The translations under genes were made by a program, and so were the position numbers. From contig PKUH01000001.1 in the NCBI GenBank assembly GCA_002869615.1, positions 1 through 64,000 on the forward strand: a DNA stretch of 64,000 nucleotides, given 5' to 3'. This DNA comes from Desulfuromonas sp. (GTDB taxonomy: Bacteria; Desulfobacterota; Desulfuromonadia; Desulfuromonadales; UBA2294). This document shows, one piece after another, positions 1 through 64,000 of the stretch; position 1 is the first letter of the stretch, and each line of letters starts with the position of its first letter. The notes under the pieces are model-generated. The model was not told the DNA's origin. It saw nothing but the letters and a program-made list of their open reading frames with translations, and searched no databases.

Positions 1-535
1 CGTTGTTGAGATCATAAACAACAGCAAAACGCTTCAATCCCATTTCCTGGCAGGCCAGTTCGGCAATTTTTCTTGCGTTGAAACTGCTGGGGGCCGTCAC
101 CCGTAAAAGGTAGTCATCCTTACCGCTGAAAAGGTCGGATTTGCTGGTCGGGCTGATCATCAACTTCTCAGCCTGGTTGACCAGCGGCAGCGTCACAGCA
201 GTCATCGAACTGGTCATGTGTCCGATAATGGCGACAACATCCTCTTTAATGAGTTCGGCAACACCCTGTTTCGCTGCAGTCGGATCCTGTTTGTCATCCT
301 TGACCACAATAACGACATTGCGCCCGTTGATGCCACCCGCCGCATTGACTTCCTCGACCGCCAGCAAGGCCCCATCACGCCCTGAGATACCGAGCCCCGC
401 TACGCGACCGGTCAAACCTCCGACAAAACCGATTTTAATCGGTTTCACCTCGCGCTCGCAACCGAGAACCAGCAGCAAAAGAAACGGCACGAGCATCACG
501 CGTCGAAAGCTCAATCGCAACATGAAATATTCCAT
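1..535 (-). CDS. Branched-chain amino-acid-type ABC solute-binding lipoprotein (5' part only)
   Basis: The gene runs off the left edge, so only about 178 N-terminal residues are visible. They begin with a hydrophobic signal peptide ending in a lipobox (LLLLVLGC), then the typical Peripla_BP_6/LivK opening: KIGFVGGLTGRVAGLG, a GRDGALLAVEEVNAAGG helix, INGRNV, a DDKQDP loop and an AIIGHMTSS segment. Family knowledge: such lipoproteins capture amino acids or small organic acids for a Liv-type ABC importer; the ligand cannot be told from this half. The start at 535 follows a GGGGAGGG ribosome site by 5 bases; an in-frame ATG at 523 is the alternative. No other Liv transporter gene is visible here; any partners would lie to the left. 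Confidence 0.85.
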   Translation of the reverse strand, partial: MEYFMLRLSFRRVMLVPFLLLLVLGCEREVKPIKIGFVGGLTGRVAGLGISGRDGALLAVEEVNAAGGINGRNVVIVVKDDKQDPTAAKQGVAELIKEDVVAIIGHMTSSMTAVTLPLVNQAEKLMISPTSKSDLFSGKDDYLLRVTAPSSFNARKIAELACQEMGLKRFAVVYDLNN

Positions 536-750
536 CCGAACCCTCCCCTGGATATTTTTTCAGTTAAATCAGGCCAGGTACACCCGCGAAAAAACATCCA
601 AACCAATCGGACCAGCCATTGCAAGAAAAACAATCTGATTATACTATCATAATTCATTGAGAATCTGGAACGTTTCCTTATCCACTGCGAGAGAAACAAA
701 ATATTTACAACGACGAATTTATCAGTCTATTCAACCGGCCAGCATTTATA

Positions 751-780
751 CAAAAAAGGGAACGCCGTCTGGCGTTCCCT
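751..780 (-). terminator. Rho-independent terminator of the chemotaxis receptor gene
   Basis: A perfect 9-bp stem (GGGAACGCC / GGCGTTCCC, loop GTCT) is followed, on the minus strand, by six T. It lies 25 bases past the receptor stop codon. Confidence 0.9.
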
Positions 781-804
781 TGGAATTCTTTTTTCTGATC
801 GTAA

Positions 805-3081
805 TCAGGTCTCAATTTTATCCGGCGAATCGTTGACAGCTCCTGACTCATCAACGTCCAGAACAACTTCCCGGTCAGTCTTTTCGCTACCGGTTCCTGC
901 AACCTTCGGCAGCGGCACAATGTTGCTGGCGCTGCGGCCATTGCCGACCTTGAATTTACCAATCCCCTGTAACAGCATGTCGGTCTGGGTCTTGAGCGAT
1001 CCTGCGGCATCACTGACTACAGCAGTCGCTTTCAGGTTCCCCTGTGCTGACAGATTGATCCCGGCGACAGCCTCGACGATCTGCTGGCTCTCTTTCCGTT
1101 GCTCATCGCAAGCCATGTTGACCTTCTGGATCATACCGTTAACTTCTTCCATGCCGGCAGCAACATTCCGGCTTGCATCACTCTGCTCACGGGTCGATGT
1201 GTTGATCTTACCGGTCAGGTCACGCATGTTTTCCGAGACGGAAATGATTAATTTACTGCCCGATTCCTGTTCACGAATAGCGGATACAATCTGATTGACC
1301 ATATCGGAGACACGATCCATGGCAATCCGGATCATCTCACCGCCTTTGACTTGTTCGCGCGTGGCCGAAGATATCTTGTTCATTTCTCCGGCGACCTGCT
1401 GCGATCCGGAGACGATTTTCTTCAGGGCTTCACCTGATTGGAGCGAGAGGCTTTCGCCCTCGGAAATGTTTTTCTCTGCTTCATTGATTGCACTGACGGC
1501 ATTGCGGCTTTCCATCTGAACGCCCTCGATTATCGACACGATTTCCTTGGTCGACAACGATGTCTGGTCCGCCAGCTCCTTGATCTGGTCGGCCACCACG
1601 GCAAAACCGCGACCATGTTCTCCGGCCTGTGCTGCGATGATGGCTGCATTCAGCGCCAAAAGATTTGTCTCGTCGGCAAGATTGTCGATCACTGAAAGAA
1701 TTTCACCGATATTCTGGGCCTTGTCGGAAAAGGAGTTGATGGCCTGGGCGGCCTGTTCGGATGTTTCCTTGATGCGTGACATTCCGGAAATTGTCGCATC
1801 TACAGCCTTCTGGCCGGCCTCGGCATCCTGCCGAACGCTTGCTGTAATCTCGGCTGTATCCTTTGCTCCCTGTTCAACCTGGCGGATTGAACTTTCCATT
1901 TCAGCTACCGACGAGGCGGTCACATCGGCCTCTTCCTTCAACCCGGAAACACTTTCGGAAACCTGTTTGATATTGCTCGCGATCTCAACAATCGATGAAT
2001 TGACGTTTTCGGCCGATTCGGACAGGTTCTCGACATTCTGGGCGATCTCCTCGGTACTCGCAACCTGCTCGAGTATTGACGTGGTCACATCATCGGAAGT
2101 CGCAGTGATATGGCCCATTGAACGGGCAACATCAGCAACCGAGTTATCAATCCGCTCGATCGCAGCAGAGGTTTTACCAACCTCCTCTACCTGTCCACGT
2201 GCTGATTTATCCACCTGCCGGGCCGTGCTGGTCAGATTTGCAGAAATTTCTGTTATCTGATCAGATGAACTATTGACCTTGAGAACCATCTCACGCAGGT
2301 TATCGGCCATCCCGGTCATCGCCTTGACCAGATCACCAACCTCACCGTCCGCCTTGATTTCAAAAGTCCTGGCAGCATCGATGTCGCCTTCGGCAAGACG
2401 TGTCGCCAGATTCTGAACTGACCGGATCGGTTTGATCAACAGTCTCCCCGAGGCAATATTGATAATCACAGCCGAAAGAACCATGAAAGCCAGAAACAAA
2501 ACAAGAATCAGATTTGATGTGTTGTTAGCGAGAGATTCGCCAGCAGCGATCTGATCTTCGACTGAAGCGACATGCGTCTGGTTGAGATCGTAAATTGCGG
2601 CGGTCAAGCTCTGCTGTAACTGGCCAACTTCCCGAATCTCATCCTGCAGCGATGCGACATCCTCCCCTTCAGCCAGCATCGTGTAGTATTTGCTGGCTTT
2701 CGCCTTGTAACCGGCATAATTTTCGCGGAATTCAATCAGGGCTTGATGGAATTTGGTGTTTACCTTGCCACCCTCTGTTGAGAGTTCAACCATTTCATCG
2801 AGTAGTGAGAGCACCGTATTGCCGAGGATATTCGCCTTTTCAAGGGCTTCTTCATCGGCCAGAAGGAAGGCATCCTCATAAAAGCTGGATTGTTTCAAAA
2901 AAACATTCTGAGCCTCGGTACCGCGTAAGGAAAGAGGAAAATCGGCATCACGCAAGCTACTGAGATCATTGACCAACTGATTGTTGGCATTGAAGGTCAC
3001 GACTGTCGCTACGAGAAAGCCGAGAGCAACGACCCCGACACAGATCCAGATCTTGAATTTGATACCGCTGAAAAGAATCAT
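805..3081 (-). CDS. Methyl-accepting chemotaxis protein with HAMP domain
   Basis: A 758-residue transmembrane chemoreceptor. TM1 is at about residues 9-30, a mostly helical periplasmic sensor at 31-188, TM2 at 190-212, HAMP at about 213-266, then a long cytoplasmic coiled coil. The signalling hairpin near residues 465-500 contains [16 protein letters not shown] and [10 protein letters not shown]. The family consensus is AAIEAARAGE, and the Glu and Arg that form trimer-of-dimers contacts in E. coli Tsr (E385, R388) are here Ile and Gln. There is no C-terminal CheR-tethering pentapeptide. The ATG follows a GAGGGG ribosome site. It may be expressed with the porin and phosphate-binding-like genes upstream. 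The ligand is unknown; class is certain. Confidence 0.95.
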
Positions 3082-3104
3082 AACCCCTCGTTCAGGATAC
3101 CTGC

Positions 3105-3524
3105 TTAATTGATATCCAGCTTCTTGACTGAATCGTCCAGTGACGCTGCTGAAATATAGCCGATCGCACCGGCCTTGGCAGCAACCGCCTTTTTCATGGC
3201 AGCATCATCCGGGAAATCTTTCGGCGGCAATCCGGTGCCGGTGAAGAGTGATTTTTTCCAGAAAGTTGAATACTGCTGCGGCGATTTTTTCACTATTTTC
3301 TTAAGAAAAGCTCCATTCACCGGTGAAGCCGTCTGGGTATAAACGGTAACCTGTGAGCCATCGTTCCAACTACGCTGTTTACCGAGATAAATATTCTTGA
3401 CCTCCTTGGCCGAGACAACCGTTACCGGATTTGATTTATTGGTAATCACCACATAATCAGCAGCGAACGCGACTGAACTGACCAGGAGCATTGAAAGGGT
3501 CAGGACACATATCAAATATTTCAT
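3105..3524 (-). CDS. Small phosphate-binding-like periplasmic protein
   Basis: A 139-residue exported protein with a clear signal peptide ([21 protein letters not shown]) and a single PstS-like lobe: [29 protein letters not shown], an FWKKSLFTG segment and [10 protein letters not shown] near the C-terminus. This matches the short PBP-like family annotated as phosphate ABC transporter substrate-binding protein. It is about half the size of PstS, so transport is doubtful; such proteins often sit beside porins or chemoreceptors, as here. The start at 3524 was chosen because GGAGG lies 8 bases upstream. It lies about 40 bases downstream of the porin and just upstream of the receptor, suggesting one transcript. 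Confidence 0.75.
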
Positions 3525-3566
3525 CGTATAGCCTCCGTATATTTTAGGCTTGGGAAGGTTCATGTA

Positions 3567-4829
3567 TTAAAAGTTGAAGGACGTTTTGAAGATATAATAG
3601 TTCCAGTCTTTTTCAGTGTTAAACGCCCCCGGACCATCGTTGAAATAATTCGTTAACAGGTCCGCTCCTTCAATATCGTGCCACTCGGCCTTGATCAGCC
3701 AGTTGCCGCTGAAATCGTACCGAAAGCCGACACCAAAATCTTCACGATAGAAATAATGCGCTGGCATTCCACCGTTTGCAACAGATTGAGCAACTCCATC
3801 CTTATCACCTTTATCACGATAAAAAGCATCATAGAGCACTGTAAAGGAGAGAGCTTCAAACCCCGGGGTCGGAACCGTCAGCATCGCATAGTATCCCATT
3901 GAATCATCTGGGTTCGGCAATGCCGGTGATGGAGATATCTGACCAAATTCATTATATTCTGCCGGCTGTTCAAACTGGATGTATTCTCCGGCAAAAATAA
4001 GATACGGTGTTGCGTACTCCAGAGAACCGATATACATCTGTTCCAATCGAACTCGTAGATTGTTGACTTTCCCAGGAGTGTCAGTTTGTAATCTAAAGTC
4101 TGCCTTACCTTCAAAAAAAGAAACGCCGACTTTCAATCCATCCAACACGGTGTTATACATAAACCGACCACCATAAACATATTCATTGTCAGCTGATATG
4201 CTCAATAACTGGTCATTATTCCCACCGAAATTCATTTCGGCCATCTGGGCAAAACCAAAAAAAGCTTGAAGAGTCGGCGAATCATCCGGGAAGTTGATCT
4301 GGCCACCATAGGCGGCATAATCAAGATCACCGGCAGCACCGAGTGATATATTGCCATAGAGCTGCCCACCCTGGGAGGCGACGAGCAGATTGCGGCGGGT
4401 TTCATCGTAGACCGATTGCGGCAGGAAGGCCATGTTGCGCAGGAAGTCCGAGTCACGCCCTTCGTTGTAGAGGCCGATCGGCATCTTGACTTTACCGAGA
4501 CGAACGCCCAGAGCATCATCGAAACGATAATCTCCAAAAGCCCAGTCAAGACGGATGTCGTTGTTCCCCTCGTCGCCGAGGTCCCTGGAGAGGAACTGCA
4601 TGCCGACCCGCAGTTTATCATTGACCGGAACATTAATGGTTAAACCCGCTTCAAGAATCTGGGTCGTTCCATCCGTAGAATCGGTCGCCAGCCAGTCATT
4701 TTTATCCGTTTTCATATAACCCTGCGAAACGAAACCATTCAGCCGCAACTGGGTCAGATCAAAAGCCAGTAAAGCCGTCGGGAGCAGAGTCAAGACCAGT
4801 ACCAGACAAATAATTCTTGCGTTGTGCAT
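3567..4829 (-). CDS. Outer-membrane porin-like beta-barrel protein
   Basis: 420 residues with a signal peptide ending LLPTALLA, then LRLNGFVSQGYMKTDKNDW, which is the typical first strand of porin-like barrels. Alternating hydrophobic/aromatic strands run to a terminal Phe (IFKTSFNF), as expected for BAM-dependent insertion into the outer membrane. Segments such as DDALGVRLGKVKMPIGLYNE resemble phosphate-selective or alginate-type porins, but I cannot assign the substrate. AGGAGG precedes the ATG. It heads a minus-strand group with the phosphate-binding-like protein and the chemoreceptor, which hints at uptake and sensing of an anion or small solute (inference). Confidence 0.75.
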   Translation of the reverse strand: MHNARIICLVLVLTLLPTALLAFDLTQLRLNGFVSQGYMKTDKNDWLATDSTDGTTQILEAGLTINVPVNDKLRVGMQFLSRDLGDEGNNDIRLDWAFGDYRFDDALGVRLGKVKMPIGLYNEGRDSDFLRNMAFLPQSVYDETRRNLLVASQGGQLYGNISLGAAGDLDYAAYGGQINFPDDSPTLQAFFGFAQMAEMNFGGNNDQLLSISADNEYVYGGRFMYNTVLDGLKVGVSFFEGKADFRLQTDTPGKVNNLRVRLEQMYIGSLEYATPYLIFAGEYIQFEQPAEYNEFGQISPSPALPNPDDSMGYYAMLTVPTPGFEALSFTVLYDAFYRDKGDKDGVAQSVANGGMPAHYFYREDFGVGFRYDFSGNWLIKAEWHDIEGADLLTNYFNDGPGAFNTEKDWNYYIFKTSFNF

Positions 4830-5258
4830 GGAGCCTCCTGATAAAAAGCGCGATGGAGTAATGTAATATTACGAGTCAAAACAACGATTAATGCCGAGCA
4901 CAGAACATTTAAAGCATTATGATGACAATCGAAACTTTCGTTTAACAATACAATACCAAAAGAGGAGAATTTTACATTTACCATGCCAAACAAATATTCA
5001 GAATCGATTAAAAACCAAAAACTACAGTAAATACTTATCTTTATTCATATCTGAATCATCTTTTTTCAATTGCTAAATTCATGATATATGTCGTGGAACC
5101 GCCTCCCCATCAGAGAAACTAGCCAAACCACTGAAATCCTTTTCAATTTCAGTGATTTGGCATATACAAAAAACAGTTTTAGTTCTTATTGGCTCTGAAA
5201 AACGCTTAAATGTGATAAAATGTCGATCTGGTTCAATATAAAAACAACTGGAGTACCA
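4830..5258. other. AT-rich divergent intergenic region
   Basis: About 430 bases between the minus-strand porin operon and the plus-strand secreted-protein gene. It is markedly AT-rich and should hold both promoters, but I cannot pick a convincing -35/-10 pair. The one structured element is the inverted repeat at 5122-5161. Confidence 0.5.
5122..5161. repeat. 16-bp inverted repeat in divergent promoter region
   Basis: Arms GCCAAACCACTGAAAT (5122-5137) and ATTTCAGTGATTTGGC (5146-5161) are complementary at 15 of 16 positions with an 8-base spacer. Neither side has a T tract, so an operator or leader hairpin is more likely than a terminator. Confidence 0.7.
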
Positions 5259-6398
5259 ATGATCCGAACAATTTTGATATTGATCATTTTTGTATTTTCA
5301 ACAATGCATTGTTATGCAGCTGAGACGGATAAGCAAGGTCGGTTGTCCCAACGCGATCTCGCTGTCGAACTGGTTCAAAGCCTCGGCTGGTCTTTCGGCC
5401 TGCCCGATGAACCTGAGAATGAAGATTACCTGACCATCCTTAACGGTCGCCGCACCTGGCGGTTTGAATTTGAAGATATCGTTATCCCCGATGCCGAGGC
5501 GCCACTGGCCCCGAAAGAGATCCTCACCTTCGGTAAGTTCAGCGGCAAGAACTGGCAGCGGGCTCCGGGGCGCAGGATCACGCCGCGGCTTGAATTCCTT
5601 CTGCCGCTCTCCGGTCGCTACACCATTAAAGCATCGCTGTTCAAGCCGGGCTACCAGCTCGCGATCAATGAGCACGAACTGGCAGCAGACGGTACTACCA
5701 ATTTCAGCAAGGTGACCTTCGGAACGATCGACCTGACGGCCGGTCGGCTGAACGCCGAGATGACAATACCGTCGCGCGGCGGTATCGATTACATAGTCCT
5801 CGAAGCACCGCCGGCCCGCAACATCGCTCCGCACTCCGGATGGGAATTCGACCGGCCACTTGAAAACAGGTATATGGCTGTGACTGCCCTGCAGGCTCTG
5901 GAACTCGAAGGGCTGCTGCCCGGGCGTCCGGAAACGCTGGAACTGGAAGCAGAATCAGCGCCCACGCCGAGCGGCGCTGTCTGCTGCACCGACCTTTACA
6001 AGGGTCCGATCAAGGGAGAGTGGGTCCGCTCGGACAGCGGCCAGTCCGAATACAGTCACCTGTTTGAGATTGAACAACCGGGAGTTTACGATCTCTCCAT
6101 GAATGTGCAGGGAAAAAGCCCTTTTTCAGGGATGCTGAACGGCAAGGATTATTTCAAAATCGATCCAAAACCGTATTTCACTGAGATTTATTCCGGATCG
6201 TTTTTCCTTGAAAAAGGGACCAATCAGATCGAAATAAATATTCCGCACCGGGGCGGCCTCGACCGCTTCTCTTTCCGGGCCAGATCATCGTCTCCGGACG
6301 ATTACCTGCAACTTGCCGGGTTGGCCGATACCCCAACAACACCGGAAGAGCTCAATAGATTCCTGCGTCTCGTTGCCGCCATCGGGACCAATCGATAG
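5259..6398 (+). CDS. Secreted protein with duplicated beta-sandwich-like domain, function unknown
   Basis: 379 residues starting with a signal peptide (IRTILILIIFVFSTMHCYAA). I do not recognise the family. The mature protein contains an internal duplication: about residues 45-185 and 210-345 share the order EFE/ELEAE, a G-K-W segment, a YTIKASLF / YDLSMNVQG strand, a central GKDYF-like turn, and an ending IPSRGGIDYIVLEA versus IPHRGGLDRFSFRA. The pattern suggests two galactose-binding or CBM6-like sandwich domains, hence a carbohydrate or surface-binding role (inference). The start at 5259 has GGAG five bases upstream; an in-frame ATG at 5220 has no ribosome site. ComEC follows after 21 bases. 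Confidence 0.7.
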   Translation: MIRTILILIIFVFSTMHCYAAETDKQGRLSQRDLAVELVQSLGWSFGLPDEPENEDYLTILNGRRTWRFEFEDIVIPDAEAPLAPKEILTFGKFSGKNWQRAPGRRITPRLEFLLPLSGRYTIKASLFKPGYQLAINEHELAADGTTNFSKVTFGTIDLTAGRLNAEMTIPSRGGIDYIVLEAPPARNIAPHSGWEFDRPLENRYMAVTALQALELEGLLPGRPETLELEAESAPTPSGAVCCTDLYKGPIKGEWVRSDSGQSEYSHLFEIEQPGVYDLSMNVQGKSPFSGMLNGKDYFKIDPKPYFTEIYSGSFFLEKGTNQIEINIPHRGGLDRFSFRARSSSPDDYLQLAGLADTPTTPEELNRFLRLVAAIGTNR

Positions 6399-6419
6399 GT
6401 CAGTATAGAGATACGATAA

Positions 6420-8780
6420 ATGAAAATCGGAGGGGGATTGACAAGTTACGGGGCCGGTCTGTCTGCCGCTCCTTTTCTCTACTGGTTCGAGCTGTTCCAC
6501 AGCTTTCCTTTTATTCTGGCGGCTCTGGCGCTGCCAGCCGCGCGAACCAGGCTGTTTCCGGTCGTCATGGTGCTTTTTCTTTTCCTGACCGGACTGAGCA
6601 GCTACAACGTATTTATATCTCATGACATTCCGTCCGAGCTAAAAAAAAGCCTCTCCAGTCACCAAAACATACGGATTGAGGGAACGATCCGGACCCTGAA
6701 CAGCCGGCCCGAAAACGGGCTGCGCATTGATCTTGAATCGGTTGTGGTCGAAAATGGCAACGGGACGATACCTGTGCCCGGAGCTCTCCGGATTTATGCC
6801 GATATTGACAATTCGGACATCGCCCCCGGAAACCGGGTCCGACTCATGGCCAGACTGCGCCCTCCCCGGAACTTTGCGACGCCGGGAGGTTTCGATTATG
6901 TCCGCTACCTGCAACGGCGCGACATTATCGCCACCGGATATACCGAACAGACTGCCAATCTCGCCGTAATCGCAGATGAAGTCAAAGAGAGTATCATCAA
7001 CCGCATCAGGCGATGGCGCGCGAGGTTGCGTCAACAGATTCTTTCAAACATCGACAGCGAGTCAGCACCCCTGGTTAACGCCCTGACAACCGGAGACCGG
7101 GGCGCAATCACGCAACAGCAGCGTCAGCTCCTGGCACAGAGCGGTCTGGCCCATCTCTTCGCCATCTCCGGACTCCATATCGGGCTGGTTGCTGCATTTC
7201 TCTATGCACTCTGTCGATATGTCTACCTGGCCATTCCGATCGGTCAGCACAAGCCACCGCCGCGGCGCATTCTGCCGCCGTTACTGGTACCGTTTCTATT
7301 CGGCTACATGATTTTGACCGGCTCGGCAATTTCAACCCTACGGGCGTTTATCATGCTGGTCGCTATTGTTCTCCTCTGCGGCATGGCGCGCCGCAGCCGA
7401 CCGTTCGACATCCTGCTTGTAGCCGCCTTCATAATCCTGGTGGCCGACCCGCTGGCCCTTTTCGAACCATCGTTTCAACTCTCATTTGCCGGTGCCGCCG
7501 GCATCGCTCTCCTGTTCCCGCTCTGGCGGCATCGCCTGGCCGACAAACCGCTCTACCTGCGCTACCCTCTCGGGCTGCTGGCCGCCAACCTGTCGGCAAC
7601 TGCAGCAACAATGCCACTGGTGCTCATGCATTTCCATATCCTGGCGCCGGCCGGGCCATTGCTCAACATGCTTGCGATCCCTCTTGTTTCGCTGATAATC
7701 GTCCCGATCATCCTTGTCGCGACCTTGTGCCAACTGTTCTCGGCACCGCTGTCGCTTCTGCTGTTCAAATCTGCAGCAGTCATCCTTTCCATGTTTTTTA
7801 CTTTCTGCCATACAATCGTCAATAGCGATTACCTGAACGCTGTCACAATTTATTCCTCATCAGTCGAAATACTGGTGCCGATCATTTTGGCGGCAACTCT
7901 GTTCTTACTCTATCGGGCGACTGAGCAATGGAGATTTGTTATCTGCGGCTTATCGATCTTTATTGCGATTTCGGCTTTTGCCTTTCAATCGCCCCGTCCG
8001 CTCACCGTAACAGTTCTCGATGTCGGCCAGGGTGATTCGACCCTGCTGCAATTTCCGAATAACAAAAGCTACCTGGTCGATGGCGGTGGTCTCTACAGTG
8101 ACCGCTTCGACATTGGAGAGAAGGTCGTCGCACCGGCCCTCGGTGCACTCGGAATCGACCGGCTCGAGGCTGTTATCCTGACCCATGACCACCCGGACCA
8201 TCGGAAGGGGCTTGTCTATATACTCAAACATTTCAAGGTCAAAGAGTTCTGGTGCGGCCAATCTGCCGAAGAACTGCATCCGGACCTGGAAGAAGTATTG
8301 AATGCAAAAAAAATCCCGTACCGTCAATTTGAACCGGGCTGGCAGGATCTCTCGACCGGAACCAGTTTGTTTAAAATATTCACGATCAGAACCGTTCGGC
8401 AAAAAAAGAACGATCAATCACTCGTTCTTTATGCTGCAACCGGCAATGATGGCGTTCTGCTGACCAGCGACCTCGAAAAGGAAGGGATCCGGATGCTCGT
8501 TTCTTCGGCGCCGCCAGGTCCGGTTAATCTTTTAAAAATACCGCACCATGGCAGCCGCTATTCCAACCCGAAACCATTACTGAATACCTATGCCCCCGGG
8601 CTCAGCTTTATTTCCGTTGGCTACAACAACCGTTACAAGCATCCTGACCCAACAATGATTGAACAGATTAAGAAATCATCATGCCGCATTGATCGAACCG
8701 ACCTTGACGGATCGATCCGGTATCTCACTACCGGCAATGGCTGGGCTATAACACATTGGAAAAAGGGGCTTTTTCGTTGA
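6420..8780 (+). CDS. comEC: DNA internalisation / competence protein ComEC/Rec2
   Basis: 786 residues with the three-part ComEC architecture: an N-terminal OB-like DUF4131 region after two membrane helices (residues about 10-170), a central multi-helix Competence domain containing LAHLFAISGLHIGL and SFQLSFAGAAGIALL, and a C-terminal metallo-beta-lactamase domain that starts VLDVGQGDSTLL and carries the metal motif LTHDHPDH (near residue 590) and HHGSRYSN. Known role: the inner-membrane channel for single-stranded DNA in natural transformation. The ATG at 6420 has only a weak ribosome site; an in-frame TTG at 6438 sits just after GGAGGGGG and is a fair alternative. No other competence gene is visible here. 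Confidence 0.93.
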   Translation: MKIGGGLTSYGAGLSAAPFLYWFELFHSFPFILAALALPAARTRLFPVVMVLFLFLTGLSSYNVFISHDIPSELKKSLSSHQNIRIEGTIRTLNSRPENGLRIDLESVVVENGNGTIPVPGALRIYADIDNSDIAPGNRVRLMARLRPPRNFATPGGFDYVRYLQRRDIIATGYTEQTANLAVIADEVKESIINRIRRWRARLRQQILSNIDSESAPLVNALTTGDRGAITQQQRQLLAQSGLAHLFAISGLHIGLVAAFLYALCRYVYLAIPIGQHKPPPRRILPPLLVPFLFGYMILTGSAISTLRAFIMLVAIVLLCGMARRSRPFDILLVAAFIILVADPLALFEPSFQLSFAGAAGIALLFPLWRHRLADKPLYLRYPLGLLAANLSATAATMPLVLMHFHILAPAGPLLNMLAIPLVSLIIVPIILVATLCQLFSAPLSLLLFKSAAVILSMFFTFCHTIVNSDYLNAVTIYSSSVEILVPIILAATLFLLYRATEQWRFVICGLSIFIAISAFAFQSPRPLTVTVLDVGQGDSTLLQFPNNKSYLVDGGGLYSDRFDIGEKVVAPALGALGIDRLEAVILTHDHPDHRKGLVYILKHFKVKEFWCGQSAEELHPDLEEVLNAKKIPYRQFEPGWQDLSTGTSLFKIFTIRTVRQKKNDQSLVLYAATGNDGVLLTSDLEKEGIRMLVSSAPPGPVNLLKIPHHGSRYSNPKPLLNTYAPGLSFISVGYNNRYKHPDPTMIEQIKKSSCRIDRTDLDGSIRYLTTGNGWAITHWKKGLFR

Positions 8781-8805
8781 CAAAATCTTGTTCAAGCTGT
8801 TATTT
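8777..8805 (+). promoter_or_regulatory. Candidate sigma-70 promoter for the GGDEF/TPR/cyclase group
   Basis: TTGACA (8777-8782), a 17-base spacer and a weak -10 TTATTT. It overlaps the comEC stop codon and lies about 40 bases upstream of the response-regulator start. Confidence 0.4.
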
Positions 8806-8842
8806 TTACTAGGTTTAACCTGCAATCTTCAAGGGATCCGAA

Positions 8843-10222
8843 ATGACACAAGCAACCATCCTGGTCGTCGATGATGAATTGTTCTTCCTCCGCCTGTACT
8901 CTGAACTGCTTGAATCGGATGATTACCTGATTGAAACAGCTGCATCCGGTGAAGAAGCGGTTACCAGAATCAGGCAGGGCGGAATTGATCTTGTCATGAC
9001 CGACATGAACATGCCGGGAGTCGATGGTCTCGAAGTTTTGCGGGCCTCACGAAATATCAGAAATTCCCCCGATGTCATCATGGTGACAGGCCATGCGACC
9101 ACCGAGAGCGCTATCCAGGCGCTCAAAAACGGCGCCCGTGACTACATCATAAAACCATTTAATCCGGACGAATTGCGCCATCTCGTCCATACCTGTATTG
9201 AGCAACGTCGTCTGCTCAATGAGAACAGTTCCCTGAAAAGTCAAATCGAGCTTTTCCAGAAAGGTCAGAACCTCGCTTCGCTGATCGATCTCGATCGATT
9301 GTTGCCACAATCGATCAACTCGATGCTACAGGAATTGGGCGGCGGTCGAGGGATCGCCTTCATGTATGGCAACAATTCGGCTCCGGTACTCCGTTCCTGT
9401 ATCAGCATGAACGAAAATGAAGGCCGCGCTATTGCCCAGACAATGCTCCCAATGATCGATCCGCAGGGCAGACTCAGATTCCTTGACGGAAGCGAGTTCA
9501 CCACTTCATCCGGATGGCCCGAAGATGTCAACTCCATCGGCATTCTCCCTCTTCCGTGCCAGGGCGACATAAAAGGTGCTATCATCCTCTGCAACGCTCC
9601 GGACGACCGCATGGAAACACTGGAAACGACCGAAAACCTGCTTTTTCTTTCAGAACAGATCTGTCTCGGCTTTGATAATGCCTTTCAGTTTCTCGGTACC
9701 CGCGAGCTGGTTTACACCGACGACCTGACCGGCCTCTTCAATCACCGTTATCTGCACCTGGCTATCGAGAAGGAAATCAGCCGTGCATCACGGTATGATT
9801 TGAAATTTTCAATTATTTTTCTCGACCTCGATCATTTCAAGCAGATCAACGACACGCATGGCCATCTGGCCGGGAGCAAAACCCTGACCGAAGTTGCCGC
9901 TGTCCTCAGATCATCGGTTCGCGAAGTCGACACCCTCTTCCGTTACGGTGGAGACGAATTTACGGCCCTGCTCGTCGAAACAGATGAAGAGGGGGCACGC
10001 ATTGCAGCAGAAAGAATGCGGGCCTCCATTGCCGGCACAACCTTCCTGCAGGATGAGGGGATTAATGCCAAGGTCACAGCGACTATCGGTTATGCGACAT
10101 ATCCCTACCACACCGGGAACAAGTTTGACCTGATCGACATGGCCGACAAGGCTATGTTCAATGGAAAAAAAGAGCGGAATGTCATCCGAGTTGCCAGCCC
10201 AAACAGAAGTCAGGAAGCCTGA
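8843..10222 (+). CDS. Response regulator with diguanylate cyclase (GGDEF) output
   Basis: 459 residues. Residues 1-120 form a CheY-like receiver: acidic pair D10/D11, phospho-acceptor D54 in VMTDMNMPG, T82 and K104 in the KPF motif. Residues 130-285 look like a GAF-type linker domain. Residues about 290-455 are a GGDEF domain that starts DDLTGLFNHRY and has the intact catalytic motif YGGDEF. A REVD sequence five residues upstream of it fits the RxxD inhibitory c-di-GMP site. It should make c-di-GMP when phosphorylated by an unidentified kinase. It overlaps the TPR gene by the TGATG junction, so the two are translationally coupled. Confidence 0.93.
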   Translation: MTQATILVVDDELFFLRLYSELLESDDYLIETAASGEEAVTRIRQGGIDLVMTDMNMPGVDGLEVLRASRNIRNSPDVIMVTGHATTESAIQALKNGARDYIIKPFNPDELRHLVHTCIEQRRLLNENSSLKSQIELFQKGQNLASLIDLDRLLPQSINSMLQELGGGRGIAFMYGNNSAPVLRSCISMNENEGRAIAQTMLPMIDPQGRLRFLDGSEFTTSSGWPEDVNSIGILPLPCQGDIKGAIILCNAPDDRMETLETTENLLFLSEQICLGFDNAFQFLGTRELVYTDDLTGLFNHRYLHLAIEKEISRASRYDLKFSIIFLDLDHFKQINDTHGHLAGSKTLTEVAAVLRSSVREVDTLFRYGGDEFTALLVETDEEGARIAAERMRASIAGTTFLQDEGINAKVTATIGYATYPYHTGNKFDLIDMADKAMFNGKKERNVIRVASPNRSQEA

Positions 10223-12687
10223 TGATATTTTCCATTAAAAATGGAATTCTGCTTTACCTTCTGCTTTTACTATTGATCCCGGCCACGGTCAGCACCGTTG
10301 TCTCGGCAGCTGAAAACTCGATGATTGAACGGTATCGACTTTCTCTCAAAGTCGACCCGGACAACCCGACTCTGCACTATTTTCTCGGGGTCGCTCTGAT
10401 CCGGGAAAATCTGATCAAAGAGGGGCTCAAAGAGCTCAGAATCGCCTATCCTGCCTATACTGATTCGATTGAGATGCAGTACAATATGGGCATCGCATTT
10501 TCGAAGCTGGGAGACCAGGATAGCGCCATGCTCTACCTCGAGCAGGCCGAAGCCCTCGGCGGCCTCGATTCACCCGATGTTTTTCCACTGATTAATGCCT
10601 ATTACAATGTCGGCCTGGCATACCTTGAAAGCGACAATTTCGCAGCCGCGGAAGAGGTATTACTGAAAGTTTTGCGGCTCGACCCCGACCGGGTCGAAGT
10701 GTACCGTCTGCTTGGCGACATCGCCGCCCGAAGCGGCCGGGAAGAAGAAGCCCAGTCCTTTATCTCGAAGTATCTCAACAACTACCCCGATGACCAGTCG
10801 GCCCGCGACTACCTCTATGCGCTGCATTTCAACCGGGCGCTGAAACTGCTCGGTAAGAATGATAATGCGGGGGCCCGGCAGTCGTTCCTGAAAGCTTTTG
10901 AACTGACACCGGACAGTCCGCTTGTTCTCTACTATCTCGGCTCCCTCGATTACAATCAGGGCAATTATACATCGGCTGTTGAAAAACTCCGGGCCGCCTA
11001 CCCGAATGCCCCGGAGGAACTGGAAGACAGTACCCGGGCAATGTTGTACAACTGTGCCCTGCAACTGTCACAACAAAAAAGATGGGACAAGGCAATCAGG
11101 GCGGTCGAGCCATTAACCGATATCGCGGCTCCGCGCATCAAGGATCTTCTTCTCGCCGGAAACATCTACCTTCAACAGGGAAAACATGATCAAGCCCGCA
11201 AAATATACCTGCAGGTTCTGGCGCGCGATCCGGCAAACTCAAAAGCGGTGGTCAATCTGGCCAATGCAGAAAATGGCGCCATAGACACCCTGTTCGAAGA
11301 AGGCCGGGTCCTCTTCTCCCGTGGCGAATATAACAAGGCACTCGAAAAATTCGATACCGTACTGTCTATCCGACCGAATGAAAACCGCAGTCTTGCCTAT
11401 CGGCAAAAGACACAGGAACGGATGGCTTCTGATGCCGCTGGTGCTTTCGCCGATGCCAGGAAGGCCCTGTTGAGGAATGATTATCCGGCCGCTGTCACCA
11501 GCGCCAACCGTGGCCTGGCGATGCAGCCGGAAAACCGGGAAGGACAAAGCCTGCGCCAGCAAGCACTCAATGCCCTGCAGCAGGAAATAAATCAGCTTAT
11601 TGATAACGGTCAGGCTTTGCTCGCGCGGAATGACTTCGCAGCGGCCGAAGCGCAATACAACAAGGTCATCAATCTCGAACCGGACAACAGGCGGGCTCTC
11701 GATGGTCTGCAAAAAATTGGCAAAAGTAAACACGAACAAGCCATTTCAGCGGTTAATGCCGGCAACAAGGCTCTTGATGAGGGGAAGATCAAAGCAGCGA
11801 AAAGCGCTTTCACAAAAGCCCTGAATTTTTCGCCCGATTACGCTGAAGCGAAACAGGGACTGGCCCGACTTGAATCCCTCACCAATTCACTGGTTTCCCA
11901 GGAAGTTCAGTGGGGGCGTCGGGCTCGAAGTGCCGGCCAGCTCGACCAGGCGAAAAAACATTTCCGCAACGCTCTTGCGCTTAAAGACTCGGCGGAAATC
12001 CGGCGTGAGCTTGCATCGATAGACAAGGCCCGGACCGACAAGGTCAATTCCCTTCTTACGGCGGCTCGCAAAGCACGCAACACGAAAGATTACGCCAAGG
12101 CCCGCACTCTTTACCGGCGGATTCTTGACATCAATCCCGAGCATAATGCAAAGAAGGAGCTTTCTGCTCTGGAGAGCGAAGTTTCATCGTCGATTACTGC
12201 TGCGCTTGATGAAGCCCGGCGGCATATACTGAACGGAGAGTATCAGGCCGCCGTTTCCAGCTATCGTCAGGCACTCGACCTTGACCCGGCTAACAAGACT
12301 GCGTTGGCCGGGCTGGAAAAGGGTCGCAGCAAACTGACAACATCGATTACAGATCTTGTCGGCACCGGTTATGCCGCCCTCGACAAAGGAGACTTCGCAG
12401 GCGCCGAAAAAACTTTCAACGAAGTGCTCAAACTCGACCCCTACAACACCGACGCAAAAACAGCTTTACAGAGACTCGACAAGATTAAGCTGATCGAAAC
12501 AAAACCGGGTGACGAAAACAAACTTTACCTCCGGGGCATCGAGCTATACACCAAGGGAAAGTATGCCGAGGCGGTTTCGGCCTGGGAACAGGTTCTGGTT
12601 ATAGCCCCGGATCATGACAAAGCAAAAATGAACATCGAAAAGGCCCGACGCAAATTGAAAAAAATAAAGGAGTTTCAGGGTGGCTAG
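10222..12687 (+). CDS. Large exported or membrane-anchored TPR protein
   Basis: 821 residues. An N-terminal hydrophobic segment (GILLYLLLLLLIPATVSTVV) is either a signal peptide or an anchor; the rest is almost entirely tetratricopeptide repeats of 34 residues, with signatures such as YNVGLAYLESDNFAAAEEVL, ALEKFDTVLSIRPNE and AVSSYRQALDLDP. More than a dozen repeats can be read. TPR arrays are protein-binding scaffolds; a periplasmic scaffold in signalling or envelope assembly is likely, but the partner is unknown. The start overlaps the stop of the diguanylate cyclase gene. Its own end overlaps a GTG that would begin the adenylate cyclase gene. Confidence 0.85.
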   Translation: MIFSIKNGILLYLLLLLLIPATVSTVVSAAENSMIERYRLSLKVDPDNPTLHYFLGVALIRENLIKEGLKELRIAYPAYTDSIEMQYNMGIAFSKLGDQDSAMLYLEQAEALGGLDSPDVFPLINAYYNVGLAYLESDNFAAAEEVLLKVLRLDPDRVEVYRLLGDIAARSGREEEAQSFISKYLNNYPDDQSARDYLYALHFNRALKLLGKNDNAGARQSFLKAFELTPDSPLVLYYLGSLDYNQGNYTSAVEKLRAAYPNAPEELEDSTRAMLYNCALQLSQQKRWDKAIRAVEPLTDIAAPRIKDLLLAGNIYLQQGKHDQARKIYLQVLARDPANSKAVVNLANAENGAIDTLFEEGRVLFSRGEYNKALEKFDTVLSIRPNENRSLAYRQKTQERMASDAAGAFADARKALLRNDYPAAVTSANRGLAMQPENREGQSLRQQALNALQQEINQLIDNGQALLARNDFAAAEAQYNKVINLEPDNRRALDGLQKIGKSKHEQAISAVNAGNKALDEGKIKAAKSAFTKALNFSPDYAEAKQGLARLESLTNSLVSQEVQWGRRARSAGQLDQAKKHFRNALALKDSAEIRRELASIDKARTDKVNSLLTAARKARNTKDYAKARTLYRRILDINPEHNAKKELSALESEVSSSITAALDEARRHILNGEYQAAVSSYRQALDLDPANKTALAGLEKGRSKLTTSITDLVGTGYAALDKGDFAGAEKTFNEVLKLDPYNTDAKTALQRLDKIKLIETKPGDENKLYLRGIELYTKGKYAEAVSAWEQVLVIAPDHDKAKMNIEKARRKLKKIKEFQGG

Positions 12688-12757
12688 GTAACCACAGCAA
12701 AAGAAGCTTCCCAAGATCGGATTTTTCTCAAGTCTGCGTTTCAAGTTTGCCTTTACC

Positions 12758-14104
12758 ATGGCTGTTTTCAGTGGTCTGCTCATGGTCGGCGTCATCTTTA
12801 CCCTGGAACAGAATTTCCGTGAATCCCTGATCCGGGAAAGCATCGAAAAAGGTCTGGGTATCGCTCGCGGGGTAGCCTTCAACGCCGAGGATCCCCTCCT
12901 GACCGGCGACGATCTGTCTCTCTTCTCAGCAATCACCAACGCTGCCCGTTCTCCCGGCATCCGCTATGCCATGATTGTTGACAACGAATTAAAAATCAGG
13001 GCTGCCAGCGATGTCAACAGCGTTGGCGGAACCTATCAACTACCGGCTCAAACAGAGTTGATCGACAGCCAGCAGGACTATCAGGTCAAACAGATCGGCC
13101 GGGGCGAAGACACGATCTATGACCTGCAGGTTCCGATCTTTACGCTGGCCGACAAGCCGGTTCGTCTCGGTGCAATCCATCTCGGCCTTTCGGACGAGCG
13201 GGTCAACAGGGAAATATTGGCGATGCGCTATCGACTCGCTATCCTGACGGCTGTTGCCCTGGTGATCGGAATCATCGTTGCCTATGCCCTCGCCGGCGTT
13301 TCCGTTCGTCCTGTTCACTCCCTGCTTCGTGGCGTCCGGGCCGTTGGCGCCGGACGTCTCGATCAAACGATCGATATTTACCGGCGCGACGAAATTGGGG
13401 TCCTGACCCAGGCGTTTAATGACATGACCGAAAATCTGCGCGACAAGGAGTTCATCAAGCAGACGTTCGAACGTTATGTCAGCAAACAACTGGCTGAACG
13501 GTTACTGAAACGAAAGGACGAAATCAAACTTGGTGGCGAAGAGATGATGATCACCATTCTCTTCTCGGATATCCGCCGGTTCACATCATTGGCCGAAAGA
13601 CTACCGCCAAAACAGGTGGTTGATCTGCTGAACGACTATTTTACGCGGATGATCAATGTCGTTACAAAGTATGACGGCGTGGTTGATAAACTGATGGGGG
13701 ATTCGGTCATGGCTCTGTTCGGCGTACCGTTCCCCGGCGTTGACGATGCAATGTCCTCGGTGCGCTGCGCCATAGCAATGCAGAAAGAGGTTAAAGCTTT
13801 CAACCGGATCAGATCTGGCCAGGGGCTGCCAACTATCGATCAGGGTATTGGCCTCAATACCGGCCCGGTAATCGCCGGCAATATCGGCTCAAAAGAACGG
13901 ATGGAATATACTGTCATCGGCGACAGTGTTAATATTGCCGCCCGGCTACAGGGCCTTGCCAAGCCGGGAGAAGTTCTGGTCTCGGAGACAACCTATCGCC
14001 AGGTCAAGGGCAAGGTTCTGGCCACGCCGCTGGAACCGATGACCCTGAAAGGGAAAAGGATCCCGGTCGGTGTTTACCGGATTGACAGTCTACTTGAAAT
14101 CTGA
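12758..14104 (+). CDS. Membrane class III adenylate cyclase with HAMP domain; upstream start interrupted
   Basis: At least 448 residues: TM1, an extracytoplasmic sensor (about 20-160), TM2 (LTAVALVIGIIVAYALAG), HAMP, then a class III cyclase domain. Both metal aspartates are visible (LFSDIRRF and LMGDSVMALFG), as are the ATP-selecting Lys (DKLMGD) and Asp (YTVIGDSVN) and the transition-state Asn/Arg (NIAARL), so cAMP is the likely product. The open frame continues upstream of this ATG to 12692, encoding PQQKKLPKIGFFSSLRFKF, a natural start for TM1. A GTG at 12680 with AGGAG eight bases upstream would begin this longer form but meets TAA at codon 4 (12689). The ATG given here leaves a shortened TM1. 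Confidence 0.85.
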   Translation: MAVFSGLLMVGVIFTLEQNFRESLIRESIEKGLGIARGVAFNAEDPLLTGDDLSLFSAITNAARSPGIRYAMIVDNELKIRAASDVNSVGGTYQLPAQTELIDSQQDYQVKQIGRGEDTIYDLQVPIFTLADKPVRLGAIHLGLSDERVNREILAMRYRLAILTAVALVIGIIVAYALAGVSVRPVHSLLRGVRAVGAGRLDQTIDIYRRDEIGVLTQAFNDMTENLRDKEFIKQTFERYVSKQLAERLLKRKDEIKLGGEEMMITILFSDIRRFTSLAERLPPKQVVDLLNDYFTRMINVVTKYDGVVDKLMGDSVMALFGVPFPGVDDAMSSVRCAIAMQKEVKAFNRIRSGQGLPTIDQGIGLNTGPVIAGNIGSKERMEYTVIGDSVNIAARLQGLAKPGEVLVSETTYRQVKGKVLATPLEPMTLKGKRIPVGVYRIDSLLEI

Positions 14105-14188
14105 GAAGCTTCACCACCCCGCTGAACCAGGCGTCTCGCGGAGAGCTTTCCGGGGCGTTCATTTTACGTTGAAAGAGAAGAGCAAACA

Positions 14189-15445
14189 GTGAGTATTACA
14201 GGCATCAAAGGTATGAATGACATCCTGCCGGAAACGATCTCGACCTGGCAGTTCATCGAAGCAAACGCCCACCGCATTTTCAAAAGTTTCGGATTCAGTG
14301 AGATCCGCGTACCGGTCGTCGAAAAAACGGAACTCTTTTGCCGATCGATCGGTGAAGCCACCGATATCGTTGAAAAGGAGATGTACACCTTTAATGACCG
14401 GAGTGACAATTCACTGACCCTGCGGCCGGAGGGAACTGCTCCGGTTATGCGATCACTGATCCAGCACAAGCTGTACAATGCCGACCCGATTCAGAAGCTT
14501 TACTATTCAGGTCCGATGTTTCGTTATGAACGGCCGCAAAAAGGGCGTTACCGCCAATTTCACCAGATCGGTGCCGAGGTGATCGGAGCAGACGATCCGA
14601 AAATCGATGCCCAGGTTCTGGCGATGCTGTCCCATTTCTTTACTGAAATCGGGATCAATGATGTTGAGTTGCAGATCAATTCGCTCGGCTGTCCGGAATG
14701 CCGGCCGGATTTTCGGGACGAACTGACTGCCTTTCTGAAAAAGAGACTGGATCAGCTCTGTGATGATTGCCGTCGACGTTACACAGCGAATCCGCTCCGG
14801 GTCCTCGATTGCAAAGTTCCCGGCTGCAAGGACGCAACAATTGATGCACCCGACATGCTCGACCAACTCTGTGCCGTCTGCAACGACCATTTTACTGCGG
14901 TCAAAAACCACCTTGATCAGATCGACGTCGCCTACAGTATCAACCCACGCATGGTCCGCGGACTTGACTATTACACCAAAACCACTTTTGAAATGATTAC
15001 CGGCAATCTCGGCTCGCAGAATGCGGTTGCCGCGGGCGGACGTTATGACGGGCTGATCAAAGCTCTCGGTGGCCCGGAACTTCCCGGCATCGGTTTTGCC
15101 ATGGGCGTTGAGCGCCTGGCGCTCCTGCTGCAGGGTTCCAGCACCATTAGTGATGATGTTCCGCAACTTTTCATTGCGGCCCTCGGCGCCCCGGCGATTG
15201 CCGAAGGGTTCTGCATCCTGACCGAATTGCAGCGCAAAGGTATCTGCGCCGAAATGGATTATCACGGCAGAAGTCTGAAGGCTCAGCTAAAACGAGCGGA
15301 TAAAATCAGAACCAGATTCACCCTGATTCTCGGAGAGGATGAACTCGCCTCCGGCAAGGCATTATTGCGGAACATGAGCGATGGCAGCCAGCAGGAGATT
15401 GAGCTGAGCAATATTGCTTCCGTCCTGGCGGAAGCGGTCTCCTGA
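14189..15445 (+). CDS. hisS: Histidyl-tRNA synthetase
   Basis: 418 residues, normal for bacterial HisRS. It charges tRNA-His. The class II core is clear: motif 2 SGPMFRYERPQKGRYRQFHQ, the histidine-specific RGLDYYTKTTFE stretch, AAGGRYDGL, and motif 3 GIGFAMGVERL, followed by the C-terminal anticodon-binding domain (residues about 320-415). Residues 170-215 carry an extra Cys-rich patch (CPECRP, CDDCRR, CAVC) that may bind a metal, as seen in some HisRS insertions. Translation starts at a GTG (SITGIKGMNDILPE). aspS follows after about 120 bases with its own promoter. Confidence 0.97.
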   Translation: MSITGIKGMNDILPETISTWQFIEANAHRIFKSFGFSEIRVPVVEKTELFCRSIGEATDIVEKEMYTFNDRSDNSLTLRPEGTAPVMRSLIQHKLYNADPIQKLYYSGPMFRYERPQKGRYRQFHQIGAEVIGADDPKIDAQVLAMLSHFFTEIGINDVELQINSLGCPECRPDFRDELTAFLKKRLDQLCDDCRRRYTANPLRVLDCKVPGCKDATIDAPDMLDQLCAVCNDHFTAVKNHLDQIDVAYSINPRMVRGLDYYTKTTFEMITGNLGSQNAVAAGGRYDGLIKALGGPELPGIGFAMGVERLALLLQGSSTISDDVPQLFIAALGAPAIAEGFCILTELQRKGICAEMDYHGRSLKAQLKRADKIRTRFTLILGEDELASGKALLRNMSDGSQQEIELSNIASVLAEAVS

Positions 15446-15463
15446 ATACCCGCAAATAACTTC

Positions 15464-15491
15464 TTGACGACAAACTTCAAATGTCTATACT
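15464..15491 (+). promoter_or_regulatory. Sigma-70 promoter for aspS
   Basis: TTGACG (15464-15469), a 16-base spacer and TATACT (15486-15491), about 80 bases upstream of the aspS GTG. Both hexamers are one mismatch from consensus. Confidence 0.7.
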
Positions 15492-15569
15492 GAACCGCTG
15501 TCTAAAACGACCTGAAACTGCAAACAGAGCGGCTGCGCCGCATATTTTCGTATTAAATGGAGGAACGCT

Positions 15570-17363
15570 GTGAGCGACATTCTCGGCGACTGGAAACGAT
15601 CTCATTATTGTGGCGATTTAAGAGCAGAGCACATCGGCCAGGAGGTCTGCCTGATGGGCTGGGTGCATCGGCGCCGCGACCATGGCGGCCTGATCTTTAT
15701 CGACCTGCGTGATCGCACCGGAATCGGCCAACTCGCCCTTGATCCGGATCGGGACCTCAAGTCCCATACCAGGGCGGAAGCAGTTCGCAACGAGTTCGTT
15801 ATTGCCGCCAAAGGCAAGGTTTCGCCACGCCCGGAAGGGACCGTGAACCCTTCGATGAAAACCGGTGATGTTGAAGTCGAAATTACCGAGCTGAAAATTC
15901 TTAATCCGGCCAAAACACCACCGTTCATGCTTGATGAATACACTGAAGTTGCTGAAAACCTCCGGCTCAAGTACCGCTATCTCGATCTGCGCCGGGAAAC
16001 CGTTCAACAGAATCTGATCATGCGCCACAAGGTCGCACAGACCGTGCGCAACTACCTGACCGACAACAATTTCCTCGAGATTGAAACCCCGGTCCTGACC
16101 AAGAGTACTCCGGAAGGTGCCCGTGACTACCTTGTTCCGAGTCGGGTTAATCCGGGCAACTTTTATGCCCTGCCCCAGTCACCGCAACTGTTTAAGCAGC
16201 TATTGATGGTCTCCGGCTTCGACCGTTATTTCCAGATCGTCAAATGCTTCCGGGATGAAGATCTGCGGGCTGACCGGCAGCCGGAATTCACCCAGATTGA
16301 TTGCGAACTCTCTTTTGTTGATCACGATGATGTCATGTCGATTATGGAAGGTATGATCGCCGCAATCTTTCAAAACAGCCTTGGTATCGAACTCCAACTA
16401 CCGATGCCGCGCATGACTTTTAATGAAGTTCTTGAACGCTACGGAGTCGACAATCCCGATCTTCGTTTCGACATGGAACTGGTCAATATTACCGAAATCG
16501 TCAAAGGCTGCGGCTTCAAGGTTTTCGCCGACGTCGCTGCCAAAGACGGTCTGGTCAAGGCCATCAACGCCAAGGGCTGTGCAACCTTCTCACGCAAAGA
16601 ACTCGACGATCTGACCGCATTCGTCGGTATTTATGGCGCCAAAGGACTGGCCTGGGTCAAGATCCAGGAAGATGGCAGCTGGCAATCACCTATTGCGAAA
16701 TTTTTTAACAAAGACGAACTCGCAGCAATCGGGCAGGCGCTTTCTGCCGAACCGGGTGACCTGCTGATGTTTGTTGCCGATACGGCGACCGTGACCAACG
16801 AGGCCCTCGGACGCCTGCGCGGCCATCTCGGACAGAAACTTGGCCTGGCCGACCCGAAAGAATACCGATTTGTCTGGGTTACCGAGTTTCCGCTTCTTGA
16901 ATGGGATGGCGAAGAGCGGCGCCATGTCGCCGTCCATCACCCCTTCACGGCTCCACTTGACGAAGACATCCCGCTGCTCGAGACCGACCCCGGCAAAGCC
17001 CGGGCCAAAGCTTATGACCTCGTCCTTAATGGCTCCGAGATCGGTGGTGGTTCAATCCGTATCCATGATCAGAACGTGCAGAGCCGGATGTTTGCCTTGC
17101 TCGGTATCGACGATGAAGAAGCAAGAGAAAAGTTCGGGTTCCTGCTTGATGCGCTCGAATTCGGTGCTCCACCGCATGGCGGAATTGCCTTTGGCCTCGA
17201 CCGGATCATGATGATCCTGACCGGAGCCGACTCAATACGTGACGTCATTGCCTTTCCGAAAACCCAGAAAGCGACTGATATGATGTCTGAAGCACCGGGT
17301 GTCGTTGACGAAAAACAGCTCCGCGAACTCGGTATCCGCCTGGCGAGAAAAAAGACAGACTGA
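15570..17363 (+). CDS. aspS: Aspartyl-tRNA synthetase, bacterial type
   Basis: 597 residues, the usual length of bacterial AspRS. Order: N-terminal OB anticodon-binding domain ([20 protein letters not shown]), class II core with [11 protein letters not shown] and motif 2 [16 protein letters not shown], the bacterial GAD insertion (about residues 290-420), and motif 3 [13 protein letters not shown]. It starts at GTG with GGAGG upstream. Whether it is discriminating or also makes Asp-tRNA-Asn cannot be decided from this window, because asnS and gatCAB are not seen. Confidence 0.97.
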
Positions 17364-17395
17364 CACCCGAAACGCGATTTCGAAAATCCGGAACA

Positions 17396-18088
17396 ATGAA
17401 TAGAATCTTAATATCATTTCTTATAACTTGCCCTCTGCTTTTCGGCGGATGCGCCAGCCATATTCCGCCAGAGCTTGAACTCGCCGAGACTGCCGTATCA
17501 AATGCTTACTTCTCCGGAGCGGGCCGGATAGCTCCCGAGCAGTACCGGGCGGCACAGAAAGACCTCGAAAAAGGCCGCGAACTGGTCGATGCCGGTGATG
17601 ATTCGGCGCATCTGGCTCTGCTTGATGCAATCATCAAAAGCCACGCCGCTGAAATCGAAGCGTATCGCCACCAGATCGAAGCGACCGAAGAACAACTCGA
17701 TTCAGCCGAAGAGTACATTCTCAAGCTGGAGATCCAGCGTAGCAAATACTTTGAAGTTCTCGGAACAATTTATGATGAGCAGAAATTGTCCGAAATCCGG
17801 GCAAACGGCGATAATGACGGCTACAAGCCCGCTTCAAACTACCGGGTTCGACGAGGAGAAAACCTGTTCGCGATTGCGGCCAGACGTAAAGTATATGGTG
17901 ACGCCCTGCTCTGGCCACTGATCTATAAGGCCAATCGGGACCAGATCAAGGACCCGCAACAGATCTACCCGGGCCAGGTGCTGACGATCCCGCGCGATGT
18001 TTCGGAAGAGGAAAAAGATGAGGCGCGGGCGACCGCTAGAGAGTCAAAAATCTTCCAGCAACCGGCAAAAGGAAGCAGCAAAAAATAA
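17396..18088 (+). CDS. LysM-domain lipoprotein
   Basis: 230 residues with a lipoprotein signal (ITCPLLFGGC; Cys at the lipobox), a helical DUF4398-like region with repeated acidic/alanine heptads (residues about 25-125), and a C-terminal LysM domain starting YRVRRGENLFAIAARRKVYG and ending YPGQVLTIPRD. LysM binds peptidoglycan, so this is likely an outer-membrane-anchored, wall-tethered envelope protein. It begins about 30 bases after aspS and probably shares its transcript. A terminator follows the stop. Confidence 0.88.
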   Translation: MNRILISFLITCPLLFGGCASHIPPELELAETAVSNAYFSGAGRIAPEQYRAAQKDLEKGRELVDAGDDSAHLALLDAIIKSHAAEIEAYRHQIEATEEQLDSAEEYILKLEIQRSKYFEVLGTIYDEQKLSEIRANGDNDGYKPASNYRVRRGENLFAIAARRKVYGDALLWPLIYKANRDQIKDPQQIYPGQVLTIPRDVSEEEKDEARATARESKIFQQPAKGSSKK

Positions 18089-18125
18089 AACGTGCTTACC
18101 AACAAAAAAACTCTCTTAACAGACA

Positions 18126-18156
18126 AATCCGGACCCCGAAAAGGTTCGGATTTTTT
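18126..18156 (+). terminator. Rho-independent terminator after the LysM lipoprotein
   Basis: Stem AATCCGGACC / GGTTCGGATT (one G-T wobble), loop CCGAAAA, ending in six T. It immediately precedes the icd promoter. Confidence 0.85.
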
Positions 18157-18157
18157 C

Positions 18158-18192
18158 TTGACAGCCTACAGCCGTTTGTATACTGTATACAA
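18158..18192 (+). promoter_or_regulatory. icd promoter with overlapping palindromic operator
   Basis: TTGACA (18158-18163) followed by the perfect palindrome TTGTATAC-T-GTATACAA (18176-18192), which covers the -10 (TATACT at 18179). The same arrangement, with identical spacing from TTGACA, lies upstream of mdh. A regulator bound here would block RNA polymerase. Palindromes of this form are typical of GntR-family operators; the actual regulator is unknown. Confidence 0.75.
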
Positions 18193-18299
18193 TCCATCCG
18201 GCCGTCGGAACAACTTGCGACGGTCATTATTTATCATATATTGAACATCTGTTTTTCAACAGTGAACATCAATATCATAGAAGAACAAGGAGAGAGAAA

Positions 18300-20522
18300 A
18301 TGGCAAAAATTATCTGGTCAGAAATCGATGAAGCTCCGGCCTTGGCGACCTATGCTTTTCTGCCGGTTGTCCAGGCCTTCACCAGGGGGACTGGCATTGA
18401 AGTTGAAACCAAGGATATTTCCCTGTCGGGCCGCGTTATTGCAAACTTCCCGGACAAGTTGACTGATGAGCAGAAAATTCCAGACTATCTGTCAGAACTG
18501 GGCGACCTGGTCAAGAAGCCGGAAGCGAACGTGATCAAACTGCCGAACATTTCGGCCTCGATTCCCCAGCTCCAGGCATGCATCAAGGAACTGCAGGCAA
18601 AAGGTTACGATATTCCAAGCTATCCGGAAGAAGCCAACACTCCGGAAGAAAAAAAACTGCAGGAGCGTTTCGCCGCGGTTCTCGGTTCGGCCGTAAACCC
18701 GGTTCTGCGCGAAGGCAATTCCGATCGCCGTGCCGCCACCTCGGTCAAGAAGTTTGCCCAGAAAAACCCGCATCGCATGATGAAAGACTGGCCAGCGCCT
18801 GGCACTTCAAAGTGCCGCGTTGCACACATGGAGAGTGGCGACTTCTATGAAACCGAGAAATCGGTAACCATGGATGCTGCCGACACTGTTAAAATCCAGT
18901 TTGTCGATGAAGCCGGAAACGTAGATGTCAAGAAAGAAGTAGCGCTGCAGGCTGGCGAAGTCTTCGACAGCTCGGTCATGAAGGCTGCTGAACTCCAGGA
19001 TTTCTACGCCAAAACGGCACAAGAGGCAAAGGAGAAAGATGTTCTTCTGTCGCTCCACCTCAAAGCAACCATGATGAAGATCTCCGATCCGATTATGTTC
19101 GGTCACTGCGTCAAGGTATACTTCAAGGACGCCCTTGACAAACACGCAGCCACCCTTAAGGAAATTGGTGCCAACCCCAACTACGGTATGGGTGACATTC
19201 TCGCAAAACTTGAAAAGCTGCCGGCTGACAAAAAAGCTGAAATTGAAGCCGACATCAGTAAATGCTACGAATCCGGCCCCGCCCTGGCCATGGTCGACTC
19301 ACGCAAAAACATCACCAACCTGCACGTCCCGAACGACGTTATCGTCGATGCCTCGATGCCGAACGTAGTCCGAGACGGTGGCAAAATGTGGAACCTGCAA
19401 GACGAACTGCAGGACACTATCGCCATGGTCCCGGATCGCTGCTACGCCACCATGTACCGCGAGATCTGCGAAGATGCCAACAAGAACGGTCAGTTCGACC
19501 CGGCAACCATGGGCAGTGTTGCCAATGTTGGCCTGATGGCACAGAAAGCCGAGGAATACGGCTCTCACGACAAAACCTTCGAAGCTCCTGCCAACGGTAA
19601 GTTCCAGGTTGTGGCTTCCGACGGAACCGTGCTTATGGAACAACCGGTTTCACCAGGCGATATCTATCGTTCCAGCCAGGCAAAAGACATTCCGATCAAG
19701 GACTGGGTCAAGCTGGCAGTGAATCGTGCCAAAGATTCAGGAGAGCCGGCCATCTTCTGGCTCGACGAAAAACGCGGTCATGATGCCGAGATTATCAAGA
19801 AGGTCAACAAGTATCTGCCTGAACATGATACCACCGGGCTTGACATCCGGATCATGGCACCGGTCGATGCAATGAAGTTTTCTCTGGAGCGGGTTCGCAA
19901 GGGACTGAACACCATTTCAGTGACCGGTAACGTCCTCAGGGATTATCTGACTGACCTCTTCCCGATTCTTGAACTCGGAACCTCGGCTCGGATGCTTTCG
20001 ATTGTACCGTTGATCAACGGCGGCGGCCTGTTCGAGACCGGTGCCGGCGGTTCTGCTCCAAAACATGTCGAGCAATTACTCCGGGAAGGTCACATCCGCT
20101 GGGATTCCCTCGGTGAATATTGCGCGCTCGTTCCTTCCCTGGAGCAAGCGGCCAAAGCCGACAACAATCCGAAAGCAACGGTTCTCGCCGAAACGCTTGA
20201 TGAAGCGATCGGCCAGTACCTGGAAAACCAGAAGCTGCCGTCACGGAAAGTCAAGGAAATTGACAACCGCGGCAGCTCGTTCTGGCTCTCGGTCTACTGG
20301 GCCAAGGCTCTCGCCGCCCAAGACAAGGATTCTGAACTGAAAGCCCGCTTTGAGAAAGTTGCGGCCGACCTGACAGAAAATGCCGAAAAGATCGACCAGG
20401 AACTCATCGATTGCCAGGGTGAGCCGGTTGATGTCGGCGGTTACTTCCGTCCTGACCCGACCAAGGCGGCTGCCGCGATGCGCCCGAGCGCCACATATAA
20501 CGCCATAATTGATGCGATGTAA
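18300..20522 (+). CDS. icd: Isocitrate dehydrogenase (NADP+), monomeric type
   Basis: 740 residues, the size of the monomeric NADP-IDH family (about 80 kDa), which is unrelated in length to the 45-kDa dimeric enzymes. It oxidatively decarboxylates isocitrate to 2-oxoglutarate. The family opening ([20 protein letters not shown]) and conserved blocks such as [40 protein letters not shown]-like [12 protein letters not shown] and [15 protein letters not shown] are present. GGAGAGAAA precedes the ATG. Its product feeds the 2-oxoglutarate:ferredoxin oxidoreductase encoded 1.6 kb downstream. It has its own promoter, operator and terminator. Confidence 0.97.
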
Positions 20523-20546
20523 TTGCTATTCAATTTAATTTGGTAC

Positions 20547-20580
20547 AAAAGGCCGGGGCAGTGTTGCTCCGGCCTTTTTA
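20547..20580 (+). terminator. Rho-independent terminator after icd
   Basis: Stem AAAAGGCCGG / CCGGCCTTTT around a GC-rich loop, running into a T tract, 25 bases after the icd stop. Confidence 0.9.
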
Positions 20581-20768
20581 TTTCCAGATCAGCGCAGCCG
20601 GACCACAAAGTCACGAGGCAGTGAAAACTGCCGACTAATCTTGTTCAATATCAGTTCATTTTTAAAGAAAAGAATTACCCGGACTGGCAATTTGGAACTC
20701 TCCGGATGTCGAGGCCCAATGAACAGATAATCGTGACCGAAAAACAGCCTTTAACATACAAAGTCCTC
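20581..20768. other. icd-mdh intergenic segment with a start-less open frame
   Basis: No recognised gene. On the minus strand a frame of 53 codons (20747 to 20589) reads like protein, for example HDYLFIGPRHPESS and SLPRDFVVRLR, but it has only a CTG near its upstream stop and no ribosome site. It may be a decayed gene end or chance. Confidence 0.3.
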
Positions 20769-20802
20769 TTGACAGCCATACCTTGTTTGTATACTGTATA
20801 CA
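20769..20802 (+). promoter_or_regulatory. mdh promoter with the same palindromic operator as icd
   Basis: TTGACA (20769-20774), 15 bases to TATACT (20790-20795), and the palindrome TGTATAC-T-GTATACA (20788-20802) over the -10. It shares CTTGACAGCC and TTTGTATACTGTATACA with the icd promoter at the same spacing. The leader to the mdh ATG is about 100 bases. Confidence 0.75.
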
Positions 20803-20816
20803 GCGTTCTTTTATGA

Positions 20817-21869
<1,053 letters not shown>

Positions 21870-21892
21870 ACCCGGGTTGTTATTTGCCATCT

Positions 21893-21926
21893 AAAGAAGG
21901 GCAATGGCAACATTGCCCTTCTTTTC
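21893..21926 (+). terminator. Rho-independent terminator after mdh
   Basis: Perfect 14-bp stem AAAGAAGGGCAATG / CATTGCCCTTCTTT with a GCAA tetraloop, 24 bases past the stop codon. Confidence 0.9.
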
Positions 21927-22012
21927 ATTCAGTTTCACCAAAAAATCGAGATTGGTCAGACCTTTTAATACCCTGTAATCAATAGACTTTTTTATCGGTT
22001 TTTTATTATCAC

Positions 22013-22064
22013 TATAATTGAATTTTCAGCGCACAAATCGCTGGTACATAACAGGCGATTGTGC
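22013..22064 (+). promoter_or_regulatory. Putative korDABC promoter region with inverted repeat
   Basis: A consensus -10 (TATAAT, 22013-22018) has only a poor -35, suggesting activator dependence. Just downstream an imperfect inverted repeat, GCACAAATCGC (22031-22041) and GCGATTGTGC (22055-22064), could be an operator or a leader hairpin; there is no T tract. The icd/mdh palindrome is absent here. Confidence 0.45.
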
Positions 22065-22126
22065 TAAGATTCCGCCGTTTATCAGCCGTCACAGACGGTA
22101 CCAAAAAGCAAAGGAGAGAGACGGTA

Positions 22127-22333
22127 ATGAGCAGTCCTAAGGGTGAAGTCGAAATCATTGATCAGTACTGTAAAGGCTGCAACATCTGTGTTGCATTCTG
22201 CCCGACCAATGTACTGGAGATGGACCTCTTTGTGGTCAAGGCCGCAAAGCCGGAAGCTTGCATTGCTTGCATGCAGTGCGAACTCCGTTGTCCGGATTTT
22301 GCAATCAAAGTTCACAAAATTGAAGATAAATAG
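22127..22333 (+). CDS. korD: 2-oxoglutarate:ferredoxin oxidoreductase, delta (ferredoxin-like) subunit
   Basis: 68 residues with two 4Fe-4S cluster motifs, CKGCNICVAFCP and CIACMQCELRCP, i.e. the separate delta subunit of four-subunit 2-oxoacid oxidoreductases. It relays electrons from the TPP/FeS core to ferredoxin. The ATG at 22127 has GGAGAGAG upstream. It is first of four tightly spaced genes (delta, alpha, beta, gamma), an order typical for KorDABC. Confidence 0.93.
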   Translation: MSSPKGEVEIIDQYCKGCNICVAFCPTNVLEMDLFVVKAAKPEACIACMQCELRCPDFAIKVHKIEDK

Positions 22334-22347
22334 AGGAGGAGCTCAAA

Positions 22348-23481
22348 GTGGCTAAGAAAGTTGCTCTGTTACAGGGGAACGAAGCTTGTGCGCAAGGTGC
22401 CGTTTACGCCGGCTGCACATTCTTCGGTGGTTACCCCATCACCCCTTCCACGGAAGTCGCCGAAGTTCTCTCGGGCGAACTGCCGAAGGTTGGAGGGAAA
22501 TTCATTCAGATGGAAGACGAAATTGCAGCCATGGCTTCGGTCATCGGCGCATCGCTAACCGGAGCCAAGGCGCTGACTGCGACTTCAGGTCCCGGCGTCT
22601 CCCTCAAGCAGGAACTGATCGGCTATGCCTGTATCGCCGAAACCCCCTGCGTTATCATTAACGTTATGCGTGGTGGTCCTTCGACCGGCATGCCGACCGG
22701 ACCGGGGCAGTCCGATGTCATGCAGGCCAAGTGGGGAACTCATGGCGACCATGCAGCCATCGCTCTGGTTCCGGCTTCCTGCCAGGAAATCTACACCGAG
22801 ACCATTCGTGCCTTCAATCTGGCCGAGAAGTATCGGATGCCGGTGCAGGTGCTCTATGATGAGATCGTCGGTCACATGCGTGAGCGGGTCGAGTTTGCCG
22901 AGCCCGGCGAACTGGAAGTTATCGATCGCGAAGCTCCGTCTGTATCACCGGAAGAATATAAACCGTACGATGATACCAAGGGCCAGGTACCACCACTGGC
23001 GGCTTTCGGATCCGGCTATAAATTTCATGTAACCGGCCTGAACAAGGCTGCCGATGGCTTTCCGACCACCAAGGCTGAACTGGTCGATGCCGAGGAACGG
23101 CGTCAGATCGACAAGGTTGATGACAACGTTGCCGATATCGAAAGCTACGAAACTTACATGACCGAAGACGCCGAAGTCATCATCTGGGCTTACGGTTCAA
23201 CTTCGCGAAGTGCCCGTTACGCTGTCAACGACTTGCGTGCGGCCGGCGTCAAGGCTGGCCTGTTCCGCCCGATCACTCTCTGGCCGTTTCCGGAAAAGCA
23301 GACTGCTGAACTGGCCAAACAGGCCAAAGCAATCATCGTCCCGGAAATGAATCTCGGCCAGATGATTTTTGAAGTTGAGCGAGTTGCTCAGGGCGCCTGT
23401 ACTATTGCCGGTGTCCATCGTGTCGACGGGGAGCCAATCAATCCTGGCCAGATCGCCGACAAGGTCAAGGAGGTACTGTAA
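22348..23481 (+). CDS. korA: 2-oxoglutarate:ferredoxin oxidoreductase, alpha subunit
   Basis: 377 residues of the pyruvate/2-oxoacid:ferredoxin oxidoreductase alpha family: GNEACAQGAVYAGCTFFGGY, PSTEVAE, EDEIAAMASVIGAS, ATSGPGVSLKQE and the MRGGPSTGMPTGPGQSDV block. GTG start after AGGAGGAGC. Together with the beta subunit it forms the coenzyme-A and TPP reaction centre that converts 2-oxoglutarate to succinyl-CoA with ferredoxin reduction. The 2-oxoglutarate assignment rests on the icd/mdh neighbourhood and the subunit pattern; a related branched-chain oxoacid enzyme cannot be strictly excluded. Confidence 0.92.
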   Translation: MAKKVALLQGNEACAQGAVYAGCTFFGGYPITPSTEVAEVLSGELPKVGGKFIQMEDEIAAMASVIGASLTGAKALTATSGPGVSLKQELIGYACIAETPCVIINVMRGGPSTGMPTGPGQSDVMQAKWGTHGDHAAIALVPASCQEIYTETIRAFNLAEKYRMPVQVLYDEIVGHMRERVEFAEPGELEVIDREAPSVSPEEYKPYDDTKGQVPPLAAFGSGYKFHVTGLNKAADGFPTTKAELVDAEERRQIDKVDDNVADIESYETYMTEDAEVIIWAYGSTSRSARYAVNDLRAAGVKAGLFRPITLWPFPEKQTAELAKQAKAIIVPEMNLGQMIFEVERVAQGACTIAGVHRVDGEPINPGQIADKVKEVL

Positions 23482-24296
23482 TGGCTTACGATTATGAATC
23501 TTCAATCCGCCCGGGCAAGCTACCGCATATCTGGTGCCCCGGATGCGGACACGGTATTGTCATGAAAGGCCTGATCCGGGCCATGGATACGTGCGAACTC
23601 GATCGTAAAAATACTGCGATCGTCTCCGGCATCGGTTGCGCCAGCCGCCTGCCGGGCTACCTCGACGCCTGCACGCTGCACACCGCCCATGGTCGTGCTG
23701 CAGCCTTTGCGACAGGCGTAAAAATGGCCAAACCTGACATGAACGTTATCGTTTGTGGCGGTGACGGTGATGGAACCGCTATCGGCGGCAACCATTTCAT
23801 TCACGCCTGCCGCCGTAATATTGATATGACCTATGTCATCATGAACAACTACATCTACGGCATGACCGGAGGTCAGTTTTCACCCTGCACGCCAACCGGT
23901 GACCTGGCGTCAACCACACCTTATGGCAACCCTGACCCTATTTTCGATATCAGCAAGCTGGCAATCGGTGCCGGTGCAACTTTTGTTGCCCGAACCACCG
24001 CTTTCCATGCAACCCAGATCGACAAGCTGATCGCCGAAGGGATCAAACACAAGGGAATGGCAGTGGTCGAAATCCTCGATGATTGCCCGACGACTTACGG
24101 TCGCCGCAACAAGTTCCGTTCGGTTGTCGAGATGATGGAACGTCTCAAGGAAATGGCCATCCCGGTTGCCGCAGCTGCCAAACTGCCGGCCGAAAAACTC
24201 GAAGGCAAGACCCTGACCGGCATTCTGCATCAGGAAGACAAGCCTGAGTACACCAAGATGTATCAGGAAGTCATTAACCGGGCGCAAGGCGCCTGA
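23481..24296 (+). CDS. korB: 2-oxoglutarate:ferredoxin oxidoreductase, beta (TPP-binding) subunit
   Basis: 271 residues. The TPP/Mg signature is clear: VCGGDGDGTAIGGNHFIHA, then NIDMTYVIMNNYIYGMTGGQ. N-terminal WCPGCGHG and SGIGCASR contain cysteines that bind the subunit's FeS cluster in this family. The ATG overlaps the korA stop (TAATG), which implies coupled translation in equal amounts. Confidence 0.94.
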   Translation: MAYDYESSIRPGKLPHIWCPGCGHGIVMKGLIRAMDTCELDRKNTAIVSGIGCASRLPGYLDACTLHTAHGRAAAFATGVKMAKPDMNVIVCGGDGDGTAIGGNHFIHACRRNIDMTYVIMNNYIYGMTGGQFSPCTPTGDLASTTPYGNPDPIFDISKLAIGAGATFVARTTAFHATQIDKLIAEGIKHKGMAVVEILDDCPTTYGRRNKFRSVVEMMERLKEMAIPVAAAAKLPAEKLEGKTLTGILHQEDKPEYTKMYQEVINRAQGA

Positions 24297-24317
24297 TCAC
24301 TCACTGAGGAGGAAAGA

Positions 24318-24866
24318 ATGGCTGAACGTTATGAAATCCGTTTCTCCGGTGCCGGTGGTCAGGGTCTGATCACTGCCGGAATCATCCTGGCTGAAGCGGC
24401 CACAATTATTGAAGGCAAGCACGCCGTCCAGTCCCAGAGCTACGGCCCCGAGGCCCGTGGCGGCGCATCAAAGTCGGAGGTTATCATTTCCGACGATCCG
24501 ATTGATTATCCGAAAGCAACCATCGTCGATGCCTGCCTGGCGATGACCCAGGAAGCAGCCGACAAGTATGCCAACGGCATCAAGGACGGCGGTGTTCTGC
24601 TGCTCGACGATGACTTCGTTCCGAATACGCCGGAAGGGAACTACAAGGTCATCCGCATTCCGATCATGCGCGCCGCCAAGGAAGAGATCGGCCGCGAAAT
24701 CGTTGCCAACGTCGTGGCGCTCGGCGCCATGATTGCTCTCACCGACATCGTATCCCGTGAAGCTGGCGAGAAGGCGGTTTTGGCAAAGGTTCCGGAAGCT
24801 TTCAAGGAACTGAACCAAAAGGCTTTCAGCCTCGGCTTTGACAAAGTCAAAGAAGCAATGAATTAA
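24318..24866 (+). CDS. korC: 2-oxoglutarate:ferredoxin oxidoreductase, gamma subunit
   Basis: 182 residues of the gamma family: RFSGAGGQGLITAGIILAEAA, SYGPEARGGASKSEVIIS, then DACLAMTQEAADKY. In the complex this subunit helps bind coenzyme A. AGGAGG lies just upstream of the ATG, 22 bases after korB; a strong terminator follows, closing the operon. Confidence 0.94.
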   Translation: MAERYEIRFSGAGGQGLITAGIILAEAATIIEGKHAVQSQSYGPEARGGASKSEVIISDDPIDYPKATIVDACLAMTQEAADKYANGIKDGGVLLLDDDFVPNTPEGNYKVIRIPIMRAAKEEIGREIVANVVALGAMIALTDIVSREAGEKAVLAKVPEAFKELNQKAFSLGFDKVKEAMN

Positions 24867-24887
24867 AATTTTCAGGAATCGTTCCAG

Positions 24888-24917
24888 GCCCGGCAGGCAA
24901 CTGCCGGGCTTTTTTTT
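24888..24917 (+). terminator. Rho-independent terminator of korDABC
   Basis: Perfect 9-bp stem GCCCGGCAG / CTGCCGGGC, GCAA tetraloop, eight T. Confidence 0.93.
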
Positions 24918-25017
24918 GGCAACAGATTCAAGACGAACAGGTTATGATGGAATAATGAAGCTTGCAATACGGCCAATTTCCATTAGCCTTACAGCTTAAC
25001 AATAGATGGAGGTTTCC

Positions 25018-25629
25018 ATGCCTTTCCCAAAACCTTTCTATCGCTGGCGCCCGCACCCCTGGCACGGTCTTGATGTCGGTCCTGACGCTCCGGAAGTGGT
25101 ACATGCCTACATTGAGATTACCCCTTTTGATAGGGTAAAATATGAAATCGACAAAGAGACCGGATATCTCAAAGTCGACCGACCGCACCGGGCCAGTTCG
25201 CAGCCGCCCAACCTCTACGGGTTCATTCCAAAAACCTTTTGTGGAAAGCGGGTTGCCGCCCTGTCCGACAAAACCGAAATTGCCGATGGCGACCCGTTAG
25301 ATATTTGTGTTCTCAGTGAACGCCCGGTCAGCCAGCCGGAAGTGTTCCTGAATGCCAAGGTGGTCGGCGGTCTGCAGATGATCGACAACGGTGAGGCCGA
25401 TGATAAAATCATTGCTGTTCTCGCCAACGACAATCTCTATGCCCACATCGAAGATGTCTCGGAACTTCCGGATATCTACGTTGAACGCCTTCGTCATTAC
25501 TTCAGTACCTACAAATTGGTACCCGGTGAAACGGCTCCCGTCGAAGTCTCGGAAGCTTACGGGGTTGGTCATGCCCTGAAGGTTATTACGGCGGCTATGG
25601 AAGATTACCAGGAGATGTACGGGGAATAG
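25018..25629 (+). CDS. ppa: Inorganic pyrophosphatase (family I)
   Basis: 203 residues. It hydrolyses PPi to phosphate in the cytoplasm. Family I features: [29 protein letters not shown] and the metal-binding signature [26 protein letters not shown] comes late. The N-terminus ([17 protein letters not shown]) and the 203-residue length resemble the longer versions found outside the E. coli type. The ATG at 25018 was preferred to that at 25006 because GGAGG sits five bases before it. Confidence 0.93.
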
Positions 25630-25654
25630 AGGTGTAAACCTGAAAGAAGATATT

Positions 25655-26518
25655 CTACTCGTTAAAGCGGAATGTCCGCTCCAGTTTTCCGGCAACAAGC
25701 GAACAACTCCAGGTTAAGAAAAAATAGAGCGCCGCGACGGTCAACCAGATTTCAAATGTCAGGTAGGTTGACGCCATCAACTCCATCCCCTGGAATGTCA
25801 ATTCCTGGATCGAAATGACCGAAACAATCGACGAATCCTTGATGGTCGAAATGAACTGGCCAGCCAGAGGCGGAATCATTCGCTGGAATGCCTGCGGCAG
25901 AATAACCGTGCGCAATAGCTGCCAGCGTCTCATGCCGAGTGCCATACCGGCTTGCCACTGCCCGGATTCGAGTGACTCAATGCCGGCACGGACAATTTCC
26001 GCGAGATAAGCCCCTTCAAAGAGAGCCAGGGTAACAATTGCGGCAATAAACGATTCAAGATAAGCAACCGGAGCAAAAAACAACTCAACAATGCTTCGGA
26101 ACGATTCAGGAGCACTGGCAACAGCGTCGGCGATACCGGTTTTTGGTAAAATCTGATCGCTGACAAAATAATAAAAAAGCAGGATCAGAACCAGCGGCGG
26201 CAGATTGCGCAACAGGCCGACATAAAAAGTCCCGGTCAGACGATTAAATAGATGCGAACTGACCCGCAACAACCCGACTATCAACGCGAGCGGCATCGCC
26301 AGAATCAATGCCCAGATACTCAGCTTGATCGTCATGAAGAGGCCCTGTATCAGGAAATTGGCGACCCAGCCTCTTTCCGGATCGTAACGCACAAGATACT
26401 GCGGGATCGCCGCCCAGTTCCATTGATAGGAGAGACCGATCTCGACACGGTAGAGAAACCACCCGACAGCGACCAGAACCAAAGCCAATAGAGCCGTATC
26501 AAGACGCCGCCAGCCCAT
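25655..26518 (-). CDS. Polar amino-acid ABC transporter permease (HisM/GlnP type)
   Basis: About 287 residues with a His/Glu/Gln/Arg/opine permease TM domain: LIVGLLRVSS, LRNLPPLVLILLFYY and the EAA-type coupling loop EIVRAGIESLESGQWQAGMA with PQAFQRMIPPL after it. The start at 26518 has GGGGGAGG ten bases upstream; a TTG 24 bases further up is the alternative. It is the last of three minus-strand genes (permease, binding protein, permease). No ATPase gene is visible in the window, so the importer must borrow one encoded elsewhere. Confidence 0.9.
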   Translation of the reverse strand: MGWRRLDTALLALVLVAVGWFLYRVEIGLSYQWNWAAIPQYLVRYDPERGWVANFLIQGLFMTIKLSIWALILAMPLALIVGLLRVSSHLFNRLTGTFYVGLLRNLPPLVLILLFYYFVSDQILPKTGIADAVASAPESFRSIVELFFAPVAYLESFIAAIVTLALFEGAYLAEIVRAGIESLESGQWQAGMALGMRRWQLLRTVILPQAFQRMIPPLAGQFISTIKDSSIVSVISIQELTFQGMELMASTYLTFEIWLTVAALYFFLTWSCSLVAGKLERTFRFNE

Positions 26519-26544
26519 TCTGAACAAACCTCCCCCGTTCAATC

Positions 26545-27369
26545 CTATTCTACCAACCCTTTCCAGTCGTTAGTTGTAAACCAATAACGATAGCGTTGCT
26601 GCAGCCAGCCATTGGCGTCATTGACCAGGATCCAGTTATTGAGAAAATTAAGAAAATCAACATCGCCTTTGCGGATAGCGAACCCGATCGGTTCCCTGGT
26701 GAAGGTTTCTCCCTTTAAAGGAAGATATATTTTTCCGGCATACTTGATTACCTGGAATTCAGGGAATGGCTGGGAAGCCACCAGGGCATCGGCGCGATTA
26801 TTCAGAATTTCCTGCAAAGCCTGTCCTTCATCGTCAAACAGCCGCAGTTCGGCTTTCGGCAGATATTTTTTGGCGGCCATGGCCGCGGTCGTACCGATCC
26901 GGGCAACAATCGTTGTTTTGCTGTTATTAAAATCCGCCAGTGCGGTCCGTCCCGCAGCTCGTTTGTTGCTTGCCAGTATCGACATTCCGCTGTATTCATA
27001 GGGCCGGGTAAAATTAACCTTAAGGTTACGTTGCGCAGTGATCCCCATACCACCAATGATAATGTCAAACTTGCCGGTCAGAAGAGCCGGGATAATTCCG
27101 GACCATTTTGTTGGAATAAATTCAACTGCAACATTCATATCTTCAGCCAATTTACGGGCGACCTCGATTTCATAACCGACAAATTCGCCGGACTTGTCCT
27201 TCATCGCCCAGGGGACAAAAGTTGAAAACCCGACCCGCAAACGATTTTTCTGCAGAACCTGCTCAAGGGTACTCTGTTTCGCAAGATCGAGTCGAACGTT
27301 ATCGGCCATTGCTGGCAAAGGCCAAACAATCAGTGACAGAACTATCAGCAACAACAGAGAATGCTTCAT
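26545..27369 (-). CDS. Periplasmic amino-acid-binding protein (SBP_bac_3)
   Basis: 274 residues with a signal peptide ending LPAMA. The extracellular solute-binding family 3 pattern is clear: LRVGFSTFVPWAMKDKSGEF, GYEIEVARKLAEDM, PALLTGKFDIIIGGMGIT and the hinge segment GTTAAMAAKKYLP. It delivers a polar amino acid to the flanking permeases. AGGAGG precedes the ATG. The gene is sandwiched between two permease genes, giving a heterodimeric membrane channel (inference). Confidence 0.93.
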   Translation of the reverse strand: MKHSLLLLIVLSLIVWPLPAMADNVRLDLAKQSTLEQVLQKNRLRVGFSTFVPWAMKDKSGEFVGYEIEVARKLAEDMNVAVEFIPTKWSGIIPALLTGKFDIIIGGMGITAQRNLKVNFTRPYEYSGMSILASNKRAAGRTALADFNNSKTTIVARIGTTAAMAAKKYLPKAELRLFDDEGQALQEILNNRADALVASQPFPEFQVIKYAGKIYLPLKGETFTREPIGFAIRKGDVDFLNFLNNWILVNDANGWLQQRYRYWFTTNDWKGLVE

Positions 27370-27393
27370 AGTAATAATCCTCCTCGCATAGTT

Positions 27394-28185
27394 TCAGGAT
27401 TTTTGATCAACCAGACTCCACTCAAGCAACCTGACCAGACCCGACATGGAGAGCGTCAACAAGAGATATACAAGAGCAACAGAAATCCATATTTCAAAGG
27501 TCAGAAAAGTTTCGGCAACGATCTGCTGCCCCTGCATGGTCAGGTCATAGATGGCAATTGTCGAAACAAGCGCCGAATCCTTAACCAGCGATATCGATTG
27601 ACTGGTCAACGGTGGTATGACCTTGCTGATCGCCTGGGGCAATATAATATAACGGTAACAATGTCGCGGACTCATTCCAAGAGCGCGGGCCGCATCCCAT
27701 TGACCGCGGGGGATCGCCAGGATACCGGCCCGGATGATCTCGGCAGCATAAGCTCCTTCAAAGAGACTCAATGCCAGAATCGCCGAGGCAAAACGACCGA
27801 TTCCACAAACTGGAGCCAGGACAAAATAAACGACAAAAACCTGTACCAGGAGAGGCGTATTACGGATAGTTTCAAGATATCCGTATCCGATCAGACTCCC
27901 GACAAGGCTTCCGGAGAGGCGCAACAGGGCCGTTACGCCGCCGATAACCAGAGAAAAAACAAGAGATATCAGAACGATTTGAATAGTAACATTGAGCCCC
28001 TGCAGCAAGGGTCCAGGAGCAAAGCCACCGTCAAGTGGTTGGTAAAAAAACTTCACGACCCGGAACCACTGCCAGTTATAGCCAAGATTCTCGGCACCGC
28101 TATAAAAACCACTACCAAGTAAAACCAGTAAAATAAAGAAAGATATGATCTGAATCAGGTTGGCTGGTCGCAAGAATAATTGCAT
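27394..28185 (-). CDS. Polar amino-acid ABC transporter permease (first gene of operon)
   Basis: About 263 residues of the same permease family: LVIGGVTALLRLSG, LETIRNTPLLVQVFVVYF, coupling loop EIIRAGILAIPRGQWDAARA and PQAISKVIPPLT. It has more N-terminal sequence before the core than the second permease. Neither the ATG at 28185 nor the TTG at 28215 has a good ribosome site, so the start is uncertain. It is divergent from the TrmO gene, with the promoter probably in the 28216-28282 gap. Confidence 0.9.
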   Translation of the reverse strand: MQLFLRPANLIQIISFFILLVLLGSGFYSGAENLGYNWQWFRVVKFFYQPLDGGFAPGPLLQGLNVTIQIVLISLVFSLVIGGVTALLRLSGSLVGSLIGYGYLETIRNTPLLVQVFVVYFVLAPVCGIGRFASAILALSLFEGAYAAEIIRAGILAIPRGQWDAARALGMSPRHCYRYIILPQAISKVIPPLTSQSISLVKDSALVSTIAIYDLTMQGQQIVAETFLTFEIWISVALVYLLLTLSMSGLVRLLEWSLVDQKS

Positions 28186-28282
28186 AGCATCATTTAAAGT
28201 CTGTTTGCGTATCAAATTGATTTAGACGATAATAACACGAATATATTATAGTTTTGATCTTCAACTCGGGATTTTTAAACAA

Positions 28283-28687
28283 ATGAGCCTGACTGACACT
28301 TTTACGCTACAAAAAATCGGGCATGTTCGAACACCATTCCAGGCAATGCAGGAGTGTCCACGTAACACAGATCCGGATGGTCCGGTCTGCCGGCTTGAAC
28401 TCGATCCGCAATTCACGGACGGACTTTATGGTCTCTCCCCGGGTGACCGGATACTGGTCCTCTACTGGCTTGACCGGGCGACCGTTACCGGGATGCAGCG
28501 CCCTTCTCGCAAGACCGGTGAAATCAAAGGGATTTTTGCATTGCGTACACCGCACAGACCGAACCCGATCGGTACTGCCGAAATTATCATTGAAAAGATC
28601 AGCGACAATGAAATTGTGACCAGAGGGCTCGACTGCCTTGACATGACACCCCTGCTCGACATCAAACCGGTCATGAAAAATAAATGA
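28283..28687 (+). CDS. trmO: TrmO/TsaA-family tRNA (N6-threonylcarbamoyladenosine37-N6)-methyltransferase, short form
   Basis: 134 residues, a single TrmO (UPF0066/YaeB) beta-barrel domain: IGHVRTPF near the start, ILVLYWLDRA, and the signature ALRTPHRPNPIG followed by GLDCLDMTPLLDIKP. Known E. coli TrmO methylates t6A37 of tRNA-Thr with S-adenosylmethionine; that enzyme has an extra C-terminal domain absent here, so the substrate may differ. It lies alone between the divergent ABC operon and the carbonic anhydrase gene. Confidence 0.85.
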   Translation: MSLTDTFTLQKIGHVRTPFQAMQECPRNTDPDGPVCRLELDPQFTDGLYGLSPGDRILVLYWLDRATVTGMQRPSRKTGEIKGIFALRTPHRPNPIGTAEIIIEKISDNEIVTRGLDCLDMTPLLDIKPVMKNK

Positions 28688-28728
28688 CTGAAGATTAGCT
28701 TTACAGGCGATCATTTACAGGAGGTTCT

Positions 28729-29385
28729 ATGAGAGAATTACAAAACCTGTTTAATAGAAACAAAACGTGGGCAGAACGGGTCAAGAAGGAAGATCCCGAT
28801 TTTTTTACCCTGCTTTCAAAACAACAGGCGCCGGAATATCTCTGGATCGGCTGTTCCGACAGCCGGGTTTCAGCCGATGCAATTGTTGATCTGATGCCCG
28901 GCGACATTTTTGTTCATCGCAACATTGCCAACCTGGTTATCCACACCGACCTTAACTGCCTGAGTGTGATCCAATATGCCGTCGAGGTCCTCAAGGTCAA
29001 GCACATCATCGTCTGCGGCCACTATGGCTGCGGTGGCGTGAAAGCAACCATGGAAGACGCCCGGCACGGTCTGATCGACAACTGGCTGTGCCACATCCAT
29101 GATATCAAACGTAAATACAAGGAATTCTTCAATAAAATAACAAGTGAGCAGAAAAAATTCGAGCACCTTTGTGAATTGAACATTATCGAGCAAGTCGCCA
29201 ATATCTGTGAGACAACTATTGTCAAGGACGCCTGGCGCAAAGAGCAGAAGTTGACCGTTCATGGCTGGATTTACCGCCTTGAGGACGGAATTATTCGCGA
29301 TCTTGATGCGACTGTCGGATTCAACCAACCCCACGAACAGATAATCGAAGAAGCTGTTAAAAAGATTCTTGTCAAAAGAGATTAG
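28729..29385 (+). CDS. can: Beta-class carbonic anhydrase
   Basis: 218 residues. It interconverts CO2 and bicarbonate. Zinc ligands and catalytic dyad are visible: WIGCSDSRVSADAIVDL (Cys, Asp/Arg) and VCGHYGCGGVKA (His, Cys), with VHRNIANLV between. GGAGG lies close to the ATG. The next gene (tag) starts two bases after the stop, so the two are co-transcribed. Bicarbonate supply would fit an anaerobe with carboxylating ferredoxin enzymes, but that is inference. Confidence 0.95.
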   Translation: MRELQNLFNRNKTWAERVKKEDPDFFTLLSKQQAPEYLWIGCSDSRVSADAIVDLMPGDIFVHRNIANLVIHTDLNCLSVIQYAVEVLKVKHIIVCGHYGCGGVKATMEDARHGLIDNWLCHIHDIKRKYKEFFNKITSEQKKFEHLCELNIIEQVANICETTIVKDAWRKEQKLTVHGWIYRLEDGIIRDLDATVGFNQPHEQIIEEAVKKILVKRD

Positions 29386-29387
29386 AC

Positions 29388-29954
29388 ATGCCCCTCAACC
29401 GCTGTAAATGGGCAGGAGAAGACCCCCTGATGGTTGCTTATCATGACTCTGAATGGGGTGTCCCGGTTCATGACGACCGTTTACTGTTCGAGTTCCTCAT
29501 TCTGGAAGGCGCCCAGGCCGGTCTTTCCTGGCAGACCATCCTTAACAAGCGAGAGGGATATCGGCAGGTGTTTGCCGATTTTGATCCGGTCCGGATTGCT
29601 GAATTTACACCCGATACCGAGGAAGCGTTACGCAAAAATCCGGCAATTATCCGCAACCGGCTAAAAATTTCATCAGCGGTCAGTAATGCGCAGGCATTTT
29701 TGAAAATCCAGGAAGCATTCGGCAGTTTTGATCGGTATCTCTGGAGTTTTTTCGATGCGCTGCCAATACAAAACAGCTGGCAGAACTGGCGTGAGATTCC
29801 GGCCCAGACTCCGGAATCTGAACTCCTCAGCAAGGATCTCAAAAAACGCGGCTTCCGTTTTGTCGGACCGACGATCTGCTATGCCTTCATGCAAGCAGTC
29901 GGCATGGTCAATGATCACACCACCGACTGTTTTCGATATACTGAGCTTACGTAA
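29388..29954 (+). CDS. tag: DNA-3-methyladenine glycosylase I
   Basis: 188 residues, standard Tag length. It excises 3-methyladenine from alkylated DNA. Signature segments: RCKWAGEDPLMVAYHDSEWG, FEFLILEGAQAGLSWQTIL with Glu and Trp of the base pocket, FRFVGPTICYAFMQAVGMVNDH with the C-terminal zinc-binding His, and an N-terminal Cys. Directly downstream of the carbonic anhydrase gene. Confidence 0.95.
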   Translation: MPLNRCKWAGEDPLMVAYHDSEWGVPVHDDRLLFEFLILEGAQAGLSWQTILNKREGYRQVFADFDPVRIAEFTPDTEEALRKNPAIIRNRLKISSAVSNAQAFLKIQEAFGSFDRYLWSFFDALPIQNSWQNWREIPAQTPESELLSKDLKKRGFRFVGPTICYAFMQAVGMVNDHTTDCFRYTELT

Positions 29955-30159
29955 GGTACCGATCTGTTCGTCACCCCACCTTAAGACTTATTGCGAAGCC
30001 GTTCACAACAATCAGCTCACCCGGTCAATCCTTTAAGAAAAATAAATCAGAAAAGATAAACGCTCCTGTTTGAAAAAATTACCGTTATCATTCAGTACTT
30101 TTCAAATCGTATAAGCATTACTAATACATCCATAAAAAGTTTTAATTTGCTTTTCATTG

Positions 30160-30188
30160 TTAGCAAGAACTAATCTTCTGCGCATAAT
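30160..30188 (+). promoter_or_regulatory. Weak candidate promoter of the tandem riboswitch transcript
   Basis: TTAGCA (30160-30165), a 17-base spacer and CATAAT (30183-30188). It would start RNA near 30195, just at the 5' strand of the first aptamer. Bases 29955-30159 upstream hold nothing I can recognise. Confidence 0.4.
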
Positions 30189-30193
30189 ATTTT

Positions 30194-30275
30194 GTCTGTA
30201 AAAGCCAAACCAATCGTGAGATTGGGACGGAATGCCACGGGTCTTCAATTTGAAGATCGCCGGGCTGCCAGGACT
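30194..30275 (+). promoter_or_regulatory. GEMM-class cyclic-dinucleotide riboswitch, copy 1
   Basis: The conserved GEMM-I core can be read: CCAAACCA, a stem CCAATC-GTGA-GATTGG with GNRA loop, GGGACGG, TGCCACGG, a second stem GGTCTTCAA / TTGAAGAT and the closing GCCGGGCTGCC. Aligned to Vibrio Vc2, base 20 is G, as in c-di-GMP aptamers, and the 21-46 pair is C-G in place of Vc2's G-C, a compensatory change. The closing stem 3' strand overlaps the terminator 5' strand, so ligand would favour read-through (inference). Confidence 0.85.
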
Positions 30276-30302
30276 TCATTAAACATGAATCCTGGTTTTT
30301 TT
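30268..30302 (+). terminator. Terminator of riboswitch copy 1
   Basis: Stem between CCAGGACTTCAT and ATGAATCCTGG, followed by seven T. Its left arm shares CCAGGA with the 3' end of aptamer 1, giving mutually exclusive structures. Confidence 0.8.
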
Positions 30303-30307
30303 ATTGG

Positions 30308-30392
30308 CATAAACCTGAAAAGACCAAACCATTCGCGAGATTGGGACGGAGAGCCACGGATCTTCAATTTGAAGATAGCCGGGCCGCCAGGG
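30308..30392 (+). promoter_or_regulatory. GEMM-class cyclic-dinucleotide riboswitch, copy 2
   Basis: A second copy with the same order: ACCAAACCA, GCGA-capped stem, GGGACGG, GAGCCACGG, stem ATCTTCAA / TTGAAGAT and GCCGGGCCGCC. In the Vc2 alignment base 20 is A, the identity associated with 3',3'-cGAMP-selective GEMM-Ib aptamers described from Geobacter, and pair 21-46 is again C-G. The 5' CCTG can pair with CAGG at the 3' end as P1, in competition with terminator 2. Confidence 0.85.
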
Positions 30393-30418
30393 AACTGAAC
30401 AGTTGCCTGGTTTTTTTT
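30387..30418 (+). terminator. Terminator of riboswitch copy 2
   Basis: Eleven-base stem CCAGGGAACTG / CAGTTGCCTGG with one mismatch, then eight T. It lies 115 bases upstream of the regulated start codon; transcripts must pass both terminators. Confidence 0.85.
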
Positions 30419-30533
30419 GGCCACAAGAAAGGAGGTAAAGAAAAAGGCTGACAAAAAAACCGGGAACTCTTCAGGGAGTGCGTTCAATCAATTTTATTTT
30501 GATGAAAACCAAACTAAACGGGAGGAAAAAACA

Positions 30534-31973
30534 ATGCACAAAATTCGTTTTTCAATCAAAATGGCCAGCCTGTTTGCAGCCATTTCCCTGGCGATCACCC
30601 CCGCCGTCCTGGCCGATACCATTACCAGTTGGGACATGTCGGACGTTTCTCCGATGGCGCCCACCAATGTAACAGATCCAGATTTCGTTTTTGACATTTA
30701 CAATTACATTGAACCGGGCTCACTGGTCGACCCTAACACCGGAGCGGTTGCAACCGGCGGCTTCATGCCAAGCGGCTATGCAAAATATTCCGGCGGCGTA
30801 AATTATCTGCCGAACGGCGCCATGACCTGGAAAGAACGTGACACCCAGGGCCCTGGCCTGAGTGTTGTAACCGGCGATAACGTGACCGGCGCCAACTGTA
30901 TCATGTCGGCCGGCTGGAACCCCGATTCGACTCCTACGGCAACCCAGATGAGTGACTGGTGGGGTGTTGACCTCAAGCAGTGTTCTGATCCGTGGCAATC
31001 GAGCAAACGCTTTAAAGTCGTCAGCTACAACCTTGATGCCCCGGTCGACCTGGTCTTCAACGTCTCCGCCAACGGTCAGGAGGATATCTACCGTGTCCTG
31101 CAGAAATATGGCAACCAGACCGGTCAGCGTGTTTCAGGCTACACCCAGCAGCTCGGTTTCGGCACTGGCGCCAATTTCGTTGAGGCTGCCCCCGGTCAGG
31201 GTCTGGCATATACTTTGAAGAACGGCACCAAGCACGACAACAATGATCCGACCCCGAGCTCCATGGCGAATCAGGGCGAACTTGATTCCCTGGTCGCCCA
31301 CGGCCTCTTTGGTGCACCAGACAAACACCACACATCGGCCGGCTACTTTAATCCGTACGTTCGTGCCAACTTTGGCCTGCTGGCCGGTGAAACCCACATC
31401 AACACCACCGGCATGCATCCGGTTCACACCGACCTGTTCGGCGAGTGGATGCCTTCAAGCAATCTCAAAGGCGCCATTTACTTCGACATGGACGGTATCA
31501 TTTACACAGACAATGCCCTGATGGGTCACTGTGACGGCGCTTTCAATGAAGAAATTGCCCAGACTGTCGGTGCTGCCGAAGGCTGTCAGGGTGAGTGGGT
31601 TACACATCGTGAATCGCTGGTTCCGATCGATAATGGCGACGGTACCTGGACGATTCCGCCTTCCCACGGCGCCGACCCGAGTGACCCTGCTTATGTCCGG
31701 AATGTTATCCCGGCAGATGTTGTTGCATCCTGGGATACAAATCCGCTCTGGATTCCCGGTGACATTGACGATTTTGCCAACGTTAACATTAATGCTTACA
31801 TCTCAGTCGGTAACGCTGCCAGCTGGCCGACTGCCGATGCCGCAGGCAACGCCAGCTTCACCATGCGTATTACCCCGACCTTTGATGCGGCGACTGCCAC
31901 AACTGAGCCTGGCACTTCCGCTCCTGAAGATTTCATCGTCTTCATCGAAGCGCCGACCACGGTTGTACAGTAG
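30534..31973 (+). CDS. Secreted protein resembling the choice-of-anchor F family, riboswitch-controlled
   Basis: 479 residues with a signal peptide ending ITPAVLA. The mature part opens TITSWDMSDVSP and has AMTWKERDTQGPGLSVV, ANCIMSAGWNPD, QCSDPWQSSKRFKVVSYNL and QLGFGTGANFVEAA. I recall these blocks from proteins annotated choice-of-anchor F; I cannot confirm this without a search. It ends without an obvious LPXTG or PEP-CTERM anchor. Two HxxxH-like patches (HHTSAGYF, MHPVHTDLFGEW) could bind metal. It starts at 30534 (GGGAGG nine bases upstream). The tandem riboswitch makes it a likely cyclic-dinucleotide-controlled surface or biofilm protein (inference). Confidence 0.75.
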   Translation: MHKIRFSIKMASLFAAISLAITPAVLADTITSWDMSDVSPMAPTNVTDPDFVFDIYNYIEPGSLVDPNTGAVATGGFMPSGYAKYSGGVNYLPNGAMTWKERDTQGPGLSVVTGDNVTGANCIMSAGWNPDSTPTATQMSDWWGVDLKQCSDPWQSSKRFKVVSYNLDAPVDLVFNVSANGQEDIYRVLQKYGNQTGQRVSGYTQQLGFGTGANFVEAAPGQGLAYTLKNGTKHDNNDPTPSSMANQGELDSLVAHGLFGAPDKHHTSAGYFNPYVRANFGLLAGETHINTTGMHPVHTDLFGEWMPSSNLKGAIYFDMDGIIYTDNALMGHCDGAFNEEIAQTVGAAEGCQGEWVTHRESLVPIDNGDGTWTIPPSHGADPSDPAYVRNVIPADVVASWDTNPLWIPGDIDDFANVNINAYISVGNAASWPTADAAGNASFTMRITPTFDAATATTEPGTSAPEDFIVFIEAPTTVVQ

Positions 31974-32021
31974 GTATTTAATGTAACGTAAAGCAAACTG
32001 GATATTTATCTGGAGGATAAA

Positions 32022-32447
32022 ATGAGAACAACGAAACTTATTATAATGGTGATGATCTTCGCATTCGCATGTGCCACCATGGCCCACGCCGGCTTGCAAG
32101 TTCAACAAAGCCAATCGGTTAACTTCACCGCTTCTGTTGAAAACAATACCGACAACAGTGTACCGGCAGCTGTTAAGCTGACCGGTTTCGATGACCGCGG
32201 CACAGTCATTGGCCACCTCTGCCAGCAAGCATGGTTGAGCGAAGGAAGGACAACTGATGTCGACTTTTCCTGGCAAGCACCAGCTTATGCCACCGGAGTT
32301 TACTGGACCTCCAAGGTTGAGGTAAACGGAGATTGTCCAAATAGTAATAATTCAACTTATGACGATGACCATCACGACGATGACGATGACCATCACGACG
32401 ATGACGATGACCATCATGACGATGACGATGACCATCATGACGATTGA
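32022..32447 (+). CDS. Small exported protein with Asp/His-rich repeat tail
   Basis: 141 residues: signal peptide ending ACATMAHA, an 80-residue globular part (residues about 25-110, rich in beta-strand patterns such as VNFTASVENNTDNSV, with two cysteines in HLCQQ and GDCPN that could form a disulfide), then a tail of four perfect DDDHHDD repeats. I know no matching family. The tail should bind divalent metals strongly. GGAGG lies seven bases before the ATG. It starts 48 bases after the riboswitch-controlled gene with no terminator between, so it is probably in that transcript. Confidence 0.8.
   Translation: MRTTKLIIMVMIFAFACATMAHAGLQVQQSQSVNFTASVENNTDNSVPAAVKLTGFDDRGTVIGHLCQQAWLSEGRTTDVDFSWQAPAYATGVYWTSKVEVNGDCPNSNNSTYDDDHHDDDDDHHDDDDDHHDDDDDHHDD
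32361..32444 (+). repeat. Four tandem 21-bp repeats encoding DDDHHDD
   Basis: Exactly four head-to-tail 21-bp units fill 84 bases up to the stop codon. Units 1-2 and 3-4 differ from each other by one silent C/T change in the second His codon, suggesting recent two-step duplication. Confidence 0.95.
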
Positions 32448-32470
32448 TCATCAGCAATCGGAAATTCATA

Positions 32471-32505
32471 AAAAATCCCGGCAAGCAATTGCCGGGATTT
32501 TTTAT
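32471..32505 (+). terminator. Rho-independent terminator after the Asp/His-tail gene
   Basis: Perfect 14-bp stem AAAAATCCCGGCAA / TTGCCGGGATTTTT with a GCAA loop. Confidence 0.9.
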
Positions 32506-32628
32506 GAAAGTAAAGTCAAGGTTACTGAGAAAACTCGAAATTTGACCTACAAACAATTTACTTGTATTCTAATAAACAAATTTGAAGAAAGTGAAGTTTT
32601 TAATAATTATCTACCGTCGGAGGAAAAA

Positions 32629-33078
32629 ATGGTGAACAGATTCGGAGTCATTTTCGTTTTTTTGCTTACATTGAGTTTTCTCATGCCGACACACTCAACG
32701 GCAGCAGACACGTGGGCGTATTTATCGGTTAAGGATGCCCTGAACAGCTCCTTGGCCAAGGACAAACTCGACCCTTCGCTCTCCTTCTACATGAAGGGCC
32801 AAAAGCATGGAAAAACACGCAATGCCTCACGAGAATACACCGCTAACAAACGCGCCCGAAAGTTCGGACGGTCAGCCGAACAGGCCTGCGAAAATGCATT
32901 TATTTCGGCCTTGCTTGCCTTCCAGGACAGAGCGTCACGTGAAGGTCGAAATGCCGTAATAGATCTTTATTCGGTCACCAAGAATAAAGATTATGTCGAT
33001 CGAGAGAAATATTCCTGTCTTGTTGGCGGGATGATGACGAATGTCGCGCTACGAGGAAAAGTGGCAGATATTAAATAA
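32629..33078 (+). CDS. Conserved periplasmic protein of unknown function
   Basis: 149 residues with a signal peptide (LLTLSFLMPTHSTAA). Mature sequence features: SVKDALNSSLAKDKLDPSLSFYMKGQ, EQACENAFISALLAFQDRA, NAVIDLYSVTKNKD, and a KYSCLVGGMMTNVALRGKV end. This matches a small exported family in gammaproteobacteria that databases often label excinuclease ATPase subunit, which I consider a misnomer; the fold looks like the RcsF/YbjQ type. Two conserved cysteines may form a disulfide. The ATG at 32629 follows GGAGGAAAAA. A terminator separates it from the riboswitch-controlled pair, so its own promoter is expected. Confidence 0.7.
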   Translation: MVNRFGVIFVFLLTLSFLMPTHSTAADTWAYLSVKDALNSSLAKDKLDPSLSFYMKGQKHGKTRNASREYTANKRARKFGRSAEQACENAFISALLAFQDRASREGRNAVIDLYSVTKNKDYVDREKYSCLVGGMMTNVALRGKVADIK

Positions 33079-33088
33079 ATGTTTTTCA

Positions 33089-33135
33089 AAAAAGCAACAG
33101 CCCGGCTCTTCTGCTGAGCCGGGCTGTTGCTTTTT
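33089..33135. terminator. Bidirectional terminator between convergent genes
   Basis: A perfect 20-bp stem (33089-33108 with 33116-33135), A-rich on the left and T-rich on the right, serves both the upstream plus-strand gene and fbp on the minus strand. Confidence 0.93.
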
Positions 33136-33151
33136 CAATCCGTTGTCCGCT

Positions 33152-34099
33152 TCAACCCTCTTCCGCGATAAACTTCTCCAACATTTCGATTTCCGCCTTG
33201 CTCCCGATGAAGATCGGAGCACGATCATCAATTTCCTTCGGCAGATAGTCAAGGATTGGACCCTTGCCGGTCGAGGCCGCACCACCGGCCTGTTCAATCA
33301 AAAAAGCCATTGGATTCAGTTCGTACAAAACACGGAGTTTGCCATCGGGTAGATCACTCAAGTGCGGGTACATGAAGACGCCACCCCGCTTGATCAGAAC
33401 CTGATTGATATCCGGAACAAATCCACCGCTGTAACGGAGCTTGGTTCCGCTGTTTTCCAGATACTGGGCAAACTTCTCGGTGCCGGGAGAGTATTTCGTC
33501 CGGGTACCACCCGGGGCGTAGACCCTGGCCGGACCTTCAAGTTTGATATTCTCTTCGACGAGATCAAATTCCATCAGCAGATTCATCGCAAATTCATGAA
33601 CGCCGTTACCGGTTGATACGACCATAGTGGTTCTCGGACCATACAACACATACAACGCCGCAACCTGGTTGCGCCCCGGTTGCAGAAGGTTGTCACCCTC
33701 ATAAATAGAAACGATCGTTCCAACAGCCAGATTGACATCAACCAGCGATGAACCGTCGAGCGGATCGAAGGCAATCGAATAACGCCCGTTTGTCGGATAT
33801 GTTACCGGTGTAATCTGGTCTACTTCCTCAGAAGCGATATTGGCGACGACGCCGGAATGTATCAGCCGTTTTGTAATAATCCGGTCAGACAACACATCAA
33901 GTGCCAGTTGCTGCTCACCGTAGAGGTTCGATGTTCCGGCAACGCCGAGGTCACCAGTACGGATAGCATTGATAATATATTTCGATGCATTGGCAATCTC
34001 ACAGATAATCCGGGTTAGATCCCGGTCGACCCCTGTTTCGCGTAGATACCGGCGTAGATTGATCTGAAATTTGGTTTGTCCCCGTTCAGTTGATGCCAT
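33152..34099 (-). CDS. fbp: Fructose-1,6-bisphosphatase, class I
   Basis: 315 residues. Removes the 1-phosphate of fructose 1,6-bisphosphate in gluconeogenesis. Class I motifs: VANIASEEVDQI, the metal site IAFDPLDGSSLVDVNLAVGTI, substrate segment KLRYSGGFVPDINQVLIKRGGVFMYP (Arg/Lys/Tyr), and PMAFLIEQAGGAAS. AGGAGG six bases before the ATG. Fits growth on acetate or organic acids, where sugars must be made. Divergent from the small coiled-coil gene. Confidence 0.95.
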   Translation of the reverse strand: MASTERGQTKFQINLRRYLRETGVDRDLTRIICEIANASKYIINAIRTGDLGVAGTSNLYGEQQLALDVLSDRIITKRLIHSGVVANIASEEVDQITPVTYPTNGRYSIAFDPLDGSSLVDVNLAVGTIVSIYEGDNLLQPGRNQVAALYVLYGPRTTMVVSTGNGVHEFAMNLLMEFDLVEENIKLEGPARVYAPGGTRTKYSPGTEKFAQYLENSGTKLRYSGGFVPDINQVLIKRGGVFMYPHLSDLPDGKLRVLYELNPMAFLIEQAGGAASTGKGPILDYLPKEIDDRAPIFIGSKAEIEMLEKFIAEEG

Positions 34100-34180
34100 A
34101 ACTTTCCTCCTGAATTTTCAATCTGTTCAGTTTAATCCAACAGAAGCACCGGAGCAAGGAGAGATATGGAAAAGTTGGTC

Positions 34181-34208
34181 TTGACCCGACACTTACCGGT
34201 GCTATGCT
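34181..34208 (+). promoter_or_regulatory. Sigma-70 promoter for the 34237 gene
   Basis: TTGACC (34181-34186), 16-base spacer, TATGCT (34203-34208), 28 bases upstream of the start codon. Confidence 0.6.
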
Positions 34209-34236
34209 GTAAGAAAGGCAATCAATGGAGGACAAA

Positions 34237-34599
34237 ATGGAAGAGAACAGGGAAGAAAAAAAACAGGAAAACGGCAACATGACGACCGAGAAAATCTGGA
34301 ATTCAACAGTTAAAACCTTCCACTCGGCGACGTTCAAGGCAAATCAGTACAAGCGGATCGTGCAAAAGAAAATTGATCTCAATGCCGTCCAGAAAAAAAT
34401 CAGTGCGGCTCATTCCGACCTCGGCAAACTGATTGACGACATGCGCGAAGCGGGTGAAAAAGCGATCCTGAACAAAGCCGATGTCAGGGCAATGTTCTCC
34501 CAGATCGATTCCCTGAAGCATACGGCAACATCATTGGTCGAAGAGATTGAGCTGATCAAGTCCGAAGAGGAACCGACGGAACCGGAAGAAGTTAACTGA
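34237..34599 (+). CDS. Small cytoplasmic coiled-coil protein, unknown function
   Basis: 120 residues, charged, no signal peptide or membrane segment. The middle (YKRIVQKKIDLNAVQKKISAAHSDLGKLIDDMREAG) and end (MFSQIDSLKHTATSLVEEIE) have strong heptad character, then an acidic tail. I do not recognise a family; the layout resembles small helical stress- or envelope-associated proteins. GGAGG stands five bases before the ATG at 34237. It has its own promoter and terminator, so it is monocistronic and likely well expressed. Confidence 0.75.
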   Translation: MEENREEKKQENGNMTTEKIWNSTVKTFHSATFKANQYKRIVQKKIDLNAVQKKISAAHSDLGKLIDDMREAGEKAILNKADVRAMFSQIDSLKHTATSLVEEIELIKSEEEPTEPEEVN

Positions 34600-34624
34600 C
34601 GCCGCATTCATCAGCCTTTTCATA

Positions 34625-34654
34625 AAAAAACCCCTTCTTGCGAAGGGGTTTTTT
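34625..34654. terminator. Bidirectional terminator between convergent small genes
   Basis: Stem AAAAAACCCCTTC / GAAGGGGTTTTTT, loop TTGC. It serves the coiled-coil gene and the minus-strand 62-residue gene. Confidence 0.9.
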
Positions 34655-34672
34655 GACTCATGGTGTCGTCTG

Positions 34673-34861
34673 TCAGCGTCTGTGTTTCTTTCCTTTCGGC
34701 ACACTGTGGAGATGTGAATCCTTGTACTCACGATCCCGTTTTTTCATTGACTCCTGAATACTCTCTTCCACTTCAGCCATCTCACCAGCATGTGCATCCA
34801 TAATCTCAAGGTCGGCATCCAGGCGGGATAGTTTGTCCGGATCAGATTTCGTCTCTGCCAT
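34673..34861 (-). CDS. Small charged helical protein, unknown function
   Basis: 62 residues: acidic N-terminal half (DLEIMDAHAGEMAEVEES) and a strongly basic end (KGKKHRR). No known domain. It is supported as a real gene by GAGGAGG seven bases before the ATG and by the shared terminator just past its stop. Confidence 0.65.
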   Translation of the reverse strand: MAETKSDPDKLSRLDADLEIMDAHAGEMAEVEESIQESMKKRDREYKDSHLHSVPKGKKHRR

Positions 34862-35012
34862 GTAACCTCCTCGTGCAACTGGGCCCGCCGAAACAGACCG
34901 TTATTCCGGACAGGCGTTAAAAAAACTCTGAAAACCATAATACCTTACACCTAAAATATAACTGCTGAAACCGACGAAACAACCCCTAACCTGCTGTTTT
35001 ATTGAGAAAAAA

Positions 35013-36209
35013 TTACAACCCGGCACGCCATTCCTCGACCAGGGTCGGAAAATCAAGACCGAAACCATTGAAAACACTGGCAAATGCCTCTGGGGTAGCA
35101 AGGCCACGGCCATAAGCATTCAATAAGTCCTTCAAACTGTGCCACCCGAATTGATTGACCAGGTATGCCACGAAAGAAAAACTCTGTTCATAAGCAAGCA
35201 ATGCCTGTCGACGTTCAAAGCGGTCAAAACTCTGTTCAAGCTCCGCGAAACCGAGGAGTTTTCCTTGCGCAATCGCTTCGGAAAAATGGGTGCTCCGCGA
35301 TCGTGGATGGTTCTCGGCAGTCATCGCCGTACCTTCATAAATCCAGGCTGGAGCCCGGCCACGGCTTATCTGCTGTGCAAGAAAATGATTGTATTCGTGC
35401 GTAAGGATACGATCAAGATCGGCCGCTTCAACGCGGCGGGTGCCGATTGGAATCCGGATTTTCCCGTCAAACCGTCCGGCCGACCAGGCCGGAGCACCGG
35501 TTGTCATATCGTAATCATCTCGAGAATAAAGAATTACCTGCACTGTTTTCTGCGGATAATGATTCAGCAGCGATCCCTGCTCGGCATAAGCAACCTGCAG
35601 GATTTCGATAACCCTGTCTGCAAGCTCGGCATGGGTTCGCTCATCAAAAGTGACGGTGAAAATTGAGTTAACGTCCTGCACCATCGCCTCTTCAACTTCT
35701 ATTTCTCGCTGTACCTGTTTAATCTGTTTTTGAAGATCAAGGTCGCCTGGAGAGATCTGTTGCGCTTTTATCAACACATCACGGGCTGCCGGAAGGTTCC
35801 CTGCCTGATAATATAAATCACCCAGTCGGCGTACAGGCAAATCGGAAGCAGGTAGTTGGCTGACAGCTTCAAGCAGGTATTTTTCGGCCAGCAGTTCATC
35901 TCCGCTCCGTGCATAAAGATCACCCAGAAGCAGGCTGAAGCGACCATCGTCGGGAGCCAGTTTGCGCCCGGAATTAAGGTACCTGACCGCTGTCGCGTTA
36001 TCACCTTGCTCAATCGATTTCCGGGCGGAGACAAGATATAGCTCAGCCATTCCGGCCTCGTCGGTTACTGACGAATGGTCATTGCCGTCCCGGTTATCAC
36101 GGAATTCATCGTAGTTCTGGCGAACAATCGGACTGTCGGCAAAAACAGTACCTGAGACAATTATAGAGGCGCAGAAAAAGAGAAACGTAAAACCGACACA
36201 CCGCTTCAT
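35013..36209 (-). CDS. Exported TPR protein with peptidase-MA-like metalloprotease domain
   Basis: 398 residues: signal peptide ending SGTVFA, two or three TPR units (residues about 55-165, for example AVRYLNSGRKLAPDDGRFSL), and a C-terminal gluzincin-like domain with the zinc motif THEYNHFL (HExxH form), then PAWIYEGTAM supplying a downstream Glu. This is the Peptidase_MA_2 arrangement, in which TPRs precede the protease. Likely a periplasmic processing protease; no substrate can be named. Its start overlaps the stop of the inositol-phosphatase gene by four bases. Confidence 0.85.
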   Translation of the reverse strand: MKRCVGFTFLFFCASIIVSGTVFADSPIVRQNYDEFRDNRDGNDHSSVTDEAGMAELYLVSARKSIEQGDNATAVRYLNSGRKLAPDDGRFSLLLGDLYARSGDELLAEKYLLEAVSQLPASDLPVRRLGDLYYQAGNLPAARDVLIKAQQISPGDLDLQKQIKQVQREIEVEEAMVQDVNSIFTVTFDERTHAELADRVIEILQVAYAEQGSLLNHYPQKTVQVILYSRDDYDMTTGAPAWSAGRFDGKIRIPIGTRRVEAADLDRILTHEYNHFLAQQISRGRAPAWIYEGTAMTAENHPRSRSTHFSEAIAQGKLLGFAELEQSFDRFERRQALLAYEQSFSFVAYLVNQFGWHSLKDLLNAYGRGLATPEAFASVFNGFGLDFPTLVEEWRAGL

Positions 36210-36982
36210 CGTCGAACAGCCTGGCTGAGAACAGCGAGCATCGGTTGATGAATACGGCCATTACTGGCAACAATTTCCGGCTTATAAATATTGGCAGTAT
36301 TGCCGCAAAAATCTGACAGAGTGCCGCCCGATTCAACAACAAGCAGCATCCCGGCCGCGACATCCCACGGTTTCAGCTTCATCTCCCAGTACCCATCGAA
36401 ACGACCGGCGGCAACACAGGCAAGATCAAGGCTGGCAACACCGGGACGACGGCAGGCCTGGGCCGCTTGTTGAAAATTGACAAAGTGATCATAATTATTG
36501 TCCGGGGTCGTTTTTCGATCATAAGGAAAGCCGGTTGCCAACAGAGACTGGTCAAGGTCCGGTATCGATGAAACCAGGATCGGTCGGCCATTAAGGGTCG
36601 CTCCCTCCCCTTTTTTGGCAACGAACAGTTCATCATTGCACGGGTTGTAGACGACGCCGGTAATGATCTCACCGGCGACCTCCAACCCGATCGAAACGGC
36701 AAACCAGGGAAAGCCATGAGCGTAATTGGTCGTACCGTCAAGTGGATCAATAATCCAGCAGTGATCACTTGTCCTGACACCATAATCCCCTTCTTCAGCG
36801 ATAATGTCATGGGTCGGAAAACGCTCCCTGATGGTGGCAACAATTGCTGCTTCAGCCGCCTTGTCGGCCTCCGTTACCAGATCGACTTCACCCTTGTGTT
36901 CGATCCTGATGTCGGTACCGAACTTCTCCATCAGGATGCCTGCCCCCGACCGGGCTGCGGACACCGCCGTTTCAGTCAGCAT
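36206..36982 (-). CDS. suhB: Inositol-1-monophosphatase family phosphatase
   Basis: 258 residues. The Li-sensitive metal phosphatase motifs are present: IIAEEGDYG (metal Glu), IIDPLDGTTNYAHGFPWFAVSIGL (Asp cluster) and KPWDVAAGMLLVVESGG. It dephosphorylates inositol 1-phosphate or a related sugar phosphate; SuhB symbol is by similarity only. The start at 36982 was chosen because GGAGG lies six bases before it; a longer frame upstream is just overlap with the CysZ-like gene. Confidence 0.9.
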   Translation of the reverse strand: MLTETAVSAARSGAGILMEKFGTDIRIEHKGEVDLVTEADKAAEAAIVATIRERFPTHDIIAEEGDYGVRTSDHCWIIDPLDGTTNYAHGFPWFAVSIGLEVAGEIITGVVYNPCNDELFVAKKGEGATLNGRPILVSSIPDLDQSLLATGFPYDRKTTPDNNYDHFVNFQQAAQACRRPGVASLDLACVAAGRFDGYWEMKLKPWDVAAGMLLVVESGGTLSDFCGNTANIYKPEIVASNGRIHQPMLAVLSQAVRR

Positions 36983-37751
36983 CAGAACCTCCGGTAATCT
37001 GCTGGCGGGTACTGTCGTACCAGAAATGCACCGCCCCGACCACACCGAGCGGTATCGTAAAAAACTGTAGGAAAGGGATCGCCAGCAGGCAGAGAGAACC
37101 GAGTCCAAAACCGAGCGAAGCCATTTTTCGCTGCCTGATAAACTGCCGCTGATCGCTGAACTTCTTCTGGTGGCGGGCGAAGATAAACCCGGTGTATTCA
37201 ATGACCAGAAAAAGCGCTGTCCAGATGATCGACAGCACCGAATAGAGCACCGGCCCGACCGCCGGTAATAATAGCAGGATCAGAAGGACAAGCATCCCGC
37301 CAATAAAAGCCGCAATTTTGAGCATATCATCAAACAGAATGCGAAGGCTCTCACGCAGGAAAGTTCCGAGCCGGAAGCGCTCATCATTCTGCCGGCCGGT
37401 CAGAAGCAATTCGGTCTTTTCCGACAGCAGATCATTAAAAGGGGAAGCGATCAGATTGCCGACCACGGCAAAGAGGAAGAAAAAAAGGAGTGCCGTCGCG
37501 ACAATCGCAACTAACCAGAGGAAATAATAGAGAAACGCCCAATACCAGGCGTCACCTTGCGGGATCATCGTGGTGACCGTTTCCTCAAAAAAATCAAGAC
37601 CGAACCAGACGGCACCGGCGAAGACAACGGTGTTGATCAGAAAGGGTATCAGCACATAAAGAATCAACCCGGGATTGGCCAGAAGATAACGCCCGGCCTT
37701 GAACGGGTAGGAGAAGCCGGCCGCAAAACCGACGATACTGTTTTTCACCAT
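36972..37751 (-). CDS. CysZ/EI24-family inner-membrane protein
   Basis: 259 residues, four or more membrane helices: GLILYVLIPFLINTVVFAGA, FLYYFLWLVAIVATALLFFFLFAVVGNLIASPFNDLLSE, and LLILLLLPAVGPVLYSVLSI. The family signature N-x-I-A-S-PFNDLLSE is clear. CysZ in E. coli aids sulfate uptake; other EI24 proteins have unknown roles, so sulfate transport is only a possibility. It overlaps the following phosphatase gene by 11 bases and heads a three-gene operon with it and the metalloprotease. Confidence 0.82.
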   Translation of the reverse strand: MVKNSIVGFAAGFSYPFKAGRYLLANPGLILYVLIPFLINTVVFAGAVWFGLDFFEETVTTMIPQGDAWYWAFLYYFLWLVAIVATALLFFFLFAVVGNLIASPFNDLLSEKTELLLTGRQNDERFRLGTFLRESLRILFDDMLKIAAFIGGMLVLLILLLLPAVGPVLYSVLSIIWTALFLVIEYTGFIFARHQKKFSDQRQFIRQRKMASLGFGLGSLCLLAIPFLQFFTIPLGVVGAVHFWYDSTRQQITGGSDAD

Positions 37752-37895
37752 AGAAGCAACCTGTCAGACTCTGTTTTAGATATTAATTTTCAATATAATA
37801 ATCATAAGCGATTTAAAGATAATTGTCGACTTCTGACCCGACGCCTTGCACACCCCGAAAATGATGATTAAATTGGTAATAAAAGGAGCAAAAAC

Positions 37896-38426
37896 ATGCG
37901 AAAGCGAAGGAACATTATTATCTTTCTGGCGTTGCCGCTTCTATTAACCATCAGCAGCATCAGTGCCCTGAGCGACGAATCAATTCGTGTTTATTCAGTC
38001 AAAAACGGAGAATACATCGTGACCGATAAAGTTGAAAAGTCCGCCGAAGAGTGGAGCAGGATCCTGCCGCCGGATGTTTTTCACATCACCCGCCAGCAGG
38101 GGACCGAAGCCGCCTTTTCCGGAAAGTTCTGGAACCACAAGGAACATGGTATATATCGATGCGTTGCCTGCGGACAGGACCTCTTTCACTCCGATACCAA
38201 ATACGATTCCGGTACCGGCTGGCCGAGTTTCTATGAGCCGGTCGCGCCGGAGAATGTCGGAACCGAAACTGACACCAAGTTCTTCATGGTCCGCACCGAG
38301 GTCCATTGCAGCCGCTGCGACTCGCACCTCGGACACGTCTTCCCGGACGGACCGAAACCGACCGGCGACCGCTATTGCCTCAACTCGGCATCACTGGCAT
38401 TTGAACCGATAAAAAAAGAGGACTGA
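37896..38426 (+). CDS. msrB: Exported peptide-methionine (R)-S-oxide reductase
   Basis: 176 residues: signal peptide (IIIFLALPLLLTISSISA) then the MsrB domain. Four zinc cysteines (CVACGQ and CSRCDS), the STW-like GTGWPSFYEPV, HLGHVFPDGP and the catalytic cysteine in DRYCLNSASLAF are intact. It repairs methionine-R-sulfoxide, here in the periplasm. The reductant partner is not encoded nearby. It stands alone between a divergent operon and the convergent ATPase. Confidence 0.95.
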   Translation: MRKRRNIIIFLALPLLLTISSISALSDESIRVYSVKNGEYIVTDKVEKSAEEWSRILPPDVFHITRQQGTEAAFSGKFWNHKEHGIYRCVACGQDLFHSDTKYDSGTGWPSFYEPVAPENVGTETDTKFFMVRTEVHCSRCDSHLGHVFPDGPKPTGDRYCLNSASLAFEPIKKED

Positions 38427-38481
38427 TGATAGTCCTCCTATAAGAATCCCGGCCTGATGGTAAATGGTAATCAGTTACCGC

Positions 38482-39252
38482 TCAGTCTGGATCAGATTTG
38501 TGATAGTGGTTATAGAACTGGCGCGCGGTACGACCGCTACGTGCGGCCCTGGCGGCGGCGAACAGCTTGGCCGCGGCATGGAGTTCTTCCCTGTTGCCCG
38601 AATATTCCCGGAACAGGTGATCGACAATTGACAAATAATTCTCCAGGCTTCCCGGATAAAAGGCGACCCAGAGGCCAAAACGGTCGGAGAGGGAAATGCG
38701 CTCTTCAACGGCATCTGCGTAATGAATTTCACCGTCGACCAGCTCGGTCTGAAGATTGTCGCTCATGCGCTCCGGAAGCAAATGGCGGCGATTGGAAGTC
38801 GCATAGACAAGAACGTTGGCAGGTGCCACTTCGACAGAACCTTCGAGCACGCTTTTCAAATGCTTGAATACGCTTTCGCCGGTTTCAAAGGAAAGATCGT
38901 CACAGAATACGATAAATTTGTACGGTTGTTCACGCAGGCCATCGACGATTTCCGGCAAATTCACCAGGTCATCCTTGTCGACTTCAACAAGGCGTAGGCT
39001 CTTGCTGCGAAAAGCATTGAAAACAGCTTTAACCAGGGAAGATTTCCCGGTGCCGCGTGCCCCCCATAGCAAAACATTATTTGCCGGGTTTCCGCAAAGA
39101 AACCGCTCGGTATTGGTGACAACCTGTTGCTTCTGTTGATCGATACCGATCAGGTCGGCAAGTTGTACGGGATCGATATCCCGCACCGGGCGGAGTGTCC
39201 GGTTGTATTGCCGCCAGATTGCAGCATGGCTGATTGTCCAATCGATCGACAA
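38482..39252 (-). CDS. DUF815-type AAA ATPase
   Basis: 256 residues: Walker A GARGTGKSSLV, Walker B-like FIVFCDDLSFE, and sensor region NVLVYATSNRRHLLPE, followed by the DUF815 ending with ARSGRTARQFYNHY. Family function is not settled. The TTG start at 39252 is backed by GGAGG five bases upstream. It begins 21 bases after the FHA gene stop, as the last gene of the kinase/phosphatase/FHA cluster, which suggests a role in that signalling pathway (inference). Confidence 0.88.
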   Translation of the reverse strand: MSIDWTISHAAIWRQYNRTLRPVRDIDPVQLADLIGIDQQKQQVVTNTERFLCGNPANNVLLWGARGTGKSSLVKAVFNAFRSKSLRLVEVDKDDLVNLPEIVDGLREQPYKFIVFCDDLSFETGESVFKHLKSVLEGSVEVAPANVLVYATSNRRHLLPERMSDNLQTELVDGEIHYADAVEERISLSDRFGLWVAFYPGSLENYLSIVDHLFREYSGNREELHAAAKLFAAARAARSGRTARQFYNHYHKSDPD

Positions 39253-39273
39253 GGAGTCCTCCCGTGAAGCAGT

Positions 39274-39981
39274 TTACTGCTCCGGCAGCATGAATCGCAA
39301 CTTGACGTTGCCAATCTCAATCTGATCACCCGATTTAAGACTGGAAGCATCCCTTACTTCCTGACCGTTCAGCCTCACCTTGTTTTTCTTTTCCGGAGGA
39401 ATCAGACCGTAACCGGAGCGATCTCGTGAGATAAAACAACCGATCTTCGGAGCCAGCATCCCTTCGAGCTTCACCTCGGAGTCCTGATCTTTACCAACCA
39501 GGGTCAATTTTGCACTCAGATCATACCCCGGCTTATCGGTACTGCCGGACAAAACCTCAAGGCGGCCGACCGGACCGGCCGGTTGTTCTACCATCTCGGT
39601 ATCATCGCCGATCAGCTCACGTTGTTTTTTTGTATCGAGAATCATCGTTTTTTCCATCTGCAGCTCCTCGATGCCGGCCTGACCTTCGTTGACCTCCTCG
39701 TCAAGGAAAACTATCGTATGCTTGCCGATGGTCATAACGTCGTTATCAGCCAGGGCCCATTTGCTGATTTTGCGATCATTGACAAATGTCCCGTTGGTAC
39801 TGCCGAGATCCTCGACAAAAAAGTGCCCCATCTGACAGACGATATGCGCGTGAAAATTGGACACCGCCAGGTTGTCGATCTGGATATCGTTTTTCAGATT
39901 TCTACCGACGGTAATCAAATCCTTGTTCGAATCAATTACCTTGAGCACTTCATCATTGAATTTGAGTAACAGGCGTGGCAT
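39274..39981 (-). CDS. Double-FHA-domain signalling protein
   Basis: 235 residues with two FHA domains. FHA1 (about residues 20-95) is canonical: VGRNLKNDIQIDN, SNFHAHI, LGSTNGTFVND. FHA2 (about 145-230) is degenerate: VGKDQDSEVKL, KIGCFISRD, NKVRLNG, lacking the classic SxxH. FHA1 should bind phosphothreonine made by the co-encoded kinase; FHA2 may have lost that ability. The start touches the PP2C stop (TGA-ATG). Confidence 0.92.
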   Translation of the reverse strand: MPRLLLKFNDEVLKVIDSNKDLITVGRNLKNDIQIDNLAVSNFHAHIVCQMGHFFVEDLGSTNGTFVNDRKISKWALADNDVMTIGKHTIVFLDEEVNEGQAGIEELQMEKTMILDTKKQRELIGDDTEMVEQPAGPVGRLEVLSGSTDKPGYDLSAKLTLVGKDQDSEVKLEGMLAPKIGCFISRDRSGYGLIPPEKKNKVRLNGQEVRDASSLKSGDQIEIGNVKLRFMLPEQ

Positions 39982-40743
39982 TCAGGACCTCCGACCAAAC
40001 AGATTGGTAATTTTTGTTTTCAATGTACCCTCTTCAAGAAATATCAGCAAGACCGTAATATTGTCATGCCCACCGTTGCGATTGGCGAGTTCAATCAGCA
40101 TCCGACACGCTTCTCCCGGTCCGGATGCAGACAGGATAATCGAGCGGATAACATCTTCGGAGAGTGAATCGGTCAGACCGTCACTGCAGAGCAGAATCCG
40201 GTCGCCGTCTTTAGCCGCTATCGTGGCCAACGAGGCCTCGATTTCGCTTTCCAGGCCGAGACAGCGGGTCAAAACGTGGGCCATGCGGCTGGTGGTCCCG
40301 ACATCAGCCAGACCTTGGCGCTGCTGTTCAGCCAGCACCGTGTGATCCTCGCTAAGTTGCTCCAACACCTGGCCTCTAACCAGATAGGCCCGGGAATCGC
40401 CAACGTTGGCGAGACAGACTTCGTCATCCCGAAACCAGGCCGCGACTACGGTTGTTGACATTCCACGCCAGGCCGGATTGCGCTCCGCCTCCCGCCGGAG
40501 GAGATCATTGACTTCACTGATGGCACTGCCGAGAAGCTCTTCAGGCTTACCTTCTCCCTGTTGCTTTGCCAGAAATTCCGGTAGTCGATCGGTCACCAGA
40601 CGGCTGGCAATCTCCCCGGCCGGTTGCCCGCCGACACCATCGGCAACGACATAAAAGGACTGTCGTTCGTCGAGAGAGAAGCTGTCTTCGTTATTCTTCC
40701 GGCGTTGACCGATATCGCTCAACCCTCCTGCCCGAATTCTCAT
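39982..40743 (-). CDS. PP2C-type Ser/Thr protein phosphatase
   Basis: 253 residues, the Stp1/PrpC size. Metal-binding and conserved motifs: SDIGQRRKNNEDSF, YVVADGVGGQPAGE, STTVVAAWF, CLANVGDSRAYL, LLCSDGLTDSL and RNGGHDNITVLL. It should reverse the action of the kinase encoded immediately upstream; its ATG is four bases past the kinase stop, implying coupled translation. Confidence 0.95.
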   Translation of the reverse strand: MRIRAGGLSDIGQRRKNNEDSFSLDERQSFYVVADGVGGQPAGEIASRLVTDRLPEFLAKQQGEGKPEELLGSAISEVNDLLRREAERNPAWRGMSTTVVAAWFRDDEVCLANVGDSRAYLVRGQVLEQLSEDHTVLAEQQRQGLADVGTTSRMAHVLTRCLGLESEIEASLATIAAKDGDRILLCSDGLTDSLSEDVIRSIILSASGPGEACRMLIELANRNGGHDNITVLLIFLEEGTLKTKITNLFGRRS

Positions 40744-40746
40744 GGA

Positions 40747-43221
40747 TTAACCTGTCTTGTCGATGCACTTTTTTAACGCATCGGCAACTTCGGTGGCATT
40801 TTTATAACGATCCCTGACATCCTTTTTGAGAAGCTTTCTTACAACGGCATAACAACATTCCGGCAAATCGGACCGGACTCTCTTTAATGGCGTGTATTTG
40901 ACGTTGGCAATATTGTGCATCAACGCTCCGAGACTGTCGCCAGAAAACGGCTTCTCGCCACAGAGCAATTCGTAGCAAACAACTCCAAGTGAAAAGAGGT
41001 CGGAAGCGCCCTCGATCTTCTTTCCCGATACCTGTTCCGGCGACATGTAGCTTGGCGTACCGAGGATTGTTCCGGTTTGGGTCTGGGTAGAGTTTTTGAT
41101 CCGCGCGATCCCGAAATCGGTAACCTTGATCTGCCCGTTTTTGAGCAACATCAGGTTAGACGGTTTGATATCGCGGTGATAAATATCGTTTTTATGAGCG
41201 TAAGCCAGTGCTTCAGCAATCTCGACAGCAAGCTGCATCACCTTTTTCGGTTCAAGCAGTTTTTTGATATTGCAATGGGCAGTCAGGTCCTCCCCTTCGA
41301 GATATTCCATCGCCATATAAGCGAGGTCGTGTTCCTCGCCGGCATCGTAAATCGTTACAATATTCGGATGGTTGAGGCGGCCAGCCGCTTCCGCTTCCCG
41401 GAAAAAACGTTCCTTGAATTCCTTCAGTTCGGCCGGCTCGACTTCCTGCAGATTGAGGGTTTTGATCGCAACTTCACGGTTAATCTTGGGATCGCGACCG
41501 AGATAAACCGTGCCCATGGCGCCCTGGCCGAGTTCACGAACAACTTCGTATCGGCCGAGCGTCGGGGCGGTCGAACCCTTACCGAGAACCATTGTCCCGT
41601 CGCGTTTGCCATTACCGCCGAACACGACTGACTGTTCCATGTTGTTCAGCTCTTCTATTTTCTTTTTCGCATCCTTGAATTTGCCGCCCCTGAGCAGGTG
41701 TTTGTAGACCGCAATCGCTTTATTGAACATCCGCTTCCGCTCAAAGTCGAGCCCGAGATTATAAAGAATCTCGCGAATCGATTGATCTTTGACCGGAATA
41801 TCCCGAAACTTGTCAAAGGCTATGTCAAGCATGCCCTGTGATTGAAATGACAGCCCGAGCATTTTAAGATCTTCAAAATTCCGGGCAGTCCCACCGAGAT
41901 AGCGCTGCATGGCAATCAACAACATCCCGAATACGAAAACCATAAGATGCGGTGCCATCTGAAACCAGAGCCCTTTGAGCATAAGCAAGCCGGTGACAAC
42001 GCCAATCCAGCTGACAAGAAAAGAGGCCTGAAGAAGTAATCCGAGCCCGAAATGCAGACGCGGCAACACCAGGATCATAAAAACACCTAGATAGATCAGA
42101 ACTGACAATTCCAGAAGAAAGCCCCAGAACGGCCTGATAATCTGCTGTCCCGAAAGCAGATCTGAAATCACTGCGGCCGCCGATACAACCGGTGCCGGTT
42201 GCGGGACCGGTACAACTCCGCCCGTTGTCCGCGCCGACGTGGTCAGCCCGAGAAGCACAATTTTGTCTGCCAAGGCATCATCCGGCAACACCCCGTTTAC
42301 AACATCAACAATCGAGTGTCGGGGGACGGCTGATTCGGTGACCGGATTAACATAAACCGAATAATCCTCGCCGGTTGTAACCGCCTGGTTATTCAGGTAG
42401 AGCACTTGCGTATCGACTTTCAGATAGGGATTCTTTCTCCTATCTGCCGCACCGGCCAGTTGCAGTACCAGGGCCGGAAATAATTTTCCCCTGTATTTTT
42501 TAAGTAAAGAGACCGCACGGGCGCGGCCGTTAAGATCGGACTGATAAAAGACATGGCCAAGCAATGTCCCGTCGTTGCCAAAAGAGCCGAAGCCGGGAAT
42601 GAGTTCGGCGGGGGAATCTTGTCGACGCAGCGGATTGTGAAGAGCACTCAGGCTTGCCTGCCAATCCGGATCAGGATGGGTTGATTTTAAATGCGGTGGT
42701 AGAGCCTCGGACGGATCAGGTGCAAGTTCACCGGCCGCAAAAGTGTAAGGCAGGACCTTCACCGGAGGAGACTGTAGAGCCTTGGTCAACTGGCCATTAC
42801 CATCAATCGATGATTCGATTTCGGCCAACTCGAGGCTGAGCGGCCCTTTTATGCGGTTAGATTTAAGCTGCCGTTTCAATGATCGCAAACCGGCCAGCCC
42901 AGGATTCCACTCCTCTTCTTCAAGGAGCAGATGCACACCGATAGCAGCCGGGTTCTGTGCACTGATGCGCTGTAACGATTCAGCAAGATATGTCCGTGGC
43001 CAGGGCCAGCTTCCGACTGTTTCGAGGCTTGACTCATCAATAGCAACGACTGCGACCCGATCAACATCGGTCCCGGAACGCAGTCGGATTATTTGATCAA
43101 AAAGAAGATGATCGATTTTTGTAAAGGGAGGACATTCAAAAAGGGAACCGGCAACAATAACGACAAGCAAGAGACCCCGGAGAACCGGACCGGATATGAA
43201 CCATTTCAGAATTCTTTTCAT
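40747..43221 (-). CDS. CHASE2-domain transmembrane Ser/Thr protein kinase
   Basis: 824 residues. N-terminal TM (LLLVVIVAGSLF), extracytoplasmic CHASE2 sensor (about 30-355, with AVVAIDESSLETVGSWPWPR and DKIVLLGLTTSA), three TM helices (about 365-445), a linker, then a kinase domain (about 555-820) with LGQGAMGTVYLGRD, AIKTL, HRDIKPSNLML, DFGIARI and SPEQVSG: all catalytic residues present. It would transmit an extracellular signal by Ser/Thr phosphorylation. First gene of a cluster with PP2C, FHA and ATPase. The ATG at 43221 has a weak ribosome site; a TTG at 43227 is alternative. Confidence 0.94.
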   Translation of the reverse strand: MKRILKWFISGPVLRGLLLVVIVAGSLFECPPFTKIDHLLFDQIIRLRSGTDVDRVAVVAIDESSLETVGSWPWPRTYLAESLQRISAQNPAAIGVHLLLEEEEWNPGLAGLRSLKRQLKSNRIKGPLSLELAEIESSIDGNGQLTKALQSPPVKVLPYTFAAGELAPDPSEALPPHLKSTHPDPDWQASLSALHNPLRRQDSPAELIPGFGSFGNDGTLLGHVFYQSDLNGRARAVSLLKKYRGKLFPALVLQLAGAADRRKNPYLKVDTQVLYLNNQAVTTGEDYSVYVNPVTESAVPRHSIVDVVNGVLPDDALADKIVLLGLTTSARTTGGVVPVPQPAPVVSAAAVISDLLSGQQIIRPFWGFLLELSVLIYLGVFMILVLPRLHFGLGLLLQASFLVSWIGVVTGLLMLKGLWFQMAPHLMVFVFGMLLIAMQRYLGGTARNFEDLKMLGLSFQSQGMLDIAFDKFRDIPVKDQSIREILYNLGLDFERKRMFNKAIAVYKHLLRGGKFKDAKKKIEELNNMEQSVVFGGNGKRDGTMVLGKGSTAPTLGRYEVVRELGQGAMGTVYLGRDPKINREVAIKTLNLQEVEPAELKEFKERFFREAEAAGRLNHPNIVTIYDAGEEHDLAYMAMEYLEGEDLTAHCNIKKLLEPKKVMQLAVEIAEALAYAHKNDIYHRDIKPSNLMLLKNGQIKVTDFGIARIKNSTQTQTGTILGTPSYMSPEQVSGKKIEGASDLFSLGVVCYELLCGEKPFSGDSLGALMHNIANVKYTPLKRVRSDLPECCYAVVRKLLKKDVRDRYKNATEVADALKKCIDKTG

Positions 43222-43385
43222 CTGCAATAATCCATCAAGGAATCACTAGGAGACAATTCAATTCGGGAACTATAACACAGCCGATCCGATTCCATGAAGA
43301 AATTCATACTGTTAGCTTGCAGATTTGCGTGTGCAAAGCTAAGATGTAGACGCTTCTACAAAACCTGACTCTCACGGGGGACTTC

Positions 43386-44147
43386 ATGAAAAAACTGACC
43401 AAACGCTTCAACCTGCCGTCCTGCACGGTGGACAAGCGATTGATCACCCAGTTGGAAACCTATTTCAACACCCGGATACCGACATTTCTGAAAAAAGATC
43501 TGACCCAGATGATGAACCTCTACGACCTGAAAAATCCGGCCTCGCTGCGAACCTATGCCCTGACAATCGAGGAAGGCAAAGAAGTCAGTCAGCTCGAATC
43601 GATCAAACAGTATCGGGAAGAGAATTTTGACCCTAAAATCAAGGGAATCAAAATGCACCTCAAAGTCGGCCGACCCGAGGCGATTGACCTGCAGATTGTT
43701 TTTAATCGTTTTGCAGCACCCTACATGGAGATTGCAACTGTCAGCGAGAATGTCAAGAAAACCATCCCCCGTATTGCTGAACAGATTCAAAGCATCTTTG
43801 AATCATGGTCGAACAAGAACCACATCGTTTCAACCAGCTGGTTCCGCTCGCTGCTGGTTCTTGCGCCTCTGGCCGCCGTTACCGGTGCCGGGCTTTTACT
43901 CGGGGGCAACCCCTTTTTTCTCGGAGCCTCCCTCGGCTGGCTGTTGATTCTGAGCGCTCTTCTTGCGTTCAACCTCTACCGGCTGTTTCAGCTGGTCAGC
44001 TTCAAGACCCGCAAGCATGTCGCCTTGAAAAGACTCGGGGCTATTGCGCTGCTGACGGTCAACCTGTCACTGATCGGCTTTTATATCTTCGTTCTTTTCG
44101 TCAACCTTGACATCCTGTCCATCCCCACCTGGGTCAACGTATTCTGA
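43386..44147 (+). CDS. Membrane protein of unknown function
   Basis: 253 residues: soluble N-terminal half (residues 1-150, with EIATVSENVKKTIPRIAEQI) then three or four TM helices (SLLVLAPLAAVTGAGLLLG, WLLILSALLAFNLY, IALLTVNLSLIGFYIFVLFV). No family recognised. Ribosome site GGGGGA precedes the ATG. Its last 81 bases overlap, antisense, the end of the minus-strand gene that follows. Confidence 0.7.
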   Translation: MKKLTKRFNLPSCTVDKRLITQLETYFNTRIPTFLKKDLTQMMNLYDLKNPASLRTYALTIEEGKEVSQLESIKQYREENFDPKIKGIKMHLKVGRPEAIDLQIVFNRFAAPYMEIATVSENVKKTIPRIAEQIQSIFESWSNKNHIVSTSWFRSLLVLAPLAAVTGAGLLLGGNPFFLGASLGWLLILSALLAFNLYRLFQLVSFKTRKHVALKRLGAIALLTVNLSLIGFYIFVLFVNLDILSIPTWVNVF

Positions 44148-45092
44148 CGACACCGATTCTGCCGGTCCGGTTCCGGCAATTCTCCGGGTCAGAATCTGCT
44201 CGATCTGCAGCAATGAATCGCTTCCGGTAATCGAGCGAAAAAGTTTTGCCAGCAACCAGAGCAGACCGATCGGCAGAACCACCGTATTCAGTGTAAAAAC
44301 GGCAATCATCTTCAGCAGGTTTTCGATCATTCCGGTCAAACGGGTCTTCATCCGGCTGATTCGATGCTGCAGGTCGATCATTTCACCAACCTGTTCCGCC
44401 TTTTTTTTGACACCATCCCAGATACCGTCCGTTTTTCGATCACTTGATCCGTGTTCCATCGGATCCATTTTGCGTAACGCTGCGTTGCCATGTTCGATTT
44501 CGTTGACCGCCGAAGTATAATGCTGATCGAGGAACAGAGCATAGATCTCTTCATTGACAGCGGCAACAACCGGGATACAGAACCGCACGACTATTGCAAG
44601 AAAAACCAGCCTGGTGCCGAACCGGGTCAATGTTTGACGCCATCGCCCTCCGGACCAAAGCCCGGCGAGAATAAACAGTAGAGCCGGGAATAGCAGCAGC
44701 TTGATGCTGAACCAGGGGCTGATCTCAATCAACATTTTTTGCATGCCCAATGAAACCAGGCTGACCAGCATCACCCAGGAAAAACGTTCGATCATATCAT
44801 TTACCGGGTCGAGCGCCTCACCGACCGCGATCGTCACGCCGACACCGGCCGGAGCAATATTAATTTCGCTATCCTGGATAACCGATATAATCGCATTGGT
44901 CGTACGCGCCAGGGCAAACGAAACAAGTGCCCGATTAAAAGCATCGTCGACATAACGCATACCGATTTCATCGGCGCTGTTCAACAGTGGTGACTCAAAG
45001 ACGCTCAGATAGAGTGGCGGCACCAGAACCAGCAGCAACAAGACAACAATAATTACACTTTTGATGGTTTTCGCCTTTTGTATCGACGCCAT
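44067..45092 (-). CDS. Polytopic inner-membrane protein of unknown function
   Basis: 341 residues from the GGAGG-supported ATG at 45092. N-terminal TM (VIIVVLLLLVLVPPLYLSVF), several more TM helices in the middle (MLVSLVSLGMQ, IKLLLFPALLFILAGLW, LVFLAIVVRFCIPVV), a charged loop, another TM (VFTLNTVVLPIGLLWLLAKL) and an acidic tail. I do not recognise it. It follows the beta-barrel gene at 45121-46167 in the same direction; the two may form an envelope-spanning pair (inference). Confidence 0.68.
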   Translation of the reverse strand: MASIQKAKTIKSVIIVVLLLLVLVPPLYLSVFESPLLNSADEIGMRYVDDAFNRALVSFALARTTNAIISVIQDSEINIAPAGVGVTIAVGEALDPVNDMIERFSWVMLVSLVSLGMQKMLIEISPWFSIKLLLFPALLFILAGLWSGGRWRQTLTRFGTRLVFLAIVVRFCIPVVAAVNEEIYALFLDQHYTSAVNEIEHGNAALRKMDPMEHGSSDRKTDGIWDGVKKKAEQVGEMIDLQHRISRMKTRLTGMIENLLKMIAVFTLNTVVLPIGLLWLLAKLFRSITGSDSLLQIEQILTRRIAGTGPAESVSSEYVDPGGDGQDVKVDEKNEDIKADQ

Positions 45093-45120
45093 GATTACCT
45101 CCACACCTGAATCAGGTTGC

Positions 45121-46167
45121 TCATTGTAGATATTTTGCCCCGAAAAGGGTTTCAAGGGTTACAACGAATCCCGGCTCATCCTTCCAGCCGGTTTCACGCC
45201 GATAAATAATTTGTGGCTTTAACTCGAGAAAAAGCCAGCCTTGATGAATATCTTTCCGATAGCGCAGGCTGCTGAAGTAGTAAAGATCATTCAGCTTCGG
45301 TCGAGTCTCGGCAGTCGTACCGATTTCAAAAGAAAGAGATTGCCGCCGATTGAACAGGTGATTGACCTGGAAAACCTGGGTCAGCAACTGGTTGCCGGGA
45401 ACCTGCTGTTGCCAGAGCAGCGAAGTAGCCGAACGAAAAAGCGTGCTCGCGCCGATTTTTCGCTCCAGGTCGAACTCCCACCCGTTTTCCCAATCATCTT
45501 CCGTGTTGTACTCAGCCTTGATTGTCCCCCGGAACATCCATTTCTCGCCGAGCGGCTGATAATTGCGGTACCTGAATTTCACAAAAGCTTCCAGCGGACT
45601 TGTTAATTTGATGCAGGGACGAATTGATAAATTCCATTTTTCCTTCTGCCTCAGCATGAATTGCAGAGCTGCTGACAAATCATTATCATCGATTTCTTCA
45701 TTCAGCTCAGTCCCGCTGGTAATGCGGTCGGAATCTTCTTCCTCATCGCGTTCATCCCGACTCTCGATAACAAAATTAACTTTTTCTTCAATCTGCGGCA
45801 GATCGACCTTGATGCGAAACTTACCGTCATAATCACGGTGCCCGCCCTCACTGAAAATAGCGCTTCCCCGAATCTGGATATAAGTTCCGGTCGCTTCTTC
45901 GTAAATACGTTCTTCGCCGAAAAAGCTGTCGATCCTTTGTGACAGACGTTCCACAGTATTTGAAATGTACGAGTGCGTCGCATTGGCGCCCCTGACCCCG
46001 GGAAGGTTCAATTGTGGTTCGGAAATTTCGGCAAGGGGGGCAGGTTCCTCTTCGGCCTTGACCGCAGCAGGACAGTACAAAAAGGCGAAGACCAGGATAG
46101 AGGCCAGTAATAATAGAGGAAACAATGAAATTTCCGTTCTTGACCATATTTTCGGAGGTAATAGCAT
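45121..46167 (-). CDS. Putative outer-membrane beta-barrel protein
   Basis: 348 residues: a hydrophobic leader (ISLFPLLLLASILVFAFLY) ending in AAVKA, a short helical linker, then alternating strands with aromatic girdles (YIQIRGSAIF, FRIKVDLPQ, NLSIRPCIKL, AFVKFRYRNYQPL, WLFLELKPQIIYRRET). The C-terminal part resembles a 12-14-strand barrel. No family name can be given. It starts at an ATG with a weak ribosome site. Confidence 0.65.
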   Translation of the reverse strand: MLLPPKIWSRTEISLFPLLLLASILVFAFLYCPAAVKAEEEPAPLAEISEPQLNLPGVRGANATHSYISNTVERLSQRIDSFFGEERIYEEATGTYIQIRGSAIFSEGGHRDYDGKFRIKVDLPQIEEKVNFVIESRDERDEEEDSDRITSGTELNEEIDDNDLSAALQFMLRQKEKWNLSIRPCIKLTSPLEAFVKFRYRNYQPLGEKWMFRGTIKAEYNTEDDWENGWEFDLERKIGASTLFRSATSLLWQQQVPGNQLLTQVFQVNHLFNRRQSLSFEIGTTAETRPKLNDLYYFSSLRYRKDIHQGWLFLELKPQIIYRRETGWKDEPGFVVTLETLFGAKYLQ

Positions 46168-46195
46168 TAAGAATAAGTTTACCTGGTGCGACGAT

Positions 46196-46777
46196 TCAGT
46201 AATCGATGCCGGGTTGCGGTTCGATGTCCTTGCGATAGGCGTGTTTTATTTCATTGACTTCACTGACGGTATCGGCCAACTCAATCACGTCGGGATGGGC
46301 ATCACGACCGGTCAGGACCAGATGCATCTGGGCGGGGCGGGACTTGATCAGTTCAATGACCTGCTCAATATCGACCAGTTTCAGCTGACGCGCATTATTA
46401 ATTTCATCGAGAATGAGTAAATCATAGGCCTGTTCCGAAATTTTTTCCATGGCGAGAGCAATTGCATACTGGGCGTTTTCGCGATGCTCTTCGCGCGAAT
46501 ACGGATTACCGAGGATCCCGCAGAAGCCTTTGCCGGTTGAAAAGAGTTCAACACAATGTCCCAGTTTCTTGATACCATCCCATTCACCGGCGTACATATC
46601 ACCTTTCATGAACTGGATGATTCCGACCTTCATGCCATGCCCGACAGCGCGCAGAACCATGCCGAGAGCAGCCGTCGTCTTCCCCTTGCCGTGACCGGTG
46701 ATCACGAGCACGAGGCCCTGCTTCTTTTTCGGTTCGTATTTCGTAACTTCGACCGGTTCCGGTTTTTTTGTTTCCAT
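46196..46777 (-). CDS. cobO: Corrinoid adenosyltransferase (CobA/CobO/BtuR type)
   Basis: 193 residues. It adenosylates cob(I)alamin-type corrinoids with ATP to make coenzyme B12. Family motifs: P-loop VITGHGKGKTTAALGMVLRA, GIIQFMKG, DLLILDEINNA and the final EIKHAYRKDIEPQPGIDY. The start at 46777 follows GGGGGAAAT; an upstream in-frame ATG is unsupported. No other cobalamin gene is nearby. Confidence 0.95.
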   Translation of the reverse strand: METKKPEPVEVTKYEPKKKQGLVLVITGHGKGKTTAALGMVLRAVGHGMKVGIIQFMKGDMYAGEWDGIKKLGHCVELFSTGKGFCGILGNPYSREEHRENAQYAIALAMEKISEQAYDLLILDEINNARQLKLVDIEQVIELIKSRPAQMHLVLTGRDAHPDVIELADTVSEVNEIKHAYRKDIEPQPGIDY

Positions 46778-46932
46778 ATTTCCCCCTGTATTATTCCTGA
46801 ACAATTCTAGCATGTTTCAACAGCAACAGGCAAAATAGCCAGAATCTATCTTAATTTGATGCCGGCTGGCTCGGGGTTAATTCTATAAAAAGCGACACAA
46901 CTGTATTGCAATTGATTTACCGTGCCACGGAC

Positions 46933-46966
46933 AAAAAAAGGCCGCTACCCGGGAAGGTAGCGGCCT
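46933..46966 (-). terminator. Terminator downstream of the TorF-type porin gene
   Basis: Ten-base stem GGCCGCTACC / GGTAGCGGCC with seven T on the minus strand, about 45 bases past the stop at 47010. Confidence 0.9.
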
Positions 46967-47009
46967 GAAGTCGATTAGGAGGCAAATCCTTTCGACAAAT
47001 CTTACTTTT

Positions 47010-47825
47010 TTAGAATGCGAGAGTAACGCTCACACCGCCGGTCGAAACAGCGTCTTTACCCATTGCGAATTCAGCCTCATCACTGAGAGAATCAGTGTAG
47101 AGAGCCGAAACGTCAATACTGACCTGTTCGGAAACTGCATAGCTCAGGCCAACGCTCAGTTCGTAGTTGTGCAGTTCACTATAAGGTTGCTCATTACCGC
47201 TGTTGTCAACATCCTCTGTCAGAAACGGGCTTTCATCAGCATAGGAAACAGCAGCACCGAGGGAGAGGCCAAGGTTTTTGGCGAGTTCAATATCATGGCC
47301 ACCAGCAAGGACATAGTACATGCCTGCTGCATCAGATCCATTTGCCATCGCACCCTTAGCAGCCTGATAATCGTAGTAGATGGTCAGGCTCGGAGCCAGG
47401 ATGGTATTTAGAGAAGCACCGACATAAAGTTCGTGGGTGTTACCCGGAACATTGAAGTTGTAGTAGATATCACCAACACTTATAGAGAGCATATCGTTGA
47501 CGTCAAAAGAATAATCAAGAACGATATCGGTTTCGGTTACTTCGTCATGCCCGAGAACATTAGCATCATTAATGCCGTCTCCTTCTGTATCAATAAGTCC
47601 TTGCGAAGATGAAGACAGTTGAGTGTTGGTCCAGTAGCTGACGGTAAAACCGTTAAAGCTCATGTCCATGCCAGCCTGCAGAACCGGTTGCGAACCGCTC
47701 AGCTTCAGTCCACGCCATACGTACTCATCATAAACACCTGCGTAAACATCACCTTCAACTTCAACTGCTGCAGCCGGAGCTGCGAACACCATCAGAGCCA
47801 TAACGGCCAAAACAAGCTTCTTCAT
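47010..47825 (-). CDS. TorF-family putative outer-membrane porin
   Basis: 271 residues: signal peptide (LVLAVMALMVFAAPAAA), then VYAGVYDEYVWRGLKLSGSQPVLQAG, the hallmark opening of the Gcw_chp/TorF family (TIGR02001), alternating barrel strands and terminal Phe (SVTLAF). It sits downstream of glnB and amtB in the same direction and may admit ammonium or other nitrogen compounds (inference). A hairpin in the amtB gap may limit its expression. Confidence 0.85.
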   Translation of the reverse strand: MKKLVLAVMALMVFAAPAAAVEVEGDVYAGVYDEYVWRGLKLSGSQPVLQAGMDMSFNGFTVSYWTNTQLSSSSQGLIDTEGDGINDANVLGHDEVTETDIVLDYSFDVNDMLSISVGDIYYNFNVPGNTHELYVGASLNTILAPSLTIYYDYQAAKGAMANGSDAAGMYYVLAGGHDIELAKNLGLSLGAAVSYADESPFLTEDVDNSGNEQPYSELHNYELSVGLSYAVSEQVSIDVSALYTDSLSDEAEFAMGKDAVSTGGVSVTLAF

Positions 47826-47862
47826 TTCAATAATCTCCTATAAAATAATGTTGTTTGAAAAC

Positions 47863-47887
47863 GCCGGACGACTTCATGCCGTCCGGC
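47863..47887 (-). terminator. Hairpin between amtB and the TorF-type gene
   Basis: Eight-base stem GCCGGACG / CGTCCGGC, with GCGTTTTC after it on the minus strand: a weak or partial terminator that may set the ratio of amtB to porin mRNA. Confidence 0.55.
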
Positions 47888-47903
47888 ACAATTAAGCGTT
47901 TCT

Positions 47904-49208
47904 TTATGTGTTGATCTTCTGGAAATCCGGATAAGCTTCCATACCGATTTCGGTAACGTCGAGGCCCTTGAATTCTTCCTCTTCGCTGGCACGGATGCCG
48001 ATGGTGAACTTGATAATCATCCAGACGATTGCAGATGCGATCATCACGAAAGCACCGGTAGCGATCACGCCGATGAACTGGGTCGCGAAGCTGGCGCCGT
48101 CGTCAGTAATAGGTACTGCCATGGTGCCCCAGATACCGCACACCAGGTGAACCGAAAGAGCACCGACAACGTCGTCAATCTTCAACTTGTCGAAGAACGG
48201 AACGGCCAGGACACAGAGGATACCACCGACAGCGCCGATCAGGGTCGCAGCACCGAGAGACGGAGTTGCCGGACCGGCAGTGATTGAGACCAGACCAGCC
48301 AGAGCACCGTTCAGTCCCATGGTGACATCAACTTTCTTGTACATGATCTGAACCATGATCATGGCTGCGATCATACCGCCGCAAGCGGCCATGTTGGTAT
48401 TGGCCATAACGTTCGACATTTCAATCGCCGAAGCGGCATCGCCAAGTGCAAGCACAGAACCGCCGTTAAATCCGTACCAGCCCATCCACAGGATGAAGGT
48501 ACCGAGGGTAGCAAGAGGAATGTTGGAGCCAGGCATCGGGTTGATGCCACCAGTTTTGTTGTACTTGCCTTTACGGGCGCCAAGAATGATGGCACCGGTC
48601 AGAGCAGCCCAACCGCCGACCGAGTGAACGATGGTCGAACCGGCGTAGTCAGCGAAGCCCATTTCCGACAGCCAACCGCCACCCCAGCCCCAGGAACCCT
48701 GGATCGGGTAGATAATTCCACAAAGTACGGCGCAGAACAGCAGGAACGACCAGAGCTTGATCCGCTCAGCAACGCAACCGGACACGATCGAACAAGCCGC
48801 GCCGCAGAAGACCATCTGGAAGAACCAGTCAGAAGCAGCAGCGTATCCAGACGAATAATCACCGGCAAGGGCAGCAGCATCATCAGCAGCCCAGAGGCCG
48901 AAAGAACCGACATAACCACCGTCAACACCGGCGTACATCAAATTATAACCACAGATGTAGAACAGGATGCCGGCGATGCCGAACAGCGAGATGTTCTTCA
49001 GGCAGATGGTCGCAACGTTTTTCTGACGGACCAGACCTGCTTCAAGCATACCGAAACCGGCAGCCATCCACATGACCAGGATGCCCATCACCAGGAACGA
49101 AAAGGTGTTCAGTACGAACGACAGTTCCGAAACCGGAGCATCTTCGGCCAGAGCGAGAGTCGGAATCGCCAGAAGACCAAGAGTGATAATCGAGACAAAC
49201 TTTTTCAT
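47904..49208 (-). CDS. amtB: Ammonium transporter AmtB
   Basis: 434 residues: signal-like first segment (LGLLAIPTLALA), then 11 membrane helices typical of Amt. Family features: GFGMLEAGLVRQKN, DWFFQMVFCGAACSIVSG, GGWAALTGAIILG, the pore histidines in STIVHSVGG and SVHLVCGIWGTMAVP. Conducts ammonium/ammonia across the inner membrane and is blocked by deuridylylated PII. AGGAGG near the ATG. Follows glnB by 35 bases in one operon. Confidence 0.97.
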   Translation of the reverse strand: MKKFVSIITLGLLAIPTLALAEDAPVSELSFVLNTFSFLVMGILVMWMAAGFGMLEAGLVRQKNVATICLKNISLFGIAGILFYICGYNLMYAGVDGGYVGSFGLWAADDAAALAGDYSSGYAAASDWFFQMVFCGAACSIVSGCVAERIKLWSFLLFCAVLCGIIYPIQGSWGWGGGWLSEMGFADYAGSTIVHSVGGWAALTGAIILGARKGKYNKTGGINPMPGSNIPLATLGTFILWMGWYGFNGGSVLALGDAASAIEMSNVMANTNMAACGGMIAAMIMVQIMYKKVDVTMGLNGALAGLVSITAGPATPSLGAATLIGAVGGILCVLAVPFFDKLKIDDVVGALSVHLVCGIWGTMAVPITDDGASFATQFIGVIATGAFVMIASAIVWMIIKFTIGIRASEEEEFKGLDVTEIGMEAYPDFQKINT

Positions 49209-49243
49209 TTTTCCATATCCTCCTTAATTGGATAGTTTTCTGT

Positions 49244-49696
<453 letters not shown>

Positions 49697-49757
49697 TTAT
49701 GTCTGGTACAAATTCCCTGTGTCCAACACCCTTGCCGAACACGACAGTCCTGAATAT

Positions 49758-49774
49758 AGCATAGGACGTGCCAA
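49758..49774 (-). promoter_or_regulatory. Sigma-54 (RpoN) promoter for glnB-amtB
   Basis: On the minus strand TTGGCACG-TCCT-ATGCT, with GG and GC separated by ten bases as required; one mismatch at the -12 element. About 175 bases upstream of the glnB ATG. Confidence 0.7.
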
Positions 49775-49859
49775 GTTTTATTTCTCAACAATTTCAGTAT
49801 TTTACGAGCAGTGCCTGTTATTTATGCATATAATTTAGACACACTTCAGATATCAATGC

Positions 49860-51485
49860 TTAACTCGAAGGCATATCCGACACCGGCAGGCTGATGCGAA
49901 AGCTGGCGCCCTGACCAACATTGCTGTCAAGGATGATTGACCCGCTATGCTCCTCGATGATATTGCGACAGATATAAAGGCCGAGGCCGGTACCGACACC
50001 TTCCTTCTTGGTTGTAAAAAACGGTTCAAAGATCGACGCCCTGACCTCCCCAGGAACACCGGGACCGCTATCGGCAATGACGATTTCAACCGTATCCTCT
50101 CCGGCCATGCCGGTCTCGATCCTGATCGTGCCTCCACCTTTTAAAACATGTACGGCATTCAGAACAAGGTTGATGAAAACCTGCTTCAATTTATTCGGAT
50201 CAGCATTGACCTGTAAAACATCATCAGATTCAAATTCAATCTCAATTGAATTTTTTTGCAGCTCATACTTGACCAACTTCAGAACATCATGAATAACCGC
50301 ATTAACATTAATCTTTTGCCAACGTGTTTCGCGTCCTCTTGAAAAGGAGAGCAAGCTTCCGGTCAGGGTGCGCATACGCTCGGTTTCGTTGGCAATCCGT
50401 TCGAGCATTTCATCAATAAAGGGTGAGTTCCCGTCTTCGCGGAGGATCAATTCAACTGCATAGGCAATGACGCCAAGCGGGTTATTGATTTCGTGTGCCA
50501 GTGCGGCCGACATCCGACCGACCTCGGCGAGTTTTTCACTATGAATCGTCTGTTCGAGCAACTTTTTAAATTCAGTAATATCTTCGACCAGAACAACGAC
50601 CCCGCTCATCTCTTCACCATCCTTCAGGGGAGCCAATCGACGTTTCTGGAACCGCATCTGTCCCTTGAGGGTCCGGTGAACCAGTTCCAGTTTTTCTGAT
50701 TGACCACTGGCAAGAACATTTTCGATCCGGGTGACAACACCTTCGGCATCCAGTGCCGGGAAAAGGTCAAGCAACTCTTTACCATGGGCATCGGCAGCGG
50801 AAATTCCGCTCATCTCAACCATGCGCCGATTCCACGAGGTAATCCGCAAATCGGTATTGACCGTGTAAACACCGAGATCGGTACTCTCGAGAATTCTTTT
50901 ATTCAACTGGTGCAATTCCCTATTCCGTCCGGAGACGTCGCTCAGATCACGGTAAAGTCGGGCATTGTCAATGGCAATTGCAGCCTGTCCGGCAAGGGCG
51001 AGCAGTGGTTCGATATCATCTTCAGTAAATGCGCCAATGGCAGGGCTTTCAACATTGAAGACTCCGATAACCCGATCACGTGCCAGCATCGGTACAGCAA
51101 GCTCGCAAACGGCGCCCTTGATTCCCGGCACATAATCAGTTTCATTGTGAAGATCATTAATCAGAACCGGGGCACCGCGCAGTGCGGCTCGCCCCATAAT
51201 TCCCTGGCCAAGAGCGATTTCCTGCCTGACCGCTTCATCGTCATAACCGTAAGAGGCAACGGCTTCCAGAACACCACGGTCCATATCGACTAGACGAATG
51301 ATCGCATTGTCAAAATGGAACACCCTTTGAGCCGCAACCAGAATCCGGTCAAGCAAGGTATCAAGATCAATTGTCGAAGCAAGATCCTGCCCGATAGAGA
51401 TCAATGCTTCATAGATCCCGGCGCGATTATTATTGTTTTGTTCAATCTGATTAGCCACGTCTATCCCAGTTGCCTTTTTTTTCAT
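49860..51485 (-). CDS. GAF-PAS sensor histidine kinase
   Basis: About 541 residues, no membrane helix, so cytoplasmic. GAF domain (about residues 25-165, [20 protein letters not shown]), PAS (about 190-305), HisKA with H-box [12 protein letters not shown], then HATPase_c: [10 protein letters not shown] (N box), DSGPGVPG (G1), [11 protein letters not shown] and GTGLGLYI (G2). The NtrB-like [11 protein letters not shown] form suggests pairing with a response regulator, possibly an NtrC-type one acting at the nearby sigma-54 promoter (inference); none is encoded here. Start uncertain: ATG 51485 or TTG 51506, neither with a ribosome site. Confidence 0.92.
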
Positions 51486-51707
51486 CAGCACAAGTCTGTT
51501 TACCAAAGCAGACAGATCAATATTTCCGTCTCGGCCCGTTTTCGTATGAACGAATATAGAAAATGTAAGTGCCTGTAATCACAGCCCTTCCATAAAGGAA
51601 CATTCAAATAAACACACGAAAAGACGTACAGAAAAGCTGGTTGTAAAGCCTGATCCGGTTATGTAATTGCATTTAGAATGCCGACATCTACAAAGAGATA
51701 AAATTCC

Positions 51708-51736
51708 TTGTCATGACCCGCCAATTTTCCTATACT
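51708..51736 (+). promoter_or_regulatory. Sigma-70 promoter for 6S RNA
   Basis: TTGTCA (51708-51713), an exact 17-base spacer, TATACT (51731-51736); start of RNA expected near 51743. Bases 51486-51707 hold nothing else recognisable. Confidence 0.75.
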
Positions 51737-51742
51737 GAATAA

Positions 51743-51945
51743 CAGAAAGATCAGACAGAGTTGCTCTCTGCCCTGCCCGTGAGGTAACAACGCCCACGCG
51801 GAATACTTTCTATCCGGGACAGCTTCAGAGGCGTGGTGAGCAGGCCCGCCGGGCAGTGGGAAGCCTGAAGCGCTTACAAGCTATCCCACCTTGTTGGCCG
51901 TCGACGTGTGGCCACGGACCCACGGCAGGATGGAGAGCTCGATTT
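51743..51945 (+). ncRNA. ssrS: 6S RNA
   Basis: The conserved 6S features are readable: a closing stem of GCTCTC and CCTGCC (51753-51776 region) with GGCAGG and GAGAGC (51924-51939), a large central bubble, and the highly conserved GGTGAGCA followed by a GC hairpin and GGGAAGCCTGAAG (near 51836-51875), which matches the E. coli GGUGAGCAUGC...GAAGCCUUAAA block. About 200 nt. 6S RNA mimics an open promoter and sequesters sigma-70 RNA polymerase in slow growth. Exact ends are estimates from the promoter and the terminator. Confidence 0.85.
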
Positions 51946-51947
51946 AG

Positions 51948-51972
51948 AGGCGTCGATTCAATCGGCGCCTTA
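51948..51972 (+). terminator. Hairpin after 6S RNA
   Basis: Stem AGGCGTCGA / TCGGCGCCT (one G-U pair), loop TTCAA, with only a short T-rich stretch after it. Confidence 0.6.
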
Positions 51973-52001
51973 CTATTTGCATGACTTTGGAAGGCAGACC
52001 A

Positions 52002-53177
52002 TTGACTACCGCCACACCCTCGGATCTTCATCGAATCACCCTTGATGATCGGGAAATTATCCTGATCGGAACCGCGCATGTTTCCCGGGAATCTATCGAA
52101 ACCGTCAAAAATGTAATATCTGCCGAAAACCCGGACACTGTCTGCGTCGAACTCGACGAACAACGCCTGAAAGCATTGCAGGACAAGAACCATTGGGAAT
52201 CACTTAATATCTTTCAGGTCGTCCGCAAGGGACAAGCACCCTTCCTGATGGCAAATCTTGCTCTGGCTTCTTTTCAGAAAAGAATGGGAATGCAGACCGG
52301 TGTCCGACCGGGAGCCGAGTTAGCCGCCGCCGTCGAATGTGCGAGGGAGAATGCTGCGCATGTCGAACTTGTTGATCGCAATATCAGGACAACCCTTTTG
52401 CGGGCCTGGCGGAAGACCGGATTCTGGAAAAAGATGAACCTACTGGCAGTCCTCTTCGCCAGCATGTTCGAATCGCAGAAAGTCGATGAGGAAGAACTGG
52501 CGCGGCTACGCGAAACCGACACGTTGTCGGCCATGCTCGAAGAGATGGGCGAACTCCTCCCTTCAGTCAAAACCATTCTGGTTGATGAACGTGACACTTT
52601 CATGGCGCATTATATCCGCCAGGCCCCCGGCAAAAGAATTGTTGCCGTCGTCGGAGCCGCGCACCTGCCGGGCATTATCAGAAAGATCAAAAACGAGGCG
52701 GACCCCGCGATCATATCCGAAATCTCGACAATTCCGGAGAAGCCACTTATCTCCAGATTTATCCCCTGGCTGATTCCGGTCATTGTTGCCGCCCTCTTCA
52801 TCGTTGGATTTTTTCTCGGTGACCGTGAGCGGTTCACTGAAGCGGCAGTCGCCTGGATTCTCGCCAACGGAATCCTCTCGGCAATTGGCACTCTATTCGC
52901 TTTCGGCCACCCGCTGACTGTTGTCACGGCATTCGTTGCGGCCCCGATTACATCACTGAACCCGACTATTGGCGCCGGCATGGTGACCGCTCTGGTCCAG
53001 GCGTTTATTGCCGCTCCGACGGTCGGCGACCTTGAACATGTCGGCGACGATCTGACTTCGGTTCGCGGATGGTGGACCAACAAAACAACCCGGGTGCTGC
53101 TGGTATTCTTCTTTTCATCTCTGGGCTCCGCCATCGGGACATTCGTCGCCTTCGGCTGGCTCAAGGATATTCTTTAA
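52002..53177 (+). CDS. TraB/PrgY-family membrane protein
   Basis: About 391 residues. N-terminal TraB domain with IILIGTAHVSRESIETV, CVELDEQRL and the second motif AVVGAAHLPGIIRKI, followed by five or six TM helices (LIPVIVAALFIVGFFLG onward; AFGHPLTVVTAFVAAP). Related to the enterococcal TraB/PrgY pheromone-shutdown proteins and to GumN/TIKI-type proteases; the GxxH motifs suggest a metal-dependent peptidase-like fold, function in this group unknown. The TTG at 52002 has GGAAGG seven bases upstream; the ATG at 51981 has none and follows the 6S hairpin closely. Confidence 0.88.
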   Translation: MTTATPSDLHRITLDDREIILIGTAHVSRESIETVKNVISAENPDTVCVELDEQRLKALQDKNHWESLNIFQVVRKGQAPFLMANLALASFQKRMGMQTGVRPGAELAAAVECARENAAHVELVDRNIRTTLLRAWRKTGFWKKMNLLAVLFASMFESQKVDEEELARLRETDTLSAMLEEMGELLPSVKTILVDERDTFMAHYIRQAPGKRIVAVVGAAHLPGIIRKIKNEADPAIISEISTIPEKPLISRFIPWLIPVIVAALFIVGFFLGDRERFTEAAVAWILANGILSAIGTLFAFGHPLTVVTAFVAAPITSLNPTIGAGMVTALVQAFIAAPTVGDLEHVGDDLTSVRGWWTNKTTRVLLVFFFSSLGSAIGTFVAFGWLKDIL

Positions 53178-53493
53178 AGGCAGTGACTGGTTGACAGTAA
53201 TCGGTTCTCAACTGGATAAATCCTGCTTCACAATCTGAGCTCAGGATTCCGACTGAGTCTTAATTTGAGATTTCTTCCCCCTGGCAGAACTGTAAAGCAG
53301 GCACAACTTTTCAAAACAGCTGCATCCTTTTATCCCCACTTCCAAGTCATTTCATTACAATTGCGATGAATAAATCAAATTCAAGCGAAATAACCGCTTG
53401 CAGGGAGGGTTGAGTTTTACAAGAATTGACCATCGCGGCTTGCCGCATCGGAAATAATCTGTAATAGTATGAAACAACTCAAAAGGGAATGGA
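53178..53493. other. Intergenic region upstream of the rhomboid gene
   Basis: 316 bases without a recognisable gene. A possible -35 TTGACA at about 53192 has GGATAA 17 bases on, but it would give a leader of nearly 280 bases. No strong hairpin seen. Confidence 0.3.
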
Positions 53494-54291
53494 ATGGACT
53501 GGAAGATTTTTTTTGATCGACTCGGAATGAATGGTACCGTCTGGCAGTGGCGGATTATGCGTTGGGAAAGATATTGGAAAGCTTTTTGGCGCGGTGGATC
53601 CGATACCAGCCTGCTGTCACTCAGTCGCGGGCTCATCTATATCAATCTGATTCTCTTCGTTCTGATGATTGTCAAGGCGCTCGCCGCCGGCCATGGCCCC
53701 GGATCGCTCCTCTCCCCGTCAACCCGGTTACTGATTCATTCGGGTGCCCAGTACTGGCCATTTGTTATCTATGAGAATGAATGGTGGCGGTGCATTACCT
53801 ACGCATATACCCATGGCGGCTTGATCCATCTTGCCTTCAACATGATGGTTCTTTACCAGGTTGGGCCTTTGATCGAGGGTGAAATCGGACCAGCCCGTTT
53901 TTTTATTCTCTATACTCTCGCCGCCCTGACGGCGACGGCCGCCGGCTATCTCTGGCATCCGATGGTTCCGGTTGTCGGCGCCTCCGGATCACTTTTCGGC
54001 CTGATCGGTTTTGCGGTCGTCTATTACCACCGGATAGGTCCGGCCGGGCATGAGCTGAGAAATTTCATGTTCCGCTGGGCCGTATTTGCTTTTATTTTCG
54101 GTATCGTAGTTGGCGCCGATAACGCGGCTCATCTCGGAGGCGCCATTTGCGGAGCGTTACTCGGGATGTTCCTGCCCCTCGGTATCCGGGGTCGACAGAA
54201 GATGAAATTGCTGTTCAATTCTCTGGCCGGGGCAGCGCTTGCGGCCACCGTAGCCAGTCTCGCATTTATGATCGGGAGCTGGTTTATTTAA
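53494..54291 (+). CDS. Rhomboid-family intramembrane serine protease
   Basis: 265 residues, about six TM helices. Catalytic serine in VVGASGSLFGLIGF and histidine in NAAHLGGAICGALLG; the HLAFNMMVLYQVGPLIEGE segment supplies the conserved HxxxN oxyanion region. It cleaves TM segments of membrane proteins. A charged N-terminal extension of about 50 residues precedes TM1. GGGAATGG just before the ATG. The ybaK, sirtuin and pncB genes follow closely and may be one operon. Confidence 0.93.
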   Translation: MDWKIFFDRLGMNGTVWQWRIMRWERYWKAFWRGGSDTSLLSLSRGLIYINLILFVLMIVKALAAGHGPGSLLSPSTRLLIHSGAQYWPFVIYENEWWRCITYAYTHGGLIHLAFNMMVLYQVGPLIEGEIGPARFFILYTLAALTATAAGYLWHPMVPVVGASGSLFGLIGFAVVYYHRIGPAGHELRNFMFRWAVFAFIFGIVVGADNAAHLGGAICGALLGMFLPLGIRGRQKMKLLFNSLAGAALAATVASLAFMIGSWFI

Positions 54292-54306
54292 AGCGGATTT
54301 AAACTA

Positions 54307-54789
54307 ATGGCAAAAAGCAAGGTGCCGGTTACGGCGGCGATCCGGTTTCTCAGGCAGCACGGCATCCCCTATTCCGATCATCTCTATTCCTACGAAGAAA
54401 AGGGAGGGACTTCTGTATCGGCGCGCGAACTCGGCGTCAACGAGCATGCTGTTATAAAAACCCTGATCATGGAAGATGAAAATCGCCACCCGCTGATCGT
54501 TCTAATGCACGGCGATTGTGAGGTTTCGACAAAGCAACTTGCCCGGGCAATCGGCTGCAAGCAGGTCACCCCCTGTGACCCGGATTCGGCGCAGAAACAC
54601 AGCGGATATCAGGTCGGTGGCACGTCACCGTTTGGAACCAGAAAGAAATTGCCGATTTATGCCGAAGAATCGATATTTAATCTCGAAAAGATTTTTATCA
54701 ACGGTGGCAAACGTGGCTACCTTGTGGGCATAGAACCGCATGGCCTCGATAACGCGCTACCGATTACAAAGGTAAATGTCGGAATCTGA
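54307..54789 (+). CDS. ybaK: YbaK-type Cys-tRNA(Pro)/Cys-tRNA(Cys) deacylase
   Basis: 160 residues of the YbaK/EbsC editing family: TAAIRFLRQHGIPYSDHLY, ELGVNEHAVIKTLIME with the catalytic Lys, VMLHGD-like IVLMHGDCEVSTKQLAR, and VGGTSPFGTRKKLPIYAE. It hydrolyses mischarged Cys-tRNA-Pro. It starts 16 bases after the rhomboid gene. Confidence 0.95.
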   Translation: MAKSKVPVTAAIRFLRQHGIPYSDHLYSYEEKGGTSVSARELGVNEHAVIKTLIMEDENRHPLIVLMHGDCEVSTKQLARAIGCKQVTPCDPDSAQKHSGYQVGGTSPFGTRKKLPIYAEESIFNLEKIFINGGKRGYLVGIEPHGLDNALPITKVNVGI

Positions 54790-54813
54790 ATACCACTGAC
54801 GGAGGAACTTCTC

Positions 54814-55638
54814 ATGAACGACAGTGCAGCCAAGGCCGCCGAAGCGATTCGCAAAGCCCGGGCAATGGTCATTACCACCGGCGCCGGCATGGGTGTCGAT
54901 TCGGGCCTGCCAGACTTTCGTGGAGATCAAGGCTTCTGGAATGCCTATCCGATGTATGAACGACTCGGGATTAATTTTATCGGTGCGGCAAATCCGGCAC
55001 ATTTTTCCCGGGACCCTGAATTCGGGTGGGGATTTTACGGACACCGGACCAATCTTTACCGACAGACCGTTCCGCATGAAGGTTTTTACATGCTTCAGAA
55101 CTGGGCCGAAGATTTCGATTTTGAAAGTTTCATCGTCACCTCCAACGTTGATGGTCAGTTCCAGAAAGCAGGTTTTCGTGAGGATCAGATTCTCGAAGTC
55201 CACGGTTCCATTCATCATCTGCAGTGCCTCGCACCCTGCTCGACCGATATCTGGAATAATGAAGAGGAGATTCCGGTTAACTTTGACACGATGCGGGCCG
55301 AACATGTCCCGGTCTGCCCCAAGTGCAACGGAACAGCCCGGCCCAATATCCTGATGTTCGGCGACTTCTCATGGATCTCGAGCCGTACGCACGGACAGGA
55401 GATGCGATTCGATATGTTTCTTGAACAACACCGCAACGAACCAGTGGTAGTTATCGAAATGGGGGCCGGCACCGCCATTCCGACCATCCGGCACATGAGT
55501 GAGCAACTCGGTGATCGACTTGACGCCACGGTTGTTCGGATCAATCCCCGCGAATCTCATATTGAACAACCACACATCTCCCTGGAATACGGCGCTCTGG
55601 ATGGACTTCGGCAGATCGAAGCGCAACTCCAGAGTTGA
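54814..55638 (+). CDS. Sir2-family NAD-dependent protein deacylase
   Basis: 274 residues. NAD-binding site TTGAGMGVDSGLPDFRG; catalytic region VTSNVDGQF and EVHGSIHHLQC with the general-base His; zinc cysteines in CLAPC and CPKC; the late FGDFSWIS replaces FGExxP. In the canonical GAGxS motif the Ser is Gly here, and the LMFGE Glu is Asp. A divergent sirtuin, possibly a deacylase with other substrate range. Releases nicotinamide and O-acyl-ADP-ribose. GGAGG before the ATG. The next gene makes NaMN, a link in NAD recycling. Confidence 0.87.
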   Translation: MNDSAAKAAEAIRKARAMVITTGAGMGVDSGLPDFRGDQGFWNAYPMYERLGINFIGAANPAHFSRDPEFGWGFYGHRTNLYRQTVPHEGFYMLQNWAEDFDFESFIVTSNVDGQFQKAGFREDQILEVHGSIHHLQCLAPCSTDIWNNEEEIPVNFDTMRAEHVPVCPKCNGTARPNILMFGDFSWISSRTHGQEMRFDMFLEQHRNEPVVVIEMGAGTAIPTIRHMSEQLGDRLDATVVRINPRESHIEQPHISLEYGALDGLRQIEAQLQS

Positions 55639-55660
55639 TTTCAGCCAAGGCCCTCGTGCA

Positions 55661-57067
55661 ATGACGCTTTCAGCGCTCCAGACTGACCTTTACCAACTGA
55701 CCATGCTGGCGGGATATTATGAGCATGGCCTGTATGAGCAGCCGGCAACCTTTGAACTTTTTTTCAGAAGACACCCTTTCGAAGGGAACTATGCCGTTTT
55801 TGCCGGTCTGCAGCCGGCCCTCGATTATCTCAAAACCCTTCAATTCGGCACGAAGGAACTTCTCTGGCTTCAACAACTCGGCCTTTTCAAATCTGATTTT
55901 CTGAACGAACTGTCGAAATTCCGATTTACCGGCACTGTAATCGCTCCGGCCGAAGGGACTGTTGTCTTTGCCAATGAGCCACTACTCACAATAGAAGGAA
56001 CACTGGCTGAAACCCAGTTCGTCGAAACCGCGTTGCTCAACATCATCAACTTCCAGACCCTCGCTGCGACCAAGGCGGCCCGCATCTGCCATGCTGCCGG
56101 CACAGCCGAGGTTATTGAATTCGGACTGCGCCGTGCCCAGGGACCGGATGGCGCTCTCAGCCTGGCCCGAGCCGCAGCGATAGGTGGAGTCACCAGCACC
56201 AGTAACCTGGAGGCAGGTTACTGTTTCAACCTGCCGGTCAGAGGCACTCATGCCCACAGCTGGGTCATGGCATTTGATGACGAATTGAGTGCCTTCAGGG
56301 CTTATGCAGCATCATTCCCCGACACCTGCATTCTCCTCGTCGACACTTACGACACCCTTGAAAGCGGCCTGCCGAATGCCCTGCTCGTCGCATCGGAATT
56401 ACGTGAGCGTGGTCATGAGCTCGCGGGCGTTCGCCTGGATTCCGGAAATATTGCCAAACTGAGCCGTAAGGCCAGGCAGATGTTTGATCAAGCCGGTTTC
56501 CCGGAGGTTAAAATCGTCGCCTCGAATGAGCTTGACGAGTATGAAATTGAACGCATCCGCCAGGCCGGAGGCTGTATCGATATCTACGGCGTCGGCACGC
56601 GGTTGGCGACTTGTGCCGGCCCCGGTGGCGGCGCCCTTGGTGGAGTATACAAGCTGGTTGAACTCGGTGGTCACCCGCGGTTCAAAACGACCAGCGACCC
56701 CGGCAAAAGCACATGGCCCGGAAAAAAAGAAATCTGGCGGGCAACTGACCAGAATAATCTTTTTGCCACCGACATTCTGACAGCCTGTGCAGAGGAACCG
56801 ACGGCCCCTGAAAAAGCAGCTCATTCAGGCACCCAATCGCCACATTTCGAATTCAACAAACTGTGTCAAATCGTCATGCAGGGTGGACAACAAACCGTAC
56901 CGGCCATCAAACTGGAAGAGATGGCCGCGCATTGCACGACACAGCTGAATCGACTGCAAGACCGACACAAAAAGACCTCTGAGGGGGCTCCCTATCCGGT
57001 TCGGCTCTCTCCAAAACTGGTTGAGCTTAGAAACAGACATGGCAAAGAGCATCTGATCAAGCCCTAA
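55661..57067 (+). CDS. pncB: Nicotinate phosphoribosyltransferase
   Basis: 468 residues: ALQTDLYQLTMLAGYYEHGL, LFFRRHPFEGNYAVFAGLQ, FGLRRAQGPDGALSLARAA, GTHAHSWVMAFDDE with the phosphorylated His of the family, VDTYDT, AGVRLDSGNIAKLSRKARQ, and DIYGVGTRLATC. It makes nicotinate mononucleotide from nicotinate, PRPP and ATP. Length matches the long NAPRTase class. The start at 55661, 22 bases after the sirtuin stop, has only AAGG upstream. Using sirtuin-released nicotinamide would need a nicotinamidase from elsewhere. Confidence 0.93.
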   Translation: MTLSALQTDLYQLTMLAGYYEHGLYEQPATFELFFRRHPFEGNYAVFAGLQPALDYLKTLQFGTKELLWLQQLGLFKSDFLNELSKFRFTGTVIAPAEGTVVFANEPLLTIEGTLAETQFVETALLNIINFQTLAATKAARICHAAGTAEVIEFGLRRAQGPDGALSLARAAAIGGVTSTSNLEAGYCFNLPVRGTHAHSWVMAFDDELSAFRAYAASFPDTCILLVDTYDTLESGLPNALLVASELRERGHELAGVRLDSGNIAKLSRKARQMFDQAGFPEVKIVASNELDEYEIERIRQAGGCIDIYGVGTRLATCAGPGGGALGGVYKLVELGGHPRFKTTSDPGKSTWPGKKEIWRATDQNNLFATDILTACAEEPTAPEKAAHSGTQSPHFEFNKLCQIVMQGGQQTVPAIKLEEMAAHCTTQLNRLQDRHKKTSEGAPYPVRLSPKLVELRNRHGKEHLIKP

Positions 57068-57133
57068 AGCTTTACAAGATTGAGTAATCAAAGTTATTAT
57101 GTCACGTAAACCAACTTCAACTAATTACATTTC

Positions 57134-57517
57134 ATGGCATACGCAGTTATTAAAAGATATGGGCATTCTCTCTTTAACGGGGGATATGAGTGGAATGGCA
57201 AGGTTCTCAAACCCTACGGGAAATCCTCATCTGCCGGCTGGGAGTTCAACGGCTCGCAACTCAAACCGCATGGCCAGTCAATGAACAAGGGTTTTGAATG
57301 GAACGGCAAAGTTCTCAAACCGCATGGTCGCTCTGCTCTTTCCGGGTATGATTGCTCGACGCACTACATCAAGCCTTACGGACAGTCGAAACAAAAGGGT
57401 TGGGAGATCAAGAACAATATCTGTATCCCATTCGGCAAATCAAATAATGATGGCTGGGAGATTCAGGGGAAAATCCCGATGCCACTGATAGCCCTCGTTG
57501 TCTTTAACCTGACATGA
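57134..57517 (+). CDS. Protein of 18-residue WNGK-LKPxG repeats, unknown function
   Basis: 127 residues, no signal peptide. From residue 18 the sequence is five consecutive 18-residue units with consensus [WYF]E[WF]NGKxLKPxGxSxxxG plus half units at each end: YEWNGKVLKPYGKSSSAG, WEFNGSQLKPHGQSMNKG, FEWNGKVLKPHGRSALSG, then two more diverged copies. This recalls MORN or WG repeats in scale but the spacing is different. Probably a small beta-hairpin array. The ribosome site is weak; the repeat regularity itself supports coding. A terminator follows after six bases. Confidence 0.75.
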   Translation: MAYAVIKRYGHSLFNGGYEWNGKVLKPYGKSSSAGWEFNGSQLKPHGQSMNKGFEWNGKVLKPHGRSALSGYDCSTHYIKPYGQSKQKGWEIKNNICIPFGKSNNDGWEIQGKIPMPLIALVVFNLT

Positions 57518-57522
57518 AAATC

Positions 57523-57549
57523 AAAGGCCGGGGATAACCCCGGCCTTTC
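57523..57549 (+). terminator. Rho-independent terminator after the repeat protein
   Basis: Perfect 11-bp stem AAAGGCCGGGG / CCCCGGCCTTT, loop ATAA; T tract short. Confidence 0.8.
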
Positions 57550-57552
57550 TAA

Positions 57553-57576
57553 CGTGGACAAGAGGTCCTGTCCACG
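57553..57576. repeat. Second hairpin between convergent genes
   Basis: Stem CGTGGACA / TGTCCACG with loop AGAGGTCC, followed by a run of C and then four T. Role unclear. Confidence 0.6.
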
Positions 57577-57601
57577 CCCCCCCTTTTATGTACGCACCCC
57601 A

Positions 57602-57832
57602 CTACGGTAAATGTTGATAAACAAGTGAAACCGGCGAACCGTTCGGCATGATGTTCGGCACGAAAAAAACCCCGGTCTCTTTCTTTTTTAGATAGAACTC
57701 GCAAAGATGGCGTGAATGCCCCCGGCAATACATGTTGATGATCGCCTTCCAGACGTTGCTCTGCCGATCACCAAACCGATCGTAAAAGGTACATTCATCA
57801 ATGAATTCGCAGATCGGTGTTTCTTTTGTCAT
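57602..57832 (-). CDS. Small Cys-rich protein, unknown function
   Basis: 76 residues, cytoplasmic, with four cysteines arranged CEFIDEC and YCRGHSRHLC. Similar short C-x5-C...C-x6-C proteins (often C, FF, YC, C...Y) are common in deltaproteobacteria and have no known role; a metal site is likely. There is no clear ribosome site before the ATG. Confidence 0.6.
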   Translation of the reverse strand: MTKETPICEFIDECTFYDRFGDRQSNVWKAIINMYCRGHSRHLCEFYLKKKETGVFFVPNIMPNGSPVSLVYQHLP

Positions 57833-57848
57833 AGTATTTTCGCTAGAC

Positions 57849-57929
57849 TCAAAGTTCGCGTATCAGCAGAAAAGTCAACACGAACGCAGCCAAAAAAAGA
57901 ATGCCGACCAATAAATAGGCAAAGAGCAT
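57849..57929 (-). CDS. 26-residue single-span membrane peptide
   Basis: An open frame from ATG 57929 to TGA, encoding MLFAYLLVGILFLAAFVL then TFLLIREL: one hydrophobic helix with a charged RE end. AGGAGGGG stands three to eight bases upstream, one of the best ribosome sites in the window. It lies 17 bases before the small Cys-rich gene and was probably missed because of size. Such peptides often bind and regulate larger membrane proteins. Confidence 0.65.
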   Translation of the reverse strand: MLFAYLLVGILFLAAFVLTFLLIREL

Positions 57930-58025
57930 GTTCCCCTCCTGTTGTACTCTTTAGTTGCCGACCATAATAACAGTCATTTCTTACATATTTCTTACATTCT
58001 GATTAAAAAACATCTCATAATAAAA

Positions 58026-58052
58026 AAAGTCCGGTCAATCAGACCGGACTTT
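58026..58052 (-). terminator. Terminator of the M24 peptidase gene
   Basis: Perfect 11-bp stem AAAGTCCGGTC / GACCGGACTTT, seven T on the minus strand. Confidence 0.9.
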
Positions 58053-58082
58053 CTCTCACAGTGTATTTAAGGTGACGTCGCG

Positions 58083-59273
58083 TCAAACAACAACCAGATC
58101 TTCATCAGCTGCGGTAATATACTTCAGCCCATCCTCTGCGACCCAGAAAGTGTTCTCGATACCGATGGCACCGACGCAAGGATAAACCACCTTCGGTTCA
58201 AAAGCAAAAACCATATTCCGGAGCAATTCATTATCGTCAAAACCGCGTGCAATAAACGGATATTCATCAAGTTCGATGCCTACGCCATGACCGATAAATG
58301 AAACCCGCTCGCCTTCGGCTCCCATGAAATGATTTCCATATCCGAGTTCCGCCGCCATTTCGTAGCACGAATCATAAACTTTTCCCCAGGTCGTACCCGG
58401 CACCGCAATTGAAATCGCATGAGCCTGGATCTGTTTCATATCTTCGAACGCACGGACCAGCTCATCCGAAAGGCCGCCGACACAAAACATTCGGGTCTGA
58501 TCGACAATATAACCATCAAAAACGCCACCGATATCGATAACAATCGGTTCATTGGCCTTGATTGTTTTGTAGCTGGCGCCCTGGGGAAAAGACGGGTTGA
58601 CGCCCATGCCGCCGAGAGGCGTATCCGAGTAGGTCGGGACGGCACTGTCCGGCCCTGAGAAAATGTGCCCATAAAACAGTTCACTGTTGAATCCGCGCAT
58701 ACGGATCATCCCCTGGTGACCGGCCTTGCGCATTTCGTATTCAAGTTCAGCGGCGACTTCAAAGTCGGTGACCCCTTCACGAATCACCTCCCGGGCACGT
58801 CTGTGGGCACGCCCGACGAGCAAGGAGGCATCCTTGAGAATTGAAAGTTCATACTCCGACTTGACGGCTCTGACGGTACGGATCAGGTGCGAAGCATCGA
58901 CCATCTCGCAACCCGGAAAAACCCTGGCAAAACGGTTATAGGTTGCGACCGGCAAAACATCAAACTCCATACCGGCGCGGGACGGCACCGGATAGTTATG
59001 GTCGGCGAGTATACCGGTGATCTCTTTCGGGCTCTTTAACGGAACAACATGCTTCAGCCCAGACTCCATCCGGGCCCGGCCATGGTCTTTACGAACCATG
59101 TAAATCGGTTCATTTTCCACCGGGATATAGAGCAGGCCCTGCTGAATTGATCCGGTGAAATAAAAAAGATCAGCATTCTGTATAATCAGGATGGCTTCAA
59201 CTCCGGTTGACTGCATTTCCTCTTGCAGTTTACTTATCCGTGACGTCAGTTCGGTTGCAGGTGTTATCCTCAT
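58083..59273 (-). CDS. M24-family aminopeptidase (Xaa-Pro type)
   Basis: 396 residues. N-terminal creatinase-like domain (residues 1-150), C-terminal pita-bread domain with all metal ligands: two Asp in IVIDIGGVFDGYIVDQTRMF, His in FIGHGVGIELDEYP, Glu in FAFEPKVV and in IENTFWV. Cleaves N-terminal residues before proline or similar dipeptides. The start at 59273 has GGAGAA upstream, eight codons inside a longer frame. Confidence 0.92.
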   Translation of the reverse strand: MRITPATELTSRISKLQEEMQSTGVEAILIIQNADLFYFTGSIQQGLLYIPVENEPIYMVRKDHGRARMESGLKHVVPLKSPKEITGILADHNYPVPSRAGMEFDVLPVATYNRFARVFPGCEMVDASHLIRTVRAVKSEYELSILKDASLLVGRAHRRAREVIREGVTDFEVAAELEYEMRKAGHQGMIRMRGFNSELFYGHIFSGPDSAVPTYSDTPLGGMGVNPSFPQGASYKTIKANEPIVIDIGGVFDGYIVDQTRMFCVGGLSDELVRAFEDMKQIQAHAISIAVPGTTWGKVYDSCYEMAAELGYGNHFMGAEGERVSFIGHGVGIELDEYPFIARGFDDNELLRNMVFAFEPKVVYPCVGAIGIENTFWVAEDGLKYITAADEDLVVV

Positions 59274-59763
59274 CAGAATTTCTCCGTCGGCGAGCACGAA
59301 TAACGGTCAACATCCGACCATCCATGCTAACTATTTGTTTATTTTATATATTTTTGACTATCACAGGGAAGTTACTGGAGTCAACTCTATTCCTTTTTTC
59401 GATTAAGTAAACATGAGAATCTACACATCTTTCATTATCGCCTGAACCATAATCATGAGTGATCAGGTTGTGCTTTTTTTTTAGGCAAGATGATAAAGAG
59501 CCCCTTATCAGCAGAAGTTTATCCGGCAAAGTCCAGGTTTTCCACATCTCTTTCCACAGAAAATGTGGACATCAGCGGGACAAAAAAGGCACATCTCCTG
59601 GATGTTTCGATGAGACGCACGATATTCAATTCCCGACCCCGCCTGAACAGCAACTCAAACCGTCATCGTCGGCAACAGACAATCCGTGTGACTGGTAAGT
59701 TGCCCCTTACAATCGATACTTTTCCTTGTTAGCAATTATCCCTTTTTCTGAAATACAATAGAC
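59274..59763. other. Gene-poor intergenic region
   Basis: About 490 bases. It must hold the M24 peptidase promoter (minus strand). A small hairpin TCCACAGAAAATGTGGA occurs near 59552. Plus-strand frames here lack ribosome sites and protein-like composition. I see no RNA gene I can name. Confidence 0.4.
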
Positions 59764-59797
59764 AGGACCGACCGGGATACTCCCGGCCGGTCCTTTT
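59764..59797. terminator. Strong hairpin after the octaheme cytochrome gene
   Basis: Fourteen-base arms AGGACCGACCGGGA / TCCCGGCCGGTCCT with one mismatch, three-base loop. On the minus strand no clean T tract follows; on the plus strand TTTT does. Confidence 0.65.
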
Positions 59798-59814
59798 CCT
59801 GCTGACGTATATTT

Positions 59815-61155
59815 CTACTTCACATCCTGCTGGTACCGATCCTTGTAATACTTCTTCATTTCCTGGACGCGTTTCGGATCAAACCCTTTAACAAACCACT
59901 CATGCTCCTTGCGCCCTTCAATGTAGGTCTTGATAATCCTGTCGTAAACTTCCGGCTTGCCAGCTTCCTTGCAGACCTTCTTCGCCTCCGGCAAGAGACC
60001 GGTATAGAAATGCTTGGCAACATCATAAATCCCGTGCCACCAGGCGTAGTCGGGTCCACTCATCGCCGCACCGTGACGGGCGCGTCGACCTTCGTGATGC
60101 CACAGTTCCCAATAGATCCAGTCGATCTTGTCGTCGAAATTGTCGGTGCTGATCACTCCCTCGTCCATCAGGATCTGACGAATCTCCCTGGCCGGGATAG
60201 CGAACTTGTCATTGTAGAGACCGACAAAGCTGTCGAGCTGCTTGTAGAAACCATCAACGAAAGGCTGACCATGGCAGGCCGAGCAGACGTCCTGCATGTC
60301 GGCCAGCTTCTTCTCCCAGTCAGCTGTCCGCTTCGAGACCGGGGCCCGCAGGTTCCAGGAGACGCGGGTTCCGACATCATGAGTGGTCGGCTGGTTTTCG
60401 GTAGCGCTCATATGGCAGGTCGCGCAGGTCGGAGCATCGTAATAATCGACACCGGCAATCCACTTCGGCTGATCCATATTAAGTTCATCCTTGAAGGCAT
60501 GATAAAGAATGCCGTGTTTCGACTCTTCGTAGACCTCCTTCTGCGGATGATCGGGTCCGATATGACACTTGCCGCAGGTTTCCGGCTGACGCGCCTGCTC
60601 CTTGCTGAAACGATGCCGCGTATGGCAGGCCGAACAGGTTCCCTTGGAGCCATCCGGATTAACACGACCGATGCCGGTATTCGGCCAGGTGTTGGTATCA
60701 AGCGTTCCATCGTCGTTGACCTTGACGATCGAGCCATGACATTGACGGCAACCGACCGCAACGGCCGGCTCACCACCGATGGTCTGGCCGAGAATTCCGT
60801 CCTTGGTGTTGAGGATGTCACCCGCCTTGGCATGGTGGCTGGCCTCCTGTTCAGCTGACTCGCGCGGGTGGCAGGTCGCGCAGTCTTTCGGCGATACGAT
60901 AATGGCGATCGTGTAACCATTATGCTTCATCGCATCCTTGTCTTTTTTGTTTGCCTTGTGGCACTCATAGCAGCCGACTCCGGCATTCCAGTGCGCACTG
61001 TCTTCCCACTGTTTGACCAGACCACGCATATCGGTATGACATTCGATACACTCCCGGGTCTCCTTGGAAAACCGCGGATCGGATGCCGACGCTGTCAGCG
61101 GCAGAACAATCAGGCCGATAACCAGCGCCAACAAAACAAATACCCTCTTCCTCAT
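59815..61155 (-). CDS. Octaheme c-type cytochrome, hydroxylamine oxidoreductase family
   Basis: 446 residues: signal peptide (VLLALVIGLIVLPLTASA) and eight CXXCH sites: CIECH, CYECH, CATCH, CRQCH, CSACH, CGKCH, CATCH, CSACH. Their spacing, the RRARHGAAMSGPDYAWWHG segment after the last heme and the helical end fit the HAO family. Known members oxidise hydroxylamine in nitrifiers or, as epsilon-Hao, reduce nitrite/hydroxylamine to ammonium; the latter suits an anaerobe, but the crosslinking tyrosine that sets direction cannot be judged by eye. GGAGG before the ATG. A split heme-sensor kinase is next to it. Confidence 0.88.
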   Translation of the reverse strand: MRKRVFVLLALVIGLIVLPLTASASDPRFSKETRECIECHTDMRGLVKQWEDSAHWNAGVGCYECHKANKKDKDAMKHNGYTIAIIVSPKDCATCHPRESAEQEASHHAKAGDILNTKDGILGQTIGGEPAVAVGCRQCHGSIVKVNDDGTLDTNTWPNTGIGRVNPDGSKGTCSACHTRHRFSKEQARQPETCGKCHIGPDHPQKEVYEESKHGILYHAFKDELNMDQPKWIAGVDYYDAPTCATCHMSATENQPTTHDVGTRVSWNLRAPVSKRTADWEKKLADMQDVCSACHGQPFVDGFYKQLDSFVGLYNDKFAIPAREIRQILMDEGVISTDNFDDKIDWIYWELWHHEGRRARHGAAMSGPDYAWWHGIYDVAKHFYTGLLPEAKKVCKEAGKPEVYDRIIKTYIEGRKEHEWFVKGFDPKRVQEMKKYYKDRYQQDVK

Positions 61156-61335
61156 GATTTGCCTCCTCTTTCCTATATGACCGTCTCGGTCGTTGTCGTG
61201 TGGCAGGGTGCCGGGTAGAAACCACCCCTTATTTATTCAAGAACATGAATACAGAGATAAAAATATTGAATGAAGATTTTTCCAGATTTAACCAGAAAAA
61301 GGAGGAAAGACAATTGACGTAAGTCAAATTCGAAA

Positions 61336-61362
61336 TAAAAAAACCTCCAGAGTTGGAGGTTT
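61336..61362 (-). terminator. Terminator of the sensor-kinase gene
   Basis: Stem AAACCTCC / GGAGGTTT, loop AGAGTT, eight T on the minus strand, 28 bases past the kinase stop. Bases 61156-61335 should carry the cytochrome promoter, which I could not pin down. Confidence 0.85.
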
Positions 61363-61389
61363 GGAATGGACGCCTCTTTTGCTAAGCTG

Positions 61390-62610
61390 CTAACCGTAAA
61401 CCGGAAACGCAATAATGATATTGGTATACTCTCCTTCTTCACTCTCAACTTTTATCTGGCCATCATGAATCTTGACGATGCTTTCGATGATGCTCAAACC
61501 AAGTCCGGTCCCGACCCCGGCCTCCTTGGTGGTGTAAAATGCTCCGAAAATTTCTGGCAGAACATCGGCAGGGATTCCTTCGCCGTAATCTTTTACCGCC
61601 AACGAGATATATGGCTTGCCTTTTTCCATCAATGTATCGACATTGATTTCAATAATTTTCTCCGGCGAAGGAGATGGATACTTCTTGTTCAATGCATATT
61701 GGGCGTTATTGATCAAATTGAGCAGAACCTGTTCCATCTGCTGGGCATTACAATGCAGCACAGGGACATCGTTCGCGATAGAGACATTGACTGTTATTCC
61801 GTCCTGTTCAAGTTTTTTACTCAAAAGCGAAAGAGGGATATCGATAATTGACCGTATGTCATGCGGTTGATGCTCACCCTCTTCCTTTCGGGAGAAGGAA
61901 AGCAGCTTGCTGACGATGTTTGCGATCCTTTCCCCTTCATTGATAATCCGATTCGACAGATCTTCTTCCCGGGTTCCCTGATCTGCTTTATTGAGAATCA
62001 TTTGTGCATAGTTGATAACGCCGCTGATCGGATTGTTGATTTCATGGGCGACACCGGCGGAGAGTTCCCCGAGCGTTGCCAGTTGTGATGCCCTGATCGT
62101 CTGTGCTTCCATCTGCTTGCGATCCGCTTCGGCCTGGATACGATCGGAGATATCGACAAAGACACAGTTGGTATTCTTGAACGTACCATCAGGATGACTG
62201 CTTATACACCCGCCAAGGGAGATATCAATATAGTGTCCGTCCTTGTGCCTGATCTTGAAATGGACATCATGAACCCTGCCCGACTCCTTGAAAACCGGGA
62301 ACTTTTCTGCGAAAACCGGCTGCCAGTCGGGATGGAGAAAATCGCCATAATTTTTACCGATGACTTCATCTTCATCGTAACCGAGGAGCTTCAACCAGGC
62401 GGGATTGACTTCAATGAAACGGCCTTCAGCATCAAGGGAGTGATAAGGCAGGGGAGACTCATCATACAGGGTACGGAATTTCTCCTCGCTGGCGATGATC
62501 TGAGCTTCAATTTCCTTACGTTGCGTTATATCCTGGGTCAAGCCGACAGCGCCTTCAATATTGCCATCATTATCATAGATAAAATCGGCTTTTTCCCGAA
62601 CCCATTTCAC
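61390..62610 (-). pseudogene. PAS-PAS histidine kinase, C-terminal part of a split sensor kinase
   Basis: 406 residues from GTG 62610: end of a PAS domain, a second PAS (about residues 45-160), HisKA with SAGVAHEINNPISG, HATPase with NLINNAQYAL, DYGEGIP and [10 protein letters not shown]. The reading frame stays open upstream to 62847, encoding the missing start of PAS1 (VQELGQIGGWELDL, EWSDENCRIFG), but that stretch has no start codon and ends at TAG (62848-62850). The frame is the same as that of the upstream heme-sensor gene, so this is most likely the second half of one kinase interrupted by stop codons. Catalytic motifs are intact. Confidence 0.8.
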
Positions 62611-62892
62611 TTCGTCATCGATGAGCAGCCGATGTTCAATATCGTACGGAACGCCGTCAAGTGCCTTTTTCCATTCCCGGTCAACTAACGCCCGGTCATC
62701 AGGGTGGACTTTCTCGAGAAACTTTTGATAATCGACTACAGTTCCTGGCGCGACGCCAAAAATGCGGCAGTTTTCATCGGACCACTCGAGGACATTGTTT
62801 TTAAGATCAAGTTCCCAGCCACCTATTTGACCGAGTTCCTGGACCTTCTAGAATCCGAGCTTCTTCCTCGAGAGTTCGGATTCTGTATATAA

Positions 62893-63633
62893 TTATTGTT
62901 GCAGTGCCCTTTCGGTCTGTTTGAATTGACGATTGATCGTTAAACGGGCCAGAAAAATTCCGAAGAGACCGAGGGCCCAGACTCCGGAATGATAAACAAC
63001 CTGGTTTTCAACATCTTTATTATGGATTGCCAGGTAGGGTTCTATCGGCACGGAAACCGAAATTCCACCCCGCAGATCACCAACCTCGTACCCCTGGGAT
63101 CGGTGACACTTCAGGCAGGTGGGCTCAACCCACATCGGATACATCGTGCGGAGATGCTTTTCTCCTTCGAGCAAAGCAACAGTTTCAATCGATTTTTTAC
63201 CATTTTGCAGAGACTGGAGCGCCGTGGTTTCCCAGGGGTCGGCCTTGTTATACGGGGCGATCGGATTGAGGCTGGTGATATGCCCCCTTACACCATATTG
63301 CTCTTTACCAAGAGCATACACCTGGCGGGTCATATAGGCAGGATTGATCAAGGTGAGGAGCCGGCCCGAAGGGGTTTCAATATCGCGTTCGGGGATGTCT
63401 TTCAGAAATGGATTTGGCGGGGTTTTTTCGGTAGCCGGGGCATATACGCCGCCGTGGCCGGCAGCCCAACGTCTATAGACAAGATCCTTGTTATAACTGG
63501 ATCGGGCTTCGATCCGGGCATGTTCAATAACCGCGCTGTAATTGCTGGCTATTTCATACCAGGCATATCCGCCAACGATCACGGTCCAGAACACTCCGGC
63601 GAAAAGCCATAAAAGATTATTCCGTTTAGCCAT
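62893..63633 (-). CDS. Heme-binding DUF3365 membrane sensor (N-terminal part of split kinase)
   Basis: 246 residues: TM1 (LLWLFAGVFWTVIVGGYAWY), a periplasmic DUF3365/Tll0287-like domain with RWAAGHGGVYAP, LINPAYMTRQVYAL and one c-type heme site CLKCHRSQGYEVGDLRGGISVSVP, then TM2 (VWALGLFGIFLARL) and a short linker ending FKQTERALQQ before TAA. Such domains normally sit at the front of sensor kinases and sense redox state or ligands through heme. The next 14 codons stay in frame to a TAG and then a PAS-kinase. The start at 63633 (ATG) or 63642 (GTG) is unsupported by a ribosome site. Confidence 0.82.
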   Translation of the reverse strand: MAKRNNLLWLFAGVFWTVIVGGYAWYEIASNYSAVIEHARIEARSSYNKDLVYRRWAAGHGGVYAPATEKTPPNPFLKDIPERDIETPSGRLLTLINPAYMTRQVYALGKEQYGVRGHITSLNPIAPYNKADPWETTALQSLQNGKKSIETVALLEGEKHLRTMYPMWVEPTCLKCHRSQGYEVGDLRGGISVSVPIEPYLAIHNKDVENQVVYHSGVWALGLFGIFLARLTINRQFKQTERALQQ

Positions 63634-63765
63634 AAAGCTCACGATTCATGATGCGGGTATGTATGTTGCGGATGAACCTCCTGAACACAATTCCAAGGGA
63701 AAAAAGTAAAATATTCGGAAACTTACAGGTCAATCTACGTCAAGCTATTAATTTAGTCAAATACA

Positions 63766-64000
63766 TTAATAAAACCGTACCTTGTAGACCTGCTTCAGGG
63801 ACATGAAGTCCCTGACCAGTTTATTCCGCACATCAGGACCGGACTGGGCAATGACAAAATTGTAGACGATTTCGCCTTCCTTGCGATCTTTCTCGAAACC
63901 GAAGTTAACAATTCGCAGTCTCCGCTCTTCGAGAAACTGTTCAAGAACCGGCAGGCATTTTTCATCGTATGCGCAGTGGACCCGCAAGGACCGATAGCGT
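63766..64000 (-). CDS. C-terminal part of an MgtC-like protein (incomplete)
   Basis: Only the last 78 residues are in the window; the frame stays open to the right edge. The sequence has an ACT-like alternation: RVHCAYDEKCLPVLEQFLEE, LRIVNFGFEKD, IVYNFVIAQSG, DFMSLKQVYKVRFY. This resembles the C-terminal cytoplasmic domain of MgtC/SapB membrane proteins, but the membrane part is not visible, so the call is tentative. Confidence 0.45.
   Translation of the reverse strand, partial: RYRSLRVHCAYDEKCLPVLEQFLEERRLRIVNFGFEKDRKEGEIVYNFVIAQSGPDVRNKLVRDFMSLKQVYKVRFY

Follow-up and report, generated by a model that had tools for sequence, protein, structure and literature searches.

Tandem GEMM-I riboswitches that differ at ligand-determining base 20, upstream of a choice-of-anchor F gene in a Desulfuromonadia bacterium

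Two aptamers and two terminators in one leader

In a window of 64,000 nucleotides (the whole stretch of DNA that was analyzed), two aptamers of the GEMM-I clan, each followed by an intrinsic terminator, are arranged in series upstream of a gene encoding a choice-of-anchor F family protein (Table 1). Both are full length in the covariance-model search (cmscan; E = 2e-13 for copy 1 and 5.2e-12 for copy 2) and score 61.7 and 53.6 bits, respectively, against RF01051 (c-di-GMP-I; cut-off, 35), which bears out the two GEMM aptamers of a preliminary description of this DNA. The top Rfam model for both copies is RF03167 (c-di-GMP-I-GGC), with 66.1 and 61.2 bits (cut-off, 59). Bases were given Vc2 numbers by covariance-model alignment, which agrees with the earlier alignment by hand in placing G at position 20 of copy 1 and A at position 20 of copy 2. 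Both copies have the pocket bases A47 and C92, while the c-di-GMP-type base G20 occurs in copy 1 only and the cGAMP-type base A20 in copy 2 only.

Table 1. Features of the locus, and mixed arrays at other loci of the class with the A20 copy first
Feature	Coordinates	Strand	Details
Candidate sigma-70-type promoter	30160..30188	+	TTAGCA, 17 nt, CATAAT; 9/12 matches
GEMM-I aptamer, copy 1	30195..30273	+	cmscan; G20 (30204), A47, A48, C92 (30268); pairs C21-G46 (30205/30230), C22-G45
Intrinsic terminator 1	30267..30305	+	Hairpin 30267-30295, U7 tract 30296-30302
GEMM-I aptamer, copy 2	30314..30392	+	cmscan; A20 (30323), A47, G48 (30351), C92 (30387); pairs C21-G46 (30324/30349), C22-G45
Intrinsic terminator 2	30386..30419	+	Hairpin 30387-30410, U8 tract 30411-30418
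Shine-Dalgarno sequence	30520..30525	+	GGGAGG; precedes likely start codon at 30534
Choice-of-anchor F family protein gene	30534..31973	+	479 aa; NF033657, E 2e-89
GacA-like Hypr GGDEF gene	8843..10222	+	REC + GGDEF; ~20 kb upstream of the pair
Mixed array L117	1503-1751		A20 first
Mixed array L149	1295-1581		A20 first
Mixed array L150	1573-1856	-	A20 first
Mixed array L199	297-535		A20 first

The genome holds 16 GEMM-I aptamers in total (8 with G20, 7 with A20, and 1 with C20), and when the GEMM fold is laid on them, 92.8% of the pairs are standard, versus 75% in shuffles. The C-G pair at 21-46, proposed earlier as a covariation in both copies, is confirmed as such: as the pair is either G-C (11 aptamers) or C-G (5 aptamers) without exception among the 16, the covariation is real. 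Elsewhere in this genome, the aligned position 92 is U and not C in three aptamers that have G20 and A47 (L007, L011, and L016). The GEMM-I aptamers L009 (G000:C81:12037-12114) and L166 (19-92) carry C20, a base typical of neither c-di-GMP nor cGAMP aptamers. The promoter-like site ahead of copy 1 occurs at chance level (1 found; mean of 1.4 in shuffles), and its assignment as a promoter is only a guess.

Each aptamer has a terminator of its own, as had been described, consisting of a hairpin and a U tract. Copy 1 shares G91, C92, and its P1 3' strand with the 5' arm of terminator 1, and copy 2 shares C92 and its P1 3' strand with the 5' arm of terminator 2, in agreement with the proposal that the closing stems share their 3' strands with the terminators. 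The one leader comprises two complete riboswitches, each with its own expression platform. Folded alone, the hairpin of terminator 1 has an energy of -13.9 kcal/mol (z = -3.5) and that of terminator 2 an energy of -14.7 kcal/mol (z = -2.1); a simple terminator scan detected neither hairpin, the stems being interrupted or the loops lying outside the scan rule. The copy 1 aptamer plus terminator region folds at -39.7 kcal/mol and the aptamer alone at -28.0 kcal/mol, values that belong to segments of different lengths, and by modeled folding alone the terminator state is preferred over the aptamer state. A fold of the whole leader gave long-range pairing between the near-identical repeats, which was treated as a repeat-folding artifact and not as evidence.

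As the 5' arm of each terminator takes the P1 3' strand together with C92, which pairs with the ligand in the Vc2 structure, aptamer and terminator would be mutually exclusive. In the unbound aptamer, the P1 3' strand and C92 would be captured by the terminator and transcription would stop; with ligand bound, P1 and the pocket would form and transcription would continue. As ligand should favor read-through, both copies are predicted to be ON switches, which in series would act as an AND gate, a direction and a logic that we infer from the anatomy of the leader.

The gene downstream encodes a protein with a signal-peptide-like N terminus, predicted to be a secreted surface protein. Upstream of choice-of-anchor F homologues in 12 other genomes of the order and at four loci from metagenome-assembled genomes (MAGs), no GEMM was found in the DNA examined, the sole exception being a weak, truncated-looking match of 14 bits at L212. 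As orthologues elsewhere are without a GEMM, GEMM control of this gene appears to be lineage-specific. At L071-L073, inspection by eye shows TGGCAC-N5-TTGC (sigma-54-like) upstream of the homologues instead of riboswitches. Downstream of the regulated gene, window positions 32022-32447 encode a small protein whose tail is a long run of Asp/His repeats (DDDDHH units), for which a family search gave no confident match. A 6S RNA lies at window positions 51762-51940 (RF00013, 90.5 bits).

The window also contains a GacA-like gene, the product of which has GmGacA (6d9m) as its best PDB match, with 190 bits versus 134 for PleD. It has Ser at the position of GacA S347/348, its RxxD I-site and AER arginine are intact, and it is likely a cGAMP synthase. 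A second Hypr-type gene (L092, 331-1401) encodes a GAF-GGDEF protein with Ser at the substrate-selecting position; the remaining GGDEF proteins of the genome with a readable motif have Asp at the Hypr position. The presence of GacA does not separate A20 from G20 genomes, the Ser-type orthologue being nearly universal in the order (a GacA match in 68 of 78 genomes and Ser in 30 of the 30 inspected). As Ser-type GacA is found in all 30, the capacity for cGAMP would be general and not special to this genome.

Base 20, base 48, and the kinship of the two copies

Position 20 is the published determinant of GEMM ligand choice, with A20 for cGAMP (PMC6456294, PMC9481103). In Gmet_0970, a cGAMP riboswitch, the A20G change switches the ligand to c-di-GMP, clean selectivity coming from this single base (PMC6456294). 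In-line probing of Desulfobacca aptamers shows that those with G strongly favor c-di-GMP, while in a natural A-type aptamer affinity for cGAMP has risen and that for c-di-GMP has perhaps dropped slightly (PMC9481103). The earlier statement that base 20 separates the two ligands stands as to the determinant but needs the qualification that A20 is not always cGAMP-only, as the Desulfobacca example indicates (PMC9481103). On this basis, copy 1 can be assigned confidently, from its bases, to the c-di-GMP type, and copy 2 is predicted to be either cGAMP-preferring or dual-specific. The pair C21-G46 is no argument against cGAMP, as a crystallized cGAMP riboswitch, in which J1/2 ends in A14, has a C-G pair (C15-G40) at the matching place (PMC6274999). 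The core of copy 2 (ACC with G46) has no second example among the surveyed aptamers, so that no tested relative informs on its selectivity.

Copy 2 differs from copy 1 at base 48 as well. G48 is present in 11 of 19 A20/C22 aptamers but absent from all 63 of the G20/C22 type (Fisher p = 5e-9, uncorrected for relatedness), and copy 2 carries this base, which was otherwise met in the survey only alongside A20. From A20 versus G20, together with G48, we infer the ligands of both aptamers and that they are different.

The two copies are identical at 67 of 79 positions, including the whole P3 hairpin, and are mutual nearest relatives among 232 distinct aptamers, with a score of 56 versus 39 for the next. 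In the regex-classified set, the other C21/C22 aptamers, copy 1 among them, all have G20 (19 of 19), and copy 2 is the only one with A20 on this frame. As every other C21/C22 core has G20, the A20 of copy 2 is probably derived. The pair looks like a tandem duplication after which copy 2 changed specificity, and as two changes (A20 and G48) are toward the A20 class, a shift in specificity fits better than random drift.

Tandem GEMM arrays in Desulfuromonadia

That tandem GEMMs are known, as the preliminary description had it, is documented by a 2022 survey of tandem riboswitches in 44,270 genomes, which contains 347 doublets and 12 triplets of c-di-GMP-I, read as same-ligand (PMC9481103). The logic-gate table of that survey has no c-di-GMP/c-AMP-GMP pair (PMC9481103). 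A wider literature search likewise returned no c-di-GMP/cGAMP pair; the primary cGAMP-riboswitch papers lay outside its scope, and prior mention there is possible.

Across 277 genomes of the class, a strict G20-then-A20 pattern (spacing of 66-126 nt) matched this locus alone, in one genome, whereas a looser purine-20 pattern (spacing of 71-131 nt) had matches in 64 genomes. A search of the genome set for G. sulfurreducens itself did not find it, the closest match to a pgcA aptamer sequence being 96%. Arrays were collected from pattern matches and RF01051 listings and classified by model alignment. In this sample, which is non-random and drawn with patterns that miss P2-length variants, 74 tandem arrays comprise 64 homotypic ones, 8 mixed A20/G20 arrays, 1 C/A array, and 1 unresolved. 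The mixed arrays (this locus, L117, L142, L149, L150, L158, L168, and L199) recur in several genera, and their order is A20 then G20 in 7 of 8, with G20 then A20 solely here. A mixed pair had been thought new; it is indeed absent from the 2022 survey, but seven other mixed A20/G20 arrays exist, all with A20 first.

At L117, L149, L150, and L199, a GC-rich stretch and a U run follow the A20 copy. The G20 copy has no U run, and the segment after it is complementary to the Shine-Dalgarno sequence (from folds of L117, L149, and L199), suggesting transcription control and then translation control. The genes downstream of these four arrays encode FN3-type secreted proteins. L158 (119-380) has U-run terminators on both copies, and its next gene has FN3-like repeats and CxxCH motifs. 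Where checked, then, mixed arrays precede genes for predicted exported proteins.

In fold, conserved pocket, terminator platform, and tandem layout, the pair is like the RF01051 riboswitches, including their same-ligand doublets and triplets; unlike the published c-di-GMP-I tandems, read as same-ligand, its copies differ at base 20. With the Geobacter 3',3'-cGAMP (c-AMP-GMP) riboswitches of GEMM-Ib, copy 2 shares A20, a C-G first P2 pair, A47, and C92, and a terminator-type ON switch and a GacA-type synthase in the genome (both predicted here) are also common to both. Whereas those riboswitches have A-C-U and A48, copy 2 has A-C-C and G48 and is paired with a G20 copy. Tandem GEMM-Ib pairs of G. 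sulfurreducens (such as GSU2885, omcAHG) similarly place two GEMMs before an exported-protein operon, but both of their copies are classed as cGAMP-responsive, unlike the G20/A20 pair here. Neighboring GEMM-I riboswitches of both specificities (here predicted) and logic devices are also features of the Desulfobacca acetoxidans riboswitch series; each logic device there, however, joins a GEMM to an AdoCbl riboswitch as NOT A AND B, and none of those listed combines c-di-GMP and c-AMP-GMP riboswitches in one leader.

A two-ligand gate and its alternatives

We favor, with a probability of roughly 0.6, a mixed-ligand tandem that arose by duplication and acts as an AND gate, copy 1 responding to c-di-GMP and copy 2 to cGAMP. 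Two GEMM-I riboswitches in series would control the secreted choice-of-anchor F gene of this Desulfuromonadia bacterium. Copy 1 (G20) would sense c-di-GMP, and copy 2 (A20, G48) would have shifted to 3',3'-cGAMP, perhaps with residual c-di-GMP binding; as both terminators must be read through, the gate would require c-di-GMP and cGAMP together. This reading gains support from A20 being a published cGAMP determinant, from the coexistence of A20 and G20 aptamers in the genome, where A20 (7 of 16) is a maintained class, from the A20-associated G48 of copy 2, and from the GacA-like synthase gene in the window. As a counterpoint, drift could account for a single base, the locus is known from a single genome, and orthologues of the gene are without a GEMM.

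The main rival is dual specificity of copy 2, which would make the array mainly a steep c-di-GMP switch with a second stage also satisfied by cGAMP. This would resemble the Desulfobacca A-type aptamer, which gained cGAMP with a slight loss for c-di-GMP (PMC9481103), and copy 2 does keep the C21/C22 frame of the G20 lineage, where Geobacter-type cGAMP switches commonly have an ACU core. However, copy 2 has also gained G48, met only in A20 aptamers, and Gmet_0970 is cleanly selective after one change at base 20 (PMC6456294). We consider dual specificity unlikely.

Improbable is a same-ligand tandem, in which both copies would sense c-di-GMP, or copy 2 would be decaying, with A20 as drift and the pair giving a sharper (pseudo-cooperative) response. 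It would accord with the 347 known c-di-GMP-I doublets, read as same-ligand (PMC9481103), with the 64 homotypic arrays among the 74 surveyed, and with a locus seen in one genome. Decay, however, fits poorly with copy 2, in which the aptamer is complete, the terminator is strong, and all other pocket bases are retained, and drift fits poorly with the maintenance of A20 in the genome and the recurrence of mixed arrays. Very improbable is membership in the c-di-GMP-I-GGC variant class, with a ligand altered or of another kind: although RF03167 is the best Rfam match for both copies, its consensus has G47 (we read the name GGC, from the model consensus, as G20/G47/C92), whereas both copies and all 249 aligned survey matches have A47, and RF01051 also scores both copies well over its cut-off; RF03167 was rejected as their identity on the base at position 47.

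If the mixed-ligand AND gate is correct, a single transcript would integrate two chemically near-identical second messengers, whose levels show inverse coupling in Geobacter (PMC6456294, PMC12285248), with an inverse relation reported for G. metallireducens (PMC12285248). c-di-GMP inhibits GacA via the I-site (PMC6456294), and as this site is intact in the GacA of the window, the output of an AND of both messengers would be greatest when c-di-GMP is at intermediate levels; a toy calculation of this band-pass, with assumed constants, illustrates the shape of the curve only. More broadly, and tentatively, mixed c-di-GMP/cGAMP arrays might be a recurrent, unlisted class of RNA logic in Desulfuromonadia for exported proteins, a band-pass filter working via the GacA I-site. 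Under the mixed-ligand reading, the locus would also represent natural riboswitch duplication with a change of ligand, the sister copy serving as an internal control, and two-input gates may be present among the tandem c-di-GMP-I riboswitches now classified as same-ligand, as base 20 of each copy would tell.

At L158 and L203, an A20 copy is followed by a G20 copy, both with the Geobacter-type core (ACU and GCU, respectively) and U-run terminators, and a CxxCH protein gene lies downstream. Such a pair parallels, in nature, the engineered A20G switch.
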